Origin: Leptolyngbya sp. FACHB-8
GTDB taxonomy: Bacteria; Cyanobacteriota; Cyanobacteriia; Elainellales; Elainellaceae
Direction: 5' to 3'
Assembly (NCBI RefSeq): GCF_014695575.1
Contig: NZ_JACJOO010000064.1
Span: 1 to 64,000 of the forward strand
Length of the DNA: 64,000 nucleotides
Positions 1-64,000 of this stretch are shown piece after piece (the stretch's first letter is position 1; every line of letters starts with the position of its first letter). The translations under genes were made by a program, and so were the position numbers. Under the pieces are notes generated by a model. The model was given only the letters and a program-made list of their open reading frames with translations, ran no database searches and had not been told where the DNA came from.

Positions 1-122
1 TCAGATCACGCAGGGGATGTTTTTGGCGACGGGTCATAGCAGGGCACCCAAGGGTTCCCTACTATCTTGACAGCCGCCTATAAAAAATGGCGATATTCGA
101 GTCAAATGACCCACTAGTTTGC

Positions 123-1358
123 TCAATCTATGGAGAAACGTTCGAAGAGGGCCGCCAGAATTGTATTGGAGAGTAAAAACCCCTCTGGATCGCTCAGGCG
201 CACCTGTTCTAGCTGAGGACGTTCAACCCAGCCTGCCCCTTCATAAGGGGTCAGAGTTTTCAGGATGAGCGCCACAACTTCATCGCCAAACTCTTGTTTT
301 AAGGTCGTCAAATTAATTCCATCGGCTAATCGCAGCCCTAGCATCAGGGCATCGAGCAGGCGATCGCCTGTCGTTGCTACAGCCGCATCCACCACCATTC
401 CTTCCTGTAACCAGTCGTAGTAGGACTGCCGAGTGCGGGGGCGTGTGAACCGTTGCCCCCCTACGTAGCTGGCGGCTCCCATGCCAAAGCCGTAATAGGG
501 ACGGTTCTCCCAATACACTCGGTTGTGGCGACAGGCATAGCCCGGTTGAGCATAATTGGAGATTTCGTAATGCTCATACCCCGCAGCCGTTAAAAGGTGC
601 TGAGCCAAACGGTACATTTGGGCGGCAGTTTCCTCAGGAGGCAGAGGGCCTTCGCCAGGTCGATATTGACGAGCAAAGGCCGTGCCCGGTTCTACGATCA
701 GGTCATAGACAGAAAGATGGGTGGGACTGAGGGCGATCGCTCGTCGCAGCGACTCTTCCCACTGCTCCAGGGTTTGTTGCGGCAACCCTGAAATCAAATC
801 GATACCGACATTCTTAATTCCAGCCTGACGCACCAGATCCAGGGCTACAGGAATATCTTCAGGCTGATGGGTTCGCCCACAGACTTGCAGAAGCTCTGCT
901 TGAAAAGCTTGTACACCAAGGCTTACTCGATTCACCCCGGCAGCCTCATACCCTTCGACATGGGTTCGATCAAAGGTGCCCGGATCCATCTCCATGGAGA
1001 TTTCTGCGCCAGGAGCAATGCCAAATTTCTGTTGCAGGGTGTTCAGAATGGTTTCCAGTTGGGCGATTGCCAACAGAGAAGGGGTCCCTCCTCCAAAGAA
1101 AATGGTTTCCAGGGGCGGCCCCGCCACCGAAGTTTGCTGGATCTCCTGACAGAGGTGAGTGACGTATTCAGCGATCGCGCCTGAATTTTCGCCGCGACGT
1201 GTATCACCGACAACAGAGATCGGGAAGTCACAGTAGAAACACCGCCGTCGACAGAAGGGAATGTGAATGTAGGCAGCGTTCACAGGAGCAAAATTGGCTT
1301 CTGGCACAGCACTTCCGGGCGTAGATGCTATGGTTATTTCAACTCTTTTAGAACTCAT
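123..1358 (-). CDS. hemW: HemW-like radical SAM protein
   Basis: 411 aa, radical SAM superfamily. The N-terminal part carries the CxxxCxxC iron-sulfur motif (CRRRCFYCDF) followed by the GGGTPS glycine-rich SAM-binding segment. The HIPFC context and overall length match HemW, a haem chaperone related to oxygen-independent coproporphyrinogen III oxidase (HemN). True HemN has a longer N-terminus with extra catalytic residues that are absent here, so I infer a haem-handling role and not the oxidase reaction. I chose the ATG at 1358; a longer frame runs to a TTG at 1406 but adds residues without family character. It is divergent from the PIN-TRAM gene, with about 210 bp shared. Confidence 0.85.
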   Translation of the reverse strand: MSSKRVEITIASTPGSAVPEANFAPVNAAYIHIPFCRRRCFYCDFPISVVGDTRRGENSGAIAEYVTHLCQEIQQTSVAGPPLETIFFGGGTPSLLAIAQLETILNTLQQKFGIAPGAEISMEMDPGTFDRTHVEGYEAAGVNRVSLGVQAFQAELLQVCGRTHQPEDIPVALDLVRQAGIKNVGIDLISGLPQQTLEQWEESLRRAIALSPTHLSVYDLIVEPGTAFARQYRPGEGPLPPEETAAQMYRLAQHLLTAAGYEHYEISNYAQPGYACRHNRVYWENRPYYGFGMGAASYVGGQRFTRPRTRQSYYDWLQEGMVVDAAVATTGDRLLDALMLGLRLADGINLTTLKQEFGDEVVALILKTLTPYEGAGWVERPQLEQVRLSDPEGFLLSNTILAALFERFSID

Positions 1359-1569
1359 AAATCGAGGATATTCAATAGCCTGCCGGTCAATCGAGGGGAG
1401 ACGCAATGGATATAATGAGGCTGTATATATTGGCTATCTCAGCGGTGTTCGGTCTGGTCGCAGCTGATATTCTGATTTTTAAAACTCAGGTTATCGCCCT
1501 TTTTTATGAAATTGCCTTATGCTCCCCACAGCCTGGAGCCCAGGCCTAGACAAACCCCAGCTTAAACCT

Positions 1570-2679
1570 ATGCTAGATGCTCTCATTATCATTTCATTCA
1601 TGCTAGCAGGGGCAGGAATCGGCTTTTACAGTGTCGATTTTCTCCCCTCCGAGACGCTGCGTCAGGTTTCTAATGTAGAAGGGCTTAGCTCAGTCATTGC
1701 TGGGTTTGGCGGGCTGATCGGATTGGCGCTAGGATTGATGGCTCAAACGAGCTATCGCCGGTTGGAGCAACAGATCAAGGTGATGCCCATCGATCAGCTC
1801 TTAAGCCGCTCTATTGGGTTGGTGCTGGGCTTGCTCATCGCTAACTTAATGCTAGCTCCAATCTTTCTGTTGCCGATTCCCCCAGATTTTGCCTTTATCA
1901 AACCCCTGACGGCGGTACTGGGAAGTGTCGTCTTTGCCGTATCTGGAATGAACTTAGCGGGGGCAAATGGGCGATCGCTCCTACGCCTACTCAACCCTAA
2001 CTCTGTCGAAACCCTGCTGGTTGCGGAAGGAACCCTTAAGTCAGCCTCGGCGAAAATCCTTGACACCAGCTGCATTATTGATGGTCGCATCGAAGATATT
2101 CTGAGCACGGGTTTTCTTGAAGGACAGGTGTTAGTACCGCAGTTTGTGTTGCAAGAGTTGCAGCAGTTAGCTGATGCCTCCAACGATCAAAAGCGTATCC
2201 GAGGGCGGCGTGGTCTGGATATTTTGAATCGGTTGAACGAAACCTATCCCGAGCGCCTGGTCATTCACCCAGCGGATTACGATGATGTCAGCACGGTAGA
2301 TGCCAAACTCGTACGGTTGGCCCAAGACATTAATGGCACCCTCCTGACCAATGATTACAACCTGAATAAGGTTGCGAGTTTGCAAGCAGTTACCGTCCTC
2401 AACATTAACGACCTGGCCCAGGCTATTCGTCCAACCTATGTGCCGGGTGATAGCCTTGATTTGAAAATTCTTAAGCCGGGAAAGGAAGCCGACCAGGGAG
2501 TTGGCTATTTGAATGATGGCACTATGGTGGTGGTGGAGACGGGCGATCGCTACATTGGCGAGTCTATTAGTGTTGTCGTGACGGGCGCACTCCAAACCTC
2601 TGCCGGACGCATGATTTTTGCCCGGCCTCAAAACTCCGAGCAAGATAGTAGCCAGAGTTCTACGGTATCTCAGCGCTAA
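1570..2679 (+). CDS. PIN/TRAM domain membrane protein
   Basis: 369 aa. About four hydrophobic segments occupy the first ~130 residues. A PIN nuclease fold follows, beginning at ILDTSCIIDGR and including the acidic LLTNDYN motif, and a C-terminal TRAM RNA-binding domain comes last. This order is that of the YacL/PilT-N family, widespread in Gram-positive bacteria and cyanobacteria. The PIN acidic residues are present, so a membrane-anchored RNase or RNA-binding function is plausible; the substrate is unknown. An in-frame ATG at 1519 would add 17 residues before the usual MLDA-type start, which I prefer. A strong hairpin at 2706-2753 closes the unit. Confidence 0.85.
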   Translation: MLDALIIISFMLAGAGIGFYSVDFLPSETLRQVSNVEGLSSVIAGFGGLIGLALGLMAQTSYRRLEQQIKVMPIDQLLSRSIGLVLGLLIANLMLAPIFLLPIPPDFAFIKPLTAVLGSVVFAVSGMNLAGANGRSLLRLLNPNSVETLLVAEGTLKSASAKILDTSCIIDGRIEDILSTGFLEGQVLVPQFVLQELQQLADASNDQKRIRGRRGLDILNRLNETYPERLVIHPADYDDVSTVDAKLVRLAQDINGTLLTNDYNLNKVASLQAVTVLNINDLAQAIRPTYVPGDSLDLKILKPGKEADQGVGYLNDGTMVVVETGDRYIGESISVVVTGALQTSAGRMIFARPQNSEQDSSQSSTVSQR

Positions 2680-2705
2680 CGACAGATATGATTTTGCTCT
2701 AGAAC

Positions 2706-2753
2706 TGTCATGGTAAAAGAGGGGGCACTGGTGCCCCCTCTTTTACCATGACA
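2706..2753. repeat. 23-bp perfect hairpin with 2-base loop
   Basis: The two 23-base arms (2706-2728 and 2731-2753) are exactly complementary around TG. The 3' arm ends one base into the AGGAGGT Shine-Dalgarno of the following small gene. It could terminate the PIN-TRAM transcript or hide the ribosome site of the downstream gene. Confidence 0.85.
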
Positions 2754-2770
2754 GGAGGTAAATATATTCC

Positions 2771-2953
2771 ATGACACGACAACGGGAAAAGGTATGCGAT
2801 CGCTGCCAAAACAGTGCGCCCGTTCTCTACCGTGCTCAAATTGATGACACCGAACGCTGGGTCTTTATCTGCGACGCCTGTTATTCGGATGTCAGCCAGA
2901 ATAATCCACATTACATCTATGGTGGTACCTGGAAGGCACAAAAGAAAAAGTAG
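2771..2953 (+). CDS. Small zinc-ribbon-like protein
   Basis: 60 aa, basic C-terminus. Two CxxC pairs (CDRC near residue 10 and CDAC near residue 36) give a classic four-cysteine zinc-ribbon pattern. A strong AGGAGGT Shine-Dalgarno sits about 11 bp upstream of the ATG and abuts a 23-bp hairpin. Proteins like this are common hypotheticals in cyanobacteria; I know no assigned function. Zinc binding is inferred from the cysteines; nucleic-acid or protein contact is a guess from size and charge. Confidence 0.75.
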   Translation: MTRQREKVCDRCQNSAPVLYRAQIDDTERWVFICDACYSDVSQNNPHYIYGGTWKAQKKK

Positions 2954-3001
2954 TTTTTCCTCGCCATAGCCCCCTAACCCAAAAAGGGCTGCCATATTAA
3001 C

Positions 3002-3035
3002 GTTGTGTGCAACTTTGAAATCCACCGCACACAAC
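3002..3035. repeat. Small inverted repeat in intergenic gap
   Basis: GTTGTGTGC at 3002-3010 pairs with GCACACAAC at 3027-3035 across a 16-base loop. It is the main structure in the gap between the zinc-ribbon gene and the 82-aa gene. No other gene is seen there. Confidence 0.5.
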
Positions 3036-3250
3036 ATTCATAAAGCAATTTTGATGAAAATTACTCTTATTGCCATGACCATCGATAGATGCAATTAATG
3101 AGTAATTTCGGTGAAGTGGAATATAGAACTGGCATACAAGTGGAAAGCTAAATCATCGAAGCATTTGTGAATAGCTCTGGTTAAATCTTAGATTCGGTTT
3201 GACTAAGCATCAAGTTCGTAGAAATTACAACGGATAAACCAGGAGATGTA

Positions 3251-3499
3251 ATGGAAAACGCAACACCCAACGACAATTCTTCCCCTAATCAGGATTCATC
3301 CCAGGAAGCAAATCAGAAGCGTTCTGACAGTGTGGATGAACGCGTTGTTGATCCCATGGACTTGGTTTATAAGGGTGGGTTTGAAGGCAACCCCCGGGAT
3401 ATTGTCGAAAACCCAGCAGTAGCTCCGCAAATGTTGGAAAGCCCAACGATTGATGCAAGGGCTAGTCTCATGACTCGTGACCAAGATGAGGATGAATAG
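3251..3499 (+). CDS. Small acidic disordered protein
   Basis: 82 aa, rich in Asn, Ser, Asp and Glu with an acidic tail, and no hydrophobic segment. It looks intrinsically disordered for its first ~25 residues and then has a short conserved-looking block (VVDPMDLVYKGGFEGNP). An AGGAG Shine-Dalgarno lies before the ATG. I do not recognise a family with known function. It lies upstream of two small membrane-protein genes (25 aa and 90 aa, the latter a stress-type GlsB/YeaQ protein), so a stress-linked role is possible but unproven. Confidence 0.6.
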   Translation: MENATPNDNSSPNQDSSQEANQKRSDSVDERVVDPMDLVYKGGFEGNPRDIVENPAVAPQMLESPTIDARASLMTRDQDEDE

Positions 3500-3592
3500 G
3501 CCCGATGTCTGGAGCCCGTAACCTGGGGTTGGTAGCAACGTAATTGTAATTATTCCAGGAAACGGTTAGTACAGAGAAAAGGAGGTATATCA

Positions 3593-3670
3593 ATGGTGAA
3601 CTTGGGAGCATGGTTAGCCGTTTTATTATCTCTCATTGGAATCTGGGCGCTGGCTAACTGGCTAGTCTAG
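3593..3670 (+). CDS. 25-residue single-membrane-span microprotein
   Basis: The frame begins ATG at 3593, preceded by AAAAGGAGGTATATCA, one of the strongest Shine-Dalgarno sites in the window, and ends with TAG at 3668-3670. Almost the whole peptide is one hydrophobic helix (Leu, Ala, Val, Ile and three Trp), with no charged residue after the start. A rho-independent terminator follows at once. I compared it by eye with the small photosystem, cytochrome b6f and oxidase subunits I know (PetN, PetG, PetL, PsaM, PsbN, CydX) and did not find a match. Confidence 0.6.
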   Translation: MVNLGAWLAVLLSLIGIWALANWLV

Positions 3671-3694
3671 ATAACCGCAGCTCAGAAATTAGTT

Positions 3695-3745
3695 AAAGAG
3701 GTAATCTTCTGTACTCTTTGGGTATGGAAGATTACCTCTTTTTAT
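3695..3745 (+). terminator. Rho-independent terminator
   Basis: A 15-bp perfect stem (3695-3709 with 3727-3741) is followed by a T run. It lies 24 bp after the 25-residue ORF, supporting that ORF as the end of a transcription unit. Confidence 0.8.
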
Positions 3746-3869
3746 CTCCAAAGGGGGGCACCTGAGCTAGCTAAATTTTGTAGATTTGAAGGTGTGAAGA
3801 GCTCTTCCGTTCAAAATACTAGCTTCAAAATAGCGATCAGTAGCTAACTAAGTAAGGGAGAACTTTACT

Positions 3870-4142
3870 ATGGGTATTTTAGCCTGGATTGTCTTAGGTC
3901 TATTGGCTGGTGCGATCGCCAAAGCAATCTACCCCGGTTATCAAGATAGCAGTATCCTGGGAACCATGCTCCTGGGTATTGTTGGAGCCTTCATTGGTGG
4001 CACCTTATACACACTATTAACCACAGGTTCGCTTGTCCTAGCAGGGGTTGGTTTTAGCTTTGCTGGGTTAGCCATTGCTGTTATCGGTGCCGTCATTGCT
4101 TTGTGGTTATATTATGCCTTCATGAGACGGAGAGTTTATTAG
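3870..4142 (+). CDS. GlsB/YeaQ/YmgE family membrane protein
   Basis: 90 aa with three hydrophobic segments and glycine-rich helices (GLLAGAIAKAIYPG and GIVGAFIGG). This is the transglycosylase-associated / GlsB-YeaQ family signature: small integral membrane proteins tied to general or envelope stress in other bacteria. The length equals the family's usual 80-90 residues. Its biochemical role is not known. A run of three hairpins follows immediately (4153-4408). Confidence 0.85.
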   Translation: MGILAWIVLGLLAGAIAKAIYPGYQDSSILGTMLLGIVGAFIGGTLYTLLTTGSLVLAGVGFSFAGLAIAVIGAVIALWLYYAFMRRRVY

Positions 4143-4152
4143 GACCTTCAAA

Positions 4153-4189
4153 GGTTGTTTTTCGTGCGCGCAGCACACGAAAAACAACC
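4153..4189. repeat. 14-bp hairpin
   Basis: GGTTGTTTTTCGTG at 4153-4166 pairs perfectly with 4176-4189. It is the first of three consecutive hairpins after the GlsB-like gene. Confidence 0.8.
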
Positions 4190-4239
4190 CTTCTGGTCAG
4201 CTTTAAAACATGTCCTAAAACTCGATCAGCCGTAAAGAA

Positions 4240-4299
4240 GAAATATAAATATGAGAAGTGCGCGGTGTTTTCCACCACGCACTTCTCATATTTATATTC
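4240..4299. repeat. AT-rich long hairpin
   Basis: Arms of about 27 bases (4240-4267 and 4271-4299) with only a few mismatches around a short T-rich loop. It is the second hairpin in this cluster. Confidence 0.75.
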
Positions 4300-4313
4300 A
4301 TCAACGAGTTGTA

Positions 4314-4408
4314 TATAGCAATGTGCAAGTGCGTTAAGTATAACAACGGTGGTGTGGGGCACTTCGTGCCCCACACCACCGTACTTAATCAACATGCACA
4401 GCGCTATA
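4314..4408. repeat. Hairpin element, family A copy 1
   Basis: The ends read TATAGC...GCTATA. A 17-bp perfect core hairpin lies at 4346-4382 with loop TTC. The flanks (GTGCAAGTGCGTTAAGT on the left, ACTTAATCAAC on the right) recur at 62223-62317 in the same orientation and, more divergent and inverted, at 8546-8640. Confidence 0.85.
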
Positions 4409-4549
4409 TTAGAGGCTGCTTTGAAGGTTATTTCTTGTTGACAAAGCACACAAAAATAATCCTTCGGGTGGTGTCAGAACACACCTGAGTATGAGCAGCT
4501 TAAGAAGCGTTAGGGCGATCGCTAACAATCAGTACAAGAAGTTGATTTT

Positions 4550-5662
4550 ATGAATATCATTGAAACCCTGAAAGGTCTCCCTGGATGGCTTAAGGTTTGG
4601 ATTCTGTTTCCTTTTGCCTTTCTCAATGGCTGGTTGTTGTTACTGTTATTGGATTATCTGCGGCCGTTTATAGATGTTCTGATTTCAGCCGCCATTTCTG
4701 CATTTCTTCTCAACTTACCGGCTCATTTTTTACAAGACCGAGGGGTTTCTAGAGGGACAGCGATCGCCATCGTACTGATGACAACCCTACTCGTCGTGGG
4801 TGGTACTGCCCTAACGGTCGGCCCCTTACTTCTTGAACAGTCCAGCAACCTGGTTAGCAACCTTCCCGAACTGGTAGATTCAGGCAATCTGCAGCTAGAA
4901 CGGGCACGAGAATTTGTGGTTGAGCGCCACTTACCCATCAATCTGCCTAACTTATTAGATCAGGTGGTTAGCCAATTGGGGCAGGTATTCCAGCTCGCCG
5001 GCAATCAGGTCATAACGGTTGTCACCACAACGATTAACAGTCTGGTCAACATCCTGTTCTTTTTGGTGCTGCTAATCTTCATGCTGATTGGGGGAGAAAG
5101 TGCTTGGGACGGTATCTTTAGCTGGATTCCATTTCCCTGGAATGAAACGCTACAAGCTTCCATTCAAAAGACGTTTCTCCGGTATTTTGGTACGCAAGCC
5201 ATCCTCGCCGGTGTTCTAAGTGTGGCGCAGACTTTTGGATTAGTATTTTGGGATGTCCCCTATGCTATTCTCTTTGGTTTTGTCATTGGCATAAGCACAA
5301 TCATTCCTTATGCGGGGGTCATAACTATTTCACTTGTGAGTCTGATCGTAGCGTTGCAAGACTTTAGCCAGGGTATTCGTGTACTCATTACAGCAATCGT
5401 CATTGGTCAAATTAATGACATCCTGATTTCCCCCCGTTTAATGGGTGGAAGCATTGGACTCAATCCAATTTGGCTGATTGCAGCGCTATTTCTGGGAGGA
5501 AAAGTCGGTGGCGTTTTAGGGTTAATCGTGGCGGTTCCCGTGGCTAGCGTGATCAAAAGTACAGTGGATCAATTGCGATCGCCCGATACTTTGCCAACGA
5601 CTCCCGCGGCTACCCCCACAGCCCAATTAGCCGTAAGTGGCAGTAATATCAAACCTGATTAG
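4550..5662 (+). CDS. AI-2E family transporter-like membrane protein
   Basis: 370 aa integral membrane protein. Two hydrophobic helices near residues 15-60, another near 70-95, a long soluble central region, and four to five helices in the C-terminal half match the AI-2E/PerM (DUF20) family. The conserved C-terminal block contains the PRLMGGSIGLNPIWL segment. Family members include the E. coli autoinducer-2 exporter TqsA and Na+/H+ antiporter-like proteins, so the substrate cannot be read from sequence. The last ~25 residues are Pro/Thr/Ala-rich and probably disordered. Confidence 0.85.
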   Translation: MNIIETLKGLPGWLKVWILFPFAFLNGWLLLLLLDYLRPFIDVLISAAISAFLLNLPAHFLQDRGVSRGTAIAIVLMTTLLVVGGTALTVGPLLLEQSSNLVSNLPELVDSGNLQLERAREFVVERHLPINLPNLLDQVVSQLGQVFQLAGNQVITVVTTTINSLVNILFFLVLLIFMLIGGESAWDGIFSWIPFPWNETLQASIQKTFLRYFGTQAILAGVLSVAQTFGLVFWDVPYAILFGFVIGISTIIPYAGVITISLVSLIVALQDFSQGIRVLITAIVIGQINDILISPRLMGGSIGLNPIWLIAALFLGGKVGGVLGLIVAVPVASVIKSTVDQLRSPDTLPTTPAATPTAQLAVSGSNIKPD

Positions 5663-5739
5663 ACCTCCTGCATGAATCGATTTCTAAGAGCGTGAATCGT
5701 TGTGCGGCTGCGCCGCGCAACGATTCACGCAGGACGTCT
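5661..5739. repeat. Hairpin element, family F copy 1
   Basis: A core stem of 19 bp (5690-5708 with 5712-5730, loop TGC, one T/G mismatch) lies inside outer arms AGACCTCCTGC...GCAGGACGTCT. The left half contains an extra partial copy of the arm. It follows the AI-2E gene stop directly and matches the perfect copy at 9423-9481. Confidence 0.8.
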
Positions 5740-5896
5740 TTGCGATGCAGACGGATTCTGTATGAAAGCAAAGTTGTAGGCCAGGTCTACTCAGAAAGTG
5801 GATAATAAACCCTGTATTTATACGTTAAGTCTTGTGCTGCTCCTTCTATAGGAATGAGCCCCGACTCAACCAATTCTCTTTGTGACAGGACATCCC

Positions 5897-7507
5897 ATGA
5901 CCATTCCATTCCCTCTGAAAGGATTCCGCCTGGTGGCCGTGGTTGCGATCGTGTTCTGGGTGTTCTGCTGCGTCTTTGCCCTGCAACGGTATTTCAACTT
6001 CTACCCCACCTATGTTGCCTTTGACCAGGGAATTTTCAATCAGGTTTTTTGGAATAACCTGCATGGACGATGGTTTGAAAGTTCTCTCTCCTCCACCGAA
6101 TCTATCAATGTGATGGATGGAGATGCCCCCGATGTTGTCTACCGCCGTTTAGGGCAACACTTTACCCCTGCCCTGCTGGTGTGGCTGCCTTTTTACGCCC
6201 TGTTTCAATCCCCAGCGGGGCTCTCAATCCTACAAATTACCCTGACAACAGCAGCAGGGTTGGTGCTATATGCTCTAGCGCGGCACTACCATCCTCCCCT
6301 ATTGTCAGCCTTTATTGCTATTAGCTTTTATTGTGCGAATGCAGTGCTCGGTCCAACCCTGGCAAACTTTCACGACATCTCTCAACTGCCGCTTTACCTG
6401 TTTGGTGCGTTTTGGGCATTGGAGAAACGCAAGTGGTGGCTGTTTTGGAGCCTCGCTGGGCTCACATTGCTGGTACGGGAAGATGCCGGAATTGGACTGT
6501 TTGGGATTGGTATGTATCTGGTGCTGAGCCGCCGTCAACCCGTGGTTGGGGCAGTTCTGGGAGTTCTCAGTGTTGGCTACATCGTATTCGTGACCAATGT
6601 GATGATGCCGCTGTTTTCAGAGGACATTTCGCGGCGGTTCATGGTGGAGCAGTTTGGGCAATTTATTGATGATCAGGAGGCATCAACGCTGGAAGTGTTG
6701 TGGGCGATCGTTCGCCAACCTCATATCTTCTTGCGCGAGCTCTTCAGCCCCCTCGATCGCACTATCAGCTACTTACTGGGGCAATGGCTCCCCCTGGCCT
6801 TTGTGCCCGTACTGTCTCCCGCCACCTGGCTGCTCACAGCATTTCCCCTGCTCAAAATCTTGATGCAAAAAGACCCGGATGCCCTGTCGCTGCATGTTCG
6901 GTATGCGCTGTCACTGGTGCCAGGTCTCTTCTATGGCTCAATTCTATGGTGGGCTCAGCATCCTCTCCAATTCCAACCCCGTATCCAAAATTTCTGGAAG
7001 GTTTGCATTGGTTTAGCTCTGGTGTTGACGATCGCCTCCAATCCCAACCGCGCCCTGTCGATTGTCATCCCTGATTCCATCCAACCCTGGGTTTATGCCT
7101 CCCCCGCTCAGCAGGTGCAACACGCCCAGGCTATTCGTACGTTAATGAAAGAAATTCCCCCGGATGCCAGCGTGTCAGCCACCAGCTTTATCGTGGCCCA
7201 TTTATCAAACCGACGGTCCGTGGTGCGCTATCCAGAAATCCGCATTCGTGAGGACGATCGCCAGGTACGCCAGGTGGAATTTCTGATCATAGACCTCTGG
7301 TATCCCCGACTCTTTGGGGCGGTTTTTGACGATGAACAGCGCACCCTGGAAGGAATGGAACGTCGTATGACGATGTGGTTAACCAAGGGTAACTTTGGGC
7401 TGGTTGGCTTCCAGGATGGCGTAGCCTTGATGCGATCGCGAACCCCTTCCAACCCCACAGCGTTACAAGCATGGGAAGCTTTCCGCCAAACCATTCCCAA
7501 AGGGTAA
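5897..7507 (+). CDS. DUF2079 membrane protein
   Basis: 536 aa with about ten predicted membrane helices and a soluble C-terminus of ~150 residues. The sequence FYPTYVAFDQGIFNQVFWNNLHGR followed, further on, by a GQHFTP-type motif is the DUF2079 signature; the family resembles GT-C glycosyltransferases and carries conserved acidic residues in the first periplasmic loop. I infer a polyprenyl-phosphate-sugar-dependent transferase but donor and acceptor are unknown. Translation could also begin at GTG 5882, five codons upstream. The three-prime end is followed by a palindrome shared with the convergent Mut7-C gene. Confidence 0.8.
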   Translation: MTIPFPLKGFRLVAVVAIVFWVFCCVFALQRYFNFYPTYVAFDQGIFNQVFWNNLHGRWFESSLSSTESINVMDGDAPDVVYRRLGQHFTPALLVWLPFYALFQSPAGLSILQITLTTAAGLVLYALARHYHPPLLSAFIAISFYCANAVLGPTLANFHDISQLPLYLFGAFWALEKRKWWLFWSLAGLTLLVREDAGIGLFGIGMYLVLSRRQPVVGAVLGVLSVGYIVFVTNVMMPLFSEDISRRFMVEQFGQFIDDQEASTLEVLWAIVRQPHIFLRELFSPLDRTISYLLGQWLPLAFVPVLSPATWLLTAFPLLKILMQKDPDALSLHVRYALSLVPGLFYGSILWWAQHPLQFQPRIQNFWKVCIGLALVLTIASNPNRALSIVIPDSIQPWVYASPAQQVQHAQAIRTLMKEIPPDASVSATSFIVAHLSNRRSVVRYPEIRIREDDRQVRQVEFLIIDLWYPRLFGAVFDDEQRTLEGMERRMTMWLTKGNFGLVGFQDGVALMRSRTPSNPTALQAWEAFRQTIPKG

Positions 7508-7563
7508 GCGTGCTTCCGTTTAGGAATGGCGCAAGCCCGCCAGTATGCTGAGGCGTAAATATA

Positions 7564-7614
7564 TCACCTATTTTTCTGTGAGAGTGCTTCGCACCCCCAC
7601 AGAAAAATAGGTGA
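7564..7614. repeat. Hairpin element, family J copy 1
   Basis: TCACCTATTTTTCTGTG pairs with its complement at the far end; the tip is GTGC-TTC-GCAC with three mismatched bases (aga/ccc) between. It lies between two converging genes and probably terminates both. It is related to the perfect hairpin at 42641-42689. Confidence 0.8.
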
Positions 7615-7631
7615 CGAACTTAGGCCGTAGC

Positions 7632-8390
7632 CTACGAGGATGTTACGCGCTCAATCAACGCCTGAATACGCTTGTAGTGTGCCCCTTTCCAGTAGACCCG
7701 ATGGCAACTCTGGCACTGGGAAAACTCATCGTATAGCACTCGGGTGTAGTAAGGAATTTGATCAACAATCGTCGCCTTTTCAACCTGCACCAAATCGCCA
7801 TTGCAATAGGGGCACCGTTGCAGAGGGGCGATCGCCCTATGTAATCCAAACCGTTGCAAAACCTCTACAGTTTGAGTTTCGGGATCTGACGATCGCACTG
7901 CATAGCCGTAGGTCACAATGCTTCGCTTGAGTAGCCCGCGATCCTGGGTCAGGAGCATACGCTGCTCCTGGCTGGAGATTTGGGCCAGTTCATCGTCGCT
8001 ATAATCATTTCGGTAAAGCACATCGAAACCCAGCAACCTTAGATAGGTTGCCAGTTTACCCAAATGCACATCCAGCACAAACCGCATCGGAGATAACGGC
8101 ACAGGTCGTACTTGAGAGGTAATAGCGATATCCAGGCTATTAAATGCCGGGTAGACACTAATGCAATCGCTCGGCTGCACGAGATAATCGAAGCTAACAG
8201 ATTCTCCATTAACGACAATCAGATCAATTTCTGGATGGGGAACACCCAGAGCTTCGATCGCATCTTTGATAGAACCCCGATCTTTGATATAACCCGAAAA
8301 CTTCAACTGCTGGCGAAAGGGTGGCAGAAAATCATTCAGGCTGCCATAAAAGCGAAAAAAGGCATGAGGCATAGAAGCAGCATTCGACAT
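7632..8390 (-). CDS. Mut7-C RNase domain protein with ubiquitin-like N-terminus
   Basis: 252 aa. The N-terminal ~85 residues (FRFYGSLNDFLPP onward) resemble the ubiquitin-like Mut7-C accessory domain. The C-terminal ~150 residues begin FVLDVHLGKLATYLRLLGFD, the Mut7-C/PIN-like RNase motif, and contain a four-cysteine zinc ribbon (CPYCNGDL ... CQSCHRVYW). The domain pair is common in bacteria; the nuclease assignment rests on family knowledge, and targets are unknown. I start at ATG 8390. The open frame continues to 8504, but those residues are the translation of the hairpin at 8465-8515. Confidence 0.85.
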   Translation of the reverse strand: MSNAASMPHAFFRFYGSLNDFLPPFRQQLKFSGYIKDRGSIKDAIEALGVPHPEIDLIVVNGESVSFDYLVQPSDCISVYPAFNSLDIAITSQVRPVPLSPMRFVLDVHLGKLATYLRLLGFDVLYRNDYSDDELAQISSQEQRMLLTQDRGLLKRSIVTYGYAVRSSDPETQTVEVLQRFGLHRAIAPLQRCPYCNGDLVQVEKATIVDQIPYYTRVLYDEFSQCQSCHRVYWKGAHYKRIQALIERVTSS

Positions 8391-8464
8391 TACTCCGATT
8401 GTGCCAATCCTCGTTCTAAATGGGGGGCGATCGCATCTTTCGCAGGGCACCTGCCACGCCAAAT

Positions 8465-8515
8465 GCCTTTTTGTTGTGTGTGGTGTGCGAAGCGCGCCAC
8501 ACACAACAAAAAGGC
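8465..8515. repeat. 24-bp hairpin with GAA loop
   Basis: Arms 8465-8488 and 8492-8515 around GAA (8489-8491); two near-tip mismatches. The tip contains GTGCGAAGCGC. It lies 5' of the Mut7-C gene and falsely lengthens its open frame. Confidence 0.85.
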
Positions 8516-8545
8516 GTAAACTCTGTGTTTCCCAACCGAATTTGA

Positions 8546-8640
8546 TATAGCACTTTGCGCGTTGATTCAGGACGTGGTGCAGTGCGCTTCGCGCACTGCA
8601 CCATCAATTTTTGTACTTAACGCAGTTGCACGCCGCTACA
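8546..8640. repeat. Hairpin element, family A copy 2 (inverted)
   Basis: A perfect 13-bp core (8575-8587 with 8591-8603, loop TTC) lies between flanks matching family A in reverse orientation (TATAGC at 8546; GTACTTAACGCAGTTGCA on the right). The core arms differ from copy 1, yet pair perfectly. Confidence 0.8.
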
Positions 8641-8752
8641 TAACGTACGTGAAGTAAAAAATTATAAAGCTCATGTGCCTCTCATGACTGAAAGGGGAAA
8701 CCTAAAAGACAACCTTGTCTCTGGACGGGGTTACTGAATTATCGGTAAGCCT

Positions 8753-9001
8753 ATGATCCGTTTTGCTCGCTTGATGATAATGGCCTGTCTGGTCGTGGTT
8801 GGTGTCATGCTGCTGGGCCTGAGATTACCCGTGGCTGTAGCCCAATCTAACTGTTCTCCCGCATACCCCGACGTGTGCATCCCACCGCCACCCCCCGATC
8901 TAGATTGTGGGGAAATCACCCACCGCAACTTCCGAGTGTTGGCACCCGACCCCCATCGATTTGATGGCGATAAAGATGGCATTGGCTGCGAAGCACAATA
9001 G
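8753..9001 (+). CDS. Secreted Excalibur-domain protein
   Basis: 82 aa. A hydrophobic signal peptide (about residues 8-30, AVA-Q cleavage-like site) is followed by a short proline-rich linker (PPPPPDLDC). The C-terminal Excalibur calcium-binding motif ends DPHRFDGDKDGIGCEAQ, with a DxDxDG loop and paired cysteines. Excalibur domains often sit next to extracellular nucleases, but no nuclease domain is present here, so this is a stand-alone Excalibur peptide. Calcium binding is inferred from the motif. Confidence 0.8.
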   Translation: MIRFARLMIMACLVVVGVMLLGLRLPVAVAQSNCSPAYPDVCIPPPPPDLDCGEITHRNFRVLAPDPHRFDGDKDGIGCEAQ

Positions 9002-9063
9002 TACGATGTAAGCCAGCTCACGCCTTACATCAAAACCTGATACTAGCGATCGTGCATTGAATA

Positions 9064-9110
9064 CCTGTAATTCCTTTGAAGGAATTACAGGTTGTTTTAT
9101 TTGTGATGCT
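9064..9110. repeat. Shortened hairpin, family B copy
   Basis: CCTGTAATTCCTT pairs across TG with its exact complement (9064-9091). The right flank GTTGTTTTATTTGTGAT.CTAAG is the same as at 48606-48630. This copy lacks the long stem seen in the others and looks like an internal deletion. Confidence 0.75.
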
Positions 9111-9212
9111 AAGGCGCAAAAACGAACCTATTAAGAGATAGCCGTGCGCAGCAGCCATCGCCGCCAAACAGATGGGTTCCGCCACTTGGTAATAAAGCGT
9201 GCTTTAAAGCTG

Positions 9213-9265
9213 TGTTAAAAGCCATTGTTCTGTACACGAGGCTTACGAAACAATGGCTTTTAACA
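9213..9265. repeat. 17-bp inverted repeat
   Basis: TGTTAAAAGCCATTGTT (9213-9229) pairs exactly with 9249-9265 across a 19-base loop. Confidence 0.75.
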
Positions 9266-9344
9266 TAGGCTCTGAAACCCCGGTTTCGCCATCGATTCAT
9301 TACGGCACAATCAGACTTCTCAGTTTTGTCATTGACAATCCTCT

Positions 9345-9410
9345 AAACAGTTTTTCTGAAACCTTTGATTTTGCTGACACGCAAAATTAAGGGCTTCAGA
9401 AAAACTGTTT
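9345..9410. repeat. Hairpin element, family E copy 1
   Basis: Arms of about 30 bases with a few mismatches and a TGACAC loop. Closely similar in sequence to the perfect 36-bp hairpin at 62378-62452, and apparently a decayed copy. Confidence 0.8.
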
Positions 9411-9422
9411 GAACTCATGATT

Positions 9423-9481
9423 AGACCTCCTGCGTGAATTGTTGCGCGGCGGAGCCGCGCAACAATTCACGCAGGAGGTCT
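9423..9481. repeat. Hairpin element, family F copy 2 (28-bp perfect stem)
   Basis: Arms 9423-9450 and 9454-9481 are exact complements around GGA. A possible family C end relic (TACGTAAGTTCTG, about 9501-9513) lies just downstream, so the gap 9002-9555 is almost wholly repeats. Confidence 0.85.
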
Positions 9482-9555
9482 ATTGAAGAAAAACTCAGAT
9501 TACGTAAGTTCTGTTCGGGAATGTGTAGTATTCCGTGTAGCGTTCCTGAAATTGT

Positions 9556-10035
9556 ATGAAATCCCGCTCAATTGCCCCTTATTGGGCTGCGCTCCTGTCA
9601 CTGGCTGCCCTCATCCCCACAGCGGCCTCAGCACAAACCACAACCGATTATCAACAAGACCTTGCCCTCCCTGTTTATCGCAGCGAGGGACAATGCCCCA
9701 GCACTGTGCGGTTGTGGACCAATGCCCACCCTTACGAGGGTGGAGCCGAGCACACCGTTATCGTAAACACGAAAGATTTTGCCGGAGACAGCTTTTTCGT
9801 AGATAGTAGCGATCGCCACGTCATCTTCGCGGCTCCCCTCGCCACTTCCTACCGCAACTGCGTCGGCTGGGTCACCGCCCCTGACAATCCGGAATACAAC
9901 ATTTGGCTGCAATTTGGCCATGTTTATATGCGCTTTGACCTGGAACGCCTGGCAGGTACAGGATCGGTCGCCGCGATTACCTATCAAAATGTATTGAACG
10001 GCCAGCCTTATATGCAATGGCAGCGGGCAGATTAG
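9556..10035 (+). CDS. Secreted protein of unknown function
   Basis: 159 aa. A typical signal peptide occupies residues 1-26 (basic start, hydrophobic core, ASA-Q cleavage site). The mature part is about 130 residues with two cysteines (EGQCPST and YRNCVGWV) that could form a disulphide, and is rich in aromatic residues and beta-strand-like stretches. I do not recognise a domain. It is probably periplasmic or exported. It is flanked by hairpins on both sides and seems to be transcribed alone. Confidence 0.7.
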   Translation: MKSRSIAPYWAALLSLAALIPTAASAQTTTDYQQDLALPVYRSEGQCPSTVRLWTNAHPYEGGAEHTVIVNTKDFAGDSFFVDSSDRHVIFAAPLATSYRNCVGWVTAPDNPEYNIWLQFGHVYMRFDLERLAGTGSVAAITYQNVLNGQPYMQWQRAD

Positions 10036-10060
10036 TCCCTGCCTCAGAATCCTGAACTAA

Positions 10061-10116
10061 ACCCTGGAAGCCCTATTTTTCGTGCAATGTACGCACAAAA
10101 CATAGGGCTTCCAGGG
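10061..10116. repeat. Hairpin element, family H copy 1
   Basis: ACCCTGGAAGCCCTATTTTT pairs with the complementary arm ending at 10116; mismatches occur near the tip. Related to the perfect copy at 48694-48749. It lies after the secreted protein gene and could act as its terminator. The rest of 10117-10323 holds a short direct repeat of GATTGCTGTA units (about 10141-10167) and nothing else I can name. Confidence 0.75.
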
Positions 10117-10323
10117 TCTGTTTCTAGAGCAGGTTGCTGCAGATTGCTGTAGATTGCTGTAGATTGCGGTCACCCCAATCTGTACAGCATCAGTACTCAA
10201 TAACAGTCACTCAACCGGGTTTCATATCAGACCCTATCGGGGGATTTTTCAGAATTGAAGTTGACGCATGATTCGTGAAAATAGCTAGGCGATCGCCCAG
10301 GCCACATTTCGCGTCCTCAAACT

Positions 10324-10788
10324 ATGCTCAACCCCATACAGACCGTGTGGAGCCCAGAAGAAAACATATTACGGACCCACATTGCAGGCATTGTTAACCA
10401 CGAACAAGTTGAAGAATGGAAACAAACTCTGGAACGGGAAAGCCGTAAAATCCCTAACCATCTCAGCTTCAGTATGTTGGTGGATATTCAAGGGTATGAA
10501 GTCAGTGAACAAGACCCTGCAGTTCACCAGCAACAGCGGGTCATCATTCCTACATTTCTAGCGCGACATGGTTTTGAAGTGGGCTTTTTTCGTCTCTTTG
10601 ACATTCAAAACACCATTCCGCCCGATCCTGATCGCGCCTGTTGCACTGTGGTTGCCTATGTTCACCACGATTGCAACAAGATGGCCCTTTACAACCAGAA
10701 TCTTGGGCGAGCGGTAGAACGCTTTTTCTGTCGTCTTTCTGAAGCAGAAGTATGGCTTCAGCAAAACACGTCTCATGTTGCTGTGTGA
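10324..10788 (+). CDS. SpoIIAA/STAS-like hypothetical protein
   Basis: 154 aa soluble protein. The opening pattern (WSPEENILRTHIAGIVNHEQVEEWKQTLER) resembles SpoIIAA-like/STAS folds, where a beta-strand is followed by a helix. Five cysteines are scattered through the second half, including a CC pair. No catalytic motif is visible. It lies about 100 bp before the LOG-family gene on the same strand and might share its transcript. The fold is inferred by pattern only. Confidence 0.55.
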   Translation: MLNPIQTVWSPEENILRTHIAGIVNHEQVEEWKQTLERESRKIPNHLSFSMLVDIQGYEVSEQDPAVHQQQRVIIPTFLARHGFEVGFFRLFDIQNTIPPDPDRACCTVVAYVHHDCNKMALYNQNLGRAVERFFCRLSEAEVWLQQNTSHVAV

Positions 10789-10884
10789 ATCTTCCTTCGA
10801 GTGGCGATTTTGTAACAAGCAGAAGTTCTGGCATTGGGCGCACACGCCTATTTATTTCCCATACCCACTACCAAACTAGCAACG

Positions 10885-11466
10885 ATGAAACGTATCTGCG
10901 TCTACTGCGGTTCTAATTTTGGCGATCGCCCTGCCTACCTCCAAGCAGCAAAGGAGTTGGGAATAGCGCTGGCAGACCGTGACATGACCCTGGTCTACGG
11001 TGGAGGACGAGTTGGATTAATGGGGGCGATCGCAGATGCCACTCTAGCCGCTGGTGGGCAGGTGATTGGCATCATTCCCCAGGCTTTATTTGATAAAGAA
11101 CTGGCCCATACGGGCTTAACGGATTTGCATATTGTCGGCTCAATGCACGAACGCAAATCCCTCATGGCAGAGCTGTCAGATGCCTTTATTGCCATGCCCG
11201 GTGGATTGGGAACTTTTGAAGAATTTTTTGAAATCGCTACCTGGACACAACTCGGCTTTCATAAAAAAGCCTGTGGGCTGCTCAACATCGAGGGGTTCTA
11301 TAGCGAGCTCCTTTCCTTTCTCAACCATGCAACGAATGAAGGGTTTATTCGCTCTGAGCATCGCAGCATTGTGCTGACCGACGAAGACCCAGCAACCCTG
11401 ATTGAGAAGTTGCGCCATTTTGAAGTTCCAAATGTGCAGAAGTGGATTGAGCGCAGTCAACGGTAA
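10885..11466 (+). CDS. LOG family protein (nucleoside monophosphate phosphoribohydrolase-like)
   Basis: 193 aa. It contains the diagnostic LOG motifs: GGGRVGLMG near residue 44 and PGGLGTFEE near residue 106. LOG enzymes hydrolyse cytokinin riboside 5'-monophosphate or related nucleotides to the free base plus ribose phosphate. In bacteria many act as general nucleotide phosphoribohydrolases, so the physiological substrate here is open. An upstream TTG (10834) would add 17 residues unlike the family; I use ATG 10885 just before KRICVYCGSN, the normal start. Confidence 0.88.
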   Translation: MKRICVYCGSNFGDRPAYLQAAKELGIALADRDMTLVYGGGRVGLMGAIADATLAAGGQVIGIIPQALFDKELAHTGLTDLHIVGSMHERKSLMAELSDAFIAMPGGLGTFEEFFEIATWTQLGFHKKACGLLNIEGFYSELLSFLNHATNEGFIRSEHRSIVLTDEDPATLIEKLRHFEVPNVQKWIERSQR

Positions 11467-11541
11467 TGATTAACGGCAATCATGGATATTAACTGAAGCG
11501 AATGCCAGTAGGATGAATCCTGGTTACTGCTGTAGTTCACC

Positions 11542-13296
11542 ATGAAGTTTTCTCGTTCGGTTTCGGTTGCTCTACTCCACTACATCATGCTGGCCTTAAT
11601 TATGCTGGTGGGTTTGGGGTTGCGGTTCTGGCATCTGGCTGATAAACCGCTGTGGCTCGATGAAACCATTACAGCAGTGTTTGCCATGGGACGGGATTAT
11701 CAGGAAGTACCGACCGGGGAATTTGTGGGATTGGAGGCGATCGCCCAATTCTTCACCCTCAATCCTGAGACGACCTGTCCAACCATTGCCCAACGCCTGA
11801 TTCGCGACTCCAGCCATCCCCCGTTGTTCTTCTGCCTGCTGCACCAATGGCTGGTATGGCTTCAGCCCAATGCGGAGAACTGGATTTGGGGATTGCGATC
11901 GCTTCCAGCCCTATTTGGCACAGGGGCGATCGCGGCTCTCTACCTACTCAATCGCATCGCCTTTTCTCCTCCTGCGGGGTTGATGGCCGCTGCTCTGATG
12001 GCAGTCTCACCCTATGGGGTCTACCTTTCCCAGGAAGCACGGCACTATACATTACCGATTTTGCTGATTAGCCTCGCAATGCTCGGTTCCGTTCTACTCG
12101 TGCAAGATTGGCTGGCACAGCGAACCCGCGCCTGGGTATGGCTCGGGTGGTTGGGTGTTAATGTGTTGGGCTTGTACGTCCACTATTTCTTTTTACTAGC
12201 TTTAGTAGCTCAGTTGGCATCGCTCATAGGCATGTGGCTGCTATATCGGCATGCTGTACCCCCAAGAACGGGTGTAATGCTGGGGTTGGCGATCGCCCTC
12301 CTCATCCTTGGATACCTGCCCTGGATTCCGGTGTTGCTTACCCACTTCAGCCGTCCTGAAACCGAGTGGTTAGGCCTATCTTCTGGTTGGGGCTACCTGG
12401 CTCCCCTTTATCAGGGGCTCGTTGGTTGGATCATCATGCTGGTGATGTTACCTGTGGAGCGTCAGCCGTTAGCGATCGCCATCCCCCTGGGTCTGTTGAT
12501 GGTCGCCTTCTTCTTTTGGGTTGCCCTGCAAGCCTTCCGTGGCTGGCGAAATTTTAGCCATCAATATCCAACCCATCCAGCCCTGTGGCTGATCACCACC
12601 ACTACCTTGCTGATTTTGCTGGAATACCTGGCGATCATCTATGTTTTGGGTAAAGACCTCACCCTCGCCCCGCGCTACAATTTCGTCTACTTCCCTGGCC
12701 TCTGGGCACTATTGGCACTGGCGCTGACGCAAATTCCCCCTCAACAGATACACCTGCGCAGAGCCAGGCGTCGGTTGGGACAAGCACTCAATGCCGCTCG
12801 TTATACACCTGTCCTCGCGATCGCCGCTGGCCTGCTCAGCAGCATCCTGGTGGTTCATAGCCTTGGTTTTTACAAAAGCCCTGATCCAGAACCCGTTGCC
12901 GCACAAATTCTCGCCGGAGATCCTTGGCAAGATTCAGCACGTCAACAACCTACGGCGATCGCCTTCCACTACCCAACCCCTCAGGAACTCGCGTTAGATC
13001 TGAGTATTGCACTGCGTTTACGGGTTGCAACGCGGGCCCAAGATGGGAAAGTAGCGATCGCCTTTCTTCCCTATGAACCTAACACAGCCCCACGCTGGCA
13101 ACCGCTTCCGTCCCTTCCCACCAGCATCTCCCCTCCCTTTCACTTCTGGAACTTCGCAGGCCCAAAAGCACCCACACTGCCAACAGAATTGAAAATTCCC
13201 ACAGCGACTCAAACCCAAGTGAGTTGTAGCGTGAATCCAGCACAACCCAACAACCTTTTTGGTATGCCCTATCAGCGTTACCGTTGTCCCTCCTAA
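11542..13296 (+). CDS. GT39/ArnT-like membrane glycosyltransferase
   Basis: 584 aa with about ten to twelve membrane helices. The first periplasmic loop carries the acidic motif DKPLWLDETITA typical of GT-C-fold, PMT/ArnT-type glycosyltransferases, and SQEARHYTLPIL follows as in the same family. These enzymes move sugars from polyprenyl-phosphate carriers to proteins, lipids or glycans at the outer face of the inner membrane. The ~120-residue C-terminal tail is soluble. A second multi-span protein of similar type (DUF2079) lies 4 kb upstream. Donor and acceptor are unknown. Confidence 0.82.
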   Translation: MKFSRSVSVALLHYIMLALIMLVGLGLRFWHLADKPLWLDETITAVFAMGRDYQEVPTGEFVGLEAIAQFFTLNPETTCPTIAQRLIRDSSHPPLFFCLLHQWLVWLQPNAENWIWGLRSLPALFGTGAIAALYLLNRIAFSPPAGLMAAALMAVSPYGVYLSQEARHYTLPILLISLAMLGSVLLVQDWLAQRTRAWVWLGWLGVNVLGLYVHYFFLLALVAQLASLIGMWLLYRHAVPPRTGVMLGLAIALLILGYLPWIPVLLTHFSRPETEWLGLSSGWGYLAPLYQGLVGWIIMLVMLPVERQPLAIAIPLGLLMVAFFFWVALQAFRGWRNFSHQYPTHPALWLITTTTLLILLEYLAIIYVLGKDLTLAPRYNFVYFPGLWALLALALTQIPPQQIHLRRARRRLGQALNAARYTPVLAIAAGLLSSILVVHSLGFYKSPDPEPVAAQILAGDPWQDSARQQPTAIAFHYPTPQELALDLSIALRLRVATRAQDGKVAIAFLPYEPNTAPRWQPLPSLPTSISPPFHFWNFAGPKAPTLPTELKIPTATQTQVSCSVNPAQPNNLFGMPYQRYRCPS

Positions 13297-13369
13297 AATG
13301 GTCACACTCTAACGTAACTTCAGTTCGGGATAAGCTGAAGTGCTTAGGAGGTTTCTGCATAAGAATTTA

Positions 13370-13422
13370 CCCAGAATGTTGGTGCTTTGCCCGCTTCGCG
13401 GGCAAAGCACCAACATTCTGGG
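13370..13422. repeat. 25-bp perfect hairpin, TTC loop
   Basis: Arms 13370-13394 and 13398-13422. Tip is CCCGC-TTC-GCGGG. Confidence 0.9.
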
Positions 13423-13446
13423 GGTAATTTCATTACTGGAAATCTC

Positions 13447-13483
13447 CTTATTTTGGCGTGCGCTTCGCGCACGCCAAAATAAG
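13447..13483. repeat. 17-bp perfect hairpin, TTC loop
   Basis: Arms 13447-13463 and 13467-13483; tip GTGCGC-TTC-GCGCAC, the same tip as the element at 62378-62452. Confidence 0.9.
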
Positions 13484-13484
13484 C

Positions 13485-13521
13485 GTTTTCGAGTGCCGCG
13501 CGTTGCGCGGCACTCGAAAAC
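13485..13521. repeat. 17-bp perfect hairpin, GTT loop
   Basis: Arms 13485-13501 and 13505-13521, starting one base after the previous hairpin ends. Confidence 0.9.
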
Positions 13522-13746
13522 ACCCTTAACCCAAACTCAGGTTAACGTAGTGGCCGGTTTAGCTGAGAATGTTTGCTTATGGTGTTAACCTTTCGGCAAA
13601 ACCCGCCCTTGCGATCGCCACGAATCGCTACAAGGACGGGCCTGAAATGTATTTTTGATGTGATGTTAAGAGACGAGCAAAACCCATCCCTACCGACGCT
13701 TACTACCCTTCGGCTCTTACAGTGCTTTGCGCTTGAACCAGCCACG

Positions 13747-13791
13747 GTTATTTTAGTGAGCGCTGCGGAGCACAGCGCTCACTAAAATAAC
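13747..13791. repeat. 19-bp perfect hairpin
   Basis: Arms 13747-13765 and 13773-13791, seven-base loop CGGAGCA. Lies 3' of raf1 and may end its transcript. Confidence 0.85.
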
Positions 13792-13837
13792 TAGATTTTA
13801 AGCGCTTGAAAAGCGCTGTAAACATTGCGCAAGCGTG

Positions 13838-14923
13838 TTATTCGTCCATTTGCCACGGTTGTTTGTTAAATGCCTCATCCAGCACCTTTTTAGGCCGCAT
13901 TACAAGCAGCAGACGACCCAAAATTGGTTGGGCAGGTGCATCTGGGAACCAGTTGACTTCCAGAGCATTTCCCTGCTGCACCAGGAAGTAGGCAAACTCG
14001 CTCCACTGGCGATCGGCCCGGTCAATTAGCACCAACACCTCTTCGTTGGCGTCGGCAATTTCCCCTGGCAACTCGTCCGTATTCATCAGTAGCGCAACCG
14101 GATCCTCCGCCGCAAACACCGACTGCCATCCCGGCAGAGCCACCCAGGCTCCTGCCCCCGAAAATTTCACCAGACGGAACGCTCCTTCCTCCTCCAGAAT
14201 AGGCACCGCCTTAAAATCCTCTACAGTCAGTGGCATCTTGCCCACCACAGGTACCATCCGGGGTACCTCGCTCTCCGTTTCCAACCGATAGGTCGGCATC
14301 AGAGGAGCCTTTTTCATGCGGGTCACGGTAAAATCCGTCAGCAATTTTTCAATTTGCTGGCGAGCCGTGTCACTATCCGCAAACCGCAAGCCTAAGGCAA
14401 TCAGGCGCGATCGCTCCTGCAAATCTCCCTGCTGCTTGGCCAGCTTCCAATAGTGATAGGCCACCGCATCGGCCGGGTAGGTAGGAAAGGCATCCGGCGG
14501 TGCAGATAACCGCGAAAAATCCTTCAATGCCCGGGCGACTTCCCGAGCCCCTTCTGAATCCAGGTTCTTCTCCACGACCAGCTCAGCCGCCGCAACGCGA
14601 TCGCTCACCCCCAAAATCCGAAACTCATAGAGGCTATCACTCCCCGTGCGCTCAAAGCGGGTCTGAACTCCCTCAGAAACCCCCTTCTCCAGAATGGAGC
14701 GATACACCTGCGCTGCCACAATCAACTGATTCTGATGAATCGGCTCAATCCCCGTCCCTTCAAAAATCTGTTGCGGTGCATAGGCGGCCTTCTGGAGCCG
14801 CTGGCATCCATCCCCCCAATTCAGCCAGGTGCCTTCTTTACGACGCAGGGATAAGAGCACTTCCTGGGCTTCTTCCTCGCTGAGCGGTTGGGTTTGCTGA
14901 AACTCGGATGGCGTGTTGGTCAT
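13838..14923 (-). CDS. raf1: Rubisco accumulation factor 1 (assembly chaperone)
   Basis: 361 aa, the normal size for cyanobacterial Raf1. The N-terminal helical domain includes LSEEEAQEVLLSLRRKEGTW and YAPQQIFEGTGIEPI, and the C-terminal beta-domain carries FKAVPILEEEGAFRLVKFSG and WVALPGWQSVFAAEDPVALL, all typical of this family. Raf1 is a cytosolic dimer that brackets RbcL dimers and helps build the RbcL8 core before RbcS binds. The Rubisco genes themselves are not in the window. A tRNA-Ala gene lies behind its start, facing away. Confidence 0.9.
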   Translation of the reverse strand: MTNTPSEFQQTQPLSEEEAQEVLLSLRRKEGTWLNWGDGCQRLQKAAYAPQQIFEGTGIEPIHQNQLIVAAQVYRSILEKGVSEGVQTRFERTGSDSLYEFRILGVSDRVAAAELVVEKNLDSEGAREVARALKDFSRLSAPPDAFPTYPADAVAYHYWKLAKQQGDLQERSRLIALGLRFADSDTARQQIEKLLTDFTVTRMKKAPLMPTYRLETESEVPRMVPVVGKMPLTVEDFKAVPILEEEGAFRLVKFSGAGAWVALPGWQSVFAAEDPVALLMNTDELPGEIADANEEVLVLIDRADRQWSEFAYFLVQQGNALEVNWFPDAPAQPILGRLLLVMRPKKVLDEAFNKQPWQMDE

Positions 14924-15045
14924 GGTGAGAAGGCGATCGCCTGAAAATTATTTGGACAGAACCGCAGAATTCTGGGTATGTAAAGCACCTGAAAACCCGG
15001 CACTCCCTCATTCTGCCTACTTCAGGACTTTTCTTCAACCCGTGC

Positions 15046-15077
15046 TTGACGAATCTCTAAATCTCAGGCATCATAAT
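15046..15077 (+). promoter_or_regulatory. Possible promoter of tRNA-Ala
   Basis: TTGACG at 15046-15051 and CATAAT at 15072-15077 resemble -35 and -10 boxes, ending 11 bp before the tRNA. The 20-bp spacer is longer than the usual 17, so this is tentative. Confidence 0.4.
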
Positions 15078-15088
15078 AAAGCACACGC

Positions 15089-15161
15089 GGGGCTATAGCG
15101 CAGTTGGTAGCGCATCTCAATGGCATTGAGAGGGTCAGCGGTTCGAATCCGCTTAGCTCCA
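15089..15161 (+). tRNA. tRNA-Ala (GGC anticodon)
   Basis: 73 nt. The acceptor arm GGGGCTA pairs with TAGCTCC, leaving discriminator A at 15161. The D arm (GCGC..GCGC), anticodon stem TCTCA/TGAGA with loop ATGGCAT (anticodon GGC, reading GCC), and T arm AGCGG-TTCGAAT-CCGCT are all intact. No CCA is encoded. Confidence 0.95.
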
Positions 15162-15170
15162 TTAAAACTT

Positions 15171-15218
15171 AAAAAACAGAGAGGGGAGGAGCAATACACC
15201 TCCCCTCTCTGTTTTTTT
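15171..15218 (+). terminator. Strong rho-independent terminator after tRNA-Ala
   Basis: A 19-bp stem (15171-15189 with 15199-15217) with a long T run on its 3' side, ten bases after the tRNA. Confidence 0.9.
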
Positions 15219-15263
15219 AAGCATTATGGGCATGGTGTATACGTCCAAAACGCTTGTTTGAAA

Positions 15264-15349
15264 CAGGACTTATGCATTTGTGTTGTGTGTGCTTCGTACA
15301 CTACACACAACACAAATGCTCTAAATATGGCGGACTTGCGTAAGTTCTG
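15264..15349. mobile_element. Hairpin MITE, family C copy 1
   Basis: 86 bp. Terminal inverted repeats are CAGGACTTATGCA (15264-15276) and TGCGTAAGTTCTG (15337-15349). A 5-bp direct repeat TGAAA flanks it on both sides (15259-15263 and 15350-15354), the mark of a transposition event. The core hairpin is 17 bp with a partly decayed tip. The segment CTCTAAATATGG inside the right flank is shared with the copy at 50059-50149. Confidence 0.85.
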
Positions 15350-15442
15350 TGAAAAAGAGATTGGGCTGACCGTTAAGCAGGCTTCATCCCCGTTCTACAC
15401 TGAGTGAGGACAGAACAGTCCTGGTAGTTTAGGGTCAAACTC

Positions 15443-16216
15443 ATGGCATTGAAACGGGTTTTAGTAACGGGTGCCACTGGAAAAACGGGTTCTCTGACGC
15501 TGCAAAAGTTGCGGCAACACCCCGAGGAGTTTGAGGCGATCGGGTTTGCTCGCTCCGAGGCGAAGGTCAAGGAATTATTTGGCTCAACAGAGGGCTTTTT
15601 CCTGGGGGATATTAAGGACAAAGCTGCTTTAGAACAAGCGTTCAAAGGATGCCAGGCTCTCATCATTCTCACCAGTGCCGTTCCCCGAATGGCCGCCCCT
15701 CCCCAACCGGGAGAACGCCCCACCTTTGATTTTGAACCCGGTGGTATGCCAGAAGCGATCGACTATGAGGGTCAGCGTAACCAGATTGATGCCGCGATCG
15801 CCGCTGGGGTAGAGCAGATCGTACTGGTTGGCTCGATGGGAGGTACTCAGTTGAACCACCCCCTCAATCAACTTGGGCAGGGCAATATTCTGGTGTGGAA
15901 GCGTCGAGCAGAGGAGTACTTAATCAACTCTGGGATTGATTACACCATCATTCGAGCGGGGGGGTTACTGGATCAACCGGGCGGACTGCGGGAATTGCTG
16001 GTCAGTAAGCAGGATGTATTTTTGACCCAGGCTCCCAACGGCATTCCTCCTTCTATTCCCAGAGCCGATGTGGCAGAAGTTGCTATACAGGCCCTGCAAG
16101 AACGGGGAGCCCGAAACAAGGCCTTTGACCTGATCTCTAAACCCGCAGAAGATCCCTCTGCTTCGGTCACTAAGGATTTTGCTGCTCTGTTTGCCCAAAC
16201 CTCACCTGGACTGTGA
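15443..16216 (+). CDS. NAD(P)-binding NmrA/atypical SDR oxidoreductase
   Basis: 257 aa. The N-terminus has the Rossmann nucleotide motif VLVTGATGKTGSLTLQKL (GxxGxxG type). LVGSMGG and the YLINSGIDYTIIRAGGLLD segment match atypical short-chain dehydrogenases of the NmrA/Ycf39/plant NAD(P)-binding type. The classical YxxxK catalytic pair is not obvious, as is usual in this subgroup; many members bind nucleotide and act as chaperone or sensor proteins. I cannot name a substrate. Confidence 0.82.
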   Translation: MALKRVLVTGATGKTGSLTLQKLRQHPEEFEAIGFARSEAKVKELFGSTEGFFLGDIKDKAALEQAFKGCQALIILTSAVPRMAAPPQPGERPTFDFEPGGMPEAIDYEGQRNQIDAAIAAGVEQIVLVGSMGGTQLNHPLNQLGQGNILVWKRRAEEYLINSGIDYTIIRAGGLLDQPGGLRELLVSKQDVFLTQAPNGIPPSIPRADVAEVAIQALQERGARNKAFDLISKPAEDPSASVTKDFAALFAQTSPGL

Positions 16217-16230
16217 TAACAAGTAAAGTT

Positions 16231-16293
16231 AAATGCTTATGATGGAAAGTGGCGCGGCGCTTTGCGCCGCGCCACTTTCCATCATAAGCATTT
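16231..16293. repeat. Hairpin element, family D copy 1 (30-bp perfect stem)
   Basis: Arms 16231-16260 and 16264-16293 are exact complements around TTT. The left flank ACAAGTAAA.TTAAATG and right flank CATTT.ACCC match the copy at 49985-50043. It lies 14 bp after the NmrA-like gene. Confidence 0.9.
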
Positions 16294-16340
16294 GACCCGA
16301 GATGGTATGAGGGACAAGGGATCTGTTGCCTACTGGAGGT

Positions 16341-16424
16341 GGGCAATTTTCGGGCTTCAAAGCCGAGAGTGTACGCCGGTCGGGTGTATGCTCTCGGCTT
16401 TGAAGCCCATAATGAGAATTGCTG
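16341..16424. repeat. Hairpin element, family G relic
   Basis: The right terminal repeat TGAGAATTGCTG (16413-16424) is identical to that of the complete element at 44012-44143; the left one is degraded (GGGCAATTTTCG). The core arms at 16352-16409 pair over about 18 bp. It sits eight bases from the mug stop codon. No target duplication remains visible. Confidence 0.75.
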
Positions 16425-16431
16425 TGCTGTC

Positions 16432-16989
16432 TTAGTTGGGTTTGCAGGCTTCTAACAGTTCTCGATAGACTACTGCCAGTTCGGGAAGTTGGTAGTGAGC
16501 ATTCAGTCCACTGGGGTTGGGTAATATCCAGATTGCCGTTTCACCAATTGTCTCTGCCTGAAGTCCCATCCCTGTTTTTGGCTGGCTAAATGCTGTTCGA
16601 TAAGCACTCACCCCTAACACGGCAAGAACCCGTGGTTTGTAATGCAGCACCTTCTCCGTAAGCTGCCGCTGCCCCGTTCGCAAATCTTCCAATGTCAATT
16701 CATCGGCTCTTGCCGTGGCGGGGTCAGCAATATTGGTAATGCCATAACCCAACTTCAGCAAATCGCCATCCTCTGCGGGGCTATACAGTCGGGGTGTAAA
16801 GCCTGCTGCATAAAGTGTTGGCCAGAAGCGATTTCCAGGGCGGGCAAAGTGATGTCCTACGGCGGCACTATACAGGCTGGGGTTGATGCCACAAAACAGC
16901 ACTTTGAGATCCGGGGCGATAACGTCGTGCATGGTTTGGCCGATGCACGACTGAATTTCGGCTTTTGTGGGTTTTGGAGGGGCAGTCAT
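16432..16989 (-). CDS. mug: G/U mismatch-specific DNA glycosylase
   Basis: 185 aa, uracil-DNA glycosylase superfamily, Mug/TDG branch. The active-site motif GINPS (LKVLFCGINPSLYSA, near residue 33) and the distal NPSGLN motif are both present. Mug removes uracil from G:U and ethenocytosine from G mispairs in DNA, starting base-excision repair. The ATG at 16989 (MTAPPKP) is preferred; a GTG at 17004 would add five residues. Confidence 0.88.
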   Translation of the reverse strand: MTAPPKPTKAEIQSCIGQTMHDVIAPDLKVLFCGINPSLYSAAVGHHFARPGNRFWPTLYAAGFTPRLYSPAEDGDLLKLGYGITNIADPATARADELTLEDLRTGQRQLTEKVLHYKPRVLAVLGVSAYRTAFSQPKTGMGLQAETIGETAIWILPNPSGLNAHYQLPELAVVYRELLEACKPN

Positions 16990-17065
16990 CCGACGAGCTA
17001 ACACAATAGATTCGCTAGTGACACCCTAACAAATATTGCTTGAGGAGGGCGATCGCGCCATTTCA

Positions 17066-17530
17066 TTACTCCACCACAGTCGGAGTCTTCCGTACCCGAC
17101 GAAACTGCTTCGAAAGGTCTTCGATGATGTCATCAATGCCCAGCTTTTTCCCAGACACCTTAGCTGAGTGGTAAGCCAACCGAGCAGCCGCGTAGGCTTC
17201 ACTGCCTGCCAGCATCTGGGTATCTTCTAGAAGCTCTTGCAACTGGCTGACGGCTTGCAGAATTGGATTTAATGCCTCGTATAGGGCAATATCACGGCGA
17301 GCTTCTTCAACATCTAGATGGCGAGGCATTACATCGCTATGTTGAGCAGCCATATCGAGCGATCGCATGGTGAACGTTTGTGTCTTACGCCCCATTTTCG
17401 TCAGCTGACGTCGCTCCTGGGTTGATAAGCCTACCAGGAAGGGAAGCTGTTCACGAATAGTTTTGAGAGCCGTGATGATCGACTCAATCTCCTGGGGAGT
17501 TAACGTAGCATCAATCGTCTGACGTGCCAT
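17066..17530 (-). CDS. Conserved helical hypothetical protein
   Basis: 154 aa, nearly all predicted helix, with no membrane span or signal. The N-terminal LTPQEIESIITALKTIREQLPFL and the central LNPILQAVSQLQELLEDTQ stretches could pack as a helical bundle, and the C-terminus is basic (RRVRKT). Similar hypotheticals occur in cyanobacteria, but I know no function. It stands alone; its start region faces a low-GC repeat-bearing gap. Confidence 0.65.
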   Translation of the reverse strand: MARQTIDATLTPQEIESIITALKTIREQLPFLVGLSTQERRQLTKMGRKTQTFTMRSLDMAAQHSDVMPRHLDVEEARRDIALYEALNPILQAVSQLQELLEDTQMLAGSEAYAAARLAYHSAKVSGKKLGIDDIIEDLSKQFRRVRKTPTVVE

Positions 17531-17691
17531 ATTTGAATGGCCTGAAAGTGGAGTAGATGCACCTAGACGCGCATTCTTTGAACAATGCCTTGAATTGAGA
17601 TGTTTTCAACTCCGTGCCGATACTGAAAAATTATTTCAGGCAAAAATAGGAATCCGCAAATCACGAAAAGAGAGCTAACAGATACTCCTTT

Positions 17692-17892
17692 TTACTGCAT
17701 TGATTCTACTTTCAATTGCATTAACTCTATTTGAGATTGTATTGCATCAATTTTTAACCGCATCGACTCCAGTTCCAATTGCATTGGATCTATGGCTATC
17801 CCATCTAAACAATTTTTACCTGTATCAGCTCTATTTTTAACGACATCGATTTCATAGTGGGTCGAATCGATGGCAATCAGAACTCTATCCAT
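17692..17892 (-). CDS. Possible small coiled-coil protein built of 21-bp repeats
   Basis: 66-aa frame. DNA at about 17696-17800 consists of five 21-bp imperfect units (GCATTGATTCTACTTTCAATT and variants). On this strand they encode heptads such as MQLELES, MRLKIDA, IQSQIEL, MQLKVES, with hydrophobic residues at the a and d positions. That is a textbook short coiled coil. There is no clear ribosome site, and base composition is AT-rich compared with neighbours, so it may be a decaying repeat and not a gene. Confidence 0.35.
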   Translation of the reverse strand: MDRVLIAIDSTHYEIDVVKNRADTGKNCLDGIAIDPMQLELESMRLKIDAIQSQIELMQLKVESMQ

Positions 17893-18130
17893 GGAGTCCT
17901 AGGTAGAGCCGACAAGCTTTTTGATCGGTAAATACTCATTTTTTGTCTACTTGGGCTTCTCAAAACAGCTCATGAAACCTCACAGGAATGCAACTCCCTT
18001 GATTTATTTGCTCTTTGTATGGTTTTGAGTGTAACTTTCAATAAAATTACTTGATGACCTTAGCTCAGAACATGAGTAAGGTCAGATCACTTTAAAGTTG
18101 GAGTTAGGTTGATTCAGACTTACTGGGAGT
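17893..18130. other. AT-rich gap upstream of SWIM gene
   Basis: No hairpin element, RNA gene or ORF is recognisable. It presumably holds the promoter of the SWIM-domain gene, but I cannot place boxes with confidence. Confidence 0.4.
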
Positions 18131-19903
18131 GTGCTTGTGATACCAAAGTTGAGCGAGACAACCATTCGTCGCCACACGATTGCCCAATCCTTTGAACGGG
18201 GGCAGGTTTACTATCGCAACGGTTCCGTCTACTCATTAGTACAACGCGGCAATACACTATCTGCCAGAGTTGAAGGCAGTGAGGCGGCCCCCTACCAGGT
18301 CAATATTCACTTCGATAAAGGCGGCATAACCGGCGCAACCTGCACCTGTCCCTACGACTATGAAGGATGGTGCAAACACATCGTTGCGGCCCTCCTAACC
18401 TGTTTGCATCAGCCTGAACAGATAGAACAGCGTCCTGAGCTAATGCAACTGTTGACTTCCCTGAGCCGCGAACAATTACAAACGATTGTGCAAAATCTCG
18501 CGCAGGAGCAACCCGACTGGATGGATGCCATCGAAGCTCAGATTGTTCTGCTCACAGCCCCCAAAGCTGCATCACTCAGGAAAACAACCCGTCGCACAAC
18601 CATCGATCCAAAACCTATTGAACAGCAGGTTGAACGCATTATCATGAGATACTCCGAGCAATGGAATGATGAGCCTGCCTTGGATGAAATTCGGCAGATG
18701 ATGCAGAAGGCCGCTGCGTTTCTGGAACAGGACGATGGCAATAGTGCGTTGATCATTTTGGGGGCCATTACCCGCGCCTATATACAAGATTGGATGAATT
18801 TAGATGGTTCCAGTGGGAATAGTGGGGCCTTCTTTGAGGAACTGGACGATGCTTTGACTGAAGCTTTTTTGAGTGCCGAGTTATCTAACAGCGATCGCCA
18901 GCAATGGCGAAAGGATTTGCAAACTTGGCGAAAGGAGGCTGAAGATTATGGCATTGATAGTTTTGAGATGAGTCTGACAGCTTTAGAACAGGGCTGGGAC
19001 TACGAGCCACTTCAGCAGGTTCTGCAAGGGGAAATTACAGAACTGGGAGCGTGGGACGATGAAGCACCGGACTTTGCTGATGGCCTGGCCCGCATTCGCC
19101 TGAAGATTTTAGAACGCCAGGGCAAATATGAGGAATACCTGCATTTTGCCGAAGCGGAAGGACAGACCGATCGCTACCTGTGGATGCTAGCCAAATTGGG
19201 ACGCACGGAAGAGGCGATCGCCCAGGCCCAGCAGCAAATGAGCACGGTGGAAGAAGCAATGACATTGGCGCAGGCTCTCCGAGAACAGGGGAAACTGGAG
19301 CAAGCCCTCAGCATTGCAACTCAGGGTTTGTCCCTTGATGGATATGGCAAACATCAACTCGGCGTTTGGGCAAGTGAGCTGGCTGAGGGGATCAATCTGG
19401 ATATTGCCCTAGAAACGAGAGTCATCGCGTTTCAGGCTCAGCCCTCCTTAGCAGATTATCTGAAGCTACAGGAGTTGGCAGGCGATCGCTGGCCCTCTCT
19501 ACGGCAAGAATTGCTCACGGTCTTACGGCAGGACATGACGTACCAGAGTAAGAAAGCAAAAGCCGCTATTTTTGTGGAAGAAGGATTGATTGCAGATGCG
19601 ATCGCCACAGTAAATCAACTCAGCTCCCATCAATCAGAGATTATTCATCCTGTGATGGATGCCGCAATTCCCCATCGGCCCGACTGGGTGCTTGAAAATG
19701 CTCGTCGTCGTGCCGAGTCCATTATGAATGAGGGAAAAGCGAAGTATTACTACCATGCAATCAACTGGTTGCATAAAGTTCGGGCTGCTTATCTTCAACT
19801 CGGACAACAGCAAGAATGGCAACGGTATCACACCGAGCTGATGCGACTTCATGCTCGTAAACTAAAGCTGATGAATATGTTGAAGCAGCGAGATTTGATG
19901 TGA
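18131..19903 (+). CDS. SWIM zinc-finger protein
   Basis: 590 aa. The zinc-binding SWIM motif CxC-x7-CxH is complete (C71, C73, C81, H83 counting from the GTG at 18131). The remaining ~500 residues form repeated helical hairpins resembling TPR-type solenoids (for example LARIRLKILERQGKYEEYLHFAEAEGQTDRYLWMLAKLG). SWIM domains bind DNA or proteins; in bacteria they often accompany SWI/SNF helicases, but none is encoded here. Start could be GTG 18131 or GTG 18137. The broken small gene 19937-20253 follows on the same strand. Confidence 0.85.
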   Translation: MLVIPKLSETTIRRHTIAQSFERGQVYYRNGSVYSLVQRGNTLSARVEGSEAAPYQVNIHFDKGGITGATCTCPYDYEGWCKHIVAALLTCLHQPEQIEQRPELMQLLTSLSREQLQTIVQNLAQEQPDWMDAIEAQIVLLTAPKAASLRKTTRRTTIDPKPIEQQVERIIMRYSEQWNDEPALDEIRQMMQKAAAFLEQDDGNSALIILGAITRAYIQDWMNLDGSSGNSGAFFEELDDALTEAFLSAELSNSDRQQWRKDLQTWRKEAEDYGIDSFEMSLTALEQGWDYEPLQQVLQGEITELGAWDDEAPDFADGLARIRLKILERQGKYEEYLHFAEAEGQTDRYLWMLAKLGRTEEAIAQAQQQMSTVEEAMTLAQALREQGKLEQALSIATQGLSLDGYGKHQLGVWASELAEGINLDIALETRVIAFQAQPSLADYLKLQELAGDRWPSLRQELLTVLRQDMTYQSKKAKAAIFVEEGLIADAIATVNQLSSHQSEIIHPVMDAAIPHRPDWVLENARRRAESIMNEGKAKYYYHAINWLHKVRAAYLQLGQQQEWQRYHTELMRLHARKLKLMNMLKQRDLM

Positions 19904-19936
19904 ATCCTATAAAAATAAACAAGGCGACGATACAAT

Positions 19937-20253
19937 ATGGCCTCATCACCTGAGTCAAAAAAGATCTCGACGCTTGCTCAAATCGCGGAACAACTTTATC
20001 AAGGCAACGATTTTAATATTACTCGCTTAACCAGCCTCAAAAGCCTGTGTGCAGATTCCTAAGGATCAAAAACAAAATAACCTGTAATTCTTTTTGTGAG
20101 AGGGGCGGCGAAGCCGCCCCTCTCACAAAAAGAATTACAGGTTATTTAATACACGATCCTAAGCATTGGAGCCTGTATCACTTTGGGAAAACCTTAGAGG
20201 AATGGCGCGACAGTCAGAAGAAGCGCCCTCAATCATCACAGAAGAAGTCGTAA
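19937..20253 (+). pseudogene. Small gene split by a family B hairpin element
   Basis: The 5' part starts ATG 19937 and reads 40 codons to GAT (20054-20056), after which the inserted element gives a TAA at 20060-20062. The 3' part resumes at CCTAAGCATTGG (20158) in an open frame to the stop at 20253. Joining GAT to CCT restores one 72-codon reading frame. The element between is a 34-bp perfect hairpin flanked by the direct repeat TCCTAAG (20057-20063 and 20157-20163). I do not recognise the product; the N-terminal part is helical (AQIAEQLYQGNDFNITRLTS) and the tail is basic. Loss of function is inferred. Confidence 0.65.
20057..20163. mobile_element. Hairpin element, family B copy (34-bp perfect stem)
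   Basis: Arms 20076-20109 and 20113-20146 pair without mismatch around GAA; tip GGCGGC-GAA-GCCGCC. It is flanked by TCCTAAG on both sides and interrupts an open reading frame. The base of the stem (CCTGTAA.TCTTTTTGTG) matches 48548-48564; the tip sequence does not. Confidence 0.85.
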
Positions 20254-20343
20254 GCTGGAGGTGTAGGATTCGGAGGCATTCCCTTCTTTATCTCACCCCT
20301 TGATATTAATACTCTGATATACACCCTAACCATTGATGGTGCG

Positions 20344-20895
20344 GTGTCTATTCCTCTGCTGACCGAATCAGCGCGGCAAGCTCTTCAGCAGGAGGCAGAG
20401 AGTTTTCACTATGAACCCGAGGTTGAAACTATTGGGGGTGGCGATCGCATTGTCAGAACAGAATATAGTTCCTGTAACCAATTTCCTGATGCTGGGCTAT
20501 ATCCAGACTTCAAACAGGCGTTTCAAGACTTGATGGATCAGGCGTGTAATGGTCTAGTTGAGTACCCTTTCACAACACCCTTGCAATTCACAGAGCTGGT
20601 ATTGCAACGGTATCTACCAGGCCAGTTGGGAATTACCCCCCATCGAGATAGTTTGAGGGCAATTAATCTAATTGCCCTGGTTAATCTGAGTGGGCAAGCT
20701 GAGTTCTATCGGTGCGATGACCGTCAAGGTAGCAATGCCGTTCAACTCGACACCACACCCGGCAATGTAATTTTTCTGCGCGCTCCTGGTTTTCTCAATA
20801 CATCCGTGCGCCCGTTTCATTTTGTCACCAACATTCAATCGACTCGCTATAGCCTGGGCTTGCGTCAACGGCAGGGTGTAACGGTCACGAGCTGA
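20344..20895 (+). CDS. 2-oxoglutarate/Fe(II)-dependent oxygenase-like protein
   Basis: 183 aa counted from GTG 20344. The double-stranded beta-helix signature is present: HRD (H100, D102), a distal His in RPFHF (H159) and an Arg nine residues later (R168), the usual iron and 2-oxoglutarate ligands. This resembles the AlkB/PHD-type hydroxylase group, but the substrate cannot be named. The frame stays open upstream to 20254 with plausible protein sequence but no ATG, GTG or TTG, so the true start may be non-canonical. The last 31 bp overlap the 3' end of rtcA, convergently. Confidence 0.7.
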   Translation: MSIPLLTESARQALQQEAESFHYEPEVETIGGGDRIVRTEYSSCNQFPDAGLYPDFKQAFQDLMDQACNGLVEYPFTTPLQFTELVLQRYLPGQLGITPHRDSLRAINLIALVNLSGQAEFYRCDDRQGSNAVQLDTTPGNVIFLRAPGFLNTSVRPFHFVTNIQSTRYSLGLRQRQGVTVTS

Positions 20896-21920
20896 GTGCT
20901 TTCGTCGATCGCAACCTTTGCCAGCCCAAATTGCTCAATCACCCAGGCATTCGTAGTCAAGTGGGTACTGACTTCAGCGACTCGATACTGGCTGGGTTGT
21001 GACGCTAATGCGGCCGGGAGAAGAAGCTGATCCGCGAGGTGAACGTCTACGGGGGCTCCATTTTCGTGAAACGCGAGAAGTTCCTGGGTGGCGATCGCTG
21101 CCACCTCTTCAGCAGGTAATCCGAGTTTTCCAACGGCCCCAAAGCCCGTCCGAGTATGTTCGTACTCAGCCATCAGAAAAACCCCCGCTCCGGGGCCAAC
21201 CCCTCGTTCTCGTCGCGGTTGTATCTGGGCTTTGAGCTGTGCTTGCTCCAACAAAGTTTGTGCTCGGCTTGCCATCCGTTGTGGAATATGGGACGGCAGT
21301 TCAGTAACGATCGCCAATCCCTTAACCTGCTGCAATGCTCCCCGTTCCAGTAGTTGAAGAGGTTTGAGCGAACCCACACCCGCACCATTACCGCTGACTT
21401 GTAAATTTAACTCACCCCCGCCCCGTGGATACCAGCCCCAGGCCGCAAGTTCTACCGTTGCCAGCACTCCCATCTGCTGTAAGAACGGAAGGTAGACCTG
21501 TTCAATGTAAGAAGCGGGCGGGCTCCACGCGACGAAAGTACCGCCCTTTAAAGTGACAAATGACTCCCCTTTCGCGAGTGCCAGGGGTAGTAGAACCGTT
21601 TGTAGAATCAGGGTGACGGCTCCAGCAGAGCCGGTTCCCAGAGTTTCAGTGACATCAAAGGTGTACTCTCCAGCCTGAACAGCTCGGCCGGGGATGAATT
21701 CTAACTGGGTAGAACCGACGCGATCGCCTGTAATTTCTGCCTGACAAAGTGTCGCAGCCGCTCGTACTCCCGTTAAATGCTGAATCGCTAATCCTGGCTT
21801 CGCCCGTTTTGCTCGGATGCGATCGATACGAATTGGTTGCCCAGTGATCGCCGCCAAACTTAAGCTGGTACGAAGGATTTGTCCTCCCCCTTCTCCATAA
21901 GAACCGTCAATTTGTAGCAT
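20865..21920 (-). CDS. rtcA: RNA 3'-terminal phosphate cyclase
   Basis: 351 aa from ATG 21920. It opens with LQIDGSYGEGGGQILRTSLSL, the RtcA signature, and includes the RGGGEL segment (residues ~165-175) of the family. RtcA uses ATP to convert RNA 3'-phosphates to 2',3'-cyclic phosphates through an adenylated intermediate. The catalytic histidine region near the C-terminus (DVHLADQLLLPAAL) is present. The start lies one base after the archease stop, so the two are translated together. It is the last gene of the rtcB-cobW-archease-rtcA operon. Confidence 0.93.
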   Translation of the reverse strand: MLQIDGSYGEGGGQILRTSLSLAAITGQPIRIDRIRAKRAKPGLAIQHLTGVRAAATLCQAEITGDRVGSTQLEFIPGRAVQAGEYTFDVTETLGTGSAGAVTLILQTVLLPLALAKGESFVTLKGGTFVAWSPPASYIEQVYLPFLQQMGVLATVELAAWGWYPRGGGELNLQVSGNGAGVGSLKPLQLLERGALQQVKGLAIVTELPSHIPQRMASRAQTLLEQAQLKAQIQPRRERGVGPGAGVFLMAEYEHTRTGFGAVGKLGLPAEEVAAIATQELLAFHENGAPVDVHLADQLLLPAALASQPSQYRVAEVSTHLTTNAWVIEQFGLAKVAIDESTQLVTVTPCR

Positions 21921-21921
21921 C

Positions 21922-22353
21922 TTAAATATCCAGAATGACTTGTGCCATCCAACCCGCATCTGTTTTTTGAAGCTGAAATTGATGGAGCGTGACGGCTTTG
22001 ACATCAACTCGCTGATGATGGCGATCGTTATCCAAGCGTTCTCCTTGAGCAGTGGCTGTTAAGCGATATTCAGATTCTTTTGCTTCAATCTGAACCTGCT
22101 GTGCCCGTAGTAATAACAATTCACTGTCCTTGTAATAAACAAATTCCTGCAAGAAGTTAAACAGCAAGAGATCCAGTTCATCGTTTTCAAGTTGAAACGT
22201 ACGTGTTTCAGTAAGCGCGATCGCCTCCAGGTTATCAATCATGGTGTTGATCACAGCATCTCCTGCAGATTTAAATACTTCTTCTAAATCGTCTCCCCAG
22301 GCATGGAAGGCAATATCAGCCGTCGCGATATCTTCAAGAAATTCGTAGGGCAT
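21922..22353 (-). CDS. Archease (RtcB activation factor)
   Basis: 143 aa from ATG 22353 (PYEFLEDIATADIAFHAWG). Archease folds share the DIATADIAF motif with acidic residues that bind metal, and the C-terminal Asp-Ile ending is typical (QVILDI). Archease speeds guanylylation of RtcB and gives it multiple turnover. Its place between the GTPase and rtcA, in an operon headed by rtcB, agrees with this. The upstream frame to 22392 overlaps the GTPase gene's end and is not needed. Confidence 0.9.
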   Translation of the reverse strand: MPYEFLEDIATADIAFHAWGDDLEEVFKSAGDAVINTMIDNLEAIALTETRTFQLENDELDLLLFNFLQEFVYYKDSELLLLRAQQVQIEAKESEYRLTATAQGERLDNDRHHQRVDVKAVTLHQFQLQKTDAGWMAQVILDI

Positions 22354-22358
22354 GGTAC

Positions 22359-23246
22359 TTACTCTTGCTCGCAGGATTGGAGGCGATCGCAAATTTCAGG
22401 TTTCTGTTGGGTGATGTGTTTGCCAATGAAAACGATTTCTGTGGGAGAGGGATCAAAAGGTTCTAAGTCCCAGCGTCCGGCAACAAAGTTGAACAGGTGT
22501 GTACCTTCAGGAAATTGCACAAAACCTTTGGCTCGATAGACATCAGCCCTCAGAGAATCGGCAAATTCTGTGAACCGGGCGGGGTCATAAACCGCCTGGG
22601 AGGTGTAGCTAAAGGACTCAAACTCGGGTTGGTGATGATGGTGGAGCGCTGCTTGTAAGCGTTCACGCCCGATGCCAAATAGCAGATCGGGGTCAATCTG
22701 ACAGCGAACCGTAGGGATGATGGAAGCGATTTCGTTGATTGTGTGGAGTTTGTCGGTAACCGTGACCCATTCCTCTTCAGAAACGAGATCGACCTTATTG
22801 AGAAGCAAGATATCTGCGGATTCAATTTGAATGCGGCCCGTATGTCCCACCTGGGGATACTTCACCATACCGTCCGCATCAATGACCGTAATTACGCCAT
22901 CCAGTCGTACCTGGGGCAAGCTTTCTTGAATATCAAATACCAGAGCATCCGGTTCTGCTACGCCTGTTGTTTCTACTACAAGGTGATCTGGATTCACCGT
23001 TGCGATAATTTCATCAACTGCCGCTTCAAATTCACCTAGTAGCGAACAGCAAACACAACCACCACCCAAATCTGCCATTTCCACATTCTTGCCTTGCAGA
23101 ATTTTTGTGTCGATCGCAATCTCCCCAAACTCATTCATCAAAATGGCAATTTTGCGGGGCACCACTGTCAGAATGTGTCGCAGTAGTGTTGTCTTACCAC
23201 TTCCCAACGGTCCCGTCAGCACCGTCAACGGTGTACGTCCTGGCAT
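22359..23246 (-). CDS. CobW/COG0523-type metal-chaperone GTPase
   Basis: 295 aa. The G1 loop GPLGSGKTT (residues ~12-20), the CxCC metal site (GGCVCCSL, residues ~67-74), the ETTG segment and the NKVD guanine motif are intact. A histidine cluster (LHHHHQPEF) lies in the middle. The C-terminal CobW_C domain is short but present. COG0523 GTPases insert metals (Zn, Co, Ni, Fe or Mn) into client proteins. It sits between rtcB and archease, 3 bp after rtcB's stop. Because RtcB needs Mn(II) and GTP, a metal-delivery role for RtcB is a reasonable hypothesis, not shown. Confidence 0.85.
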   Translation of the reverse strand: MPGRTPLTVLTGPLGSGKTTLLRHILTVVPRKIAILMNEFGEIAIDTKILQGKNVEMADLGGGCVCCSLLGEFEAAVDEIIATVNPDHLVVETTGVAEPDALVFDIQESLPQVRLDGVITVIDADGMVKYPQVGHTGRIQIESADILLLNKVDLVSEEEWVTVTDKLHTINEIASIIPTVRCQIDPDLLFGIGRERLQAALHHHHQPEFESFSYTSQAVYDPARFTEFADSLRADVYRAKGFVQFPEGTHLFNFVAGRWDLEPFDPSPTEIVFIGKHITQQKPEICDRLQSCEQE

Positions 23247-23249
23247 ACA

Positions 23250-24710
23250 TTACCCCTTCACGTTACCAATGGGTGTTAATCGGGCGACCCGTTGGCTAAT
23301 ACCCGCCAACTCTGCCGCTTCAATCACTTCGTCGACATCCTTATAGGCTCCTCCGGCTTCCTCGGCCAGCCCTGCATAGGAGGTGCTGCGAACATAAATG
23401 CCTTTTTGCTGCATCTCCTTCTGAAGCTGCTGTCCTTGCCAGGTTTTACGAGCTTTCGTACGGCTCATCGTGCGTCCGCTGCCGTGGGCAGTGCTAAAGA
23501 AGGTTTGATCGCCTGTAGATACTCCGGTGAGCAAGTACGAACCTGTTTCCATGCTGCCACCAATAATCACAGGCTGTCCTGTCTCCTGATACCGAAATGG
23601 CAGGTCAGCCATCCCAGGGCCAAAGGCACGAGTCGCACCCTTACGATGGACGAGGAGCGATCGCTCCTGACCATCCACCATGTGTTTCTCTAGCTTTGCC
23701 GTGTTGTGTGACACATCGTAAACCATGTGCATACCGAGGTCTTCGGGCGATCGCTCAAACACCTGCGAAAAGACTTCACGAATGCGATGCAAAATTACCT
23801 GTCGGTTGGCAAACGACATGTTAATACCACATTTCATCGCAGAAAAGTAGGCTTGTCCTTCAGGAGAGTGAAAGGGAGCACAGGCCAATTCGCGATCGAG
23901 AATTTTGATACCGTACTTGCTTTCCATAACCTTGAGAAAGCTTTGCAGGTAATCCGTTGCAACCTGATGCCCAAATCCGCGACTACCGCAATGAAACATC
24001 ACCACCACCTGATCGGGGCGGGTGATCCCCATTGCTTTGGCTAACTCTTTATCAAAAATATTCTCCCGTTTAGCCACCTGGATTTCTAAGTAATGATTTC
24101 CCGAACCCAGTGTGCCAATTTGATGAGCCCCGCGATCGATCGCCTTTTCACTAATTTTGTTGGCATCGGCTCCCTTTAAGCAGCCCTGCTCTTCCATTAA
24201 TTCCAGGTCTTCTTCCCACCCATAGCCATTCTGGATGCACCATTGTGCCCCTTGCTCCGCTACCTTGCGGAACTCATTTCGGGACAACTTGACGAACCCG
24301 GCACTACCAACCCCGGCCGGAACCCGTTCATATAGCTTATCAATCAGTTTTTTGATGTAAGGTTTGACTTCCTTGTAGTCGAGATTGGTCGTGACCAACC
24401 GCATTCCACAGTTAATATCAAACCCAATGCCACCGGGGGAAATCACGCCTCCCTGATCCACGTCCATAGCCGCCACGCCCCCGATCGGAAAGCCATAGCC
24501 AAAGTGGCCATCGGGCATACACAAGGCATATTTGGTGATTCCGGGCAGGGTCGCCACATTGGTGATCTGGTCGTAGACGGCGTCATCTAATTCCCGAATC
24601 AGTTTCTCAGTGCCATAGATCCGTCCAGGCACACGCATTCCACTCTTGTAGGAGACTGGAATTTCCCAGATGACATCCGAAATTTTGTTTAAGACATCAA
24701 CGGGAGCCAT
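23250..24710 (-). CDS. rtcB: RNA-splicing/repair ligase RtcB
   Basis: 486 aa, full length and without an intein. It contains GIGFDINCGMRL with the metal-binding Asp and Cys, the FHCGSRGFGHQ and SHN metal-ligand regions, and the catalytic histidine segment TAHGSGRTMSR (His near residue 409). RtcB joins 2',3'-cyclic phosphate or 3'-phosphate RNA ends to 5'-OH ends through a GMP-histidine intermediate. The ATG at 24710 is preceded by GAGGT at good spacing; an in-frame TTG/other start at 24746 is unlikely. It is the first gene of the operon with the GTPase, archease and rtcA. Confidence 0.95.
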   Translation of the reverse strand: MAPVDVLNKISDVIWEIPVSYKSGMRVPGRIYGTEKLIRELDDAVYDQITNVATLPGITKYALCMPDGHFGYGFPIGGVAAMDVDQGGVISPGGIGFDINCGMRLVTTNLDYKEVKPYIKKLIDKLYERVPAGVGSAGFVKLSRNEFRKVAEQGAQWCIQNGYGWEEDLELMEEQGCLKGADANKISEKAIDRGAHQIGTLGSGNHYLEIQVAKRENIFDKELAKAMGITRPDQVVVMFHCGSRGFGHQVATDYLQSFLKVMESKYGIKILDRELACAPFHSPEGQAYFSAMKCGINMSFANRQVILHRIREVFSQVFERSPEDLGMHMVYDVSHNTAKLEKHMVDGQERSLLVHRKGATRAFGPGMADLPFRYQETGQPVIIGGSMETGSYLLTGVSTGDQTFFSTAHGSGRTMSRTKARKTWQGQQLQKEMQQKGIYVRSTSYAGLAEEAGGAYKDVDEVIEAAELAGISQRVARLTPIGNVKG

Positions 24711-25177
24711 GACTTTACCTCGTGGGCTGAACAAAGGGGATTTCACTTATGGATGGAAATGCTGAGCTTGAATTATTACTCAGCTCAAAATCCCCTTGGA
24801 TCACCCAAATTGTTGCAATCTAGAGGGACTGCCTATAGTTTCCAGAGCCTCGATAAAAAGCACCTCTCTCTATAGGTTCATCCGTTGAACATCACCACGA
24901 GTAGATTTTTTATGCAGCACGGTTACTTCACAAACGAGCTGTTCTTAGGAAAGTTACATTCAGAGATCCGGTATTTTCAGAAGTAGGTTGAAAAGCCCTA
25001 GAAAGGATTGATGCTGCATACGTAGCATCAATCCTTTCCAAGGCTTTCGGTTCTCGGAAACATGCTGCTCTGCTCACACAATTCAAAACTAGCAAGGTGT
25101 GATGGAGCTTTACACGAGTGACACTGAAATCAGCTCTTAATTTTTGTGGGATGGGCATCTTGCCCGCCCCACAAAAA
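24711..25177. promoter_or_regulatory. Upstream region of rtcB operon with two hairpins
   Basis: 467 bp without a gene. It must contain the rtcB promoter on the minus strand. I see a GAGGT ribosome site next to the rtcB start, a 15-bp perfect hairpin at 25001-25038 and a second hairpin at 25138-25180 overlapping the mrp stop. I find no GG-N10-GC pair that I would defend as a sigma-54-type promoter, and no rtcR gene nearby. Confidence 0.5.
25001..25038. repeat. 15-bp perfect hairpin
   Basis: GAAAGGATTGATGCT pairs with 25024-25038 across GCATACGT. It lies about 290 bp upstream of rtcB. Confidence 0.8.
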
Positions 25178-25180
25178 TTA
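25138..25180 (-). terminator. Hairpin overlapping mrp stop codon
   Basis: About 20-bp arms with two mismatches around TCT. On the minus strand the 5' arm begins in the mrp TAA and the 3' arm ends with a run of A on the plus strand complement, so it may end mrp transcription. Confidence 0.55.
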
Positions 25181-26242
25181 GAGACAACTACTCACGGCAC
25201 AGAATGTTGCTTCAAGAGCGGTTGCGGTCTGCATCAACACTTGACCGATCGCCGATGTCGGCTCCGTCAATACCAACGGTTTTCCAGTATCACCGCCGGT
25301 GCAAATACGAGCATCTATTGGAATCTGACCCAGTAGGGAAGTCTGAAGCTCCGCTGATAACTGAGTACCACCCCCACTTCCAAAGATTGGTAGCGTTTCA
25401 CCTGTGGGGCTTGTCAGGTAACTCATGTTCTCAACAATGCCGAGAACTGGAACACCCACTTGACGAAACATATGGACACTGCGACGAACATCGGCGATCG
25501 CCACCTGCTGAGGCGTTGTCACCAAAATAACGCCACAAATCGGACTCTCCTGAATAATGGTGATTTGGGCATCTCCAGTTCCGGGAGGCAGGTCAATTAG
25601 CAGATAGTCCAAATCGCCCCAATCGACTTGATGGATAAATTGGGTAATGATCTTATGTAGCACTGGCCCACGCCATGCAAGTGGGTGATCGGGCTCTGCC
25701 AGAAGCCCAACCGACATTACTTTAATTCCATGGGCTTCCAGGGGTTGAAACCGCTGCCCGTTGGGAGTATCGATAACCTGCACATCCGATAGGTCTACAC
25801 CCAGCATTTGGGGCACATTGGGACCGTAGACATCGGCATCGAGCAGACCAACTTTGGCCCCTTGTAGAGTGAGAGCTGCTGCTAAGTTAACGGCGACGGT
25901 TGATTTTCCGACACCACCTTTACCACTTGAGATGGCGAGAGTTGTATGAACACCCGGAATGGTGCAGAGCTGAACGTAAGTCTTTTTACACCAGGAGAGC
26001 GAAGATAAAGTCGTCTGAATTTGTTCTTGCAGTCTGTGCTGGTGTTGACCCACGTAGAGACGCAGGTAAACGTAATCATCCACAACCCGCAGGTTACGCA
26101 CCATGCCTAAGCTGATGATGTCGTTATTAAGAATGGGTTCGATAATCTGTTTGAGCCGTTGCACAACGTCTTGTTTACGGTCTTCTACAGATGCTGAGTC
26201 TGATAGATGGGTCGGTTGAGAAAGGGTTTCTACGTTAGGCAT
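25178..26242 (-). CDS. mrp: Mrp/NBP35-family iron-sulfur carrier ATPase
   Basis: 354 aa from ATG 26242. An N-terminal MIP18-like domain covers residues ~15-110, followed by a ParA-type ATPase with the deviant Walker A SGKGGVGKST and the DADVYGPNVPQMLG, GDLDYLLIDLPPGTGD motifs. ApbC/Mrp proteins carry Fe-S clusters to apo-proteins, ATP-dependently. The C-terminal CxxC that normally binds the cluster is not obvious in the end region; only scattered cysteines are seen, so cluster binding is uncertain. Its start overlaps the stop of the HEAT-repeat gene by 8 bp, indicating coupling. Confidence 0.88.
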   Translation of the reverse strand: MPNVETLSQPTHLSDSASVEDRKQDVVQRLKQIIEPILNNDIISLGMVRNLRVVDDYVYLRLYVGQHQHRLQEQIQTTLSSLSWCKKTYVQLCTIPGVHTTLAISSGKGGVGKSTVAVNLAAALTLQGAKVGLLDADVYGPNVPQMLGVDLSDVQVIDTPNGQRFQPLEAHGIKVMSVGLLAEPDHPLAWRGPVLHKIITQFIHQVDWGDLDYLLIDLPPGTGDAQITIIQESPICGVILVTTPQQVAIADVRRSVHMFRQVGVPVLGIVENMSYLTSPTGETLPIFGSGGGTQLSAELQTSLLGQIPIDARICTGGDTGKPLVLTEPTSAIGQVLMQTATALEATFCAVSSCL

Positions 26243-27209
26243 TGGAGGGTTCTTGCAAGGCTTCTTGAATAGATTTGATGGCGCGTTGCGTGTAGATGCA
26301 GACATCTCGATCGGGGTCATCTAAGGCTTGCTGAAGGGCATTGAGAGCGGCTGGATTTTTGAGGGTGCCGAGGGCGATCGCCGCATCCCGACGCACATCG
26401 GAATACTCATCCGCGAGAGCTTGAATAAGTGCGGGCAGAGTGCGATCGTCGGGTGTTTTTTGCAGAGCTTGCAGGGCGAATTTGCGAACTTGCCAGTGGT
26501 CATCAGCTAATGCCGTTTCTAAAGCTGATACTGCTAATGAATTGGCGTGTAATGCTAAGGATTTGGCCGCGTTACGTCGCACCTGCCAATCAGCATCCTC
26601 CGTTAAGGCACGACAAAGAGCAGAAACAATATCGGCATCGGCTAAATGTCCCAAAGTTAGGGTGGCGGCACGTCTGACGGTTGCGTCTGGATCGGAGAGA
26701 AGGGTGATCGCCTCTGGACACTCTTTCACCTGATTCAGATACCGCAGAGTAATCACGGCAGCTTCGCGTAGCTCAGGCTGATTAGATTTAAAGAACGGCA
26801 AGATATACGGTAAACACTGCACATCGTGAATCTTTTGTAGCAGGAACAAGACACTTAGTTGTTGATGGATGTTTCCTTGTTGCAACGCATCAAGTAATAA
26901 CAACAGATGATCAGAAGAGACTAACTCTCCTAAAGCGGATTGAGCTTCGTCGCGAACCTCTTCATCAGGTGAGGCAAGGCATTCAATTAAGGCAGGAACG
27001 GCTGTTGGATTGGCGAGTTCCCAGAGTGCTGTTACGGCTAGCTTTTGAACGGTTGTGCTCTCGTCCTGAAGGGCTGTGATTAGAGGATTGAGTGCGTCTT
27101 CATCTCCGAGGTGTTGTAGGGTTTTGACGGCGACGAGGCGATCGCTTTCTTCGGGCGATCGCAGCATCTCCAGCCATGGGCTTAATTCGGAATCGGTATT
27201 GGCAGTCAT
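26235..27209 (-). CDS. HEAT-repeat protein
   Basis: 324 aa made of about ten 31-residue HEAT/PBS-lyase-type repeats, each with the pattern DxxVRxxAAxxLGxLxxxxAL. The repeats start near residue 15 (LRSPEESDRLVAVKTLQHLGD) and reach the C-terminus. In cyanobacteria such proteins include phycobilin lyases (CpcE/F type), but the same fold is used for unrelated binding roles, and no phycobilisome gene lies nearby. The overlap with mrp suggests a linked job, perhaps scaffolding. GTG 27215 is an alternative start. Confidence 0.82.
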   Translation of the reverse strand: MTANTDSELSPWLEMLRSPEESDRLVAVKTLQHLGDEDALNPLITALQDESTTVQKLAVTALWELANPTAVPALIECLASPDEEVRDEAQSALGELVSSDHLLLLLDALQQGNIHQQLSVLFLLQKIHDVQCLPYILPFFKSNQPELREAAVITLRYLNQVKECPEAITLLSDPDATVRRAATLTLGHLADADIVSALCRALTEDADWQVRRNAAKSLALHANSLAVSALETALADDHWQVRKFALQALQKTPDDRTLPALIQALADEYSDVRRDAAIALGTLKNPAALNALQQALDDPDRDVCIYTQRAIKSIQEALQEPSNA

Positions 27210-27243
27210 AGACACTGTTCTAGAGTTCGTTTTTAGGGGAATG

Positions 27244-27440
27244 GCACTACATAAGCTGGGGGGTTTGCATAAATCTGGCTGGGGGGCGCGTCGCCCCCCA
27301 AACCCCCAGACTGGAGGGACGGCTGCCCGTTCCCCCAGACCCCCCTCGGCAAGGAGACCTTGGGAAGGAGGCGTTAAGCCGCTTCGCTTTGCTGGGGTTT
27401 TGAAGCAGACCCCGGCCTTTCTCGACTTCAGGTTTGAGCG
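27244..27440. other. G-rich intergenic repeat between HEAT gene and ferredoxin
   Basis: Runs of five or six C's on the plus strand (G's on the minus strand, that is, in the transcript of the flanking genes) surround a GGGGGGCGCGTCGCCCCCC palindrome. The minus strand has several G-runs spaced by three bases (GGGGGTCTGGGGGAACGGG type) able to form a G-quadruplex. Base composition is far above the neighbours. No gene. Confidence 0.6.
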
Positions 27441-27443
27441 AAA

Positions 27444-27671
27444 CTAGCGCAACAGAAAGGGAATTTGGACGGTAATGGCTCCGGTGGGACATTCTTTTTC
27501 GCAAGGGAGGCAGAACCAGCACTCGTCGTATTTCATGTAGGCTTTGCCGGTTTCTGGATTTTTAGCTAAAACATCCAACGGACAAACTTCGATACAGGCT
27601 GTGCATTTTTCGAGACATTTGGATTCATCGACGATGACGGGAACATCGACGCGTTGGTTGATTAGTGCCAT
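27444..27671 (-). CDS. Two-cluster 4Fe-4S ferredoxin (AprB-like)
   Basis: 75 aa. Two cysteine sets are visible: CLEKCTACIEVCP and CWFCLPCEKECP, enough for two 4Fe-4S clusters. Size and the position 34 bp behind the flavoprotein gene resemble the AprB/ferredoxin partner of adenylylsulfate-reductase-like flavoproteins. It is probably the electron-transfer subunit of that flavoprotein. Cytosolic; no signal peptide. Confidence 0.85.
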   Translation of the reverse strand: MALINQRVDVPVIVDESKCLEKCTACIEVCPLDVLAKNPETGKAYMKYDECWFCLPCEKECPTGAITVQIPFLLR

Positions 27672-27705
27672 ACGATCAAAATCCTATTGTTAGAAATGTG
27701 AATGG

Positions 27706-29418
27706 TTATCGCGTTGCAACGTCGTAAACTTCTCGGCTGACATCAACGTCGATTATGTAGGGAGTAATTGAACGCTTGAAGAACACCATTTCACCGGAAT
27801 CATCCTTCTTCAAATTGACGTGACAGAACCATTCCTGATTGTTCTTTTCGGGATAATCTAAGCGATAGTGATACAGTCCCCATCGGCTTTCACGACGGTA
27901 CAGAGAAGCACGGGCTGCCATCTCTGCGCAATCGCGAATGAAATGCACTTCCATGCAGCGCATAAGTTCGTGCGGATCGCGAGCACCCATTAATTCCAGG
28001 GTTTCCTGATAACGGACAAAGTTTTGCAGGCCAATTTCCATTTTTTGGCTCACTTTGGGCGGTTGCAGATAATCATTTACTAATCGCCGCAGTTTGTATT
28101 CCACCTGTGTGTGTGGAATACCATTAGGTTGATTCAAAGGAGCGTAAATTCTAGCTTTTTCAGCTTCTAAAAACTCTGGGTCGGGTTCTAAATGATCCAA
28201 GTCTTGGATGTGGGCGATCGCATTCTCCCCTGCCAATCGCCCAAACACAAATGCCCCAATCATGTAGTTGTGCGGCACGCTGGCCATATCCCCCGCAGCG
28301 TAAAGCCCGGGCACTGTCGTTTCCGCTTTTTCATTCACCCACACACCGGATGCACTGTGACCGCTGCACAGCCCAATCTCGGAGATATTCATTTCAACGC
28401 CATGGGTGCGGTAATTTTCGCCCCGTCCCGTATGGAAGCGTTCTCGACTGGGGCGTTCATTGGCCCATAGGATGGATTCAATTTCGGCGATCGTGTCGTC
28501 ATCCAGGTGCGTCATTTTGAGCTGGATGGGGCCTTTACCAGAATTGAGTTCTTTCCAAACTTCCAGCATCATCTGGCCGCTCCAGTAATCGCAGTTGATG
28601 AAGCGATAACCTTCCGCATTCACGGTTTGAGCGCCCAGCGGGCCAGCCACATAGGCGCAAGCAGGCCCGTTGTAATCCTTAATCAGGGGATTGATTTGGA
28701 AGCATTCGATGTTGCTCAGTTCGGCACCAGCGTGATAGGCCATTGAGTAGCCATCTCCAGCATTGGTTGGGTTCTCATAGGTACCGTAAAGATATCCAGA
28801 CGCCGGAAGCCCCAGCCGTCCACAGGCTCCGGTGCAGAGAATGACCGCTTTGGCCTGAATGACGATGAAATCGCCATTGCGAACATCAAACCCAACTGCA
28901 CCGATCGCCCGTCCGTCCCGCACCAACACACGGGTTGCCATCACACGATTAGTGACTCTAGCTTTATGCCGCTTCACCTGTCGCGTCAGAATGGTTTTCA
29001 GGTCTTTGCCTTCCGGCATGGGCAACACATATTTGCCGACTCGATGCACTTGCTTCAGGTCATAGTTACCCTCGGGGTCTTTCTGGAATTTGACGCCCCA
29101 GCTTTCCAGCTCTTGAATCACTTCAAAGCCCAGTTTGCCTGTTTGGTAAACTGCTTTTTGCTCCACAATGCCGTCGTTGGCGATCGTCACTTCACGCGTG
29201 TACTGTTCCGGGGTAGAGTGACCGGGAATGACGGCCGTGTTAACGCCATCCATGCCCATGGCGATCGCCCCACTGCGACGAATATTGGCTTTTTCTAGAA
29301 TCAGCACATCCGCTTCAGGATTGGCCTGTCGCGCTTTGATGGCCGCCATGGTTCCGGCAGTACCGCCACCGATGACAAGCACATCTGTCCTCATCCACTG
29401 AGTATTTTGGGGACTCAT
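27706..29418 (-). CDS. AprA/fumarate-reductase-type flavoprotein
   Basis: 570 aa FAD enzyme. Residues 13-30 carry the dinucleotide motif VLVIGGGTAGTMAAIKA; RRSGAIAMGMDGVN and the C-terminal GLYAAGDMASVPHNYM are typical of succinate dehydrogenase/fumarate reductase and APS-reductase alpha flavoproteins. AAGD closes the FAD site. With the downstream ferredoxin it forms an AprBA-like pair, but cyanobacteria assimilate sulfate through PAPS reductase, so I do not assign APS reduction. The neighbouring LysR-SBP fusion hints at a sulfonate- or similar-organosulfur-linked oxidoreductase. A strong AAGGAGAT site precedes its ATG. Confidence 0.85.
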   Translation of the reverse strand: MSPQNTQWMRTDVLVIGGGTAGTMAAIKARQANPEADVLILEKANIRRSGAIAMGMDGVNTAVIPGHSTPEQYTREVTIANDGIVEQKAVYQTGKLGFEVIQELESWGVKFQKDPEGNYDLKQVHRVGKYVLPMPEGKDLKTILTRQVKRHKARVTNRVMATRVLVRDGRAIGAVGFDVRNGDFIVIQAKAVILCTGACGRLGLPASGYLYGTYENPTNAGDGYSMAYHAGAELSNIECFQINPLIKDYNGPACAYVAGPLGAQTVNAEGYRFINCDYWSGQMMLEVWKELNSGKGPIQLKMTHLDDDTIAEIESILWANERPSRERFHTGRGENYRTHGVEMNISEIGLCSGHSASGVWVNEKAETTVPGLYAAGDMASVPHNYMIGAFVFGRLAGENAIAHIQDLDHLEPDPEFLEAEKARIYAPLNQPNGIPHTQVEYKLRRLVNDYLQPPKVSQKMEIGLQNFVRYQETLELMGARDPHELMRCMEVHFIRDCAEMAARASLYRRESRWGLYHYRLDYPEKNNQEWFCHVNLKKDDSGEMVFFKRSITPYIIDVDVSREVYDVATR

Positions 29419-29689
29419 ACAGATCTCCTTATTAAATTCAGAAAAGCTTTTCGTTGAGGGATTCGGCTGAGATCAGAGAAAACTATGGGTGACTAGCCTA
29501 ATCATTGTGGTTCCGTCACAAATTCTAAACAGCTCTGTTTAACGTCGCATTTCGTCAACTGGGCTCAACGTCATTCCATTCTGTGCCAAATGTAATCCGA
29601 TATATATTCAAGTCTTCTATGGATCAATAAAATAATTTGATGCAGAAATGCTGTTGGTTCAATGCAGGCGATCGCCCTCCCCCAAATCC
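29419..29689. promoter_or_regulatory. Divergent control region, flavoprotein / LysR-SBP
   Basis: 271 bp between divergent starts. It holds a 12-bp palindrome GAAAAGCTTTTC (29441-29452) close to the flavoprotein start and a repeated AACGTC (about 29539 and 29568) that could mark a LysR site. LysR proteins usually bind such shared regions, so self-control plus control of the flavoprotein is likely. Confidence 0.5.
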
Positions 29690-31657
29690 ATGGAAATCTA
29701 CCAAATTAAAGTTTTTCTAGAGGTTGCCCGACATCTCAGTTTTACGGATGCTGCGGATGTTCTGAATCTGACGCAACCTGCGGTGAGTGCCAAAATTAAA
29801 TCCCTGGAATCCGAATTGGGAACCTCAGTATTTAGTCGAGTCGGGCGAAAAGTTGAGCTAACTGAAGTAGGGCGTTTTTTGTTGGAAGAAGCACCCAAAT
29901 TAATTCAGGTTGAGAATCAGCTTTTGCAAGGAATTGAAGAAATTAAGCAGGGAAAAGTTGGCAACTTAAAGATTGGTTGTACTGGGGCGATCGCCGAGGG
30001 CTGGCTACCCAATATCTTGTTTAACTACCGCCAGAAATATCCTGAAATTCAAACCCAATGTGTTGTTTTTGAATCAGTCGAAGCACTATATCGAGCCATG
30101 ACTGACCGACAGGTTGATGTCGGCTTTTCTGATGTCAGCTCTGATGGGTCAGATATTCATGCAACCTGCATCGATGGCATCCATTACTCTGCCTTTGTCG
30201 CCTCAACTCATCCGTTAGCCAAGCAGAGCTGGCTGAGCATTCAAGACTTAAAACAGAGTGCTTGGGTTGTACTGCCCGAAGGTTCTCCCAGTCGGCTCGT
30301 GCTTGAGTCACGACTTTCAGAATTGGGGTTATCGTTAGCAGCATTTCCACGGCTCGAAACCGTTGACACCGTTAGCTTAATGCGAACTTACATTACCCAG
30401 GGGAGTTATGTGGGATTTGCATCTGAGTTTGATTTCAAACTGGATTGTCAATCGAAAAACGTTACCGCTATTTCATTACAAGAGTTTGCTCTCGCTGGGA
30501 ATATATATCTTCTAACGTCAAAGCAGCTTGAGTCCTCGAATGAAACGAATTTGAAAACCCAGAAGGCTATTCATCTCAATCCAGTTCAAAAGTTTGTTGC
30601 GCTGATTCAGCAAACTAAGCCGATGAACAGTGCTTCAGGTGTACGATTGCGATCGCCCAACTTTCTCCTGCGTGATTCCAATCCCCGCAAACCGGAAACA
30701 CTCACGTTATCCATTGGGGTGCAGAACCGTACGATTCCAGCGATCACAGCGGGGCTAATTATGCAGCGGTTGGGTTTGTTGGAACACTTTTTACCAAAAG
30801 ATGGACGCTACAGTAATACTCAGTATCAAATTCGCTGGCCTGACTTTGCAACAGGCGCACCCATTATTGAGGGATTGCATTCTGGAAAGTTAGATATTGG
30901 CATATTAGGAGATTACCCACTCTTGTTGAGTGCGATTCAAGCAGAAAAGACAGACGCACAAAAAACTCGATTGGTTAGCTTTGTATCATCCAATCCGGAT
31001 GGTTCTTGCAATGCAATGATTGTGCCTAATGAATCAAATCTAGAAAGTATTGAAGACTTGCGAGGCCGAGTGCTGGCCGTTCCTTTTCATTCTTCCGCGC
31101 ATGGTATGGTGATGCGATCGCTACAAGCGGCCAATCTTCTCAGTGATGTTCAACTCACTTCCCTCGAGCATCCAAAACCATCTAAGAAATTTGAATTCCC
31201 AACTGATTTAGCCGATAGTTACGCCCACTTTGCCCCATTCCATGATGTCGCTTGTCGCGAGGGAAATTTTCGTTATCTCTGCAATCAGCGTCTAGAAAAT
31301 TTGCCTGTATTCTATGGTGTGGTTGTGCGTGCTGCATTAGCAGACGCTTATCCAGAGGTTGTGATCGGCTATCTGAAAGCTTTAACTGCCGCCCAACAGT
31401 GGTATGACAAAACCCCTGCAGCACTTAAGTTAGTCAGCCAGTGGACACGCGTTGATCCGGCGATCGTTTCCCAAACGTTAAGCACCTCCTATCACAATCA
31501 GCCTGGGCGCTTCTTCTCAGAAACTACGGTTCGTCCGGACTGGTTGAATTTACACATCCAGCAACTCACCCAGATACCGGGTAACGAATGCCTAAAAGCC
31601 ATTAATTTGAACCAATGGGTTCAATCAGACTTTATTCAACAAATGCATCAACATTAG
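29690..31657 (+). CDS. LysR regulator fused to NitT/TauT-type substrate-binding domain
   Basis: 655 aa, twice the length of an ordinary LysR protein. Residues 1-60 are a winged HTH (MEIYQIKVFLEVARHLSFTDAADVLNLTQPAVSAKIKSLE). Residues ~90-290 form the LysR effector domain. After a linker, residues ~330-640 look like an ABC-type substrate-binding protein of the NMT1/SsuA/TauA kind (IGVQNRTIPAITAGLIMQRLGLLEHFL; IEGLHSGKLDIGILGDYPLLLS; VPFHSSAHGMVMRSL), lacking a signal peptide. I infer a cytoplasmic sensor that reads a small organic anion directly. No ABC transporter is adjacent. Start MEIYQ is the family norm; an upstream frame to 29648 exists. Confidence 0.85.
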   Translation: MEIYQIKVFLEVARHLSFTDAADVLNLTQPAVSAKIKSLESELGTSVFSRVGRKVELTEVGRFLLEEAPKLIQVENQLLQGIEEIKQGKVGNLKIGCTGAIAEGWLPNILFNYRQKYPEIQTQCVVFESVEALYRAMTDRQVDVGFSDVSSDGSDIHATCIDGIHYSAFVASTHPLAKQSWLSIQDLKQSAWVVLPEGSPSRLVLESRLSELGLSLAAFPRLETVDTVSLMRTYITQGSYVGFASEFDFKLDCQSKNVTAISLQEFALAGNIYLLTSKQLESSNETNLKTQKAIHLNPVQKFVALIQQTKPMNSASGVRLRSPNFLLRDSNPRKPETLTLSIGVQNRTIPAITAGLIMQRLGLLEHFLPKDGRYSNTQYQIRWPDFATGAPIIEGLHSGKLDIGILGDYPLLLSAIQAEKTDAQKTRLVSFVSSNPDGSCNAMIVPNESNLESIEDLRGRVLAVPFHSSAHGMVMRSLQAANLLSDVQLTSLEHPKPSKKFEFPTDLADSYAHFAPFHDVACREGNFRYLCNQRLENLPVFYGVVVRAALADAYPEVVIGYLKALTAAQQWYDKTPAALKLVSQWTRVDPAIVSQTLSTSYHNQPGRFFSETTVRPDWLNLHIQQLTQIPGNECLKAINLNQWVQSDFIQQMHQH

Positions 31658-31788
31658 GATTTAGGCTCCACCACTTGCTGTGTATGCGGTGAAAAGCACA
31701 CCATCCACAACAAGATACAGAAAGCCTGAATATGCAAGTATGACGTAGATTCTTTAGAATCAAGACGAAACATCCGAGGAGAAGGGCG

Positions 31789-32730
31789 ATGACGACGATG
31801 AAAGCAGTTCGCATTCACGCTTACGGAGGCCCAGAGGTTCTGACGTACGAGGATGTGCCTTTACCGGCGATCGCCGAAGACGACGTTTTGATTCGGGTTC
31901 ATGCCGCCGCTATCAACCCAGTGGATTGGAAAATCCGGGAAGGATATCTTCAAGGCTTTATTGATTACGATTTACCCTTAATTTTGGGATGGGATGTGTC
32001 TGGGGTTGTGGAAGCCGTTGGTGTTAATGTGACTACCTTCAAGCCGGGAGATGAGGTCTACTCGCGCCCTGATATTCAACGGGATGGCACGTATGCAGAG
32101 TTCGTCGCTGTCAAAGCTTCAGAAGTCGCACTTAAGCCCAAAACCGTTGATCACGTTCATGCCGCAGCAGTGCCTCTGGCAGGAATTACAGCCTGGCACT
32201 GCCTATTTGAAGCCGCTCAGTTATCACCAGGGCAACGAGTTTTGATTCATGCGGCAGCAGGCGGTGTCGGAAGCTACGCCGTTCAGTTTGCCCATTGGAA
32301 AGGGGCCCATGTGATAGGCACAGCCTCAGCTCGAAACCGAGACTTTTTGTTGGAGTTGGGTGCTGATGAGGTGATTGATTACCAAACCACTCAGTTTGAG
32401 GACGTTGTTAATCCTGTAGATGTGGTGTTTGACACCGTGGGTGGGGATGTTCAAGAACGTTCCTGGCAAGTTGTGAAACCGGGTGGCATTTTAGTTTCTG
32501 TTATCTCGCCTCCACCTGAAGAAAAAGCGGCTGCTCATCAATGCCGGAGTGCTTATGTCTTCATTCAACCCAGAGCGGATTGGCTAACCGAGATGGCACA
32601 ACTCATTGATCAAGGGCAGGTCAAACCGATTGTTGAAACCGTGCTACCGCTAGACCAGGTAGTAGAAGCCCATAAGTTGAGCCAGAGCGGACGCACCCGT
32701 GGCAAAATCGTGCTTCAAGTTCGGGAGTAA
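31789..32730 (+). CDS. NADPH:quinone oxidoreductase-type MDR protein
   Basis: 313 aa, medium-chain dehydrogenase/reductase superfamily, zinc-free quinone oxidoreductase branch. It starts MKAVRIHAYGGPEVLTYEDVPLP, has the AAINPVDWKIREG signature, and the nucleotide motif AAAGGVGSYAVQFA near residue 150. Enzymes of this group reduce quinones or enones with NADPH. No structural-zinc cysteines are seen. A purine-rich ribosome site (GAGGAGAAGG) precedes the ATG. Confidence 0.87.
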   Translation: MTTMKAVRIHAYGGPEVLTYEDVPLPAIAEDDVLIRVHAAAINPVDWKIREGYLQGFIDYDLPLILGWDVSGVVEAVGVNVTTFKPGDEVYSRPDIQRDGTYAEFVAVKASEVALKPKTVDHVHAAAVPLAGITAWHCLFEAAQLSPGQRVLIHAAAGGVGSYAVQFAHWKGAHVIGTASARNRDFLLELGADEVIDYQTTQFEDVVNPVDVVFDTVGGDVQERSWQVVKPGGILVSVISPPPEEKAAAHQCRSAYVFIQPRADWLTEMAQLIDQGQVKPIVETVLPLDQVVEAHKLSQSGRTRGKIVLQVRE

Positions 32731-32887
32731 GCTTGTTGATCTAATTCAGCAACGCTAAGCACTGTAACCATGAATGGGGGCGATCGCTCCCATTAATTCT
32801 TTGACAAGCCTCTCTGTCTTGATAGACGTGGGCCCGCAGGAAGTAGGCTGTCCATTGGGCGATCGCTGTCATCACCAGTTAAACCCA

Positions 32888-33601
32888 TCACATAGAAGTA
32901 GTTGTCTCCTGCTCATACAAGGACTGCCCCACCTGTGACGCGAGGTCAGATCTACCGGCTTCAATCAGGGCGCGATCGCGAATTCGGCAAGAGTCACAAA
33001 CTCCGCAAGGTTCATCATTACCCTGATAGCACGACCAGGTGAAATGGATGGGAACCCCCAATCGCAAGGCTCGGTGGACAATATCCACCTTGGAATCCAT
33101 AACTAAAGGAGCTACAAGTTTGGGCGCATGGCCCTCCAACCCGACTTTGCAGGAGAGAGTTGCAAGGTGTTGAACAGCGGCCAGATAATCGGGACGGCAG
33201 TCGGGATAGCCGGAGTAGTCCACAGCGTTGATGCCAAGGTAAATGGCTTCGGCTCCTTTGGCTTCGGCCAGGGAGAGGGCGATCGCCAAAAACACTGTAT
33301 TCCGCCCCGGCACATAGGTATTAGGAATCTCGCCAGTTTTCACACCACCTGTTGGCACGTCAACCGCCTGATCCGTGAGCGCAGAGCCACCCCACTGGGC
33401 CAGGTTCACATCCACAACGAAGTGTTCTTTAATTCCCAGATGCTCGACGACGCGTTTGGCAGCATCGAGTTCGCGATCGTGGCGCTGGCCGTAGTGAAGT
33501 GATAGGGCGATCAGGTCGTAACCGTCGGCGATCGCCTGAGCCGCCGAAGTCGCAGAATCCAAACCACCGGATAACAAAACAATCGCCTTGGGGGTGCTCA
33601 T
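32888..33601 (-). CDS. queC: 7-cyano-7-deazaguanine synthase
   Basis: 237 aa. The ATP pyrophosphatase motif SGGLDS (residues 11-16) and the zinc cysteines of [18 protein letters not shown] near the C-terminus are complete. QueC converts 7-carboxy-7-deazaguanine, ATP and ammonia to preQ0, a precursor of queuosine and other 7-deazaguanines. It is the last gene of a queD-queE-queC operon on the minus strand, 9 bp after queE. Confidence 0.93.
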
Positions 33602-33610
33602 CGGTGACTC

Positions 33611-34249
33611 CTATCGAATATTCGTGAATTTATGAGTTTGTAAGCTAATTCGCCACTCAGGATGGCGCAGAACGTAATCAAAAATGAGGGAATAGCTGTC
33701 AGAGGTATTCCATTCCGGTTGTAGAAGTTTCATGGCATTGGCTGGCACTTTTGCCGCATGGCGCTCTGCCCATTCCAAGTCAGCGGCATTGGCAACGACG
33801 ACCTTCAATTCACCCACGTGTGGATAGATACTTGGATGAGGGGGTTTAGATTGTTTTGGGGAGAAAGTAACCCAATCAAAGATGCCACTAAACGGGTGGG
33901 CTCCAGAAGTTTCAAGATGCACGGGCAGACCAGCGGCTTTTAATCCGGTGCTGAGAGAACCAAGGTTGTGCATGAGGGGTTCACCGCCTGTGATGATGGC
34001 GATCGCCGGGTTTGCTGCTTTTGCCTCGGCAATCAAGTCAGCCGTTCTGCGTACAGGATGACGACGGGCACTCCATGACTGCTTTGTGTCACACCAGGAG
34101 CACCCAACATCACAACCTGCCAGGCGGATAAAAAAGGCACTGGTTCCAGCCCATGCCCCTTCCCCTTGAACTGAGTGAAACGTCTCGACAACCGGCACCT
34201 CGGTTTCTTCTGAATAAAGCTCGGTCTGCGTTGCGCTTGAAATCGTCAT
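33611..34249 (-). CDS. queE: 7-carboxy-7-deazaguanine synthase
   Basis: 212 aa from ATG 34249, which has GAGGAAA just upstream. The radical SAM motif CDVGCSWCD (CxxxCxxC) follows SVQGEGAWAGTSAFFIRLAG, typical of QueE, and GGEPLMH is present. QueE rearranges 6-carboxytetrahydropterin to 7-carboxy-7-deazaguanine using SAM and Mg2+. It lies between queD and queC, 10 bp after queD's stop. Confidence 0.93.
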   Translation of the reverse strand: MTISSATQTELYSEETEVPVVETFHSVQGEGAWAGTSAFFIRLAGCDVGCSWCDTKQSWSARRHPVRRTADLIAEAKAANPAIAIITGGEPLMHNLGSLSTGLKAAGLPVHLETSGAHPFSGIFDWVTFSPKQSKPPHPSIYPHVGELKVVVANAADLEWAERHAAKVPANAMKLLQPEWNTSDSYSLIFDYVLRHPEWRISLQTHKFTNIR

Positions 34250-34259
34250 CGTTTCCTCT

Positions 34260-34649
34260 TTAGTCATCCTCGTACTCGGCCCAAGAGCCCGGCGTCTCAG
34301 ACACCGCAACCTTGAGGCTTACCCCTTCAGGTAATTGTTTTTTGGTCTTGTCATAAATGAACTGAGCAATCATCTCAGCCGTAGTCTCATACCCTTCGGG
34401 TAACACCTCATTCAAAACGCAATGATCTAATCCTCCCTTGAGAACATCACGCTTTGCCCAACGCAGAGTTCGGAAATCCGCCACCATCACCGCATGGGGA
34501 CAATATTCAGAAGCGTGCAACTGGCGAGAGGCTGCTTCCAGGCGTACACGATAGGTATGCCCATGCATACGACCGCAGGGCCCATCATAATCTCGGATGT
34601 AGTGGGCAGCATCAAACGTAAACTCGGTTGTCAATTTCCATTTAGGCAT
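34260..34649 (-). CDS. queD: 6-carboxytetrahydropterin synthase
   Basis: 129 aa. The zinc histidines in FDAAHYI and MHGHTY, the catalytic Cys region (GRMHGH context) and the conserved end segment VSETPGSWAEY identify QueD. It turns dihydroneopterin triphosphate into 6-carboxytetrahydropterin. As first gene of the operon its leader (34650 upward) was checked for a preQ1 riboswitch; I did not recognise a type I or II aptamer. Confidence 0.93.
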   Translation of the reverse strand: MPKWKLTTEFTFDAAHYIRDYDGPCGRMHGHTYRVRLEAASRQLHASEYCPHAVMVADFRTLRWAKRDVLKGGLDHCVLNEVLPEGYETTAEMIAQFIYDKTKKQLPEGVSLKVAVSETPGSWAEYEDD

Positions 34650-35152
34650 TTGCGAACATCCTTATTCCCACTTCCGCACATCACAAATTGATTGAACTGG
34701 AACAATCACGATGCAATGGAAGTCATTAGCTATCCATCGATTTACGACTCAAACAAACTCCAGCTTGCAAGATCACCAGCCTTTTCCAATGCTGTGTGGG
34801 CTAAACATAGGACACTAATCTATATTGCTGAACCGGGTCAAGCCTCTATGCCTGAGCCATTCGCATATTATTCGGCACTGACGCAGTTATCTAGGATGTT
34901 ATGAATGAAACCCATAACATCCTAGATAACGCATCACATTACAGTAGGTTCAAACGCGTAATCGTCGCATTGTAGGCAACGTTGCTACTACGCTGTCTTA
35001 ACGCACTTGCACCTTGCTATTTATAGGGTCACAAAACCTACACCCCAAGAAGACACCACTGATCTTCTTGGGGTGCAGGCTAGCGGCTATGCAAGATGAA
35101 ACCTAAACACCAACGATGGAACGTGTAGGGTTAACACGTTCCATAACCCCTG
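34650..35152. other. Gap between queD and crtO with hairpins
   Basis: 503 bp. An 18-bp perfect hairpin (GTTATCTAGGATGTTATG, 34886-34903 with 34913-34930), a fragment TTAACGCACTTGCACCTTGCTAT (near 34999-35021) that matches the end of family A, and a 13-bp hairpin at 35041-35075. No convincing ORF. Confidence 0.6.
35041..35075 (-). terminator. 13-bp hairpin downstream of crtO
   Basis: CACCCCAAGAAGA (35041-35053) pairs exactly with 35063-35075. It may end the crtO transcript on the minus strand; a T run is not obvious. Confidence 0.5.
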
Positions 35153-36847
35153 CTATGAGAGGTTAAAGAGCGAACTGGCGGTAGATTTAATCATTTCCCC
35201 AGCATCCGTGAGGGCTTGGACCAGGGGCCGTTGCGTTTGCAAGAAAACCCGCGCACAGTTGCGACCTGGCAAGCCAGAGATCGAGCCACCCGGATGAGTG
35301 CCTGCCCCTGTCAGAAATAGTCCCTCAATCGGCGTTTTGTAGTTGGCCAACTCGGGCAGTGGGCGGAAAAACATCATCTGGTCAAAGGTCATATCCAGGT
35401 GATAGTAGTTGCCCTTGGTAACACCAATACGGCGTTCCAGTTCTGGAGGACTTTCAATGTGACGGGCAATGATCGAGGAACTGACATTGGGAGCATAGTC
35501 GGCAAATTTTGCCAGGACGCGATCGGCCACTTTGTTCTTCAGTTCCTCCGTCCAACCCGTACCATTTAGCCCAGTGCCCTCGGCACCAGCAATCTGGTAG
35601 GGAACAAAGTACTCAATCCATAGGGTATGTTTGCCCTCAGGAGCCATCGACGGGTCGCGAATGGTTGGCACAACCGCATACATGGATGGGTCTTCCAGGG
35701 GAATCCTGCCGATGTTAGGGTCGGTGTGGGCCAGTTCAACCTGAGCCACCGAGTCAGCAATCAGCACAGCACCCATCATGTTTTCATCCCGGTGTTGGTG
35801 ATGGATGAAGCGTGGTGGCTCGGATAGGGCGCAGTCGATTTTGAGAATAGCTTCGTTGTGGTTAGTGATACGGCGATCGACCCGTTCCCGCAGCTCCGGA
35901 TTCGCTGCATCCACATCTTTCGGGTCCACAAGCTTAAGAAACAGACGTTGAGCATCCAGGCTAGAAATCACACCGTCCTTGGCTCGATACTCCTTGCCAT
36001 TAGCAAGGCGCACCCCAACGGCTCTGCCTTCATCCACCAGTACTTTTTGCACATCCTGTTCGGTGCGAATAATACCGCCCAAATCCTGCACACACCGAAC
36101 CAATGCCTTGGATAAAGCTCCCGTTCCACCGCGAGGACGAGCCATACCCGGGTTGTGGCGCAGGGTCATCATGATGGAACCGACTGCCATGTTTTTCTGG
36201 GAGGGCGGCGTACTCAGTTCCGCCGCTAACCGCGCCAGAGGAGCCTTGAGAAATTCTGAATCAAAGTATTCATTGATCAGATCCATGGGGCTGGTGAACA
36301 TGGTTCGGATTAGATCCAGGGTCTTATCCGAAGAACCTATCAGGGAAAAAACATCGTTGAGCTTGTTTAAATCATAATTGCCCAGCATATCCACCACAGA
36401 TTTGGGTGGTGCATTAAATATGGGAATGAGCATCCCAACAACCCGCTGCCAGAACTCGGCGAATTCAGCATATTTTTGAGCATCGCGGGGGCTAAAGCGG
36501 GCAATTTCGGCGCAGGTTTTTTCGACAGAGCGATGGGCTAGAAAATATTTGCCGTCGGGGTGTGGACAAAACACAACCGGATCGCAGAAAAGATATTCCA
36601 GACCATATTTATTCAGTTCTAACTCCTGAACCACAGGTCCCAGATGAATAAAGATATGGTCGATTGCACAGGGGTTGAACTTAAACCCGGGTGCCTCATC
36701 TGGCATCAACTCTTCTGTGGTGGCCGCTCCTCCGGGAATGGAATTCTTTTCCAGCAACAGAACGGAGTAACCCACTTTTAGCAAGTAAGCAGCACACACC
36801 AAACTGTTGTGTCCTGCCCCAATCAAAACAACGTCATAGGTTTCCAT
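35153..36847 (-). CDS. crtO: CrtO-type beta-carotene ketolase
   Basis: 564 aa FAD oxidoreductase of the phytoene desaturase family. Residues 6-35 hold the FAD motif VVLIGAGHNSLVCAAYLL...LEKNSIPGGAATTEELMPD, and the C-terminus has LTGAGTHPGGSISGLPGRNCARVFL. The pattern follows that of the Synechocystis CrtO as I remember it along the whole length, including CAIDHIFIHLGPVVQEL and KGNYYHLDMTFDQMMFFRPLPE. CrtO adds 4-keto groups to beta-carotene (echinenone, canthaxanthin), the pigment bound by orange carotenoid protein. No OCP gene is nearby. Related ketolases exist, so exact product is inferred. Confidence 0.85.
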   Translation of the reverse strand: METYDVVLIGAGHNSLVCAAYLLKVGYSVLLLEKNSIPGGAATTEELMPDEAPGFKFNPCAIDHIFIHLGPVVQELELNKYGLEYLFCDPVVFCPHPDGKYFLAHRSVEKTCAEIARFSPRDAQKYAEFAEFWQRVVGMLIPIFNAPPKSVVDMLGNYDLNKLNDVFSLIGSSDKTLDLIRTMFTSPMDLINEYFDSEFLKAPLARLAAELSTPPSQKNMAVGSIMMTLRHNPGMARPRGGTGALSKALVRCVQDLGGIIRTEQDVQKVLVDEGRAVGVRLANGKEYRAKDGVISSLDAQRLFLKLVDPKDVDAANPELRERVDRRITNHNEAILKIDCALSEPPRFIHHQHRDENMMGAVLIADSVAQVELAHTDPNIGRIPLEDPSMYAVVPTIRDPSMAPEGKHTLWIEYFVPYQIAGAEGTGLNGTGWTEELKNKVADRVLAKFADYAPNVSSSIIARHIESPPELERRIGVTKGNYYHLDMTFDQMMFFRPLPELANYKTPIEGLFLTGAGTHPGGSISGLPGRNCARVFLQTQRPLVQALTDAGEMIKSTASSLFNLS

Positions 36848-37108
36848 GCGAAAGCGCTATCCCGGTAAACACAAGTACAGGCAATTCAGAGACAGACTCT
36901 GCAGCATAAATCAGATAAACTGCAATTCTTGTAGGACGGGCTAAATGCTCAGCTCAGCCGCTCAAAACGTTTATCTCGCATTGTTTAATCCACAAGCCTT
37001 AATGTGCAGCTTGAATCACCCCAAGACAGAAAGCATCTACCGTAACAGGTAGATCGATAAAAGACCTCTGCCGTTAGCCCGTGCCAGCTCCCTTACGGTT
37101 CCCTCCCT

Positions 37109-37879
37109 ATGCTTTCTCTTTTTGCTAGAGCTTTTTTGACCTTCTTCGTAGTCATTGATCCGGTTGGCTTACTGCCCCTATTTATTAGCTTGACGGGCAA
37201 ATATCCTCCTGAAGAGCAGAATCGCATTGCCCGACGAGCGGTGCTGGTGGCAGCCGTTATTTTGCTCGTTTTTAGCTTTACGGGTAATCTACTGCTGCGC
37301 TACCTGGGCATTAGTTTCGAAGCCTTTGAAATTGCCGCTGGGTTACTGCTTCTCAAGATTGGTGTTGACATGGTGTTCGCCCAGCAGGAGCGAGAAACCC
37401 CCGAAGAAGAGCAAGAAGCCCAACAGCGAGAGGATGTGAGTGTATTTCCGCTGGCCATTCCTTTGCTCGCGGGTCCTGGGACTTTAGCCAGCTTGCTGAT
37501 TTTTACCAGTGAGGTAGATGGCGATCGCCTGGGTTTTGCGCTCATTCTAGGCGTCGTCGCCCTCGTGTTGCTCCTGACTTATGGGCTCTTCGGCCTGGCG
37601 ACCTGGTTAGCCAAAGTTTTTGGGCGAACCGGCATCAATGTTGTTACCCGAGTTTTGGGCGTTTTGCTGGCAGCCCTGGCCGTTCAATATATTGCCAGCG
37701 GTACCAGTGATGTGTTGAAGAGCGCTCTGGTTACCGACAACCCAGTTACCTATGGAGACGTGGAAATTCACTACACGCTTCGTCCCCGGCCTCCCGCCGC
37801 CCCGACACCAGGACCATCCGAAGCAAAACCCGCCACAGAAGGGCGATCGTCCTGGAAACTTGATCTCCCAACGCCTTAA
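37109..37879 (+). CDS. MarC family integral membrane protein
   Basis: 256 aa with six hydrophobic helices over residues 1-205 and a soluble Pro/Ala-rich tail of ~45 residues. The opening LTFFVVIDPVGLLPLFISLTG and the central PLAIPLLAGPGTLASLLI are the MarC/UPF0056 signature. Despite the old name, MarC is not a shown antibiotic-resistance factor, and the function of the family is unknown. The 261-bp gap to crtO holds no clear element. Confidence 0.85.
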   Translation: MLSLFARAFLTFFVVIDPVGLLPLFISLTGKYPPEEQNRIARRAVLVAAVILLVFSFTGNLLLRYLGISFEAFEIAAGLLLLKIGVDMVFAQQERETPEEEQEAQQREDVSVFPLAIPLLAGPGTLASLLIFTSEVDGDRLGFALILGVVALVLLLTYGLFGLATWLAKVFGRTGINVVTRVLGVLLAALAVQYIASGTSDVLKSALVTDNPVTYGDVEIHYTLRPRPPAAPTPGPSEAKPATEGRSSWKLDLPTP

Positions 37880-38159
37880 TCAATCACTTGAGTCAACCAT
37901 CCTGCAGGCTAAGCCCTTTTGGATGTTCCAAAACACCTCTCACCCAAGGAAGCTCAGCTTGCAGTAACCCTAATCCTTAAGGAAAGCTCTCGCAGGAGGT
38001 ATGAGATCGTGCTACCGCAAGGAGGAATTGCGATCGCCCCTTTAAACTTCAGCCTGCCTCCCTATTCCAACTCGCTCATGGGATAGATATAGCCCTACTC
38101 CAAATTTGCGATGGTATCGGAGATATGCACCTTCTGGCTAAGCAGGCTCTAGATTACCG

Positions 38160-40241
38160 ATGTCGGATAGCATCAATACCCCCAAACGCCGCCCCATTCT
38201 GGCACTTCTGATCGTTCTGGTTAGCGTTGTCCTGTTAGCCTACAACATCAAATTAACCTTTCCCACGAAAGCCCCTGACCTCAAAAATACCTTCACGCCC
38301 GTTACCCAGGCTCCGCCTTCTCAGGTTGGTTCCTTTGATATCCTGGGCCGAGTTGTGAGTGCAGAAGAGGCAGACGTTTTAAGGCAAACAGAAGCGGGTC
38401 GCGTGCAACTAGCCCCCGAACAGGGTGCCCTTGCCATTACGGATGATTTGATTGAGTTAGGACGCGATGCCTTCTACCGGGAAACCTTCGGCAACGAGTA
38501 TTTCTTTACCGATGTGGTGGGGGCCATCGCAGGTCCTATTAACCCCATCAGCATGGGCAAAGCGATTCTGGCTCTGAAAGGGCAACCCACAACCAACCTG
38601 CAAATTAAGCTGGATCAGGATGTCACCGTTGGAGGCCGCAACTTTCCAGCGGGAACCGTGCTGAATACGGGACTGGATGTACCGAAAGGTAGCCTGCTGC
38701 CCCTGGGAATGATTGCCCATAAAGAAGGTGCAAAGCTGCGGGTTGGTTTAAGCTGTGCTGTCTGCCATTCCACCGTTGATGCCGAAACTGGGCGTGTTTT
38801 AGAAGGTGCCCCCAACAGTGATTTAGATTCAGGATTGTTGCAGGCATTCGCCACTAACTCTGCCGCCATGTTCCGGCAAACGGGGGTGAATCCGTTGACC
38901 GTGGGGTTGGGCGATCGCTCCTACATTAACGGCTTTGGTCAAACGGTGAAACTGCCCGATGCTAAAGCTCTGGAAGATGCCGTCGATGCACAGCTACTCG
39001 CCTGGGCACCGGGGAATTTCGATTCCAGCCCCGATAACGTCAACAATCCAGCCCAAATTCCGTCCTCCTACACCCACGACACCTACCCTTATGGTTGGAG
39101 TGGCTTCGCTTCAGTGGGCTGGTTCCACGGGTTGACCACCCTCAACAACAACGTTCATGCCGTCAACTCCGACCCCACTACCGGAGCCTACTTCAGCAAA
39201 TATTTGCTGGGGATGGACCAGGAGACCATGCTGGGGACAATGCTGCAAAACGCCGCAGATTCGAGATTTCGGCTACCCGATGGAGCAAAACCATCCGAAT
39301 TCTTTGAGAAAGGCGACCCCACCCCCGGCACTCCCGGCCTCAATCAGGTGGTGCGAATGCCAGGATTTCCCAAAGGTTCCGTCTTCATTCTGGATGGGCT
39401 GGTGGCTAATTCCCCCGGTAAGCCTTTCGCCAGTCAGGTCAATGGCATGTCCGCCTACCAGAACACCCTGGCGCCACCCCCTTATCCCTTTGAGGTCGAG
39501 CCGGACACCCTTAAGCAAGGGGCCGCAGTATTTGCCAATGCCAATTGCGCTCAGTGCCATAGCGGTCGCTATTTCACCAACCACGATGTCATTCCTATCG
39601 AGGAAGTGAAGTCACAGCCCTCCCGCGCCACAGCCCTGGCGAAATTGCCACCCGCGATGGTGCCCCCTGAAACCTATCCCGCCAATATTCGGGTGCCACT
39701 GCCCACAGAGCCCAAAATTCTCTCGGTTCCCACAGACATTACTCCCGAACAGAACCAGGAGCTTGCCTACGCGTTCAACAGCAATGGGGGCTATAAGGTG
39801 CAGAACTTGGTGGGGCTTTATGTGACGGCTCCCTATCTTCATGATGGTGGGGCGGCTGCCACCGCCACTGCCCTGCAACAGGACGCAGACGGCAGCTATA
39901 GCGTTGCCAATCCGGATGAGATAGGCTTGGCCGGCACGCTGGTACAGAACCGCAAACCCGATCCAGAGGCCAGCTTGCGGGTCCTACTCGATCGCAATCT
40001 ACGGCAAGTTGCCGTCACCGCCAATCGTCAGAACCCCGATTTGCAGATGATTCATGCAGATGGCAGCGGCCATGAATATTGGGTGGATGCCAGGGCCGGT
40101 TTCAGTCCGGAGGATCAGACCGCATTAATTCAATTTTTGCTGGCGATCGACGATGAGCCCACCATTCTGCCGGAGGCGGTCAGAGTAGAGGCGGATAGGC
40201 CAGAATCTTCGGCAGTTTCTGTATCGGGGTTGCTTAACTAA
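38160..40241 (+). CDS. Exported di-haem c-type cytochrome, peroxidase/RoxA-like
   Basis: 693 aa. One N-terminal membrane anchor or signal (residues ~11-32) is followed by two CxxCH haem c sites: CAVCH at 199-203 and CAQCH at about 463-467, the latter with the downstream GRYFTNHDVIP motif. Size and two widely spaced haems resemble bacterial di-haem peroxidases and rubber oxygenase RoxA-like enzymes, not small electron carriers. Which activity it has is not decidable here. The protein should face the periplasm or thylakoid lumen. It stands alone, with 280 bp before it that hold nothing recognisable. Confidence 0.75.
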   Translation: MSDSINTPKRRPILALLIVLVSVVLLAYNIKLTFPTKAPDLKNTFTPVTQAPPSQVGSFDILGRVVSAEEADVLRQTEAGRVQLAPEQGALAITDDLIELGRDAFYRETFGNEYFFTDVVGAIAGPINPISMGKAILALKGQPTTNLQIKLDQDVTVGGRNFPAGTVLNTGLDVPKGSLLPLGMIAHKEGAKLRVGLSCAVCHSTVDAETGRVLEGAPNSDLDSGLLQAFATNSAAMFRQTGVNPLTVGLGDRSYINGFGQTVKLPDAKALEDAVDAQLLAWAPGNFDSSPDNVNNPAQIPSSYTHDTYPYGWSGFASVGWFHGLTTLNNNVHAVNSDPTTGAYFSKYLLGMDQETMLGTMLQNAADSRFRLPDGAKPSEFFEKGDPTPGTPGLNQVVRMPGFPKGSVFILDGLVANSPGKPFASQVNGMSAYQNTLAPPPYPFEVEPDTLKQGAAVFANANCAQCHSGRYFTNHDVIPIEEVKSQPSRATALAKLPPAMVPPETYPANIRVPLPTEPKILSVPTDITPEQNQELAYAFNSNGGYKVQNLVGLYVTAPYLHDGGAAATATALQQDADGSYSVANPDEIGLAGTLVQNRKPDPEASLRVLLDRNLRQVAVTANRQNPDLQMIHADGSGHEYWVDARAGFSPEDQTALIQFLLAIDDEPTILPEAVRVEADRPESSAVSVSGLLN

Positions 40242-40320
40242 AGACTTGATTAGGAGAAACAGCATGGAATGTCATTTCAGCGCTAGATTCCACTTTGCTT
40301 CCACCACCTGACACACAATC

Positions 40321-40350
40321 TGGCTCCCCAGGTCACAACCTGGGGAGCCA
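40321..40350. terminator. 13-bp hairpin between cytochrome and hflX
   Basis: TGGCTCCCCAGGT pairs exactly with 40338-40350 around CACA. No T run, so the termination role is uncertain. Confidence 0.5.
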
Positions 40351-40404
40351 ACCCGTTTCAAATCCGCGTTCTATCCCTTCACTCTTTTTCAGCGGGTACG
40401 TATC

Positions 40405-42099
40405 ATGGCTAAAATCTATGGCGATCTTCAAGGCCTCAAAGCCAATCACATCAAACAGCTTGAGAAACTTCAGGAGCAGCGGCAACCGGGCGATCGCTTC
40501 CTCACCCCCGAGCTAGCTGAGCAACTTGCCGACCTGAGTGCTGCCATTCACCATCCCATTTCCTGCTACATCAACCGCCGAGGGCAGTTCGTGCGAGTGG
40601 CCGTAGGCACTCCCGCGCAAACCCAATTAAGGGAAGAAGCCTTGCCCCGGAAGAGTGGCGATCGCCTCAGCGGAATTCGTTGCATCGTGGCTCAGGCCCG
40701 CCCCTACGACTCGGGCGATCTGGTCGCTATGGTGCAGCAACGGTTGGATGCCCTTGTTGTTTTAGCCCTTGAGAATGGCGGTCGTAATAACCCAAATGCA
40801 GGGACGATTCAAGACGTGTTTTTAGCTCACCTGGCACCCGACCTGGAGCAGCCCTGGATGGTGGAGTCATTCAGTCTAGATGACCTAACAGACCAGGATG
40901 CCGATGACCTGATTCATAGCTGGGAACGAGAGCTTCAGGATGCTGGCATTGATTTGAATCAGCTACATCCATCTGAGGCCGATCACGATCGCGTTCTGAT
41001 CGTGGCGGTAGAAACAGATGACCTGGCCGACCGCGCCTTTGACGACAGCGTTGCTGAGCTAGAACGTTTGGTAGATAGCGCCGATGCAGAAGTGGTGGGC
41101 ATGGTGCAGCAGAAGCGATCGCAACCCCATCCCAAGACCGTCGTTGGGCAGGGCAAATTAGACGAAATCCGCGCCGAAGCTCAACGGGTGGGAGCCAACT
41201 TAATTGTATTTAATCAAGACATTTCGCCCTCTCAGGCTCGAAATCTGGAAGACGAGATTGGCCTGCGCGTGGTCGATCGCACGGAAGTCATTCTGGATAT
41301 TTTTGCGCAGCGGGCGCGATCGCAAGCCGGAAAACTCCAGGTCGAATTGGCACAGCTTGAGTATCGTCTGCCTCGATTGCGGGGGCAGGGGCGCACCATG
41401 TCCCGCCTCGGTGCTGGAATTGGAACCCGTGGCCCTGGGGAAACTCGCCTGGAAACGGAACGCCGCACCATCCAGCGTCGCATTGCCCAGCTCCAACAGG
41501 ATGTCAACCAGCTACAAGCCCATCGCGCTCGACTACGGCACCAGCGAGAACAGCAAGAGATTCCCACCTTTGCCCTGGTAGGTTACACCAACGCGGGTAA
41601 ATCCACCCTGCTAAACGTGCTGACCCACGCTGAGGTGTATACTGCGGACCAACTCTTTGCCACTCTCGACCCCACCACCCGCCGCCTCACCATCGCAGAC
41701 CCCGAAGCCCAAACGCGCCGCGATATCCTGCTCACCGACACCGTAGGTTTTATTCACCATCTCCCGCCCGCCCTGATGGACGCATTCCGTGCCACCCTGG
41801 AGGAGGTGAGCGAAGCCTATGCGCTGGTGCATGTGGTCGATCTCTCCCATCCTGCCTGGGAGCGGCATATCCAATCCGTCGCTGAAGTGCTCTCTGAATT
41901 ACCCGATATTCCTCCCCGAGAACTGTTGGTGTTTAACAAAGTCGATCGCACCAGCAGCGAAGCCCTAGCTCGGGCTCAAGCCCTCCATCCAGATGCAGTC
42001 TTTATCTCTGCCACTCATCGCTTAGGGCTCAACACTCTGCAACAACGCCTATTTGAATGGGTTGAATCCGTTCCCATTGCGTCTCAAGCTGACGGGTGA
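40405..42099 (+). CDS. hflX: Ribosome-associated GTPase HflX
   Basis: 564 aa. An N-terminal extension of ~180 residues, present in cyanobacterial HflX, precedes the glycine-rich HflX domain (VGQGKLDEIRAEAQ; RLGAGIGTRGPGETRLE) and a helical linker. The G domain has GYTNAGKSTLLN, the DTVGFI switch and NKVD. HflX binds the 50S subunit, splits stalled or hibernating ribosomes and helps recovery from heat stress. The extension's role is not known. Transcribed with its own short leader after a hairpin. Confidence 0.92.
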   Translation: MAKIYGDLQGLKANHIKQLEKLQEQRQPGDRFLTPELAEQLADLSAAIHHPISCYINRRGQFVRVAVGTPAQTQLREEALPRKSGDRLSGIRCIVAQARPYDSGDLVAMVQQRLDALVVLALENGGRNNPNAGTIQDVFLAHLAPDLEQPWMVESFSLDDLTDQDADDLIHSWERELQDAGIDLNQLHPSEADHDRVLIVAVETDDLADRAFDDSVAELERLVDSADAEVVGMVQQKRSQPHPKTVVGQGKLDEIRAEAQRVGANLIVFNQDISPSQARNLEDEIGLRVVDRTEVILDIFAQRARSQAGKLQVELAQLEYRLPRLRGQGRTMSRLGAGIGTRGPGETRLETERRTIQRRIAQLQQDVNQLQAHRARLRHQREQQEIPTFALVGYTNAGKSTLLNVLTHAEVYTADQLFATLDPTTRRLTIADPEAQTRRDILLTDTVGFIHHLPPALMDAFRATLEEVSEAYALVHVVDLSHPAWERHIQSVAEVLSELPDIPPRELLVFNKVDRTSSEALARAQALHPDAVFISATHRLGLNTLQQRLFEWVESVPIASQADG

Positions 42100-42242
42100 C
42101 GGGTTCCTCCCATAGAGCCCACTCCCAGATCAGAGCTTCCCCCGTTTGTTAGAGGAAAGAGGGCGATCGCCTTCCTAGCATGAGGGTAGGCTTATCACTT
42201 CATTGCCATTCACTTCAATGTTGTCAATATTGAGAAACAACC

Positions 42243-42626
42243 ATGAACGACCCATCCCTGTCAGATTCCAGCAATAATCCTGATCAGGCAGTTATCTCAT
42301 CCGAGCAAGCCCAACCTATGGCCCCCACGAACGTATCGGGCAGTGCCATGCTGGATGCTCGCACCGCCACCGATGGTTCCCAGCCTGAAGGCGAACCCAT
42401 TTCGGATCCCATTGCCACCAACGTTTCACGGGCTTCCTCCGGTGATGCTAAAACCGCCGGAGTTTCTACAACAGGTGGCTCCTTCTCAACGGGAGAGGAG
42501 CATAGCCCAGGACAGGTGAATCTGCAAAATAACCCCGACCTGCCTGACCCGGACATGCAAGGGGCTCTGCCTGATACCGACCCGATGGTGATGCCCACTG
42601 ATCCAGATGCTAATTTGCCCACCTAG
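42243..42626 (+). CDS. Low-complexity disordered protein
   Basis: 127 aa of mostly Ser, Pro, Asp, Asn, Thr and Gly, strongly acidic, with no hydrophobic run and no recognised domain. Repeated PD/PDP pieces (LPDPDMQGALPDTDPMVMPTDPDANLP) near the end suggest an extended tail. The codon pattern looks like that of neighbouring genes, so I accept it as coding. Function unknown. Ends at the family J hairpin. Confidence 0.55.
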   Translation: MNDPSLSDSSNNPDQAVISSEQAQPMAPTNVSGSAMLDARTATDGSQPEGEPISDPIATNVSRASSGDAKTAGVSTTGGSFSTGEEHSPGQVNLQNNPDLPDPDMQGALPDTDPMVMPTDPDANLPT

Positions 42627-42640
42627 TCTTCACGTTTGCA

Positions 42641-42689
42641 ACCTATGTTTTTGTGTGGGGTGCTTCGCACCCCACACAAAAACATAGGT
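42641..42689. repeat. Hairpin element, family J copy 2 (23-bp perfect stem)
   Basis: Arms 42641-42663 and 42667-42689, loop TTC, tip GGGGTGC-TTC-GCACCCC. The right flank continues GATGGATTCCGCC, comparable with the flank of the copy at 7564-7614. Confidence 0.88.
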
Positions 42690-42759
42690 GATGGATTCCG
42701 CCTCAGCGTACTAGTTTTTCTGCCAGTGTCATTGATCAATATCAACAAGACAGCGGCGG

Positions 42760-43722
42760 TTAAGCTCCTAAAGACGCCAGTTCGCGGATGACCACTTCGG
42801 GCGATCGCGGCTGCCAACCTAACTCCCGTATAGCCTTACTTCCATCGACACGCACACAGCGATCGTATAGATAATGCACCCGCTCCTTACTGATCGGCGG
42901 TTGCCACTTCAGCACACGGCCAATGGGATCAAGCAGATTACCCACGATCCGCACCACCGGAGGAGGCATTTCGGCGGGGGCAGCGAGTTGGTTAGCTTCA
43001 CCCACAATCTGGAACATTTCACGGGTTGTCATTTCCCCAGCCGAGGCAATGTAGTGAGCACCTGACGGAGCTTTTTCGATCGCCAGCAGCATCAGATCGA
43101 CGAGATCATCGACGTGAACAATGCCGGTGATGCGATCGCCTCCCGCCCATACCTTCAACTTGCCACTGCGAAAGGCCTGAAGCACTGGGCCAAAGTGCGG
43201 GTCATCTGGCCCAAAGATACCCGAGGGCATCACACTCACCACCGAAAAGCCTTCCGCTACCGCCTGATCCACCAACTGCTGCGCCTTGTACTTCGTGGAA
43301 TCGTAGGCCGACGAAAAATCTTTTTGAGTCCGCTGAAAGGTTTCGTCAATCACTCGACCCTGGGTATCACCGTAAACCCCAATCGTGCTGCAATAGAGCA
43401 TCTTTTGTACCTGAGCCGCTCGGGCTGCCGCCAGCACGTTAGCGGTCCCCTGCACATTCACCCGCTCCATACGAGCTGCATCCACAACGCCCAACTCCAC
43501 ATAGGCAGCGACGTGGAATACCCAATCAATGCCGCTCATGGCTTGCTTCACCGCATCGGTATCGGTTACATCCCCATAGGCAAACTCTACGGGCAGCCCT
43601 TCCAGCCGGGATAGGTCACTGGTCTTGCGCACCAATGCCACCACTGTATGCCCACGATCAATCAAAGCTTTGACCAGATGGGAGCCTGTAAATCCATTCG
43701 CCCCTGTAACCAGTGCTCTCAT
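42760..43722 (-). CDS. NAD-dependent epimerase/dehydratase (extended SDR)
   Basis: 320 aa from ATG 43722. The Rossmann motif VTGANGFTGSHLV (residues 4-16), the catalytic YDSTKYKAQ (YxxxK type) and CSTIGVYGD are all in place. The sequence resembles HpnA-type sugar epimerases and dihydroflavonol-reductase-like SDRs; no hopanoid genes lie beside it, so I leave the substrate open. A longer frame to 43809 exists but lacks family character. Confidence 0.82.
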   Translation of the reverse strand: MRALVTGANGFTGSHLVKALIDRGHTVVALVRKTSDLSRLEGLPVEFAYGDVTDTDAVKQAMSGIDWVFHVAAYVELGVVDAARMERVNVQGTANVLAAARAAQVQKMLYCSTIGVYGDTQGRVIDETFQRTQKDFSSAYDSTKYKAQQLVDQAVAEGFSVVSVMPSGIFGPDDPHFGPVLQAFRSGKLKVWAGGDRITGIVHVDDLVDLMLLAIEKAPSGAHYIASAGEMTTREMFQIVGEANQLAAPAEMPPPVVRIVGNLLDPIGRVLKWQPPISKERVHYLYDRCVRVDGSKAIRELGWQPRSPEVVIRELASLGA

Positions 43723-43865
43723 GGCTGTATCCAAACTGTTGAACAAGACAGAATCATTGTATCGCCCGTTATTAACGCCATTTTGAGCCAGGGATGCTTC
43801 TGAGGGCAATGCAATGTGCCACCTTCAAAAACTCTCTAAACTAAATTTCTATTTCCAAGAAGATA

Positions 43866-43884
43866 GAACTTACGCAAGCCCACG
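43866..43884. repeat. Family C end relic
   Basis: AGAACTTACGCAAGCCCAC matches the inverted right end of family C (rc of GTGGGCTTGCGTAAG..CT). No partner end is nearby. Confidence 0.5.
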
Positions 43885-43932
43885 ACATTGAATTGACCAA
43901 TTATTTTGCCGTCTTGGCTCTCACAGCTCTGT

Positions 43933-44178
43933 CAGCTCTTTTTCCCCTGATGAAGCCGTTGCTAGTGGGAGATGAGGTGGAAGACTACAGTTTTCCACCT
44001 CATCTCCCACTCAGCAATTCTCATTTTGAAATCAGGCCCGAAAACCGCGCGCTAAAGGCGCGCGGTTTTCGGGCACCAAAGCCAAGAGTTCACGCCCGTA
44101 GGGTGTGAACTCTTGGCTTTGGTGCCCATACTGAGAATTGCTGTCTCCCACTAGCAACGTCCTTATGAAAAAGAGCTG
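43933..44178. repeat. Outer hairpin disrupted by inner MITE
   Basis: CAGCTCTTTTTC at 43933-43944 is matched by GAAAAAGAGCTG at 44167-44178. The inner left arm 43957-43982 pairs with 43993-44011 and, after skipping the inserted element, with 44153-44159, giving a perfect 26-bp stem. The outer hairpin therefore existed before the inner element entered. Confidence 0.85.
44012..44143. mobile_element. Complete hairpin MITE, family G
   Basis: 132 bp. Perfect 12-bp terminal inverted repeats CAGCAATTCTCA and TGAGAATTGCTG. Direct repeats TCTCCCACT lie exactly outside (44003-44011 and 44144-44152), a 9-bp target duplication. Inside are two hairpins: CCGAAAACCGCGCGC/GCGCGCGGTTTTCGG (44038-44071) and GGGCACCAAAGCC.AGAGTT paired with its complement ending 44127. 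No ORF, so non-autonomous. Confidence 0.9.
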
Positions 44179-44207
44179 TAGCTTTAGAATAGAAGATTGA
44201 TTGAGTT

Positions 44208-46130
44208 ATGCGATCGCCCATGTCCTCCCCTTCCACTGTCGAATTTCAAGATTGTTTTGATGTCATCGTCGTTGGTGCGGGTCACTCTGGCTGTGAGGCG
44301 GCACTCGCGTCGGCGCGGTTGGGATGCCGCACCCTCCTGCTCACCCTCAATCTGGACAAGATCGCCTGGCAGCCCTGCAATCCGGCAGTCGGGGGGCCAG
44401 CGAAGTCGCAGTTGACCCACGAGGTAGATGCTTTGGGAGGCGAAATCGGCAAGATGGCCGATCGCACTTACCTGCAAAAGCGGGTGCTGAATATATCGCG
44501 AGGCCCTGCGGTATGGGCATTGCGAGCACAGACCGACAAGCGCGAATACGCCGCCATCATGAAGGGGATTATCGAGAACCAGCCCAACTTGATGGTGCGG
44601 GAAAGTATGGTAACCGACCTGGTCTTGGGCAAGAACGACGAAATCATTGGGGTAGAAACCTACTTCGGCGTTGCCTTCGGCTGCAAAGCTGTGATTTTGA
44701 CCACCGGGACATTTCTGGGCGGACGCATCTGGGTTGGCAACAAGTCGATGGCAGCTGGACGAGCCGGGGAATTCGCCGCCGAAGGACTAACGGAAACCCT
44801 GAATCAGATCGGGTTTGAAGTCGGGCGCTTAAAAACAGGAACTCCAGCCCGGGTGGATCGGCGCTCAGTCGATTACACCGCCATGGAGTTGCAACCCGGT
44901 GATGAGGATGTGCGCTGGTTCAGCTTTGATCCGGAGGTCTGGGTAGAGCGGGAGCAGATGCCGTGCTATTTAACCCGCACGACAGCAGAAACTCACCGCC
45001 TGATTCGGGAAAACCTGCACATGTCTCCGGTCTATGGGGGTTGGGTTGATGCCAAGGGGCCACGCTACTGCCCCAGTATTGAAGACAAAATTGTACGGTT
45101 CGTCGATAAGGATTCTCACCAAATCTTCATTGAGCCAGAAGGACGGGATAGCCCAGAACTCTACATCCAGGGGTTCTCCACCGGGTTGCCCGAAAACCTA
45201 CAGTTGCAGATGTTGCGATCGCTCCCCGGCCTCGAAAACTGCATTATGCTACGCCCTGCCTATGCCGTGGAGTACGATTACATTCCGGCTACCCAGTGCT
45301 ACCCCACGCTAATGACGAAGAAAGTAGAGGGGCTATTCTGTGCCGGACAAATTAATGGCACCACTGGCTACGAAGAAGCCGCGGCTCAGGGCTTAGTAGC
45401 AGGCATTAACGCCGTACGCTTTGCCCAGGGCCAAGAGATGATCGTCTTTCCCCGTGAGCAGAGCTATATCGGCACGCTCATCGACGACCTGTGCACAAAG
45501 GATTTGCGGGAACCGTATCGGATGCTAACCTCACGATCCGAGTATCGGCTTATTCTGCGCTCCGACAATGCCGATCAGCGGCTCACCCCTCTGGGCCGCG
45601 AGATTGGCCTGATTGACGATCGCCGCTGGGATTTGTATACCCAGAAGCAGGAGGCGATCGCGGCTGAAAAAGAACGCCTTCACAGCACCCGCGTTAAACA
45701 ACACGATGCGATCGGTCAACAGATCGTGGAGGATACTCAGCAAGCAATCAAAGGTTCGATTACGCTGGCCGATTTACTGCGTCGTCCCGGTTTCCACTAC
45801 GGCAACCTGACACATTACGGATTAGGCAATGCATCCCTGAACCGGGAGGAACGGGATGGCGTCGAAATTGAAATTAAATATTCCGGATACTTACAACGGC
45901 AGCAGAATCAGATCGACCAGATCAGCCGCCAGGCAAACCGTCCCCTCCCCGCAGATCTGGATTACCACACCATCGACACTCTTTCTAAGGAGTCGCGTGA
46001 GAAGCTGGCAGCAGTACGGCCCCTGACCATTGGTCAGGCCGCACGTATTGGTGGCGTGAATCCAGCCGATATTAACGCGCTGCTCCTACATCTAGAGATC
46101 AGCGCTCGCCGAAAAGCCGCAGCAGTTTAG
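44208..46130 (+). CDS. mnmG: tRNA uridine 5-carboxymethylaminomethyl enzyme MnmG
   Basis: 640 aa, the usual MnmG/GidA length. The FAD motif [14 protein letters not shown] is near residue 22, followed by [13 protein letters not shown] and the conserved [17 protein letters not shown]. With MnmE it makes the cmnm5 group at U34 of certain tRNAs. Start ATG 44208 or ATG 44220. The ATG is only 29 bp after the nested hairpin cluster 43933-44178, so the promoter must lie within or very near those repeats, a possible effect of the insertion on expression. Confidence 0.94.
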
Positions 46131-46166
46131 CCGCTGTAGGCTGACACCAGTTGATTACAAGTGATG

Positions 46167-46213
46167 CATTTTGTTGAGTCGAGTGTATGAGACGTACTCA
46201 ACTCAACAAAATG
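46167..46213. terminator. Inverted repeat after mnmG
   Basis: CATTTTGTTGAGT pairs with ACTCAACAAAATG across about 20 bases. It could be a terminator or a weak member of the hairpin class. The rest of 46214-46414 contains a short GCTGTGT...ACACAGC inverted pair and no gene. Confidence 0.6.
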
Positions 46214-46414
46214 GGTGACTTTGACTAAAACGCACTTCAGAATGGGCTGACTGATTCACCATCCGCTACATATGGCGTAATTTGCTGTGTTCGTTGAGTT
46301 TTCTCACCAGACACAGCAAGGTGAATAAGCTTTGAAAACCACCCAAATTGATGATGAATCCCTTCAGCATTTCCCTCACACTGCGGGAGACAACACTAAA
46401 ACGGATTCATAGCT

Positions 46415-47374
46415 ATGAAGTATCGGAGACTCGGTAGCAGTGATCTGAATGTTTCTGAGATCAGCTTGGGGTCGTGGTTAACCTACAGTGGGGGAGTCGA
46501 GCGGCAACAGGCCGAAGCGTGTATCCACAAAGCCTTTGATCTGGGCATCAACTTTATTGACACCGCCAATGTTTACGGGCGCGGTGCAGCAGAATCTCTG
46601 TTAGGGGAAGTGTTGCAGGGAGTCGATCGCAGCTCCTATGTTCTCGCGACCAAAGTGTACTTTCCCATGTCAGATACCGATCGCGGTCTATCTGCAGCAC
46701 AAATCCGCAAACAAGTGGATGCCTCTCTACAACGACTTCGCGTAGATTATGTGGATCTCTACCAGTGCCATCGCTACGACGTGAATACACCTCTGGAAGA
46801 AACCATGATGGCGCTCACGGAAGTCGTACAGCAGGGAAAAGCCCGCTACATCGGCTTTAGCGAATGGAACGCTAGCCAAATTCAAGCCGCGTTAGATATG
46901 CCCGATGCGGCCAAGTTTGTGTCTAGCCAGCCCCAATACTCAATGTTATGGCGACAGCCTGAAGCAGAAGTTTTTCCCCTATGTGCAGCCCATGGGATTG
47001 GCCAAATTGTGTGGTCACCTTTAGCCCAAGGAGTCTTGACTGGAAAATACAAACCCGGTGAAGCACCACCCCAGGATTCCCGCGCATCCAATGACAAGAT
47101 GAATGGATTTATGAATGATTTGATGAGCGATCGCACCCTCGCTGCCGTTCAAAACCTCAAACCTATTGCCGAACGGCTTAATATCTCCATGGCTCAACTG
47201 GCCCTCGCCTGGATTCTACGTGATGAGCGCGTGTCGTCGGCAATCGTTGGAGCCAGTCGCCCCGAACAGTTAGCGGACAACGCAGCTGCATCTGACGTTG
47301 AGCTGAGTGCTGAGATACTGCGGGAGATTGATAACGTTCTGGCTCCAGCCATGCCTCAAACCGCAGCCCGGTAA
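46415..47374 (+). CDS. Aldo/keto reductase, Kv-beta-like
   Basis: 319 aa. The N-terminus MKYRRLGSSDLNVSEISLGSW and the catalytic set (D and Y in FIDTANVYGRGAAESLLG, K in ATKVYFP, H in YQCHRYD) follow the AKR pattern, closest to the K+-channel beta-subunit/YghZ-type branch. Such enzymes reduce aldehydes with NADPH. No neighbour points to a substrate. A terminator follows at 47437-47474. Confidence 0.87.
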   Translation: MKYRRLGSSDLNVSEISLGSWLTYSGGVERQQAEACIHKAFDLGINFIDTANVYGRGAAESLLGEVLQGVDRSSYVLATKVYFPMSDTDRGLSAAQIRKQVDASLQRLRVDYVDLYQCHRYDVNTPLEETMMALTEVVQQGKARYIGFSEWNASQIQAALDMPDAAKFVSSQPQYSMLWRQPEAEVFPLCAAHGIGQIVWSPLAQGVLTGKYKPGEAPPQDSRASNDKMNGFMNDLMSDRTLAAVQNLKPIAERLNISMAQLALAWILRDERVSSAIVGASRPEQLADNAAASDVELSAEILREIDNVLAPAMPQTAAR

Positions 47375-47436
47375 AGTAACGGGTTGCTTGCTAGGTGTCG
47401 TGTGCGTACACCATACCCAGCAAGTATGCATAAGCT

Positions 47437-47474
47437 AAAAAAAACTCGGCTCCAGTCGCAGGGCCGAGTTTTAG
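47437..47474 (+). terminator. Rho-independent terminator, bidirectional
   Basis: AAACTCGGC (47442-47450) pairs with GCCGAGTTT (47463-47471), with A-run before and T-run after. Serves the aldo/keto reductase and perhaps the convergent small gene. Confidence 0.8.
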
Positions 47475-47551
47475 ACTTTGTGTTGTTGATACAGTCTTCA
47501 GCAGGGAACACACTTAACAAAACCAAAGCAGGGGGCTAAAAGCCCGAAAAA

Positions 47552-47839
47552 TTAGTCGAAAACCCAATCAAACAGGGAGGCATTTAGCGATCGCCATTCC
47601 TCCAGACTGAGTTGATGTTGCTCGTACCAATCCCGCACCAATTGGCTCAGTTGGCTACAGGCTTCATAGCGGCTAATCAGTTGTTTCGCCGCCCGAATGG
47701 CCTGAAACTGTTCTTCATACACCTGACGAATATGAAGACGCTTTCGAGAGGCCGAATAGCAAACGCTACGGTAGCCGTCTTCCTCCTTCACCAATTCGAT
47801 TACCCAACTTTGGTAGAAATCAATCAAATCACCACTCAT
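47552..47839 (-). CDS. Small conserved helical hypothetical protein
   Basis: 95 aa from ATG 47839 (SGDLIDFYQSWVIELVKEEDGYRSVCYSA). Soluble, helical, with a W-rich C-terminal end (LSLEEWRSLNASLFDWVFD). It resembles small hypotheticals seen across cyanobacteria; no function known to me. An earlier ATG/other start at 47869 would add ten residues. Confidence 0.6.
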   Translation of the reverse strand: MSGDLIDFYQSWVIELVKEEDGYRSVCYSASRKRLHIRQVYEEQFQAIRAAKQLISRYEACSQLSQLVRDWYEQHQLSLEEWRSLNASLFDWVFD

Positions 47840-48180
47840 TCCGGTCAAATCCTTCAGGTAACAACACAACTCGAATAATGGAATGGGGCTTTGTTCAGGG
47901 ATGTCTCTACTTTAACCAAGTCTTCTCCTAACAACCCATGGCAACTTAGCGGAATATAGTTCCGCCAACTGTGCAAATTTCATCCCAGAATCAAACTTGA
48001 ACCATTAAATACGCACCTGAAAGTAACCCTTTTTCAAGGAACCACTGCGTTTAACTGAACTTGCTAAACAGCTCGCAGCCTTAATCGCACGATTTTTGAG
48101 AAGGTATTCTCCCTGCCCAAGCGTTGGATACAAGCAGTTTTACGAGGGCGGTGGACTTTACCCGCCCCCGGATAGCCTTG

Positions 48181-48256
48181 GCCTGGTTAGTTAGGCATTC
48201 GAAGCTAATTGAAGGCATTGCCTTTAATTAGCTTCGAATGCCCTAACTAACCAGGC
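48181..48256. repeat. Long hairpin with bulge
   Basis: GCCTGGTTAGTTAG and CATTCGAAGCTAATT pair with their complements (one bulged base), with an inner AAGGCA..TGCCTT pair. About 30 bp of stem. Confidence 0.8.
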
Positions 48257-48541
48257 GATCGCAATAAAACCGGATTTAACACTTACAGAAGTGAGATTTA
48301 CCCGATACGTTTCACTCACAAAAAACACGACCTACAACACCAGCCCAAATTATTGTTGAAAAACTGTCCAGGAAACTGGTAGATCCAACATAGTTGGTAT
48401 GCTTTGGATGAAACCTTGCAAGCTCGCTTATGTGTAACAGCACTTCTTCAAAGCCCTCATCAACTGGCCAGCACCTTGTGCTATATCCGTTGGGTTTCAA
48501 CCGGTTCTATAGCTTCCTACACTCCTAAGGAGCGTGCGTCG

Positions 48542-48612
48542 AACAACCTGTAACTCTTTTTGTGGGAGTGGTGGCTTTGCTACCACTCCCACAAAAAGAG
48601 TTACAGGTTGTT
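48542..48612. repeat. Hairpin element, family B copy (34-bp stem)
   Basis: Arms from 48542 and to 48612 around TTT with a single mismatch near the tip. Stem base CCTGTAACTCTTTTTGTGGG matches the copy at 20076-20146; the tip (GTGGTGGC) differs. The right flank GATTCCTAAG and left flank TCCTAAGGAGC equal the flanks of the gene-splitting copy. Confidence 0.85.
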
Positions 48613-48693
48613 TTATTTGTGATTCCTAAGAAACACAGCTGTTTCTTTCATGTTTCACGGTTCTACCCAGTGAGGAACTCACATCTTGTAGCC

Positions 48694-48749
48694 AACCCCA
48701 GAAGCTCTATTTTTCGTGGAGGCACACGAAAAATAGAGCTTCTGGGGTT
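48694..48749. repeat. Hairpin element, family H copy 2 (25-bp perfect stem)
   Basis: Arms 48694-48718 and 48725-48749, loop GAGGCA. Shares AGAAGC.CTATTTTTCGTG with the copy at 10061-10116. Confidence 0.88.
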
Positions 48750-48866
48750 TGGTGCAAAATCCGACCTGAGATAGGGCACGCCATCAACTCTAAGACAGAC
48801 ACGATAGTTCACACTTTCCACTAGCAGAATTCGATAAGCTAAAGGGGAGAGCAATCAGGAATTATT

Positions 48867-49370
48867 ATGAGAGCAATCAATTTTGCCAATGAGCGCAGAT
48901 CCTGGGCATCCGTCATTCTATTCACCCTGGGTCTGTGGCTGGGCGGTAGTCTGGTAGTCAGCTTGATCGTCATGCCTACGCTATACGTTGCTGGCATGAT
49001 GGCTGAAAGCGGCTTTACCTCCGTGGGCTATAGCCTGTTTTGGGTACTGAATCGGACCGAGTTGCTGTGTGCCTCGGTGGTTTTGACAGGCGTACTGGTG
49101 CTAGCCCAAAACTCGATTATCCATGATGGCCGACGGGCGATCGCCCTGGCTACACTTCTTCTCACCATCCCGCTACTCTACACCTACATTCTGACGCCCG
49201 AAATGATAGCGCTGGGAGCACAGCTCGACCTGTTCAGCGATCGCCTCAGCATTTCGCCCACGATGGATTGGCTGCATGGCGGCTACTGGAGCATGGAAAT
49301 CCTCAAGTTCGGCCTTGGCCTCTGGCTGTTCCGGCAGATTGATCAGGCTCGTACGCTTCCATCCTCCTAA
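48867..49370 (+). CDS. DUF4149-like four-helix membrane protein
   Basis: 167 aa with four hydrophobic segments (about residues 15-42, 60-85, 90-110 and 140-160). The size, helix spacing and LGLWLGGSLVVSLIVMPTLY opening resemble DUF4149-type membrane proteins in cyanobacteria. Function unknown. AGGA lies about ten bases before the ATG. Confidence 0.72.
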   Translation: MRAINFANERRSWASVILFTLGLWLGGSLVVSLIVMPTLYVAGMMAESGFTSVGYSLFWVLNRTELLCASVVLTGVLVLAQNSIIHDGRRAIALATLLLTIPLLYTYILTPEMIALGAQLDLFSDRLSISPTMDWLHGGYWSMEILKFGLGLWLFRQIDQARTLPSS

Positions 49371-49706
49371 AAATAAGGAACGGCTGCGATCGCGAGTTTA
49401 TTAGCAGAAGAGTGGAGCTTACTCCACTCTTTTTTTGGCTCGGTTCCTACAAAAAATCTATTTTTACGGTTCTTTAATATGCCAGCACACAAATTTCGAC
49501 TGCCAAATTAGGACAAAGAGAATATGAAGCTGCGCCCTGTTCTACGCCCTGTTCCACGCCCTGCCACCTTATAGTACAGCTCCATATCGAATTGGTATTA
49601 AGTATGAAAACCTGGAAAACAAAGTGTGAAAATATACCTTTAGAACGTGGGATCTTCCGGCTGACAGGGCATCCTATACATAGGTCTGGATGAGGAAAAA
49701 CACACT
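49371..49706. other. Intergenic gap with terminator
   Basis: 336 bp. A short AGAGTGGAG...CTCCACTCTTTTTTT hairpin at about 49409-49435 looks like the terminator of the DUF4149-like gene. A direct repeat CGCCCTGTTC.ACGCCCTG occurs near 49533-49560. No gene. Confidence 0.6.
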
Positions 49707-49961
49707 ATGACGATGCAATTAATCATTCCTGATCCTGTTTTGGAAGCGCTGCGGATTCCCAATCAGCAGGTTGAGCAGGAGTTGTTGAAGGAATTGGCGA
49801 TCGCTCTGTACGATCGCGAAATGCTCCCCTTTAGCAAAGCTGCCGAACTGGCGCAGATGGACAAACAGGAATTCAGCCGAATTGCCGCCCATCGAGATAT
49901 TAGCCGCCGTTGTACTGTCACCGATGTAAATGGGCATCCCGTCTACACTTGCAGCGAATAA
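49707..49961 (+). CDS. UPF0175-family antitoxin-like protein
   Basis: 84 aa. The ELLKELAIALYDREMLPFSKAAELAQMDKQEFSRIAAHRDI block is the UPF0175 signature, a small helix-turn-helix-type protein often paired with a PIN-domain or DUF3368 toxin. No toxin gene follows: the next 90 bp are hairpin elements and the next gene is on the other strand. It may be an orphan antitoxin or a stand-alone regulator. Confidence 0.78.
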   Translation: MTMQLIIPDPVLEALRIPNQQVEQELLKELAIALYDREMLPFSKAAELAQMDKQEFSRIAAHRDISRRCTVTDVNGHPVYTCSE

Positions 49962-49984
49962 AGTTCAATCACAAGTAAATTTAG

Positions 49985-50043
49985 ATGTCTATGATAAAAA
50001 GTGGCACGGTGCTTTGCGCCGTGCCACTTTTTATCATAGACAT
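49985..50043. repeat. Hairpin element, family D copy 2 (28-bp stem)
   Basis: Arms 49985-50012 and 50016-50043, loop TTT, one mismatch near the tip. Flanks ACAAGTAAATTTAGATG and CATTTAACCC match the copy at 16231-16293. Confidence 0.85.
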
Positions 50044-50058
50044 TTAACCCAACATGAC

Positions 50059-50149
50059 CAGGACTTACGCATTTACGTTGGGTGTGGTGTGCGAAGCACA
50101 CCACACCCAACGTAAATGCTCTAAATATGGTGGGCTTGCGTAAGCCCTG
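50059..50149. mobile_element. Hairpin MITE, family C copy 2
   Basis: 91 bp. Terminal repeats CAGGACTTACGCA (50059-50071) and TGCGTAAGCCCTG (50137-50149). A 5-bp direct repeat ATGAC lies outside each end (50054-50058, 50150-50154). Core stem of 24 bp (50069-50092 with 50096-50119) is perfect, loop GAA. The element sits within 20 bp of the family D copy. Confidence 0.88.
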
Positions 50150-50203
50150 ATGACACAGGATGCTTTTCTCTCCAAGGGCAAGAGAAATCATCTTAAACGG
50201 GCT

Positions 50204-51754
50204 TTAGGGTAGGGTTGGTACGTCCAAAGCAGGTGTGAAATTGATCTGAGATTCCCAGGTAATCAGGGTAATGCCCACCGCTTGCTCCAGTTGGGTCAGG
50301 CTGTTCAAGAACGCGATTTCTGCTTCCAGTTGTGCATTTTGGGCATTCACCAACGCTTCTTCTCGCTGGCTCAGATCCAGTAAGGTAACCCCGCCCCGGC
50401 CCCGCCGAAACTTTTCGCGATCGCCCTGCAATTGCAACGCGGCCGCCTCGGAGGCTCGGCGTGCTGCTTCTACCCGTAGTTGATTCGATCGCACGTCCTC
50501 CAGGCGCGTCGTTACCTCGTTGCGAATTGCCGTCGTTACACGTGCCAGTTCATTTTCGCTCTGCAACAGGTTTACCTGGCTACGGCGGCGCTCTGTCTCC
50601 AAGCGTTCATCCCCCAAAGGTCGGGTCACGACCAACCCCAATCGGGCCTCCGCATCATCGCCCATAGTAGCGCGCCCCTCCGCATCCAGTTGCCAGCGCT
50701 GATTATCCGCTGCAATATCCACGCTCACCTGCTCTACCTGGGTCGCAAGCTGAGCCCTGCGATAGTCAGGCCGTTGTTGATAAGCCGTTTCTAATAATGC
50801 CGTGAGCTTCAGGCTGGGTACTTGCTCCAGTGCCGCTGTAAACCACCGAGCAACTTCATCCAGTGATGCGACAAACTGGATCGGCTCATCACTACCAATT
50901 AAATTCAGCAGATTTGTATTAGCCTGGGCCAATTGGTTACGTGCATTTTGCAAGTCTCGTTCGGCATTGGCAATATTGCCGTCGGCTTCCACCAAATCAA
51001 CTCGGGGACGCCGACCAGCCTGTACCAGAGCGTTGATGATTGCGTTCTGGTCACGACGTCGCTCCAGGGCCTGCTCCTGAATCCGAACCGCTTCCTGTTG
51101 CTGAATCAGGTCAGTGTAGCTAGTTATGGCCTGAGTGATGGTCTCCGTGGTTTGCTGTTGCAGGGCCAGCTGATTACGCTGCTCGGTCAGGCGTGCCTGG
51201 GTGATAGGGGCCCGGTTAATGCGTTCACCAAAGCCTCGCAGAAGCGGTTGGCGCACAATCAATTCGACAGGCTGATCATCGAGTGGGTCGATCGCCAATT
51301 CTAACCTGGTACCAATTGGGGTCAGGGTTTCGGCTGTGACCCGGGCCGACTCATCGGTGGTCGTGCGGTCTTCCCTCACAAACTCATTCTCCGAATCTTC
51401 TAAGCGTTGCGTCACGGCCAGGGAAAGCCGGGGAGTAATGTCGGGGTCAAATCGGCTCTCTGCCTCCACCAGTTGTTGTTGCTGCACAATCCGCTCTAGC
51501 AGGGCATCTCGTAGTTCGCGATTGCCTTCAAGCACCAAATCAATGAGTTGAGGCAGACGGAGGGGTACCTGTTGGAAATCAGTGGATTCTGAGAGAGAAG
51601 TTTGGGGTGTGGACTGAAACAGGGGAGAGACAGGGGCAACTCCCGTTGGGATAGTAGGATCGAGCGGCTGTGCAGTTCCGGCTGGAACTATAGAACCCAA
51701 CAGCACACCTGTGAGAAGACTCATTTTGAGCCATGGATGGCGATCGCCCAACAT
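50204..51754 (-). CDS. TolC-family outer-membrane efflux protein
   Basis: 516 aa. A signal peptide (residues ~10-29) and two similar helical repeats of ~200 residues (for example ESRFDPDITPRLSLAVTQR and QLAQANTNLLNLIGS) give the TolC layout of outer-membrane beta-barrel plus periplasmic coiled coils. It starts 6 bp after the permease stop, so it belongs to the efflux operon. The cargo is unknown. Confidence 0.86.
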   Translation of the reverse strand: MLGDRHPWLKMSLLTGVLLGSIVPAGTAQPLDPTIPTGVAPVSPLFQSTPQTSLSESTDFQQVPLRLPQLIDLVLEGNRELRDALLERIVQQQQLVEAESRFDPDITPRLSLAVTQRLEDSENEFVREDRTTTDESARVTAETLTPIGTRLELAIDPLDDQPVELIVRQPLLRGFGERINRAPITQARLTEQRNQLALQQQTTETITQAITSYTDLIQQQEAVRIQEQALERRRDQNAIINALVQAGRRPRVDLVEADGNIANAERDLQNARNQLAQANTNLLNLIGSDEPIQFVASLDEVARWFTAALEQVPSLKLTALLETAYQQRPDYRRAQLATQVEQVSVDIAADNQRWQLDAEGRATMGDDAEARLGLVVTRPLGDERLETERRRSQVNLLQSENELARVTTAIRNEVTTRLEDVRSNQLRVEAARRASEAAALQLQGDREKFRRGRGGVTLLDLSQREEALVNAQNAQLEAEIAFLNSLTQLEQAVGITLITWESQINFTPALDVPTLP

Positions 51755-51760
51755 CCTCCT

Positions 51761-52957
51761 CTAATCTCCCCGCAGTGCATCAACAATATCTAAGCGAGCG
51801 ACCCGCAAAGCTGGCAGCAGGCTGGCCCCGACCCCTACGGCAAAAGCAGCTCCCATGGAGATTGCTGCATCCTGCGAGCGAAACGTGTAGGGAACCTCAA
51901 AGACTTGCTTAGCCGCCACCTGGGTCAAGAAGTGTACCGTTACCACTGCAGCGACTCCACCTAGCAGGCTCAGAACCGCTGCCTCGGTAATAAACTGAGC
52001 CATCACCTCCAGATCTGTGGCACCTAACGCTCGCCGCAGACCAATTTCTCGGGTTCGCTCTACCACCGCTGCCACTGTGATATTGGCAATTCCCACTCCG
52101 CCAATCACCAGGGCCAGCAGCCCCACTCCTTTCAATACTCGGGCTGACGCTCGCTGCTGCTGTTCTTCTTTGTAGAGATCTTCCGCATTACTTCCAATCT
52201 GAACATTAAAACCGGGATAGCGCTGCTTGAAAAAGGTTTCCAACGATTCCTCTACTGTCTTGTAAGTGCTCAGTTGGGCAAGAGCAAGTTGTGCCCGTTC
52301 CATGTTGTACCCGCCGGCCAGCACACTGGTATAACTCTGAGTAAACCAGACGGTTCCAGTTGGTTCTTCGTCTGCCCAGTTTTTCTTGGTTTCGCTTACC
52401 CCAATTACAGTGAAGCGGGTTCCGGCAATATAGATACCTTGCCCAATCGGAGACACGTCCTGAAATAGGCGACCGGCTAACGCTTCATCCACGATGACCA
52501 CAGCGTAGTACTGCTCAAAATCCACCGGGCTGAAAAATCGCCCTTGCAGAATTTGCCGTCCGGTCGTTTGCTGGTAGTTCTGTGAAACACCAACCATATC
52601 TACCTGGGTGGCTACTACATCCTGGTATTGCACCTCAGAAATGCCCCAAATGTTGGTCGTAAAGCTATAGTCACGGATGCCCGCCACCTCCCGACGCGCC
52701 GTTTCGATCTCCTCGGCAGTGAGGCGAGGTGGATCTTTATCCCAGGTGGGGTCGTAAATAAAGGGAGAGACGTAGGGGTTATCACGTTCTGCAAGCTTCT
52801 GATTGAGCTGGGTCGTAGTAATGGCATCGATGTTAAGAGTGGCATTGACCGCAGCAACTCCCATAAAAATGCCGAGAGCCGTCAGCCCCGATCGCACCCA
52901 ATTACCTCGCAGATCGTTGAATGTAACCTGCAATAAATCTAGAGGAGAGAGGCTCAT
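51761..52957 (-). CDS. MacB/FtsX-type ABC permease
   Basis: 398 aa. One helix near residue 25 (VRSGLTALGIFMGVAAVNA), a large periplasmic domain, and three helices at the C-terminal end (GVGLLALVIGGVGIANITVAAVVERTREIGLRRALGA) match MacB/FtsX permeases. The adjacent genes encode adaptor and TolC; the ATPase is encoded separately at 54929-55678. It shares ATGA with the end of the adaptor gene (4-bp overlap). Confidence 0.88.
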   Translation of the reverse strand: MSLSPLDLLQVTFNDLRGNWVRSGLTALGIFMGVAAVNATLNIDAITTTQLNQKLAERDNPYVSPFIYDPTWDKDPPRLTAEEIETARREVAGIRDYSFTTNIWGISEVQYQDVVATQVDMVGVSQNYQQTTGRQILQGRFFSPVDFEQYYAVVIVDEALAGRLFQDVSPIGQGIYIAGTRFTVIGVSETKKNWADEEPTGTVWFTQSYTSVLAGGYNMERAQLALAQLSTYKTVEESLETFFKQRYPGFNVQIGSNAEDLYKEEQQQRASARVLKGVGLLALVIGGVGIANITVAAVVERTREIGLRRALGATDLEVMAQFITEAAVLSLLGGVAAVVTVHFLTQVAAKQVFEVPYTFRSQDAAISMGAAFAVGVGASLLPALRVARLDIVDALRGD

Positions 52958-54279
52958 GGCGACGGAGCCTCCCCCGGTGCGGTGAGGGGTGTACCCGGAG
53001 TTAGCGTAACGCCAGAGGGAAGGACGGGAATAATCTGGTCTCCCGGAGCCAGACCAGACCGGATTTCCACCTGTTCCACGCTCTGAAGCCCCAGCACGAC
53101 CGATCGCCTCTGTGCCGTCCCATCCTCACCTCGCACCCAAACATAGGGGGAGTCTCCATTCTGAACGGCTGTAATGGGGATGGCGATCGCATTCCGGCTT
53201 CGCTCTAAAATAATTTCCACACTGACATCGCTACCGGGAATTAGGGTCTGGCTGGGAGCATCCAACACTACTCGTGCTTCCACAGTGGTTGGGTCGTTGC
53301 GGCCAGAATTGTTGGCACTAGGGGCAGCAGCCTGGGGCGCGACATCAGCAATCCGGCCTGCAAAGGTACGTGCATTGGGGCCAATAACGCTGACCCGCAC
53401 GGGCATGTTGGGTCGAACCCTTTGGGCATCCAATGTCAATAATTGAAGCCGTACCATTTCCTGGGTGGGGTCACCGATGGTGAGTAACTCCCCCTCCTGC
53501 TGAACCCCATCCCCCGGATTAACCAGGACGTTCAGAATAACGGCATCGAAAGGGGCCACAATCCGAGTGTCGGCAAGCTGGGCCTGCAGGGTTTGCAGCT
53601 GTAGTTCATCATTACGAAGCTCCAGCTCAGCATTGGCAAGATCTACTTCCGCATCCCGCAGGCTACTCTCAGCGTCTTCCAAAGCATTTTGGTCCCCTCG
53701 AAAATCGTCTTCAGAAATAAAGCCCTGGTCCAGCAACGACTGGGATTCCTGAACCCGTTCTTGTGCTCGAGCGCGGCGACCCTGACGTTCTTGAATGCGC
53801 TCTCGTTCTCGGTTGAAGGTGTTGCGGGATTTTTGCACATCCACCCGCGCCTGGTTTAGTTGCTGTTGTAGGTTGCGATCGCGCAACACCAACAAAACCT
53901 CCCCTTTAGCTACCCGCTGCCGCTCGTTCACGGCTACCGCTTCCACGGTCACATCAGTTGGTGCTTTGAAGGTCTGCTGTCCCCCCAATTCCACCACACC
54001 AGACCCAGTCACGATGACCTCCACATCCCCCCGCTGAGCCGGAATGGTTGCCACACTCACGGGTTCTGCTGGGGCACGCAAGGTTTTCTGATAGGCAAAC
54101 CAGCCTCCCAATCCCAGTAGTAAAACTAGACCAGAACCAATGATCCAACGTACCCCTCGGCGCTGCCGAGAATCGATATCCTCCTCCAGTAAACCCAGAC
54201 CCGTTGCAGACGTATTTTCAGGAAAATCGGATGGAGGTTGCTGAGGCTCCAAATCCGAAGATAAATCAGGTTTCACCAA
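52954..54279 (-). CDS. MacA/HlyD-type periplasmic adaptor
   Basis: 441 aa. One membrane anchor (residues ~45-65), then biotinyl-lipoyl halves either side of a long coiled coil (residues ~125-240), and a beta-barrel domain. This is the membrane-fusion protein layout that links an inner-membrane ABC pump to TolC. First gene of the adaptor-permease-TolC set. The upstream gap of 649 bp separates it from the ATPase gene. Confidence 0.88.
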   Translation of the reverse strand: MVKPDLSSDLEPQQPPSDFPENTSATGLGLLEEDIDSRQRRGVRWIIGSGLVLLLGLGGWFAYQKTLRAPAEPVSVATIPAQRGDVEVIVTGSGVVELGGQQTFKAPTDVTVEAVAVNERQRVAKGEVLLVLRDRNLQQQLNQARVDVQKSRNTFNRERERIQERQGRRARAQERVQESQSLLDQGFISEDDFRGDQNALEDAESSLRDAEVDLANAELELRNDELQLQTLQAQLADTRIVAPFDAVILNVLVNPGDGVQQEGELLTIGDPTQEMVRLQLLTLDAQRVRPNMPVRVSVIGPNARTFAGRIADVAPQAAAPSANNSGRNDPTTVEARVVLDAPSQTLIPGSDVSVEIILERSRNAIAIPITAVQNGDSPYVWVRGEDGTAQRRSVVLGLQSVEQVEIRSGLAPGDQIIPVLPSGVTLTPGTPLTAPGEAPSP

Positions 54280-54928
54280 ACCCCCTTAACTGACACCCAG
54301 ATTCAGGTAGACGACGTTGAACAGCACCATTTAAGCCAACACTTTAGAACACATTTCTTGAGATTTTACGCGCAAAAAAGAGTGGTGCCAACAGAAAGCC
54401 AAACCCTGTATTCTAGCAACCTCACAAAATGCCAATCTAAATCTCTAAAATACAGGCGACACAAACCCTATCTATATCGATGAGGTGGGCGAGACTATTC
54501 CAGAAATAGCCAAAGATAGCATACAAAGCAGGACACCGAAAATGATTCTTAGTGTAATACTTAGAACAGCTTTCGCTCATGTTCACAAGCCTCCGTCAAG
54601 TATCCAGACTCAGTACAAAAGAGAAGTATTAAACATCAAATTCAGAGATAAAATATCAGGCTCTATTAAAACGGGTAGACAAATAATAAAATCCTGAGGT
54701 AATTGCAAAAAGCATGAGCCATAAACACAGTAATTTTCAAAATGGCCTATCAGACAAACACATAATTGGATATTCTGCGAGAACTTAGTTTTTGTTTTAA
54801 CAGAACAACAAAAAACTAAGTTCTCAAACATCTCGACGGATGCTGATACAGCTCCTCAATCTATAACCCTTTCCGAGCCGATGAAGTACAAGAGATGGAT
54901 GTAAGGCCTTGTCCTACGCCCATTTGGC
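54280..54928. other. AT-rich gap between adaptor and ATPase genes
   Basis: 649 bp. The only structure is a 15-bp hairpin GAGAACTTAGTTTTT (54779-54793) with 54811-54825. Two short open frames (plus 54485-54697, minus 54610-54831) look accidental. Its AT content is above that of the neighbours, so foreign or decayed DNA is possible. Confidence 0.55.
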
Positions 54929-55678
54929 TTAACGAGGTATAGCGGCCGGCGTCGCACTATCATCTACAATACGTCCATCACTCATACGGATCATGCGCTG
55001 GCTGTAGCTGGCCACTTCCTGGGAGTGGGTAATTACAATCAGGGTCATACCACTGGCATGCAGTTCATCGAAAATCTGGGTGATGACTTGAGCTGACTGC
55101 GTATCCAGTGCCCCCGTTGGCTCATCGGCCAACAGAAGGACCGGACGATTCACCAATGCGCGGGCGATCGCCACCCGCTGCTGCTGTCCCCCCGACAATT
55201 GCCCTGGCTTTTTGTGGAGGCGATCGCTCAACCCCACCCGCTGCAAAGCATACTCGGCACGTTTACGCCGAAGCGAGTGCCCTACTCCGGCATACATCAT
55301 GGGTAAAATGACGTTTTCTAGAGCCGTCAGATTTGGCAGCAGCTCATAGCGCTGAAACACAAAGCCCAGCTTGCGGTTGCGAATTCTCGCCAAGCGGCTC
55401 TTGCTAAGCTGCGACACCTCGACTCCATCCAGGTAGTAGCGCCCTGAAGTCGGGCGATCGAGGCAGCCTATCAAGTTCATTAGCGTGCTTTTGCCGGAAC
55501 CAGACTGGCCAATAATAGCGCAGTACTCCCCAGCGTGGATGGAGAGAGAGATGCGATCGCACGCCCGAATCATCGCTTCTCCCTGACCATAGACACGGGA
55601 AATGTTATCCAGGCGAATCACCGCCTGACGTTCCGCTTCAATACCAGAATTTGATGCGCCCATGCCCAGCCTTATCAT
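54929..55678 (-). CDS. MacB/LolD-type ABC ATPase
   Basis: 249 aa. Walker [10 protein letters not shown], signature [15 protein letters not shown], Walker [13 protein letters not shown] and the H-loop (VITHSQE) are all intact. The sequence belongs to the MacB/LolD export class. It presumably drives the permease at 51761-52957, although a 649-bp gap and no co-transcription lie between. Start ATG 55678, or ATG 55663. Confidence 0.87.
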
Positions 55679-56271
55679 GCCGACACCGAGAGGGGTCGTT
55701 GCTACTGTAACCCTAAATTCTGCCCATGAGGAGCCTCACTCCTGAGGGGCTAAACAATTACACTCAACCCGCATGGATTTAAACAATCAGAAGGGTATAG
55801 CGCGAACCTGCATCATGGAATTTTGAGAGGTAATTTGATTGGGCTGTGGAGTGGGGTTTTGAGAGGAGAGCGATCGCCATATATAGCACTTTCATGCTAT
55901 ATCCTCATTTTGCCCAACTTTGACTGTGCTGTGGTCGGCTTTGCGCTTAAGAAATGATGTTTAAAGCGGCCGCTATACGGCCCAAATCTGCCCATTTTCG
56001 CACTAGAACAAAAGTACGCTTTTATGGCTTTAAATAGGGTATTTTTTGCCCTTTCTATAGCGTAGGTACGCTATAATGAATACATAAATTAAGTGCTGTG
56101 GCGATCGCTCTCTCTATTGACCAGCCTTGGCTTACAGATATGAGCCAGTGAGCGAGCGTGTGTAACGTGCGGTATCGCCCAGTTTTCTGCCCCCATCCGT
56201 CTTCAAACTATCCCGTCTGATCGTTCGCCTCTGAGCCGAGGTCGTTCAGCCCAATTTTTAGAGGAGTTCCC
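55679..56271. promoter_or_regulatory. 593-bp upstream region of orphan cluster with two dyads
   Basis: Two dyads: ATATAGCA..TGCTATAT near 55881-55903, and TATAGCGTAGGTACGCTATA near 56056-56075 (arms TATAGCGTA/TACGCTATA). They resemble operator sites, and both share TATAGC with family A ends. No ORF. A GAGGAG ribosome site lies just before 56272. Confidence 0.5.
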
Positions 56272-56562
56272 ATGGAACTGTACATCAACTCGGCCCGCAT
56301 TCGGCAGGCCATGACTGATGCGTTGCCTGACCTGAAGCACAACCTCCGGGAGCGATGGGGCGAAGACCCCTACACCGATCCAGAACTCATGGAGGCGATG
56401 CAGCGCTGGTTAGAGTTATCCATCGAAGCACTCGTGAATGAGATGGATTACCACCTTTACAGCGGAGCCTATCCCTTTAATCGGCACGACTTTGAACACG
56501 CCCTGAGGGCGATCGACCAGCGGCAGCAACAGGATTCGGGTGCCGGTCAAGCTGTGGCGTAA
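56272..56562 (+). CDS. Orphan small protein, cluster gene 1
   Basis: 96 aa, soluble and helical, with a strong GAGGAG ribosome site ahead of the ATG. Motif pieces LELSIEALVNEMDYHLYSGAYPFNRHDFEHALRAI suggest one compact helical domain. Unknown family to me. It comes 32 bp before the coiled-coil gene and is probably co-transcribed with it. Accessory-gene character is inferred from its neighbours. Confidence 0.65.
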   Translation: MELYINSARIRQAMTDALPDLKHNLRERWGEDPYTDPELMEAMQRWLELSIEALVNEMDYHLYSGAYPFNRHDFEHALRAIDQRQQQDSGAGQAVA

Positions 56563-56593
56563 AACAGATTTTTTCAATAAGGATTCACACACT

Positions 56594-57004
56594 ATGGTTA
56601 TGCAAACCCCTCGGAAACCAGAATTAACGATCAACGACTATCCCCATGAGATTGCCAAGTTGAGGACAGCGATCGCCCGTCTCGACCGCGAAGTTGCGAG
56701 TTTAGAGTATGCGATCGCCCGAATTGACCTGAGCATTGAAAACACCATTGCCAGCAACCGTGAGCTGAAGAACGACACCCAGCGTCGGGCGAAGCGCGGA
56801 GAGTTGCGTGGGTTCCATCCAGAGCTACGGACCTATCAAGAGCAGTTGACACGAGCCCGAGAGAAGCGTACCCGCAAGGAAATCCAACTGGAGATGCTGC
56901 GGAATGCGTTTAGTGTTGCCAAGCTCAAGCTACGGCACGAGATTGCTTCTATGGTTTTAGACCGCGATGTGGACTTGGCGATGGATTTGGCCTTGGCTGC
57001 CTAG
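56594..57004 (+). CDS. Coiled-coil orphan protein, cluster gene 2
   Basis: 136 aa from ATG 56594, which has AAGGA upstream. Residues ~15-110 form long amphipathic helices rich in Arg, Glu and Leu (IARLDREVASLEYAIARIDLSIEN; KRTRKEIQLEMLRNAFSVAKL). No known domain recognised. It could bind the product of the gene before it. The open frame extends upstream to 56540, overlapping gene 1, but that part does not look coding. Confidence 0.6.
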   Translation: MVMQTPRKPELTINDYPHEIAKLRTAIARLDREVASLEYAIARIDLSIENTIASNRELKNDTQRRAKRGELRGFHPELRTYQEQLTRAREKRTRKEIQLEMLRNAFSVAKLKLRHEIASMVLDRDVDLAMDLALAA

Positions 57005-57080
57005 GTGTAAAGCCCATTTTGAGAGCGATGGGACAGGCGATCGCTCCAAATGGGGTTGCTTCTCCGTTATCCTCTCTCAC

Positions 57081-57139
57081 GACCCATTTGAGCTATTGTT
57101 TTCTCGGGGACTCTCTCCGTGAACAACCTCAAATGGGTT
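57081..57139. repeat. Inverted repeat between cluster genes 2 and 3
   Basis: GACCCATTTGAG near 57081 pairs with CTCAAATGGGTTC near 57127-57139 across about 35 bases; the loop is large so a transcript hairpin is uncertain. Confidence 0.5.
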
Positions 57140-57186
57140 CTTCAATCAAGCATGATTACCGTTAGCGTTTACGGCATACCGTCCTG

Positions 57187-57441
57187 ATGGACATGAAAGA
57201 AATTTTGGCTCACCGCATGCAGCAGTTGGGCTATAGCCAGTACAAACTCACGCAGGAAGTTTGCAAATTGCGGTCCGAAGATGGCGATGTCCCCCCAGTG
57301 CTGAAATACAACTCCAGCATCGGCAAAGCTCTCAACGACCCCGACAATGTCAAGCTCTACATCATTGAGGATATTGTCAACGCATTGGGTGGCGAGATCA
57401 TTATCCGGTGGAACAACCCCCAGGAGATCCGCGTGGATTAA
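57187..57441 (+). CDS. XRE/Cro-like small regulator, cluster gene 3
   Basis: 84 aa. ILAHRMQQLGYSQYKLTQEVCKL...SSIGKALNDPDNVKLYIIEDIVNALGGEIIIRWN reads as a Cro/C1-type HTH: helices with the SQxxLTxxV recognition turn, then ...LxDIVxALG. Such proteins are phage-type repressors or antitoxin-like regulators. A dyad at 57473-57508 lies directly downstream and others upstream (55881, 56056). It may control this cluster. Confidence 0.6.
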   Translation: MDMKEILAHRMQQLGYSQYKLTQEVCKLRSEDGDVPPVLKYNSSIGKALNDPDNVKLYIIEDIVNALGGEIIIRWNNPQEIRVD

Positions 57442-57472
57442 CCTTTCCAGGCTTTATCACCCGTTCCAAGCA

Positions 57473-57508
57473 GATGAGGTACGTGAGACAAAGCCCACGT
57501 ACCTCATC
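57473..57508. repeat. 13-bp perfect hairpin after the XRE-like gene
   Basis: GATGAGGTACGTG (57473-57485) pairs exactly with 57496-57508; partial outer pairing CCAGG/CCTGG follows. Confidence 0.75.
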
Positions 57509-57561
57509 CGCCTGGAAAATGCTGTATCTTTGTTTTTCCTACTCTATCTTGAGAAATCGCC

Positions 57562-58056
57562 ATGCGACCCGCACCCATCCCCCCCGGCCCTGGTCAAGAA
57601 TCGGTCTGGGACTATCCCCGTCCCCCACGCCTGGAAGAAACCTCCAAACCCATCCAAATCATCTTTAATGGGGTCACGATTGCTGATACACACCGCGCCA
57701 AGCGGGTGTTAGAAACCAGCCATCCGCCAACCTATTACATCCCGCCAGAAAACATCAAGATGGAGTACCTGGTGGCGGCTGAGCGGGGCAGCTTTTGTGA
57801 GTGGAAGGGGCAGGCCCGCTACTTTACCGTGAAAGTGGGCGATCGCACAGCTACCGACGTTGCCTGGAGCTATCCCAACCCCACACCTACCTTCGCTGCC
57901 ATTCAAGACCACGTAGCCTTCTATGCTCATGCCATGGATGCCTGCTATGTGGATGGCGAAAAGGCTCAACCTCAACCCGGAAATTTCTATGGCGGTTGGG
58001 TTACGTCAGATATTGTGGGCCCATTCAAAGGTGAGCCGGGCAGTTGGGGTTGGTAA
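57562..58056 (+). CDS. DUF427 domain protein
   Basis: 164 aa. DUF427 motifs are visible: VTIADTHRAKRVLETSHPPTYYIP, WKGQARYFTV, AWSYPNP and VAFYAHAMDACYVDGE. The family is widespread in bacteria; function unknown. The last 32 bp overlap the convergent cobK gene end. It is separated from the XRE gene by the hairpin at 57473-57508. Confidence 0.85.
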   Translation: MRPAPIPPGPGQESVWDYPRPPRLEETSKPIQIIFNGVTIADTHRAKRVLETSHPPTYYIPPENIKMEYLVAAERGSFCEWKGQARYFTVKVGDRTATDVAWSYPNPTPTFAAIQDHVAFYAHAMDACYVDGEKAQPQPGNFYGGWVTSDIVGPFKGEPGSWGW

Positions 58057-58780
58057 GCAGCACCCATTCCACCGCTTCTGCAACAGTCGCAACTTGCGGC
58101 CCCTCAGGTAATGGGGGTCGTTCCACCATCACGACAGGCAGGCTCAACTCCCGAGCAGCCTGAAGCTTGGCATTTGTGGAGCCGCCGCTGTTCTTGCAGA
58201 CTAAGGCCTCGATCCGATACTCCAGCATCCAGGTTCGCTCTTGCTCAACAGTGAACGGAGGACGGCCATAGAGAATCTCGCCACCAGGAAGAGCGGCATC
58301 CGGTTGAGGAGCTTCCAGCAACCGCATGAGAAACCACAGGCTACGCAGAGGCGCAAAGGTGGCCAGATCCTGACGGCCAATCGCCAGGAAAATACGTTGG
58401 GCCAAACCAGGAAGTATTTCGGCGGCGGCTGACAGCGTTGGGACGGATAGCCAGCGATCGCCCTCCTCAGCCTTCCAGGCAGGGCGCACCAGCATAAGCC
58501 GGGGGATATGGCAGGTGTGGGTGGCGATCGCCGCCTGCTGAGACATCTGCTCGGCAAAGGGATGCGTAGCATCTACCACAACATCAATTTCTTCCTGCTG
58601 CAAGTAAGCGACTAGCCCTGCTACCCCGCCAAAGCCGCCCACCCGCCATAATCCAACTGGCGTACGAGGCTGTTGAGTTCTCCCGGCCAGGGATGTCATA
58701 ACGGTCAAACCCAGACCAGTAAGGGCTTCTGCCAACTGAAACGCGGACTCTGTACCACCCAAAATCAGAACGCGATTCAT
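58025..58780 (-). CDS. cobK: Cobalt-precorrin-6A reductase
   Basis: 251 aa from ATG 58780. The N-terminal MNRVLILGGTESAFQLAEAL is the CobK/CbiJ NAD(P)-binding signature; DATHPFAEQMS and LVCKNSGGSTNAKLQAARELSLPVVMVERPP are further family motifs. It reduces (cobalt-)precorrin-6A at the corrin ring in vitamin B12 synthesis. It stands alone, far from other cob genes, which is common in cyanobacteria. I do not see a cobalamin riboswitch in its upstream gap. Confidence 0.9.
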   Translation of the reverse strand: MNRVLILGGTESAFQLAEALTGLGLTVMTSLAGRTQQPRTPVGLWRVGGFGGVAGLVAYLQQEEIDVVVDATHPFAEQMSQQAAIATHTCHIPRLMLVRPAWKAEEGDRWLSVPTLSAAAEILPGLAQRIFLAIGRQDLATFAPLRSLWFLMRLLEAPQPDAALPGGEILYGRPPFTVEQERTWMLEYRIEALVCKNSGGSTNAKLQAARELSLPVVMVERPPLPEGPQVATVAEAVEWVLLTNPNCPAHL

Positions 58781-59279
58781 CCCAAATGCTGAGTTTCGTT
58801 GCAAAGGTTGCACACAAGTGTTACATTTCTTAACAGGGATTTGGAATGGCGATCGCGGCTTTGAGCCAATGAGTTTTCATGACTACCGGTCGTGCTGTCA
58901 GCCAAACTTGAATTCTCCTTCCAACACAGCAAGTATAACCAGCCTCCTTCCGTGGCTGGTTTTTATTTCAGCTTGGGCACGAGATATTCTACAATCCTTT
59001 CTTCCGGCTGCAATGCCAAACGTTTGTATTAATTCCTGTTGGCTATAAATGAAATCTCCCACAGATACACATACCTGCGGTTTAACCGTGATACCTTAGT
59101 GATTAGTGTGATAAGCCTGGGCATTGGGTATTAAGCCAGGCGAATTGTTTTGAGTAAAAATCTTTTCTTTTCTCATGACAGAATCTATCACCTTAGAGGG
59201 GCTAGCTCTATTTGTGGTTAGCAAATAGCTGTTCTAAGCAAATTTGTCTGAAACCGACGTCTGGAGGAATCTTTAATCT
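58781..59279. promoter_or_regulatory. 499-bp upstream region of RRM gene
   Basis: Holds a small terminator-like hairpin CCAGCC...GGCTGG followed by TTTTTATTT near 58938-58968, which could end a short transcript. A GGAGG ribosome site lies at about 59263-59267. The long leader fits the cold-induced rbp genes of cyanobacteria, but I cannot show it. Confidence 0.5.
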
Positions 59280-59732
59280 ATGTCTGTTCGTCTCTACATT
59301 GGCAATTTGCCTAAAGAGCTTGAGCGCCAGGAACTAGCCGCACTTTTTGAAGAATATGGCGATTCCGTTAGCACCAAGGTCATTACCGATCGCAAAACTG
59401 GCAAGTGCCGTGGTTTTGGCTTCGTTACCGTGAAAACGGACGAAGAAGCGGATAAAATCATCGAAAAATACAACGGATACACCCTGAAAGAAAGCACCCT
59501 CAAGATTGAGAAAGCGAACCCTCGTACCAAGGGTGAAGGCGAAGAGGGTAGCGAAGTGAGCGCACCCGCCCCATCGGGTGGCGGTCGCCGCAAGAATAAC
59601 AGCGGTGGCGGTGGCAACAAGCCGAAGCGCACCAGCAGTGGTGATTCCGATTCCGTACAGCCTGACCCTCGTTGGGCTCAAGAGCTCGAGAAACTGAAGG
59701 AATTGTTGGCGGCTCAAACTACCAATTCCTAA
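59280..59732 (+). CDS. RRM RNA-binding protein, Gly-rich tail
   Basis: 150 aa. One RRM domain (residues 1-80): RNP2 LYIGNL (residues 5-10) and RNP1 KCRGFGFV (residues ~42-49). A low-complexity Gly/Ser/Lys-rich tail (SGGGRRKNNSGGGG) and a short helical end follow. Cyanobacterial Rbp proteins of this layout bind single-stranded RNA, are often cold-induced, and are thought to aid RNA stability or localisation. Strong GGAGG ribosome site; terminator at 59760-59792. Confidence 0.9.
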   Translation: MSVRLYIGNLPKELERQELAALFEEYGDSVSTKVITDRKTGKCRGFGFVTVKTDEEADKIIEKYNGYTLKESTLKIEKANPRTKGEGEEGSEVSAPAPSGGGRRKNNSGGGGNKPKRTSSGDSDSVQPDPRWAQELEKLKELLAAQTTNS

Positions 59733-59759
59733 TTAGGGCTATCAATAGTCCTCTATGGC

Positions 59760-59792
59760 AATGGGAGCGTTCTACAGAACGCTCCCATTTTT
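59760..59792 (+). terminator. Rho-independent terminator after RRM gene
   Basis: AATGGGAGCGTTC pairs with GAACGCTCCCATT around TACA, followed by TTTT. Confidence 0.88.
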
Positions 59793-59832
59793 TATCGGTT
59801 AGACCGCCGCCAGTCGGGGCGGGAATGATGGG

Positions 59833-62181
59833 TTACCGTTTCAACCATTGAACGGCCTGTTGTTGGAGCATTGCGATCGCTGGGCTTGGATTCTGCGACT
59901 GAATGTTGCCCGGATTGCTCCAGGTAAAGGGGGCTTCTCGCTCTGCGGACATCCACAACAATCGTCGGGCACGGGTCATGGCTACATAAAGTAAACGAAA
60001 TTCCTCAGCCAGTTTAAGATAGTTGGCCTGTTCCCAGGCTCGTTGAGTTGGGGGTAAGGGAAATTGCCCATGAACGATGGCCCGAATTTGGGCTCGGGCA
60101 ATTTCTGCCAGACTAAAACGCCCTAAAAATTCACCCTGGGGCGGAATCCAGACATCACCGGGAATAGTGTTGGCATGGAGAAAAGGAAGAAAAACTGCAT
60201 CCCAATCCAATCCCTTAGCCTTGTGCATCGTCATAATGGTGAGCTGTCCGGCACGGGTATAGCGAGCATCCGTATCTGTTTGAACCGGCTCAAAACGTTC
60301 GGCTCGTACGATTTCTCCCAGAGCGCTGAGAATGGCCGGCAGAGAAGATTCAAACGTCGTTTGGCGAGCAATACGAACAGCTAATTTGTCAGCAGTCGCT
60401 AACTCAGTCTGGTCATAGCCCAGGGTTAATGCCAAAAACGGGATGAGTTGGTACGGGGGTAGCTCCAATCGGGCACGCAGCAGGTTGTTACAGTAGCGAC
60501 GGGCCGTCTGCACTGACTCCAGCTGCGCCGAATCCAGGGGGCCGGGGAAGAGAAATTGCTCTGGCTGGGGGGTAATTTCGTTGAGATCCTGGGTGGGTAC
60601 TCGCTGGCGGTTGACCAGCACTTGCAGGGCCGCTTTCAAGTAATCCGGCGAGTGGGGCCGCTCCAAAAATTGCAGCAGAGAAAAGATTTCAGCGGGAATG
60701 TGGGAGTGGCGATCGCGCTCTCCAACCTCATAAATCTCCAGACCCAACCGCTCAAAATCGACCCCAGTATCGACAGACTTCGAATTGCGAAGGCAATCGG
60801 CAATAAATTTACCCTGACGATTTTCCCGGACTAGAATGGCTAGACGGACTTCCGGATCACTCTGGTACAAATCCGCCACTCGCCGCGCAATCAGAGTGAC
60901 CGCATGGACTGGATCATTGGGAAAGCGAATTTCCAGGCCTTGACCCATCGGAGCGGGGTTAGCATCTGATTGCGGATCGCCAGCAGCCACCGGAAGGATA
61001 TTTTGTGGTCGAAATGGAACATTGAGACCATTTGGGCCTGGATAACGCTGGTTCACCCAGGCCAGCAATGTGTTAGCTGCTTGCATCAGAATCGGGCTGC
61101 TGCGGCCTGCCTGATCCATCGTCGCCAGTTGGCCCTGTGCCTGACACGCCTCGCAAAACTCCCGAAAAAACACGGGGTCTGCTGGGGTAAAGGTAGAGTT
61201 GATGGCCTGGTTGGGGTCACCTACTCGCACTAGGTTCATAGCTCCTGTTTGAGGATGGGTCGCCAGAATCTCTAGCAGGCGAGTTTGCAGGGGCGATGAA
61301 TCCTGCGCTTCATCCTCAAAAACAGCCGCGATCTGTCCCTGCCAGGTATAGCGGGCCTCGTTATCCTCCAGCACCCGGAGGGCCGCCAGAATCATGTCGT
61401 CGTAGTCGATGAAGCTACGCTGTTGCAGCAAGAGCTGGTACTGCTGGTAAAGGCCTGCAGCGATCGCCAACAAATCATAATCTGCCGCCGATTCTGCTTC
61501 ACTAACATTGCGAATGCGATCGCGACTATGGTGCACGAGCAGTTCGGAACTCAACCCCGAACTCTTCGCCTCCCGAATCACCGTGTGAGCCAGGCCCGGA
61601 AGAATTTCTGTGCGCAACACTGACTGCCGTCGCAACCGTTCAGTCTCTTCCCCGTCAAAACTCTGACCCTCAATTAACCGCTGGTAGAGAATGGGGTTAG
61701 CGGCCACCCACTGATCCACACTGGTACGAATCAACCGATGACTCTGATTCGGAGACACCAGGGTCATGCGATCGAGGGTGAGGCCTGATAGATCAGGATG
61801 ACGGGTTGCGATATTGAGAGCTAAACCATGCAGGGTGTAAACGACAAAACCACTAATGGGTAAGCCAAGCTTTTCAAGTTCCTGCCGCACCTTGAGGCGA
61901 AGATTGGCGGCAGCCGAGCGGGTGAAGGTGACCAGGAGAATTTGGCTATCCGATGGACGGCCCACCTCCCGCGCCTGAAGATAGCGACGGCCCAGTTGAA
62001 TGGCAGTGGCGATCGCCATCCCCGTTGACTTCCCGGCACCTGGTACTGCCGACACGGCCAGCGGCCCTTCCGTCCAATCGGCCAACGCCTGCTGGCCGGG
62101 CCGCAATTGGTCGCGCAACTGTCGCAGTTGTACATCCAACTCCTGCCACCGTTGCTCAATATTCAGAAATGCGTCAACCAT
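59833..62181 (-). CDS. UvrD/Rep-type superfamily I helicase
   Basis: 782 aa. Walker A in SAVPGAGKSTGMA (residues ~45-57), the DDMILAALRVL region, Walker B FEDEAQDSSPLQ, VGDPNQAI and the motifs VTMHKAKGLDWDAVFL and LLYVAMTRARRLLWMS are all present and complete. It should be an ATP-dependent 3'-5' DNA helicase for repair or recombination. It is shorter in the 2B region than Rep/UvrD but all seven motif regions can be found. Monocistronic; 3' terminator shared with the RRM gene is possible. Confidence 0.9.
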   Translation of the reverse strand: MVDAFLNIEQRWQELDVQLRQLRDQLRPGQQALADWTEGPLAVSAVPGAGKSTGMAIATAIQLGRRYLQAREVGRPSDSQILLVTFTRSAAANLRLKVRQELEKLGLPISGFVVYTLHGLALNIATRHPDLSGLTLDRMTLVSPNQSHRLIRTSVDQWVAANPILYQRLIEGQSFDGEETERLRRQSVLRTEILPGLAHTVIREAKSSGLSSELLVHHSRDRIRNVSEAESAADYDLLAIAAGLYQQYQLLLQQRSFIDYDDMILAALRVLEDNEARYTWQGQIAAVFEDEAQDSSPLQTRLLEILATHPQTGAMNLVRVGDPNQAINSTFTPADPVFFREFCEACQAQGQLATMDQAGRSSPILMQAANTLLAWVNQRYPGPNGLNVPFRPQNILPVAAGDPQSDANPAPMGQGLEIRFPNDPVHAVTLIARRVADLYQSDPEVRLAILVRENRQGKFIADCLRNSKSVDTGVDFERLGLEIYEVGERDRHSHIPAEIFSLLQFLERPHSPDYLKAALQVLVNRQRVPTQDLNEITPQPEQFLFPGPLDSAQLESVQTARRYCNNLLRARLELPPYQLIPFLALTLGYDQTELATADKLAVRIARQTTFESSLPAILSALGEIVRAERFEPVQTDTDARYTRAGQLTIMTMHKAKGLDWDAVFLPFLHANTIPGDVWIPPQGEFLGRFSLAEIARAQIRAIVHGQFPLPPTQRAWEQANYLKLAEEFRLLYVAMTRARRLLWMSAEREAPFTWSNPGNIQSQNPSPAIAMLQQQAVQWLKR

Positions 62182-62222
62182 ACCCTGACCTGACAGAGGG
62201 GCTATCTAGCCCTATTCTCGCT

Positions 62223-62317
62223 TATAGCAATGTGCAAGTGCGTTAAGTGCAGAAACGGTGGTGTGGGGCACGAAGTGCCCCACACCACCGTACTTAATCA
62301 ACGTGCACAGCGCTATG
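62223..62317. repeat. Hairpin element, family A copy 3
   Basis: Flanks and 17-bp core arms nearly identical with the copy at 4314-4408 and in the same orientation, but the loop is GAA (62272-62274) where copy 1 has TTC. The core is thus inverted relative to the flanks. Confidence 0.88.
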
Positions 62318-62377
62318 TACAGAACTGACGCAACCTGAGTTCACCTTTTTCAAGGACCATGTAAAGTCATTAGTTCG

Positions 62378-62452
62378 GACAGTTTTTCTGAAACCCTTGA
62401 TTTTGCGTGCGCTTCGCGCACGCAAAATCAAGGGTTTCAGAAAAACTGTCCA
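62378..62452. repeat. Hairpin element, family E copy 2 (36-bp perfect stem)
   Basis: Arms 62378-62413 and 62417-62452, exact complements around TTC; tip GTGCGC-TTC-GCGCAC. One of the longest perfect stems in the window. Confidence 0.92.
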
Positions 62453-62484
62453 GAGTATTGTAAAGTGCAACCCTTGAAAAAAGC

Positions 62485-62517
62485 GAGTTTTGCGTGCACA
62501 AAGCGCACGCAAAACTC
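62485..62517. repeat. 13-bp perfect hairpin
   Basis: GAGTTTTGCGTGC pairs exactly with 62505-62517. The right flank CAACTTATCCCAAACTCACGTTACG resembles the outer repeats near 13310-13340 and 13530. Confidence 0.8.
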
Positions 62518-62679
62518 AGCACTTCAACTTATCCCAAACTCACGTTACGCAATTTTATTGGATGGGCTGTGTTTTACCCATCACATCCAGCAAATTTGGA
62601 ACGAGGACGAGCGCTACGAGCTGAGATTCAGTACTTTGGTGGTATTGCATTGTACGCCACCTATCCCTGTAGCCAGCTT

Positions 62680-63384
62680 ATGGTTCAAGGTCAAATCAAG
62701 CAAAAGGCAGCCCTCGCATTACTCCTGTTTGTGCCCGCAGCCAGCCTTGGTATTGCGGCCCGATTGTACAGTCCTGGCCTATTTGGGGCAATCACCTTTG
62801 TTGCAACACGAGTATGGCTGATTGCACTGCCGCTGCTGTGGTTTCTAAAAGTGGATCGAGCACCTTTTACGCCCTCTCCTCCATCGGCGAAAGATTGGCG
62901 AACTGGACTGGGACTGGGGCTCCTCATGCTGAGCATCATCTGGATAGCTTACGTATTAGGACAGCACTGGCTCAACCCCATAACAGTTCAGGAAAAAGCC
63001 CAACAAGTTGGCCTTACAAACCCCACGCTTTACATCGTAAGCACCCTTTACTTTACATTCATCAACTCCTTCATCGAGGAATACACCTGGCGCGGGTTCG
63101 TCTATCGTCACTGCGAAACCCTTATCCCCGGTCTTGGCGCAGTTTGTCTTGCAGCTCTCTGCTTCACCCTGCATCACACCATTGCGCTGGCCGCTTACAC
63201 AGGCAATGGGTGGGTTGTTCTATTAGGCTCTTTAGGGGTATTTAGCGCAGGGGCCTTGTGGTCCTGGTGCTATCTCACCTCTGGTTCTTTATGGGCCTGT
63301 TATATCAGTCATGTATTAGCAGATGTAGCGATCGCCCTCATCGGCTGGCAACTCCTCTTCAGCCCAACCATTTCCCTAACCTAA
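62680..63384 (+). CDS. CPBP-family intramembrane protease
   Basis: 234 aa with about seven membrane helices. The CPBP/CAAX-protease (ABI) signature is clear: the glutamates of NSFIEEYTWRGFVYRH (EExxxR), and the second and third motif histidines in LCFTLHHTIAL and near CYISHVLADV. Such proteases process or degrade membrane proteins; bacterial substrates are mostly unknown. ATG 62680 precedes MVQGQIKQKAALALLLFV; the longer frame from 62494 only adds translated hairpin DNA. Confidence 0.85.
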   Translation: MVQGQIKQKAALALLLFVPAASLGIAARLYSPGLFGAITFVATRVWLIALPLLWFLKVDRAPFTPSPPSAKDWRTGLGLGLLMLSIIWIAYVLGQHWLNPITVQEKAQQVGLTNPTLYIVSTLYFTFINSFIEEYTWRGFVYRHCETLIPGLGAVCLAALCFTLHHTIALAAYTGNGWVVLLGSLGVFSAGALWSWCYLTSGSLWACYISHVLADVAIALIGWQLLFSPTISLT

Positions 63385-63514
63385 AACTTGCCCTGCCAGT
63401 GAAGCACTCCTACCGGCAAACCATACGAACTGACCTACATACCCCTCACAAACCTGATCCAAACCCCACCAATGCGAAGCGGCCTAACACCATCGGTATT
63501 TCGCCACAAAAAAA

Positions 63515-63540
63515 GCGACGGGCTAAACCGTCGCCTTTTT
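63515..63540. terminator. Bidirectional terminator between CPBP gene and thrS
   Basis: GCGACGG (63515-63521) pairs with CCGTCGC (63528-63534), A run before and T run after. Confidence 0.82.
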
Positions 63541-63558
63541 TAACTGAAAGAAAATGAC

Positions 63559-64000
63559 TTAAAAGTCCTTAAACTGGGCGATCGCCTCATCCATCCGCTG
63601 AATCACCTCACTCACCGCCAGGGAACCCAACTCTCCAGACGCCCGAGTCCGAATGCTCAGCGCTTGAGCCTCGACTTCCTTGGCCCCAACAATTGCCATG
63701 ACAGGAACTTTCTCCTTCTCAGCATTGCGGATCATCTTGCCCAGACGTTCGCCGCTCTCGTCAACTTCCGCGCGGATATTGTGCGATCGCATCTGCTCCA
63801 CCACCTGACGGCAGAACGGCAAAAACTCCTCCGTCACCGGCAGCAAACGGGCCTGAACCGGAGCCAACCAGAGCGGAAAATCCCCTGCATATTCCTCAAT
63901 CAAGATCCCAATTAACCTCTCTAAAGAGCCAAAAGGTGCCCGGTGAATCATCACAGGACGTTGACGAGAACCATCTTCCGCCACATATTCCAGGTCAAAC
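63559..64000 (-). CDS. thrS: Threonyl-tRNA synthetase, C-terminal part (runs off the window)
   Basis: The visible 147 residues are the end of ThrRS: the class II motif 3 tail (RPVMIHRAPFGSLERLIGILIEEYAGDFP) and the anticodon-binding domain (PLWLAPVQARLLPVT ... MRSHNIRAEVDESGERLGKMIRNAEKEKVPVMAIVG). The gene continues beyond base 64000. It attaches threonine to tRNA-Thr. The frame is open to the window edge. Confidence 0.93.
   Translation of the reverse strand, partial: FDLEYVAEDGSRQRPVMIHRAPFGSLERLIGILIEEYAGDFPLWLAPVQARLLPVTEEFLPFCRQVVEQMRSHNIRAEVDESGERLGKMIRNAEKEKVPVMAIVGAKEVEAQALSIRTRASGELGSLAVSEVIQRMDEAIAQFKDF

Follow-up and report, generated by a model that had tools for sequence, protein, structure and literature searches.

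Organization of the locus

The window, i.e., the whole 64,000-nucleotide stretch of Leptolyngbya sp. FACHB-8 DNA analysed here, carries at 42760-43809, on the minus strand, what is presumably an NAD-dependent epimerase-like gene and, at 44208-46130, divergently from it, a gene that we take to be mnmG; both were named by sequence recognition. A composite structure occupies the intergenic gap between the two genes. It consists of a mini-transposon (MITE), located upstream of mnmG, that interrupts one arm of a hairpin. The features of the locus, along with a relic of the same family found elsewhere in the window, are the following:

44012-44143, plus strand: MITE, 132 bp, without a gene (from the sequence and the genome copies)
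44012-44023, plus strand: left terminal inverted repeat, CAGCAATTCTCA
44132-44143, minus strand: right terminal inverted repeat
44003-44011, plus strand: 9-bp target duplication, copy 1, TCTCCCACT
44144-44152, plus strand: 9-bp target duplication, copy 2
44036-44074, no strand: internal hairpin 1; its loop (44054-44056) is AAA here and TTT, AAA, TTC or GAA in other copies
44071-44127, no strand: internal hairpin 2; its loop (44098-44100) is GTA here and TAC, GTA, GAA, TTC, GTC or GAC in other copies
43957-43982, plus strand: left arm (26 bp) of the outer hairpin, an older, single-copy hairpin
43993-44011, plus strand: first 19 bp of the right outer-hairpin arm, which the insertion splits here
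44153-44159, plus strand: last 7 bp of the right outer-hairpin arm, pushed away by the inserted MITE
about 16338-16424, minus strand: truncated relic of the MITE family, with the right end and hairpin 2 kept

The terminal inverted repeats, read directly from the sequence, are perfect over 12 bp, and TCTCCCACT is present twice, directly flanking them. A 132-bp inner element with such ends and a 9-bp duplication had been described in a sequence-only reading of this DNA, and the description is confirmed. Also correct was the recognition of two different hairpins inside the element, which overlap by four bases. No ORF of at least 100 aa overlaps 44012-44143, and the MITE, folded as single-stranded DNA, reaches -61.9 kcal/mol (z = -14). 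The relic, previously placed at 16341-16424, is real, lies on the opposite strand and is truncated: one arm of hairpin 1 also survives, but neither the left end nor the other arm does.

The segment 43957-43982 is, by computation, the exact reverse complement of the joined segments 43993-44011 and 44153-44159 (26 bp). Excision of the MITE and of one duplicate restores a perfect outer stem, as the same reading had stated, and the exact duplication of TCTCCCACT combined with the exact restoration of the arm identifies this arm as the target of the MITE. Beyond the 26 bp, the outer stem extends outward with imperfect pairing (AGCTCTTTTTC / GAAAAAGAGCT).

The MITE family in the genome

The surveyed genome comprises 6.93 Mb in 95 contigs, and the counts given below derive from searches and from retrieved DNA stretches. 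The exact 12-mer end occurs 263 times genome-wide (134 + 129), against 0 for the reversed pattern used as a control, and elements featuring two exact ends 94–124 bp apart number 75, again against 0 in the control. The structure observed at 44003-44159 is therefore far beyond chance. Other copies with matching ends and 9-bp duplications, on which the mobility of the element had been said to depend, are plentiful. Among about 97 delimited copies, i.e., those that could be bounded in retrieved DNA, the 9-bp duplication is perfect in 69 and conserved at 8 of 9 positions in 18. The most frequent length is 132 bp; shorter forms of 82–89 bp have a single hairpin. Most sites (84/92) lie outside crude ORFs. 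The family is a non-autonomous, parasitic mini-transposon, of which Leptolyngbya sp. FACHB-8 carries about a hundred copies.

Some copies are inserted beside resident ones. Six pairs lie end to end, 8–9 bp apart, and one additional copy sits within the end of a resident copy, whereas roughly estimated chance expectation is 0.06 events. MITE copies tend to land 8–9 bp from the end of a resident copy, far above chance. All five adjacent pairs with a clear orientation are arranged head to tail. As complete partners differ in sequence, the members of a pair seem to have arrived independently, the later one within or next to an older duplication. Adjacent or nested copies are found on stretches L089, L104, L110, L117, L026, L030 and L120.

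Origin of the nested insertion

The MITE at 44012-44143 very probably results from a transposition into the arm of a pre-existing hairpin. This degree of confidence covers the insertion of the MITE only, and the cause of the loop flips described below falls outside it. That no insertion took place, the composite being ancestral as a unit or the palindrome having grown later, has a negligible probability. An orthologous empty site was not found in the one same-genus genome compared, which has no MITE and in which the shared neighbour adjoins a different gene, so that synteny is missing; yet both the exact duplication and arm restoration at 44003-44159 and the presence, at dozens of unrelated sites, of copies with these ends and with such duplications speak for insertion. 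A preference of the MITE for hairpins or palindromic DNA is very improbable as well. Although 6 of the 92 sites, the present one included, fall inside hairpins with arms of at least 12 bp, 77 of 1092 intergenic control points (7.05%) do the same, which is the level expected by chance, and special targeting of hairpin arms finds no support in these figures. An enrichment in hairpins suggested by a control based on nearby points is gone when intergenic controls are used, nearby points being diluted by coding DNA.

Long hairpins (arms of at least 14 bp) number 26 in the window (1-64000) and none in Markov-shuffled controls, and are therefore a common feature of this genome; many of those in the window are perfect, with 25–36-bp arms and 3-base loops. 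Insertion into a hairpin arm is the outcome expected of near-random intergenic insertion in a genome where long hairpins recur at intervals of about 2.5 kb. Because hairpin sites are hit at the control frequency, the nested insertion is one of at least six alike, and no targeting rule is needed. The outer hairpin itself has no second copy in the genome at the sensitivity used and no flanking duplication. The broader proposal that hairpin elements move is consequently not supported for this hairpin.

The parent insertion sequence

No autonomous copy of the parent insertion sequence (IS) was found in the Leptolyngbya sp. FACHB-8 genome, where only a 25-codon relic is present; contig ends bearing the terminal inverted repeat carry MITE sequence and no IS sequence. 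An IS with the ends of the MITE and a 9-bp duplication, the search for which had been proposed from the sequence, does exist in relatives, and is about 1.42 kb long. One full IS of 1420 bp, in which both ends match, was identified in a related cyanobacterium, this copy having one in-frame stop. Full-length copies are found in Arthrospira PCC 9108 (1418 bp), Leptolyngbya PCC 7375 (1404–1405 bp), Pseudanabaena, Laspinema and Desulfoferrobacter (1602 bp). In all five taxa, they feature the same ends as the MITE and 9- or 10-bp duplications. Full-length ISs with CAGCAATTCTCA ends and the MITE have in common ends of 12–17 bp and a duplication of 9 bp (sometimes 10); the ISs measure 1.40–1.60 kb and encode a transposase, whereas the MITE has their ends only. 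Arthrospira also hosts two 141-bp MITEs with the same IS ends. MITEs with these ends in other genera (L199-L206, L355-L357) are often about 128–133 bp long and have unrelated interiors, and some likewise carry two hairpins; their length seems to be under constraint.

Relatives of the transposase occur in at least 80 loci, mostly in cyanobacteria, but also in Desulfobacterota, Chloroflexota and other groups. The predicted structure (pLDDT 86) has the Tn5 transposase as its best PDB match (E 6.5e-11), and the closest fold to that of the modelled protein is the Tn5-like DDE fold. Residues D127, D217 and E336/E338, which are invariant across 20 homologues, are putative catalytic residues of an RNase H-like DDE transposase. 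Tn5 likewise generates 9-bp duplications. Despite the match to the fold of the Tn5/IS50 transposase (IS4 superfamily), identity is about 15%, and IS4-type models of both Pfam (DDE_Tnp_1, 19.1 vs a cut-off of 23) and NCBIfam (21.7 vs a cut-off of 152) score below their thresholds; for this reason, the parent IS is not filed as an IS4 member. A 48% identical homologue in Gloeothece verrucosa PCC 7822 is annotated as ‘ISNCY family transposase’. A homologue of the transposase (39% identity) from Campylobacterota (L270) is located between CAGCAATTATAACTCTA ends, a related end sequence that has been altered. In several multicopy ISs (L221, L224, L262), including Arthrospira PCC 9108 copies, the transposase frame is broken about halfway, possibly reflecting frameshifting or decay.

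We propose that the transposase of the parent IS, supplied in trans, would have excised the MITE and integrated it at a 9-bp staggered cut in the arm of the outer hairpin, and that the IS may since have been lost from the genome. As only the 25-codon relic is left, the MITE is probably stranded in Leptolyngbya sp. FACHB-8, unless it is served by another transposase.

Loop inversion in the MITE hairpins

The loops of the two internal hairpins were compared in 82 full-length copies, all from one assembly, the difference between the two ends giving the orientation of each copy. Loop 1 reads TTT in 23 copies, AAA in 22, TTC in 19 and GAA in 13; loop 2 reads GTA in 27, TAC in 22, GAA in 9, TTC in 8, GTC in 7 and GAC in 4. 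The two orientations split 42:35 for loop 1 and 34:43 for loop 2. The two loops are independent of each other (Fisher p = 1), and the four main combinations of loop 1 and loop 2 are found in 11, 10, 10 and 9 copies. In near-identical copies, the loop 1 sequences differ at 3 bases in 119 pairs, at none in 85, at 1 in 22 and at 2 in 3. Loop orientation looks repeatedly scrambled in this family, close to a coin toss and apparently saturated. In 24 pairs of copies that are identical in the other 126 bases, loop 1 is the same in 11 and flipped in 11, and loop 2 is the same in 13 and flipped in 7. Since otherwise identical pairs are already mixed, each hairpin appears to invert faster than the rest of the MITE accumulates point mutations. 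In other genera, related MITEs differ in their stems and likewise show a GCA/TGC loop in both orientations.

Evidence for loop flipping was limited to elements with asymmetric ends. Dispersed non-MITE hairpins of the genome (42 pairs flipped vs 34 the same) were left out, since reading a lone palindrome from the opposite strand is enough to make it seem flipped. In the window, the same hairpin with 17-bp arms is found at 4346-4382 and 62255-62291 with TTC and GAA loops, respectively, and with the same right flank, ACTTAATC; the two probably differ by a loop flip that took place outside the MITE.

Changes in the stems are frequently paired. Compensated two-sided changes affect 27 of the 45 stem base pairs and none of those in the 12-bp ends, and 95–98% of the stem cells pair. 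Selection acting on an RNA made from the MITE, such as a terminator or a regulatory hairpin, would account for this degree of pairing, and hairpin 1, in which a GC stem is set between an A-tract and a T-tract, could terminate transcription on both strands. Such selection is nevertheless unlikely. Broken pairs are A-C in 66 cells and G-T in 45, although selection on RNA would spare G-U; A-C breaks being no rarer fits arm repair at the DNA level, a count that is support short of proof, as mismatch cells in related copies are non-independent. Moreover, the loops flip freely, all Rfam matches are below threshold and were treated as due to chance, and a promoter and terminator scan of the locus found nothing. 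It is quite unlikely, too, that each loop orientation represents an old lineage, the two having been mixed by recombination between copies with no repeated inversion. Such recombination does occur, as one copy (L104:1264) seems to combine two subfamilies; however, old lineages are at odds with the flips seen in pairs identical at 126 positions (11/24 and 7/24), with the presence, at similar frequency, of the reverse complement of each loop (TTT and TTC; TAC, TTC and GAC), and with the occurrence of both orientations in relatives.

A DNA polymerase that changes template from one arm to the other, or the resolution of an extruded cruciform, is the likely cause of the flips, rather than selection on RNA. 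More tentatively, the inversion rate of the MITE hairpins may exceed the point mutation rate of the whole element, perhaps reaching one event per round of transposition or replication through a cruciform- or hairpin-processing step.

Discussion

Bacterial MITEs have been reviewed, with Nezha among the cyanobacterial examples (PMC10969869), and have been described in Anabaena sp. 90 (PMC3542288). Like bacterial MITEs in general, the element reported here is short and gene-free, has inverted ends and target duplications, is present in many copies, is mostly intergenic and features a strong secondary structure. In contrast to these, it combines a parent IS missing from the genome with two separate hairpins, the loops of which flip.

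Template switching is known to produce loop inversion and arm homogenisation in rRNA and microRNA hairpins (PMC8794818) and in yeast genes (PMC8604942). Replacement of the loop by its reverse complement and joint changes in the arms are shared with the MITE hairpins. The described cases are rare events, e.g., 69 loop-only inversions in rRNA trees (PMC8794818), whereas in the MITE family the orientation is scrambled over about 80 copies of one element.

The nested insertion per se is textbook transposition, and the record of loop inversions is the part worth following up. A large burst of an orphan MITE is now linked to a Tn5-like IS absent from the host. Two near-perfect hairpins, comparable across about 80 copies, make loop inversion and arm repair countable. 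Inversions are usually deduced from single rare events and look saturated here; hence, how fast and by what mechanism hairpins invert in a bacterium can be tested. If inversion does outpace mutation, perfect hairpins in genomes of this kind would all act as switches with two states, at equilibrium, and the MITE family would be a ready-made reporter of hairpin inversion.
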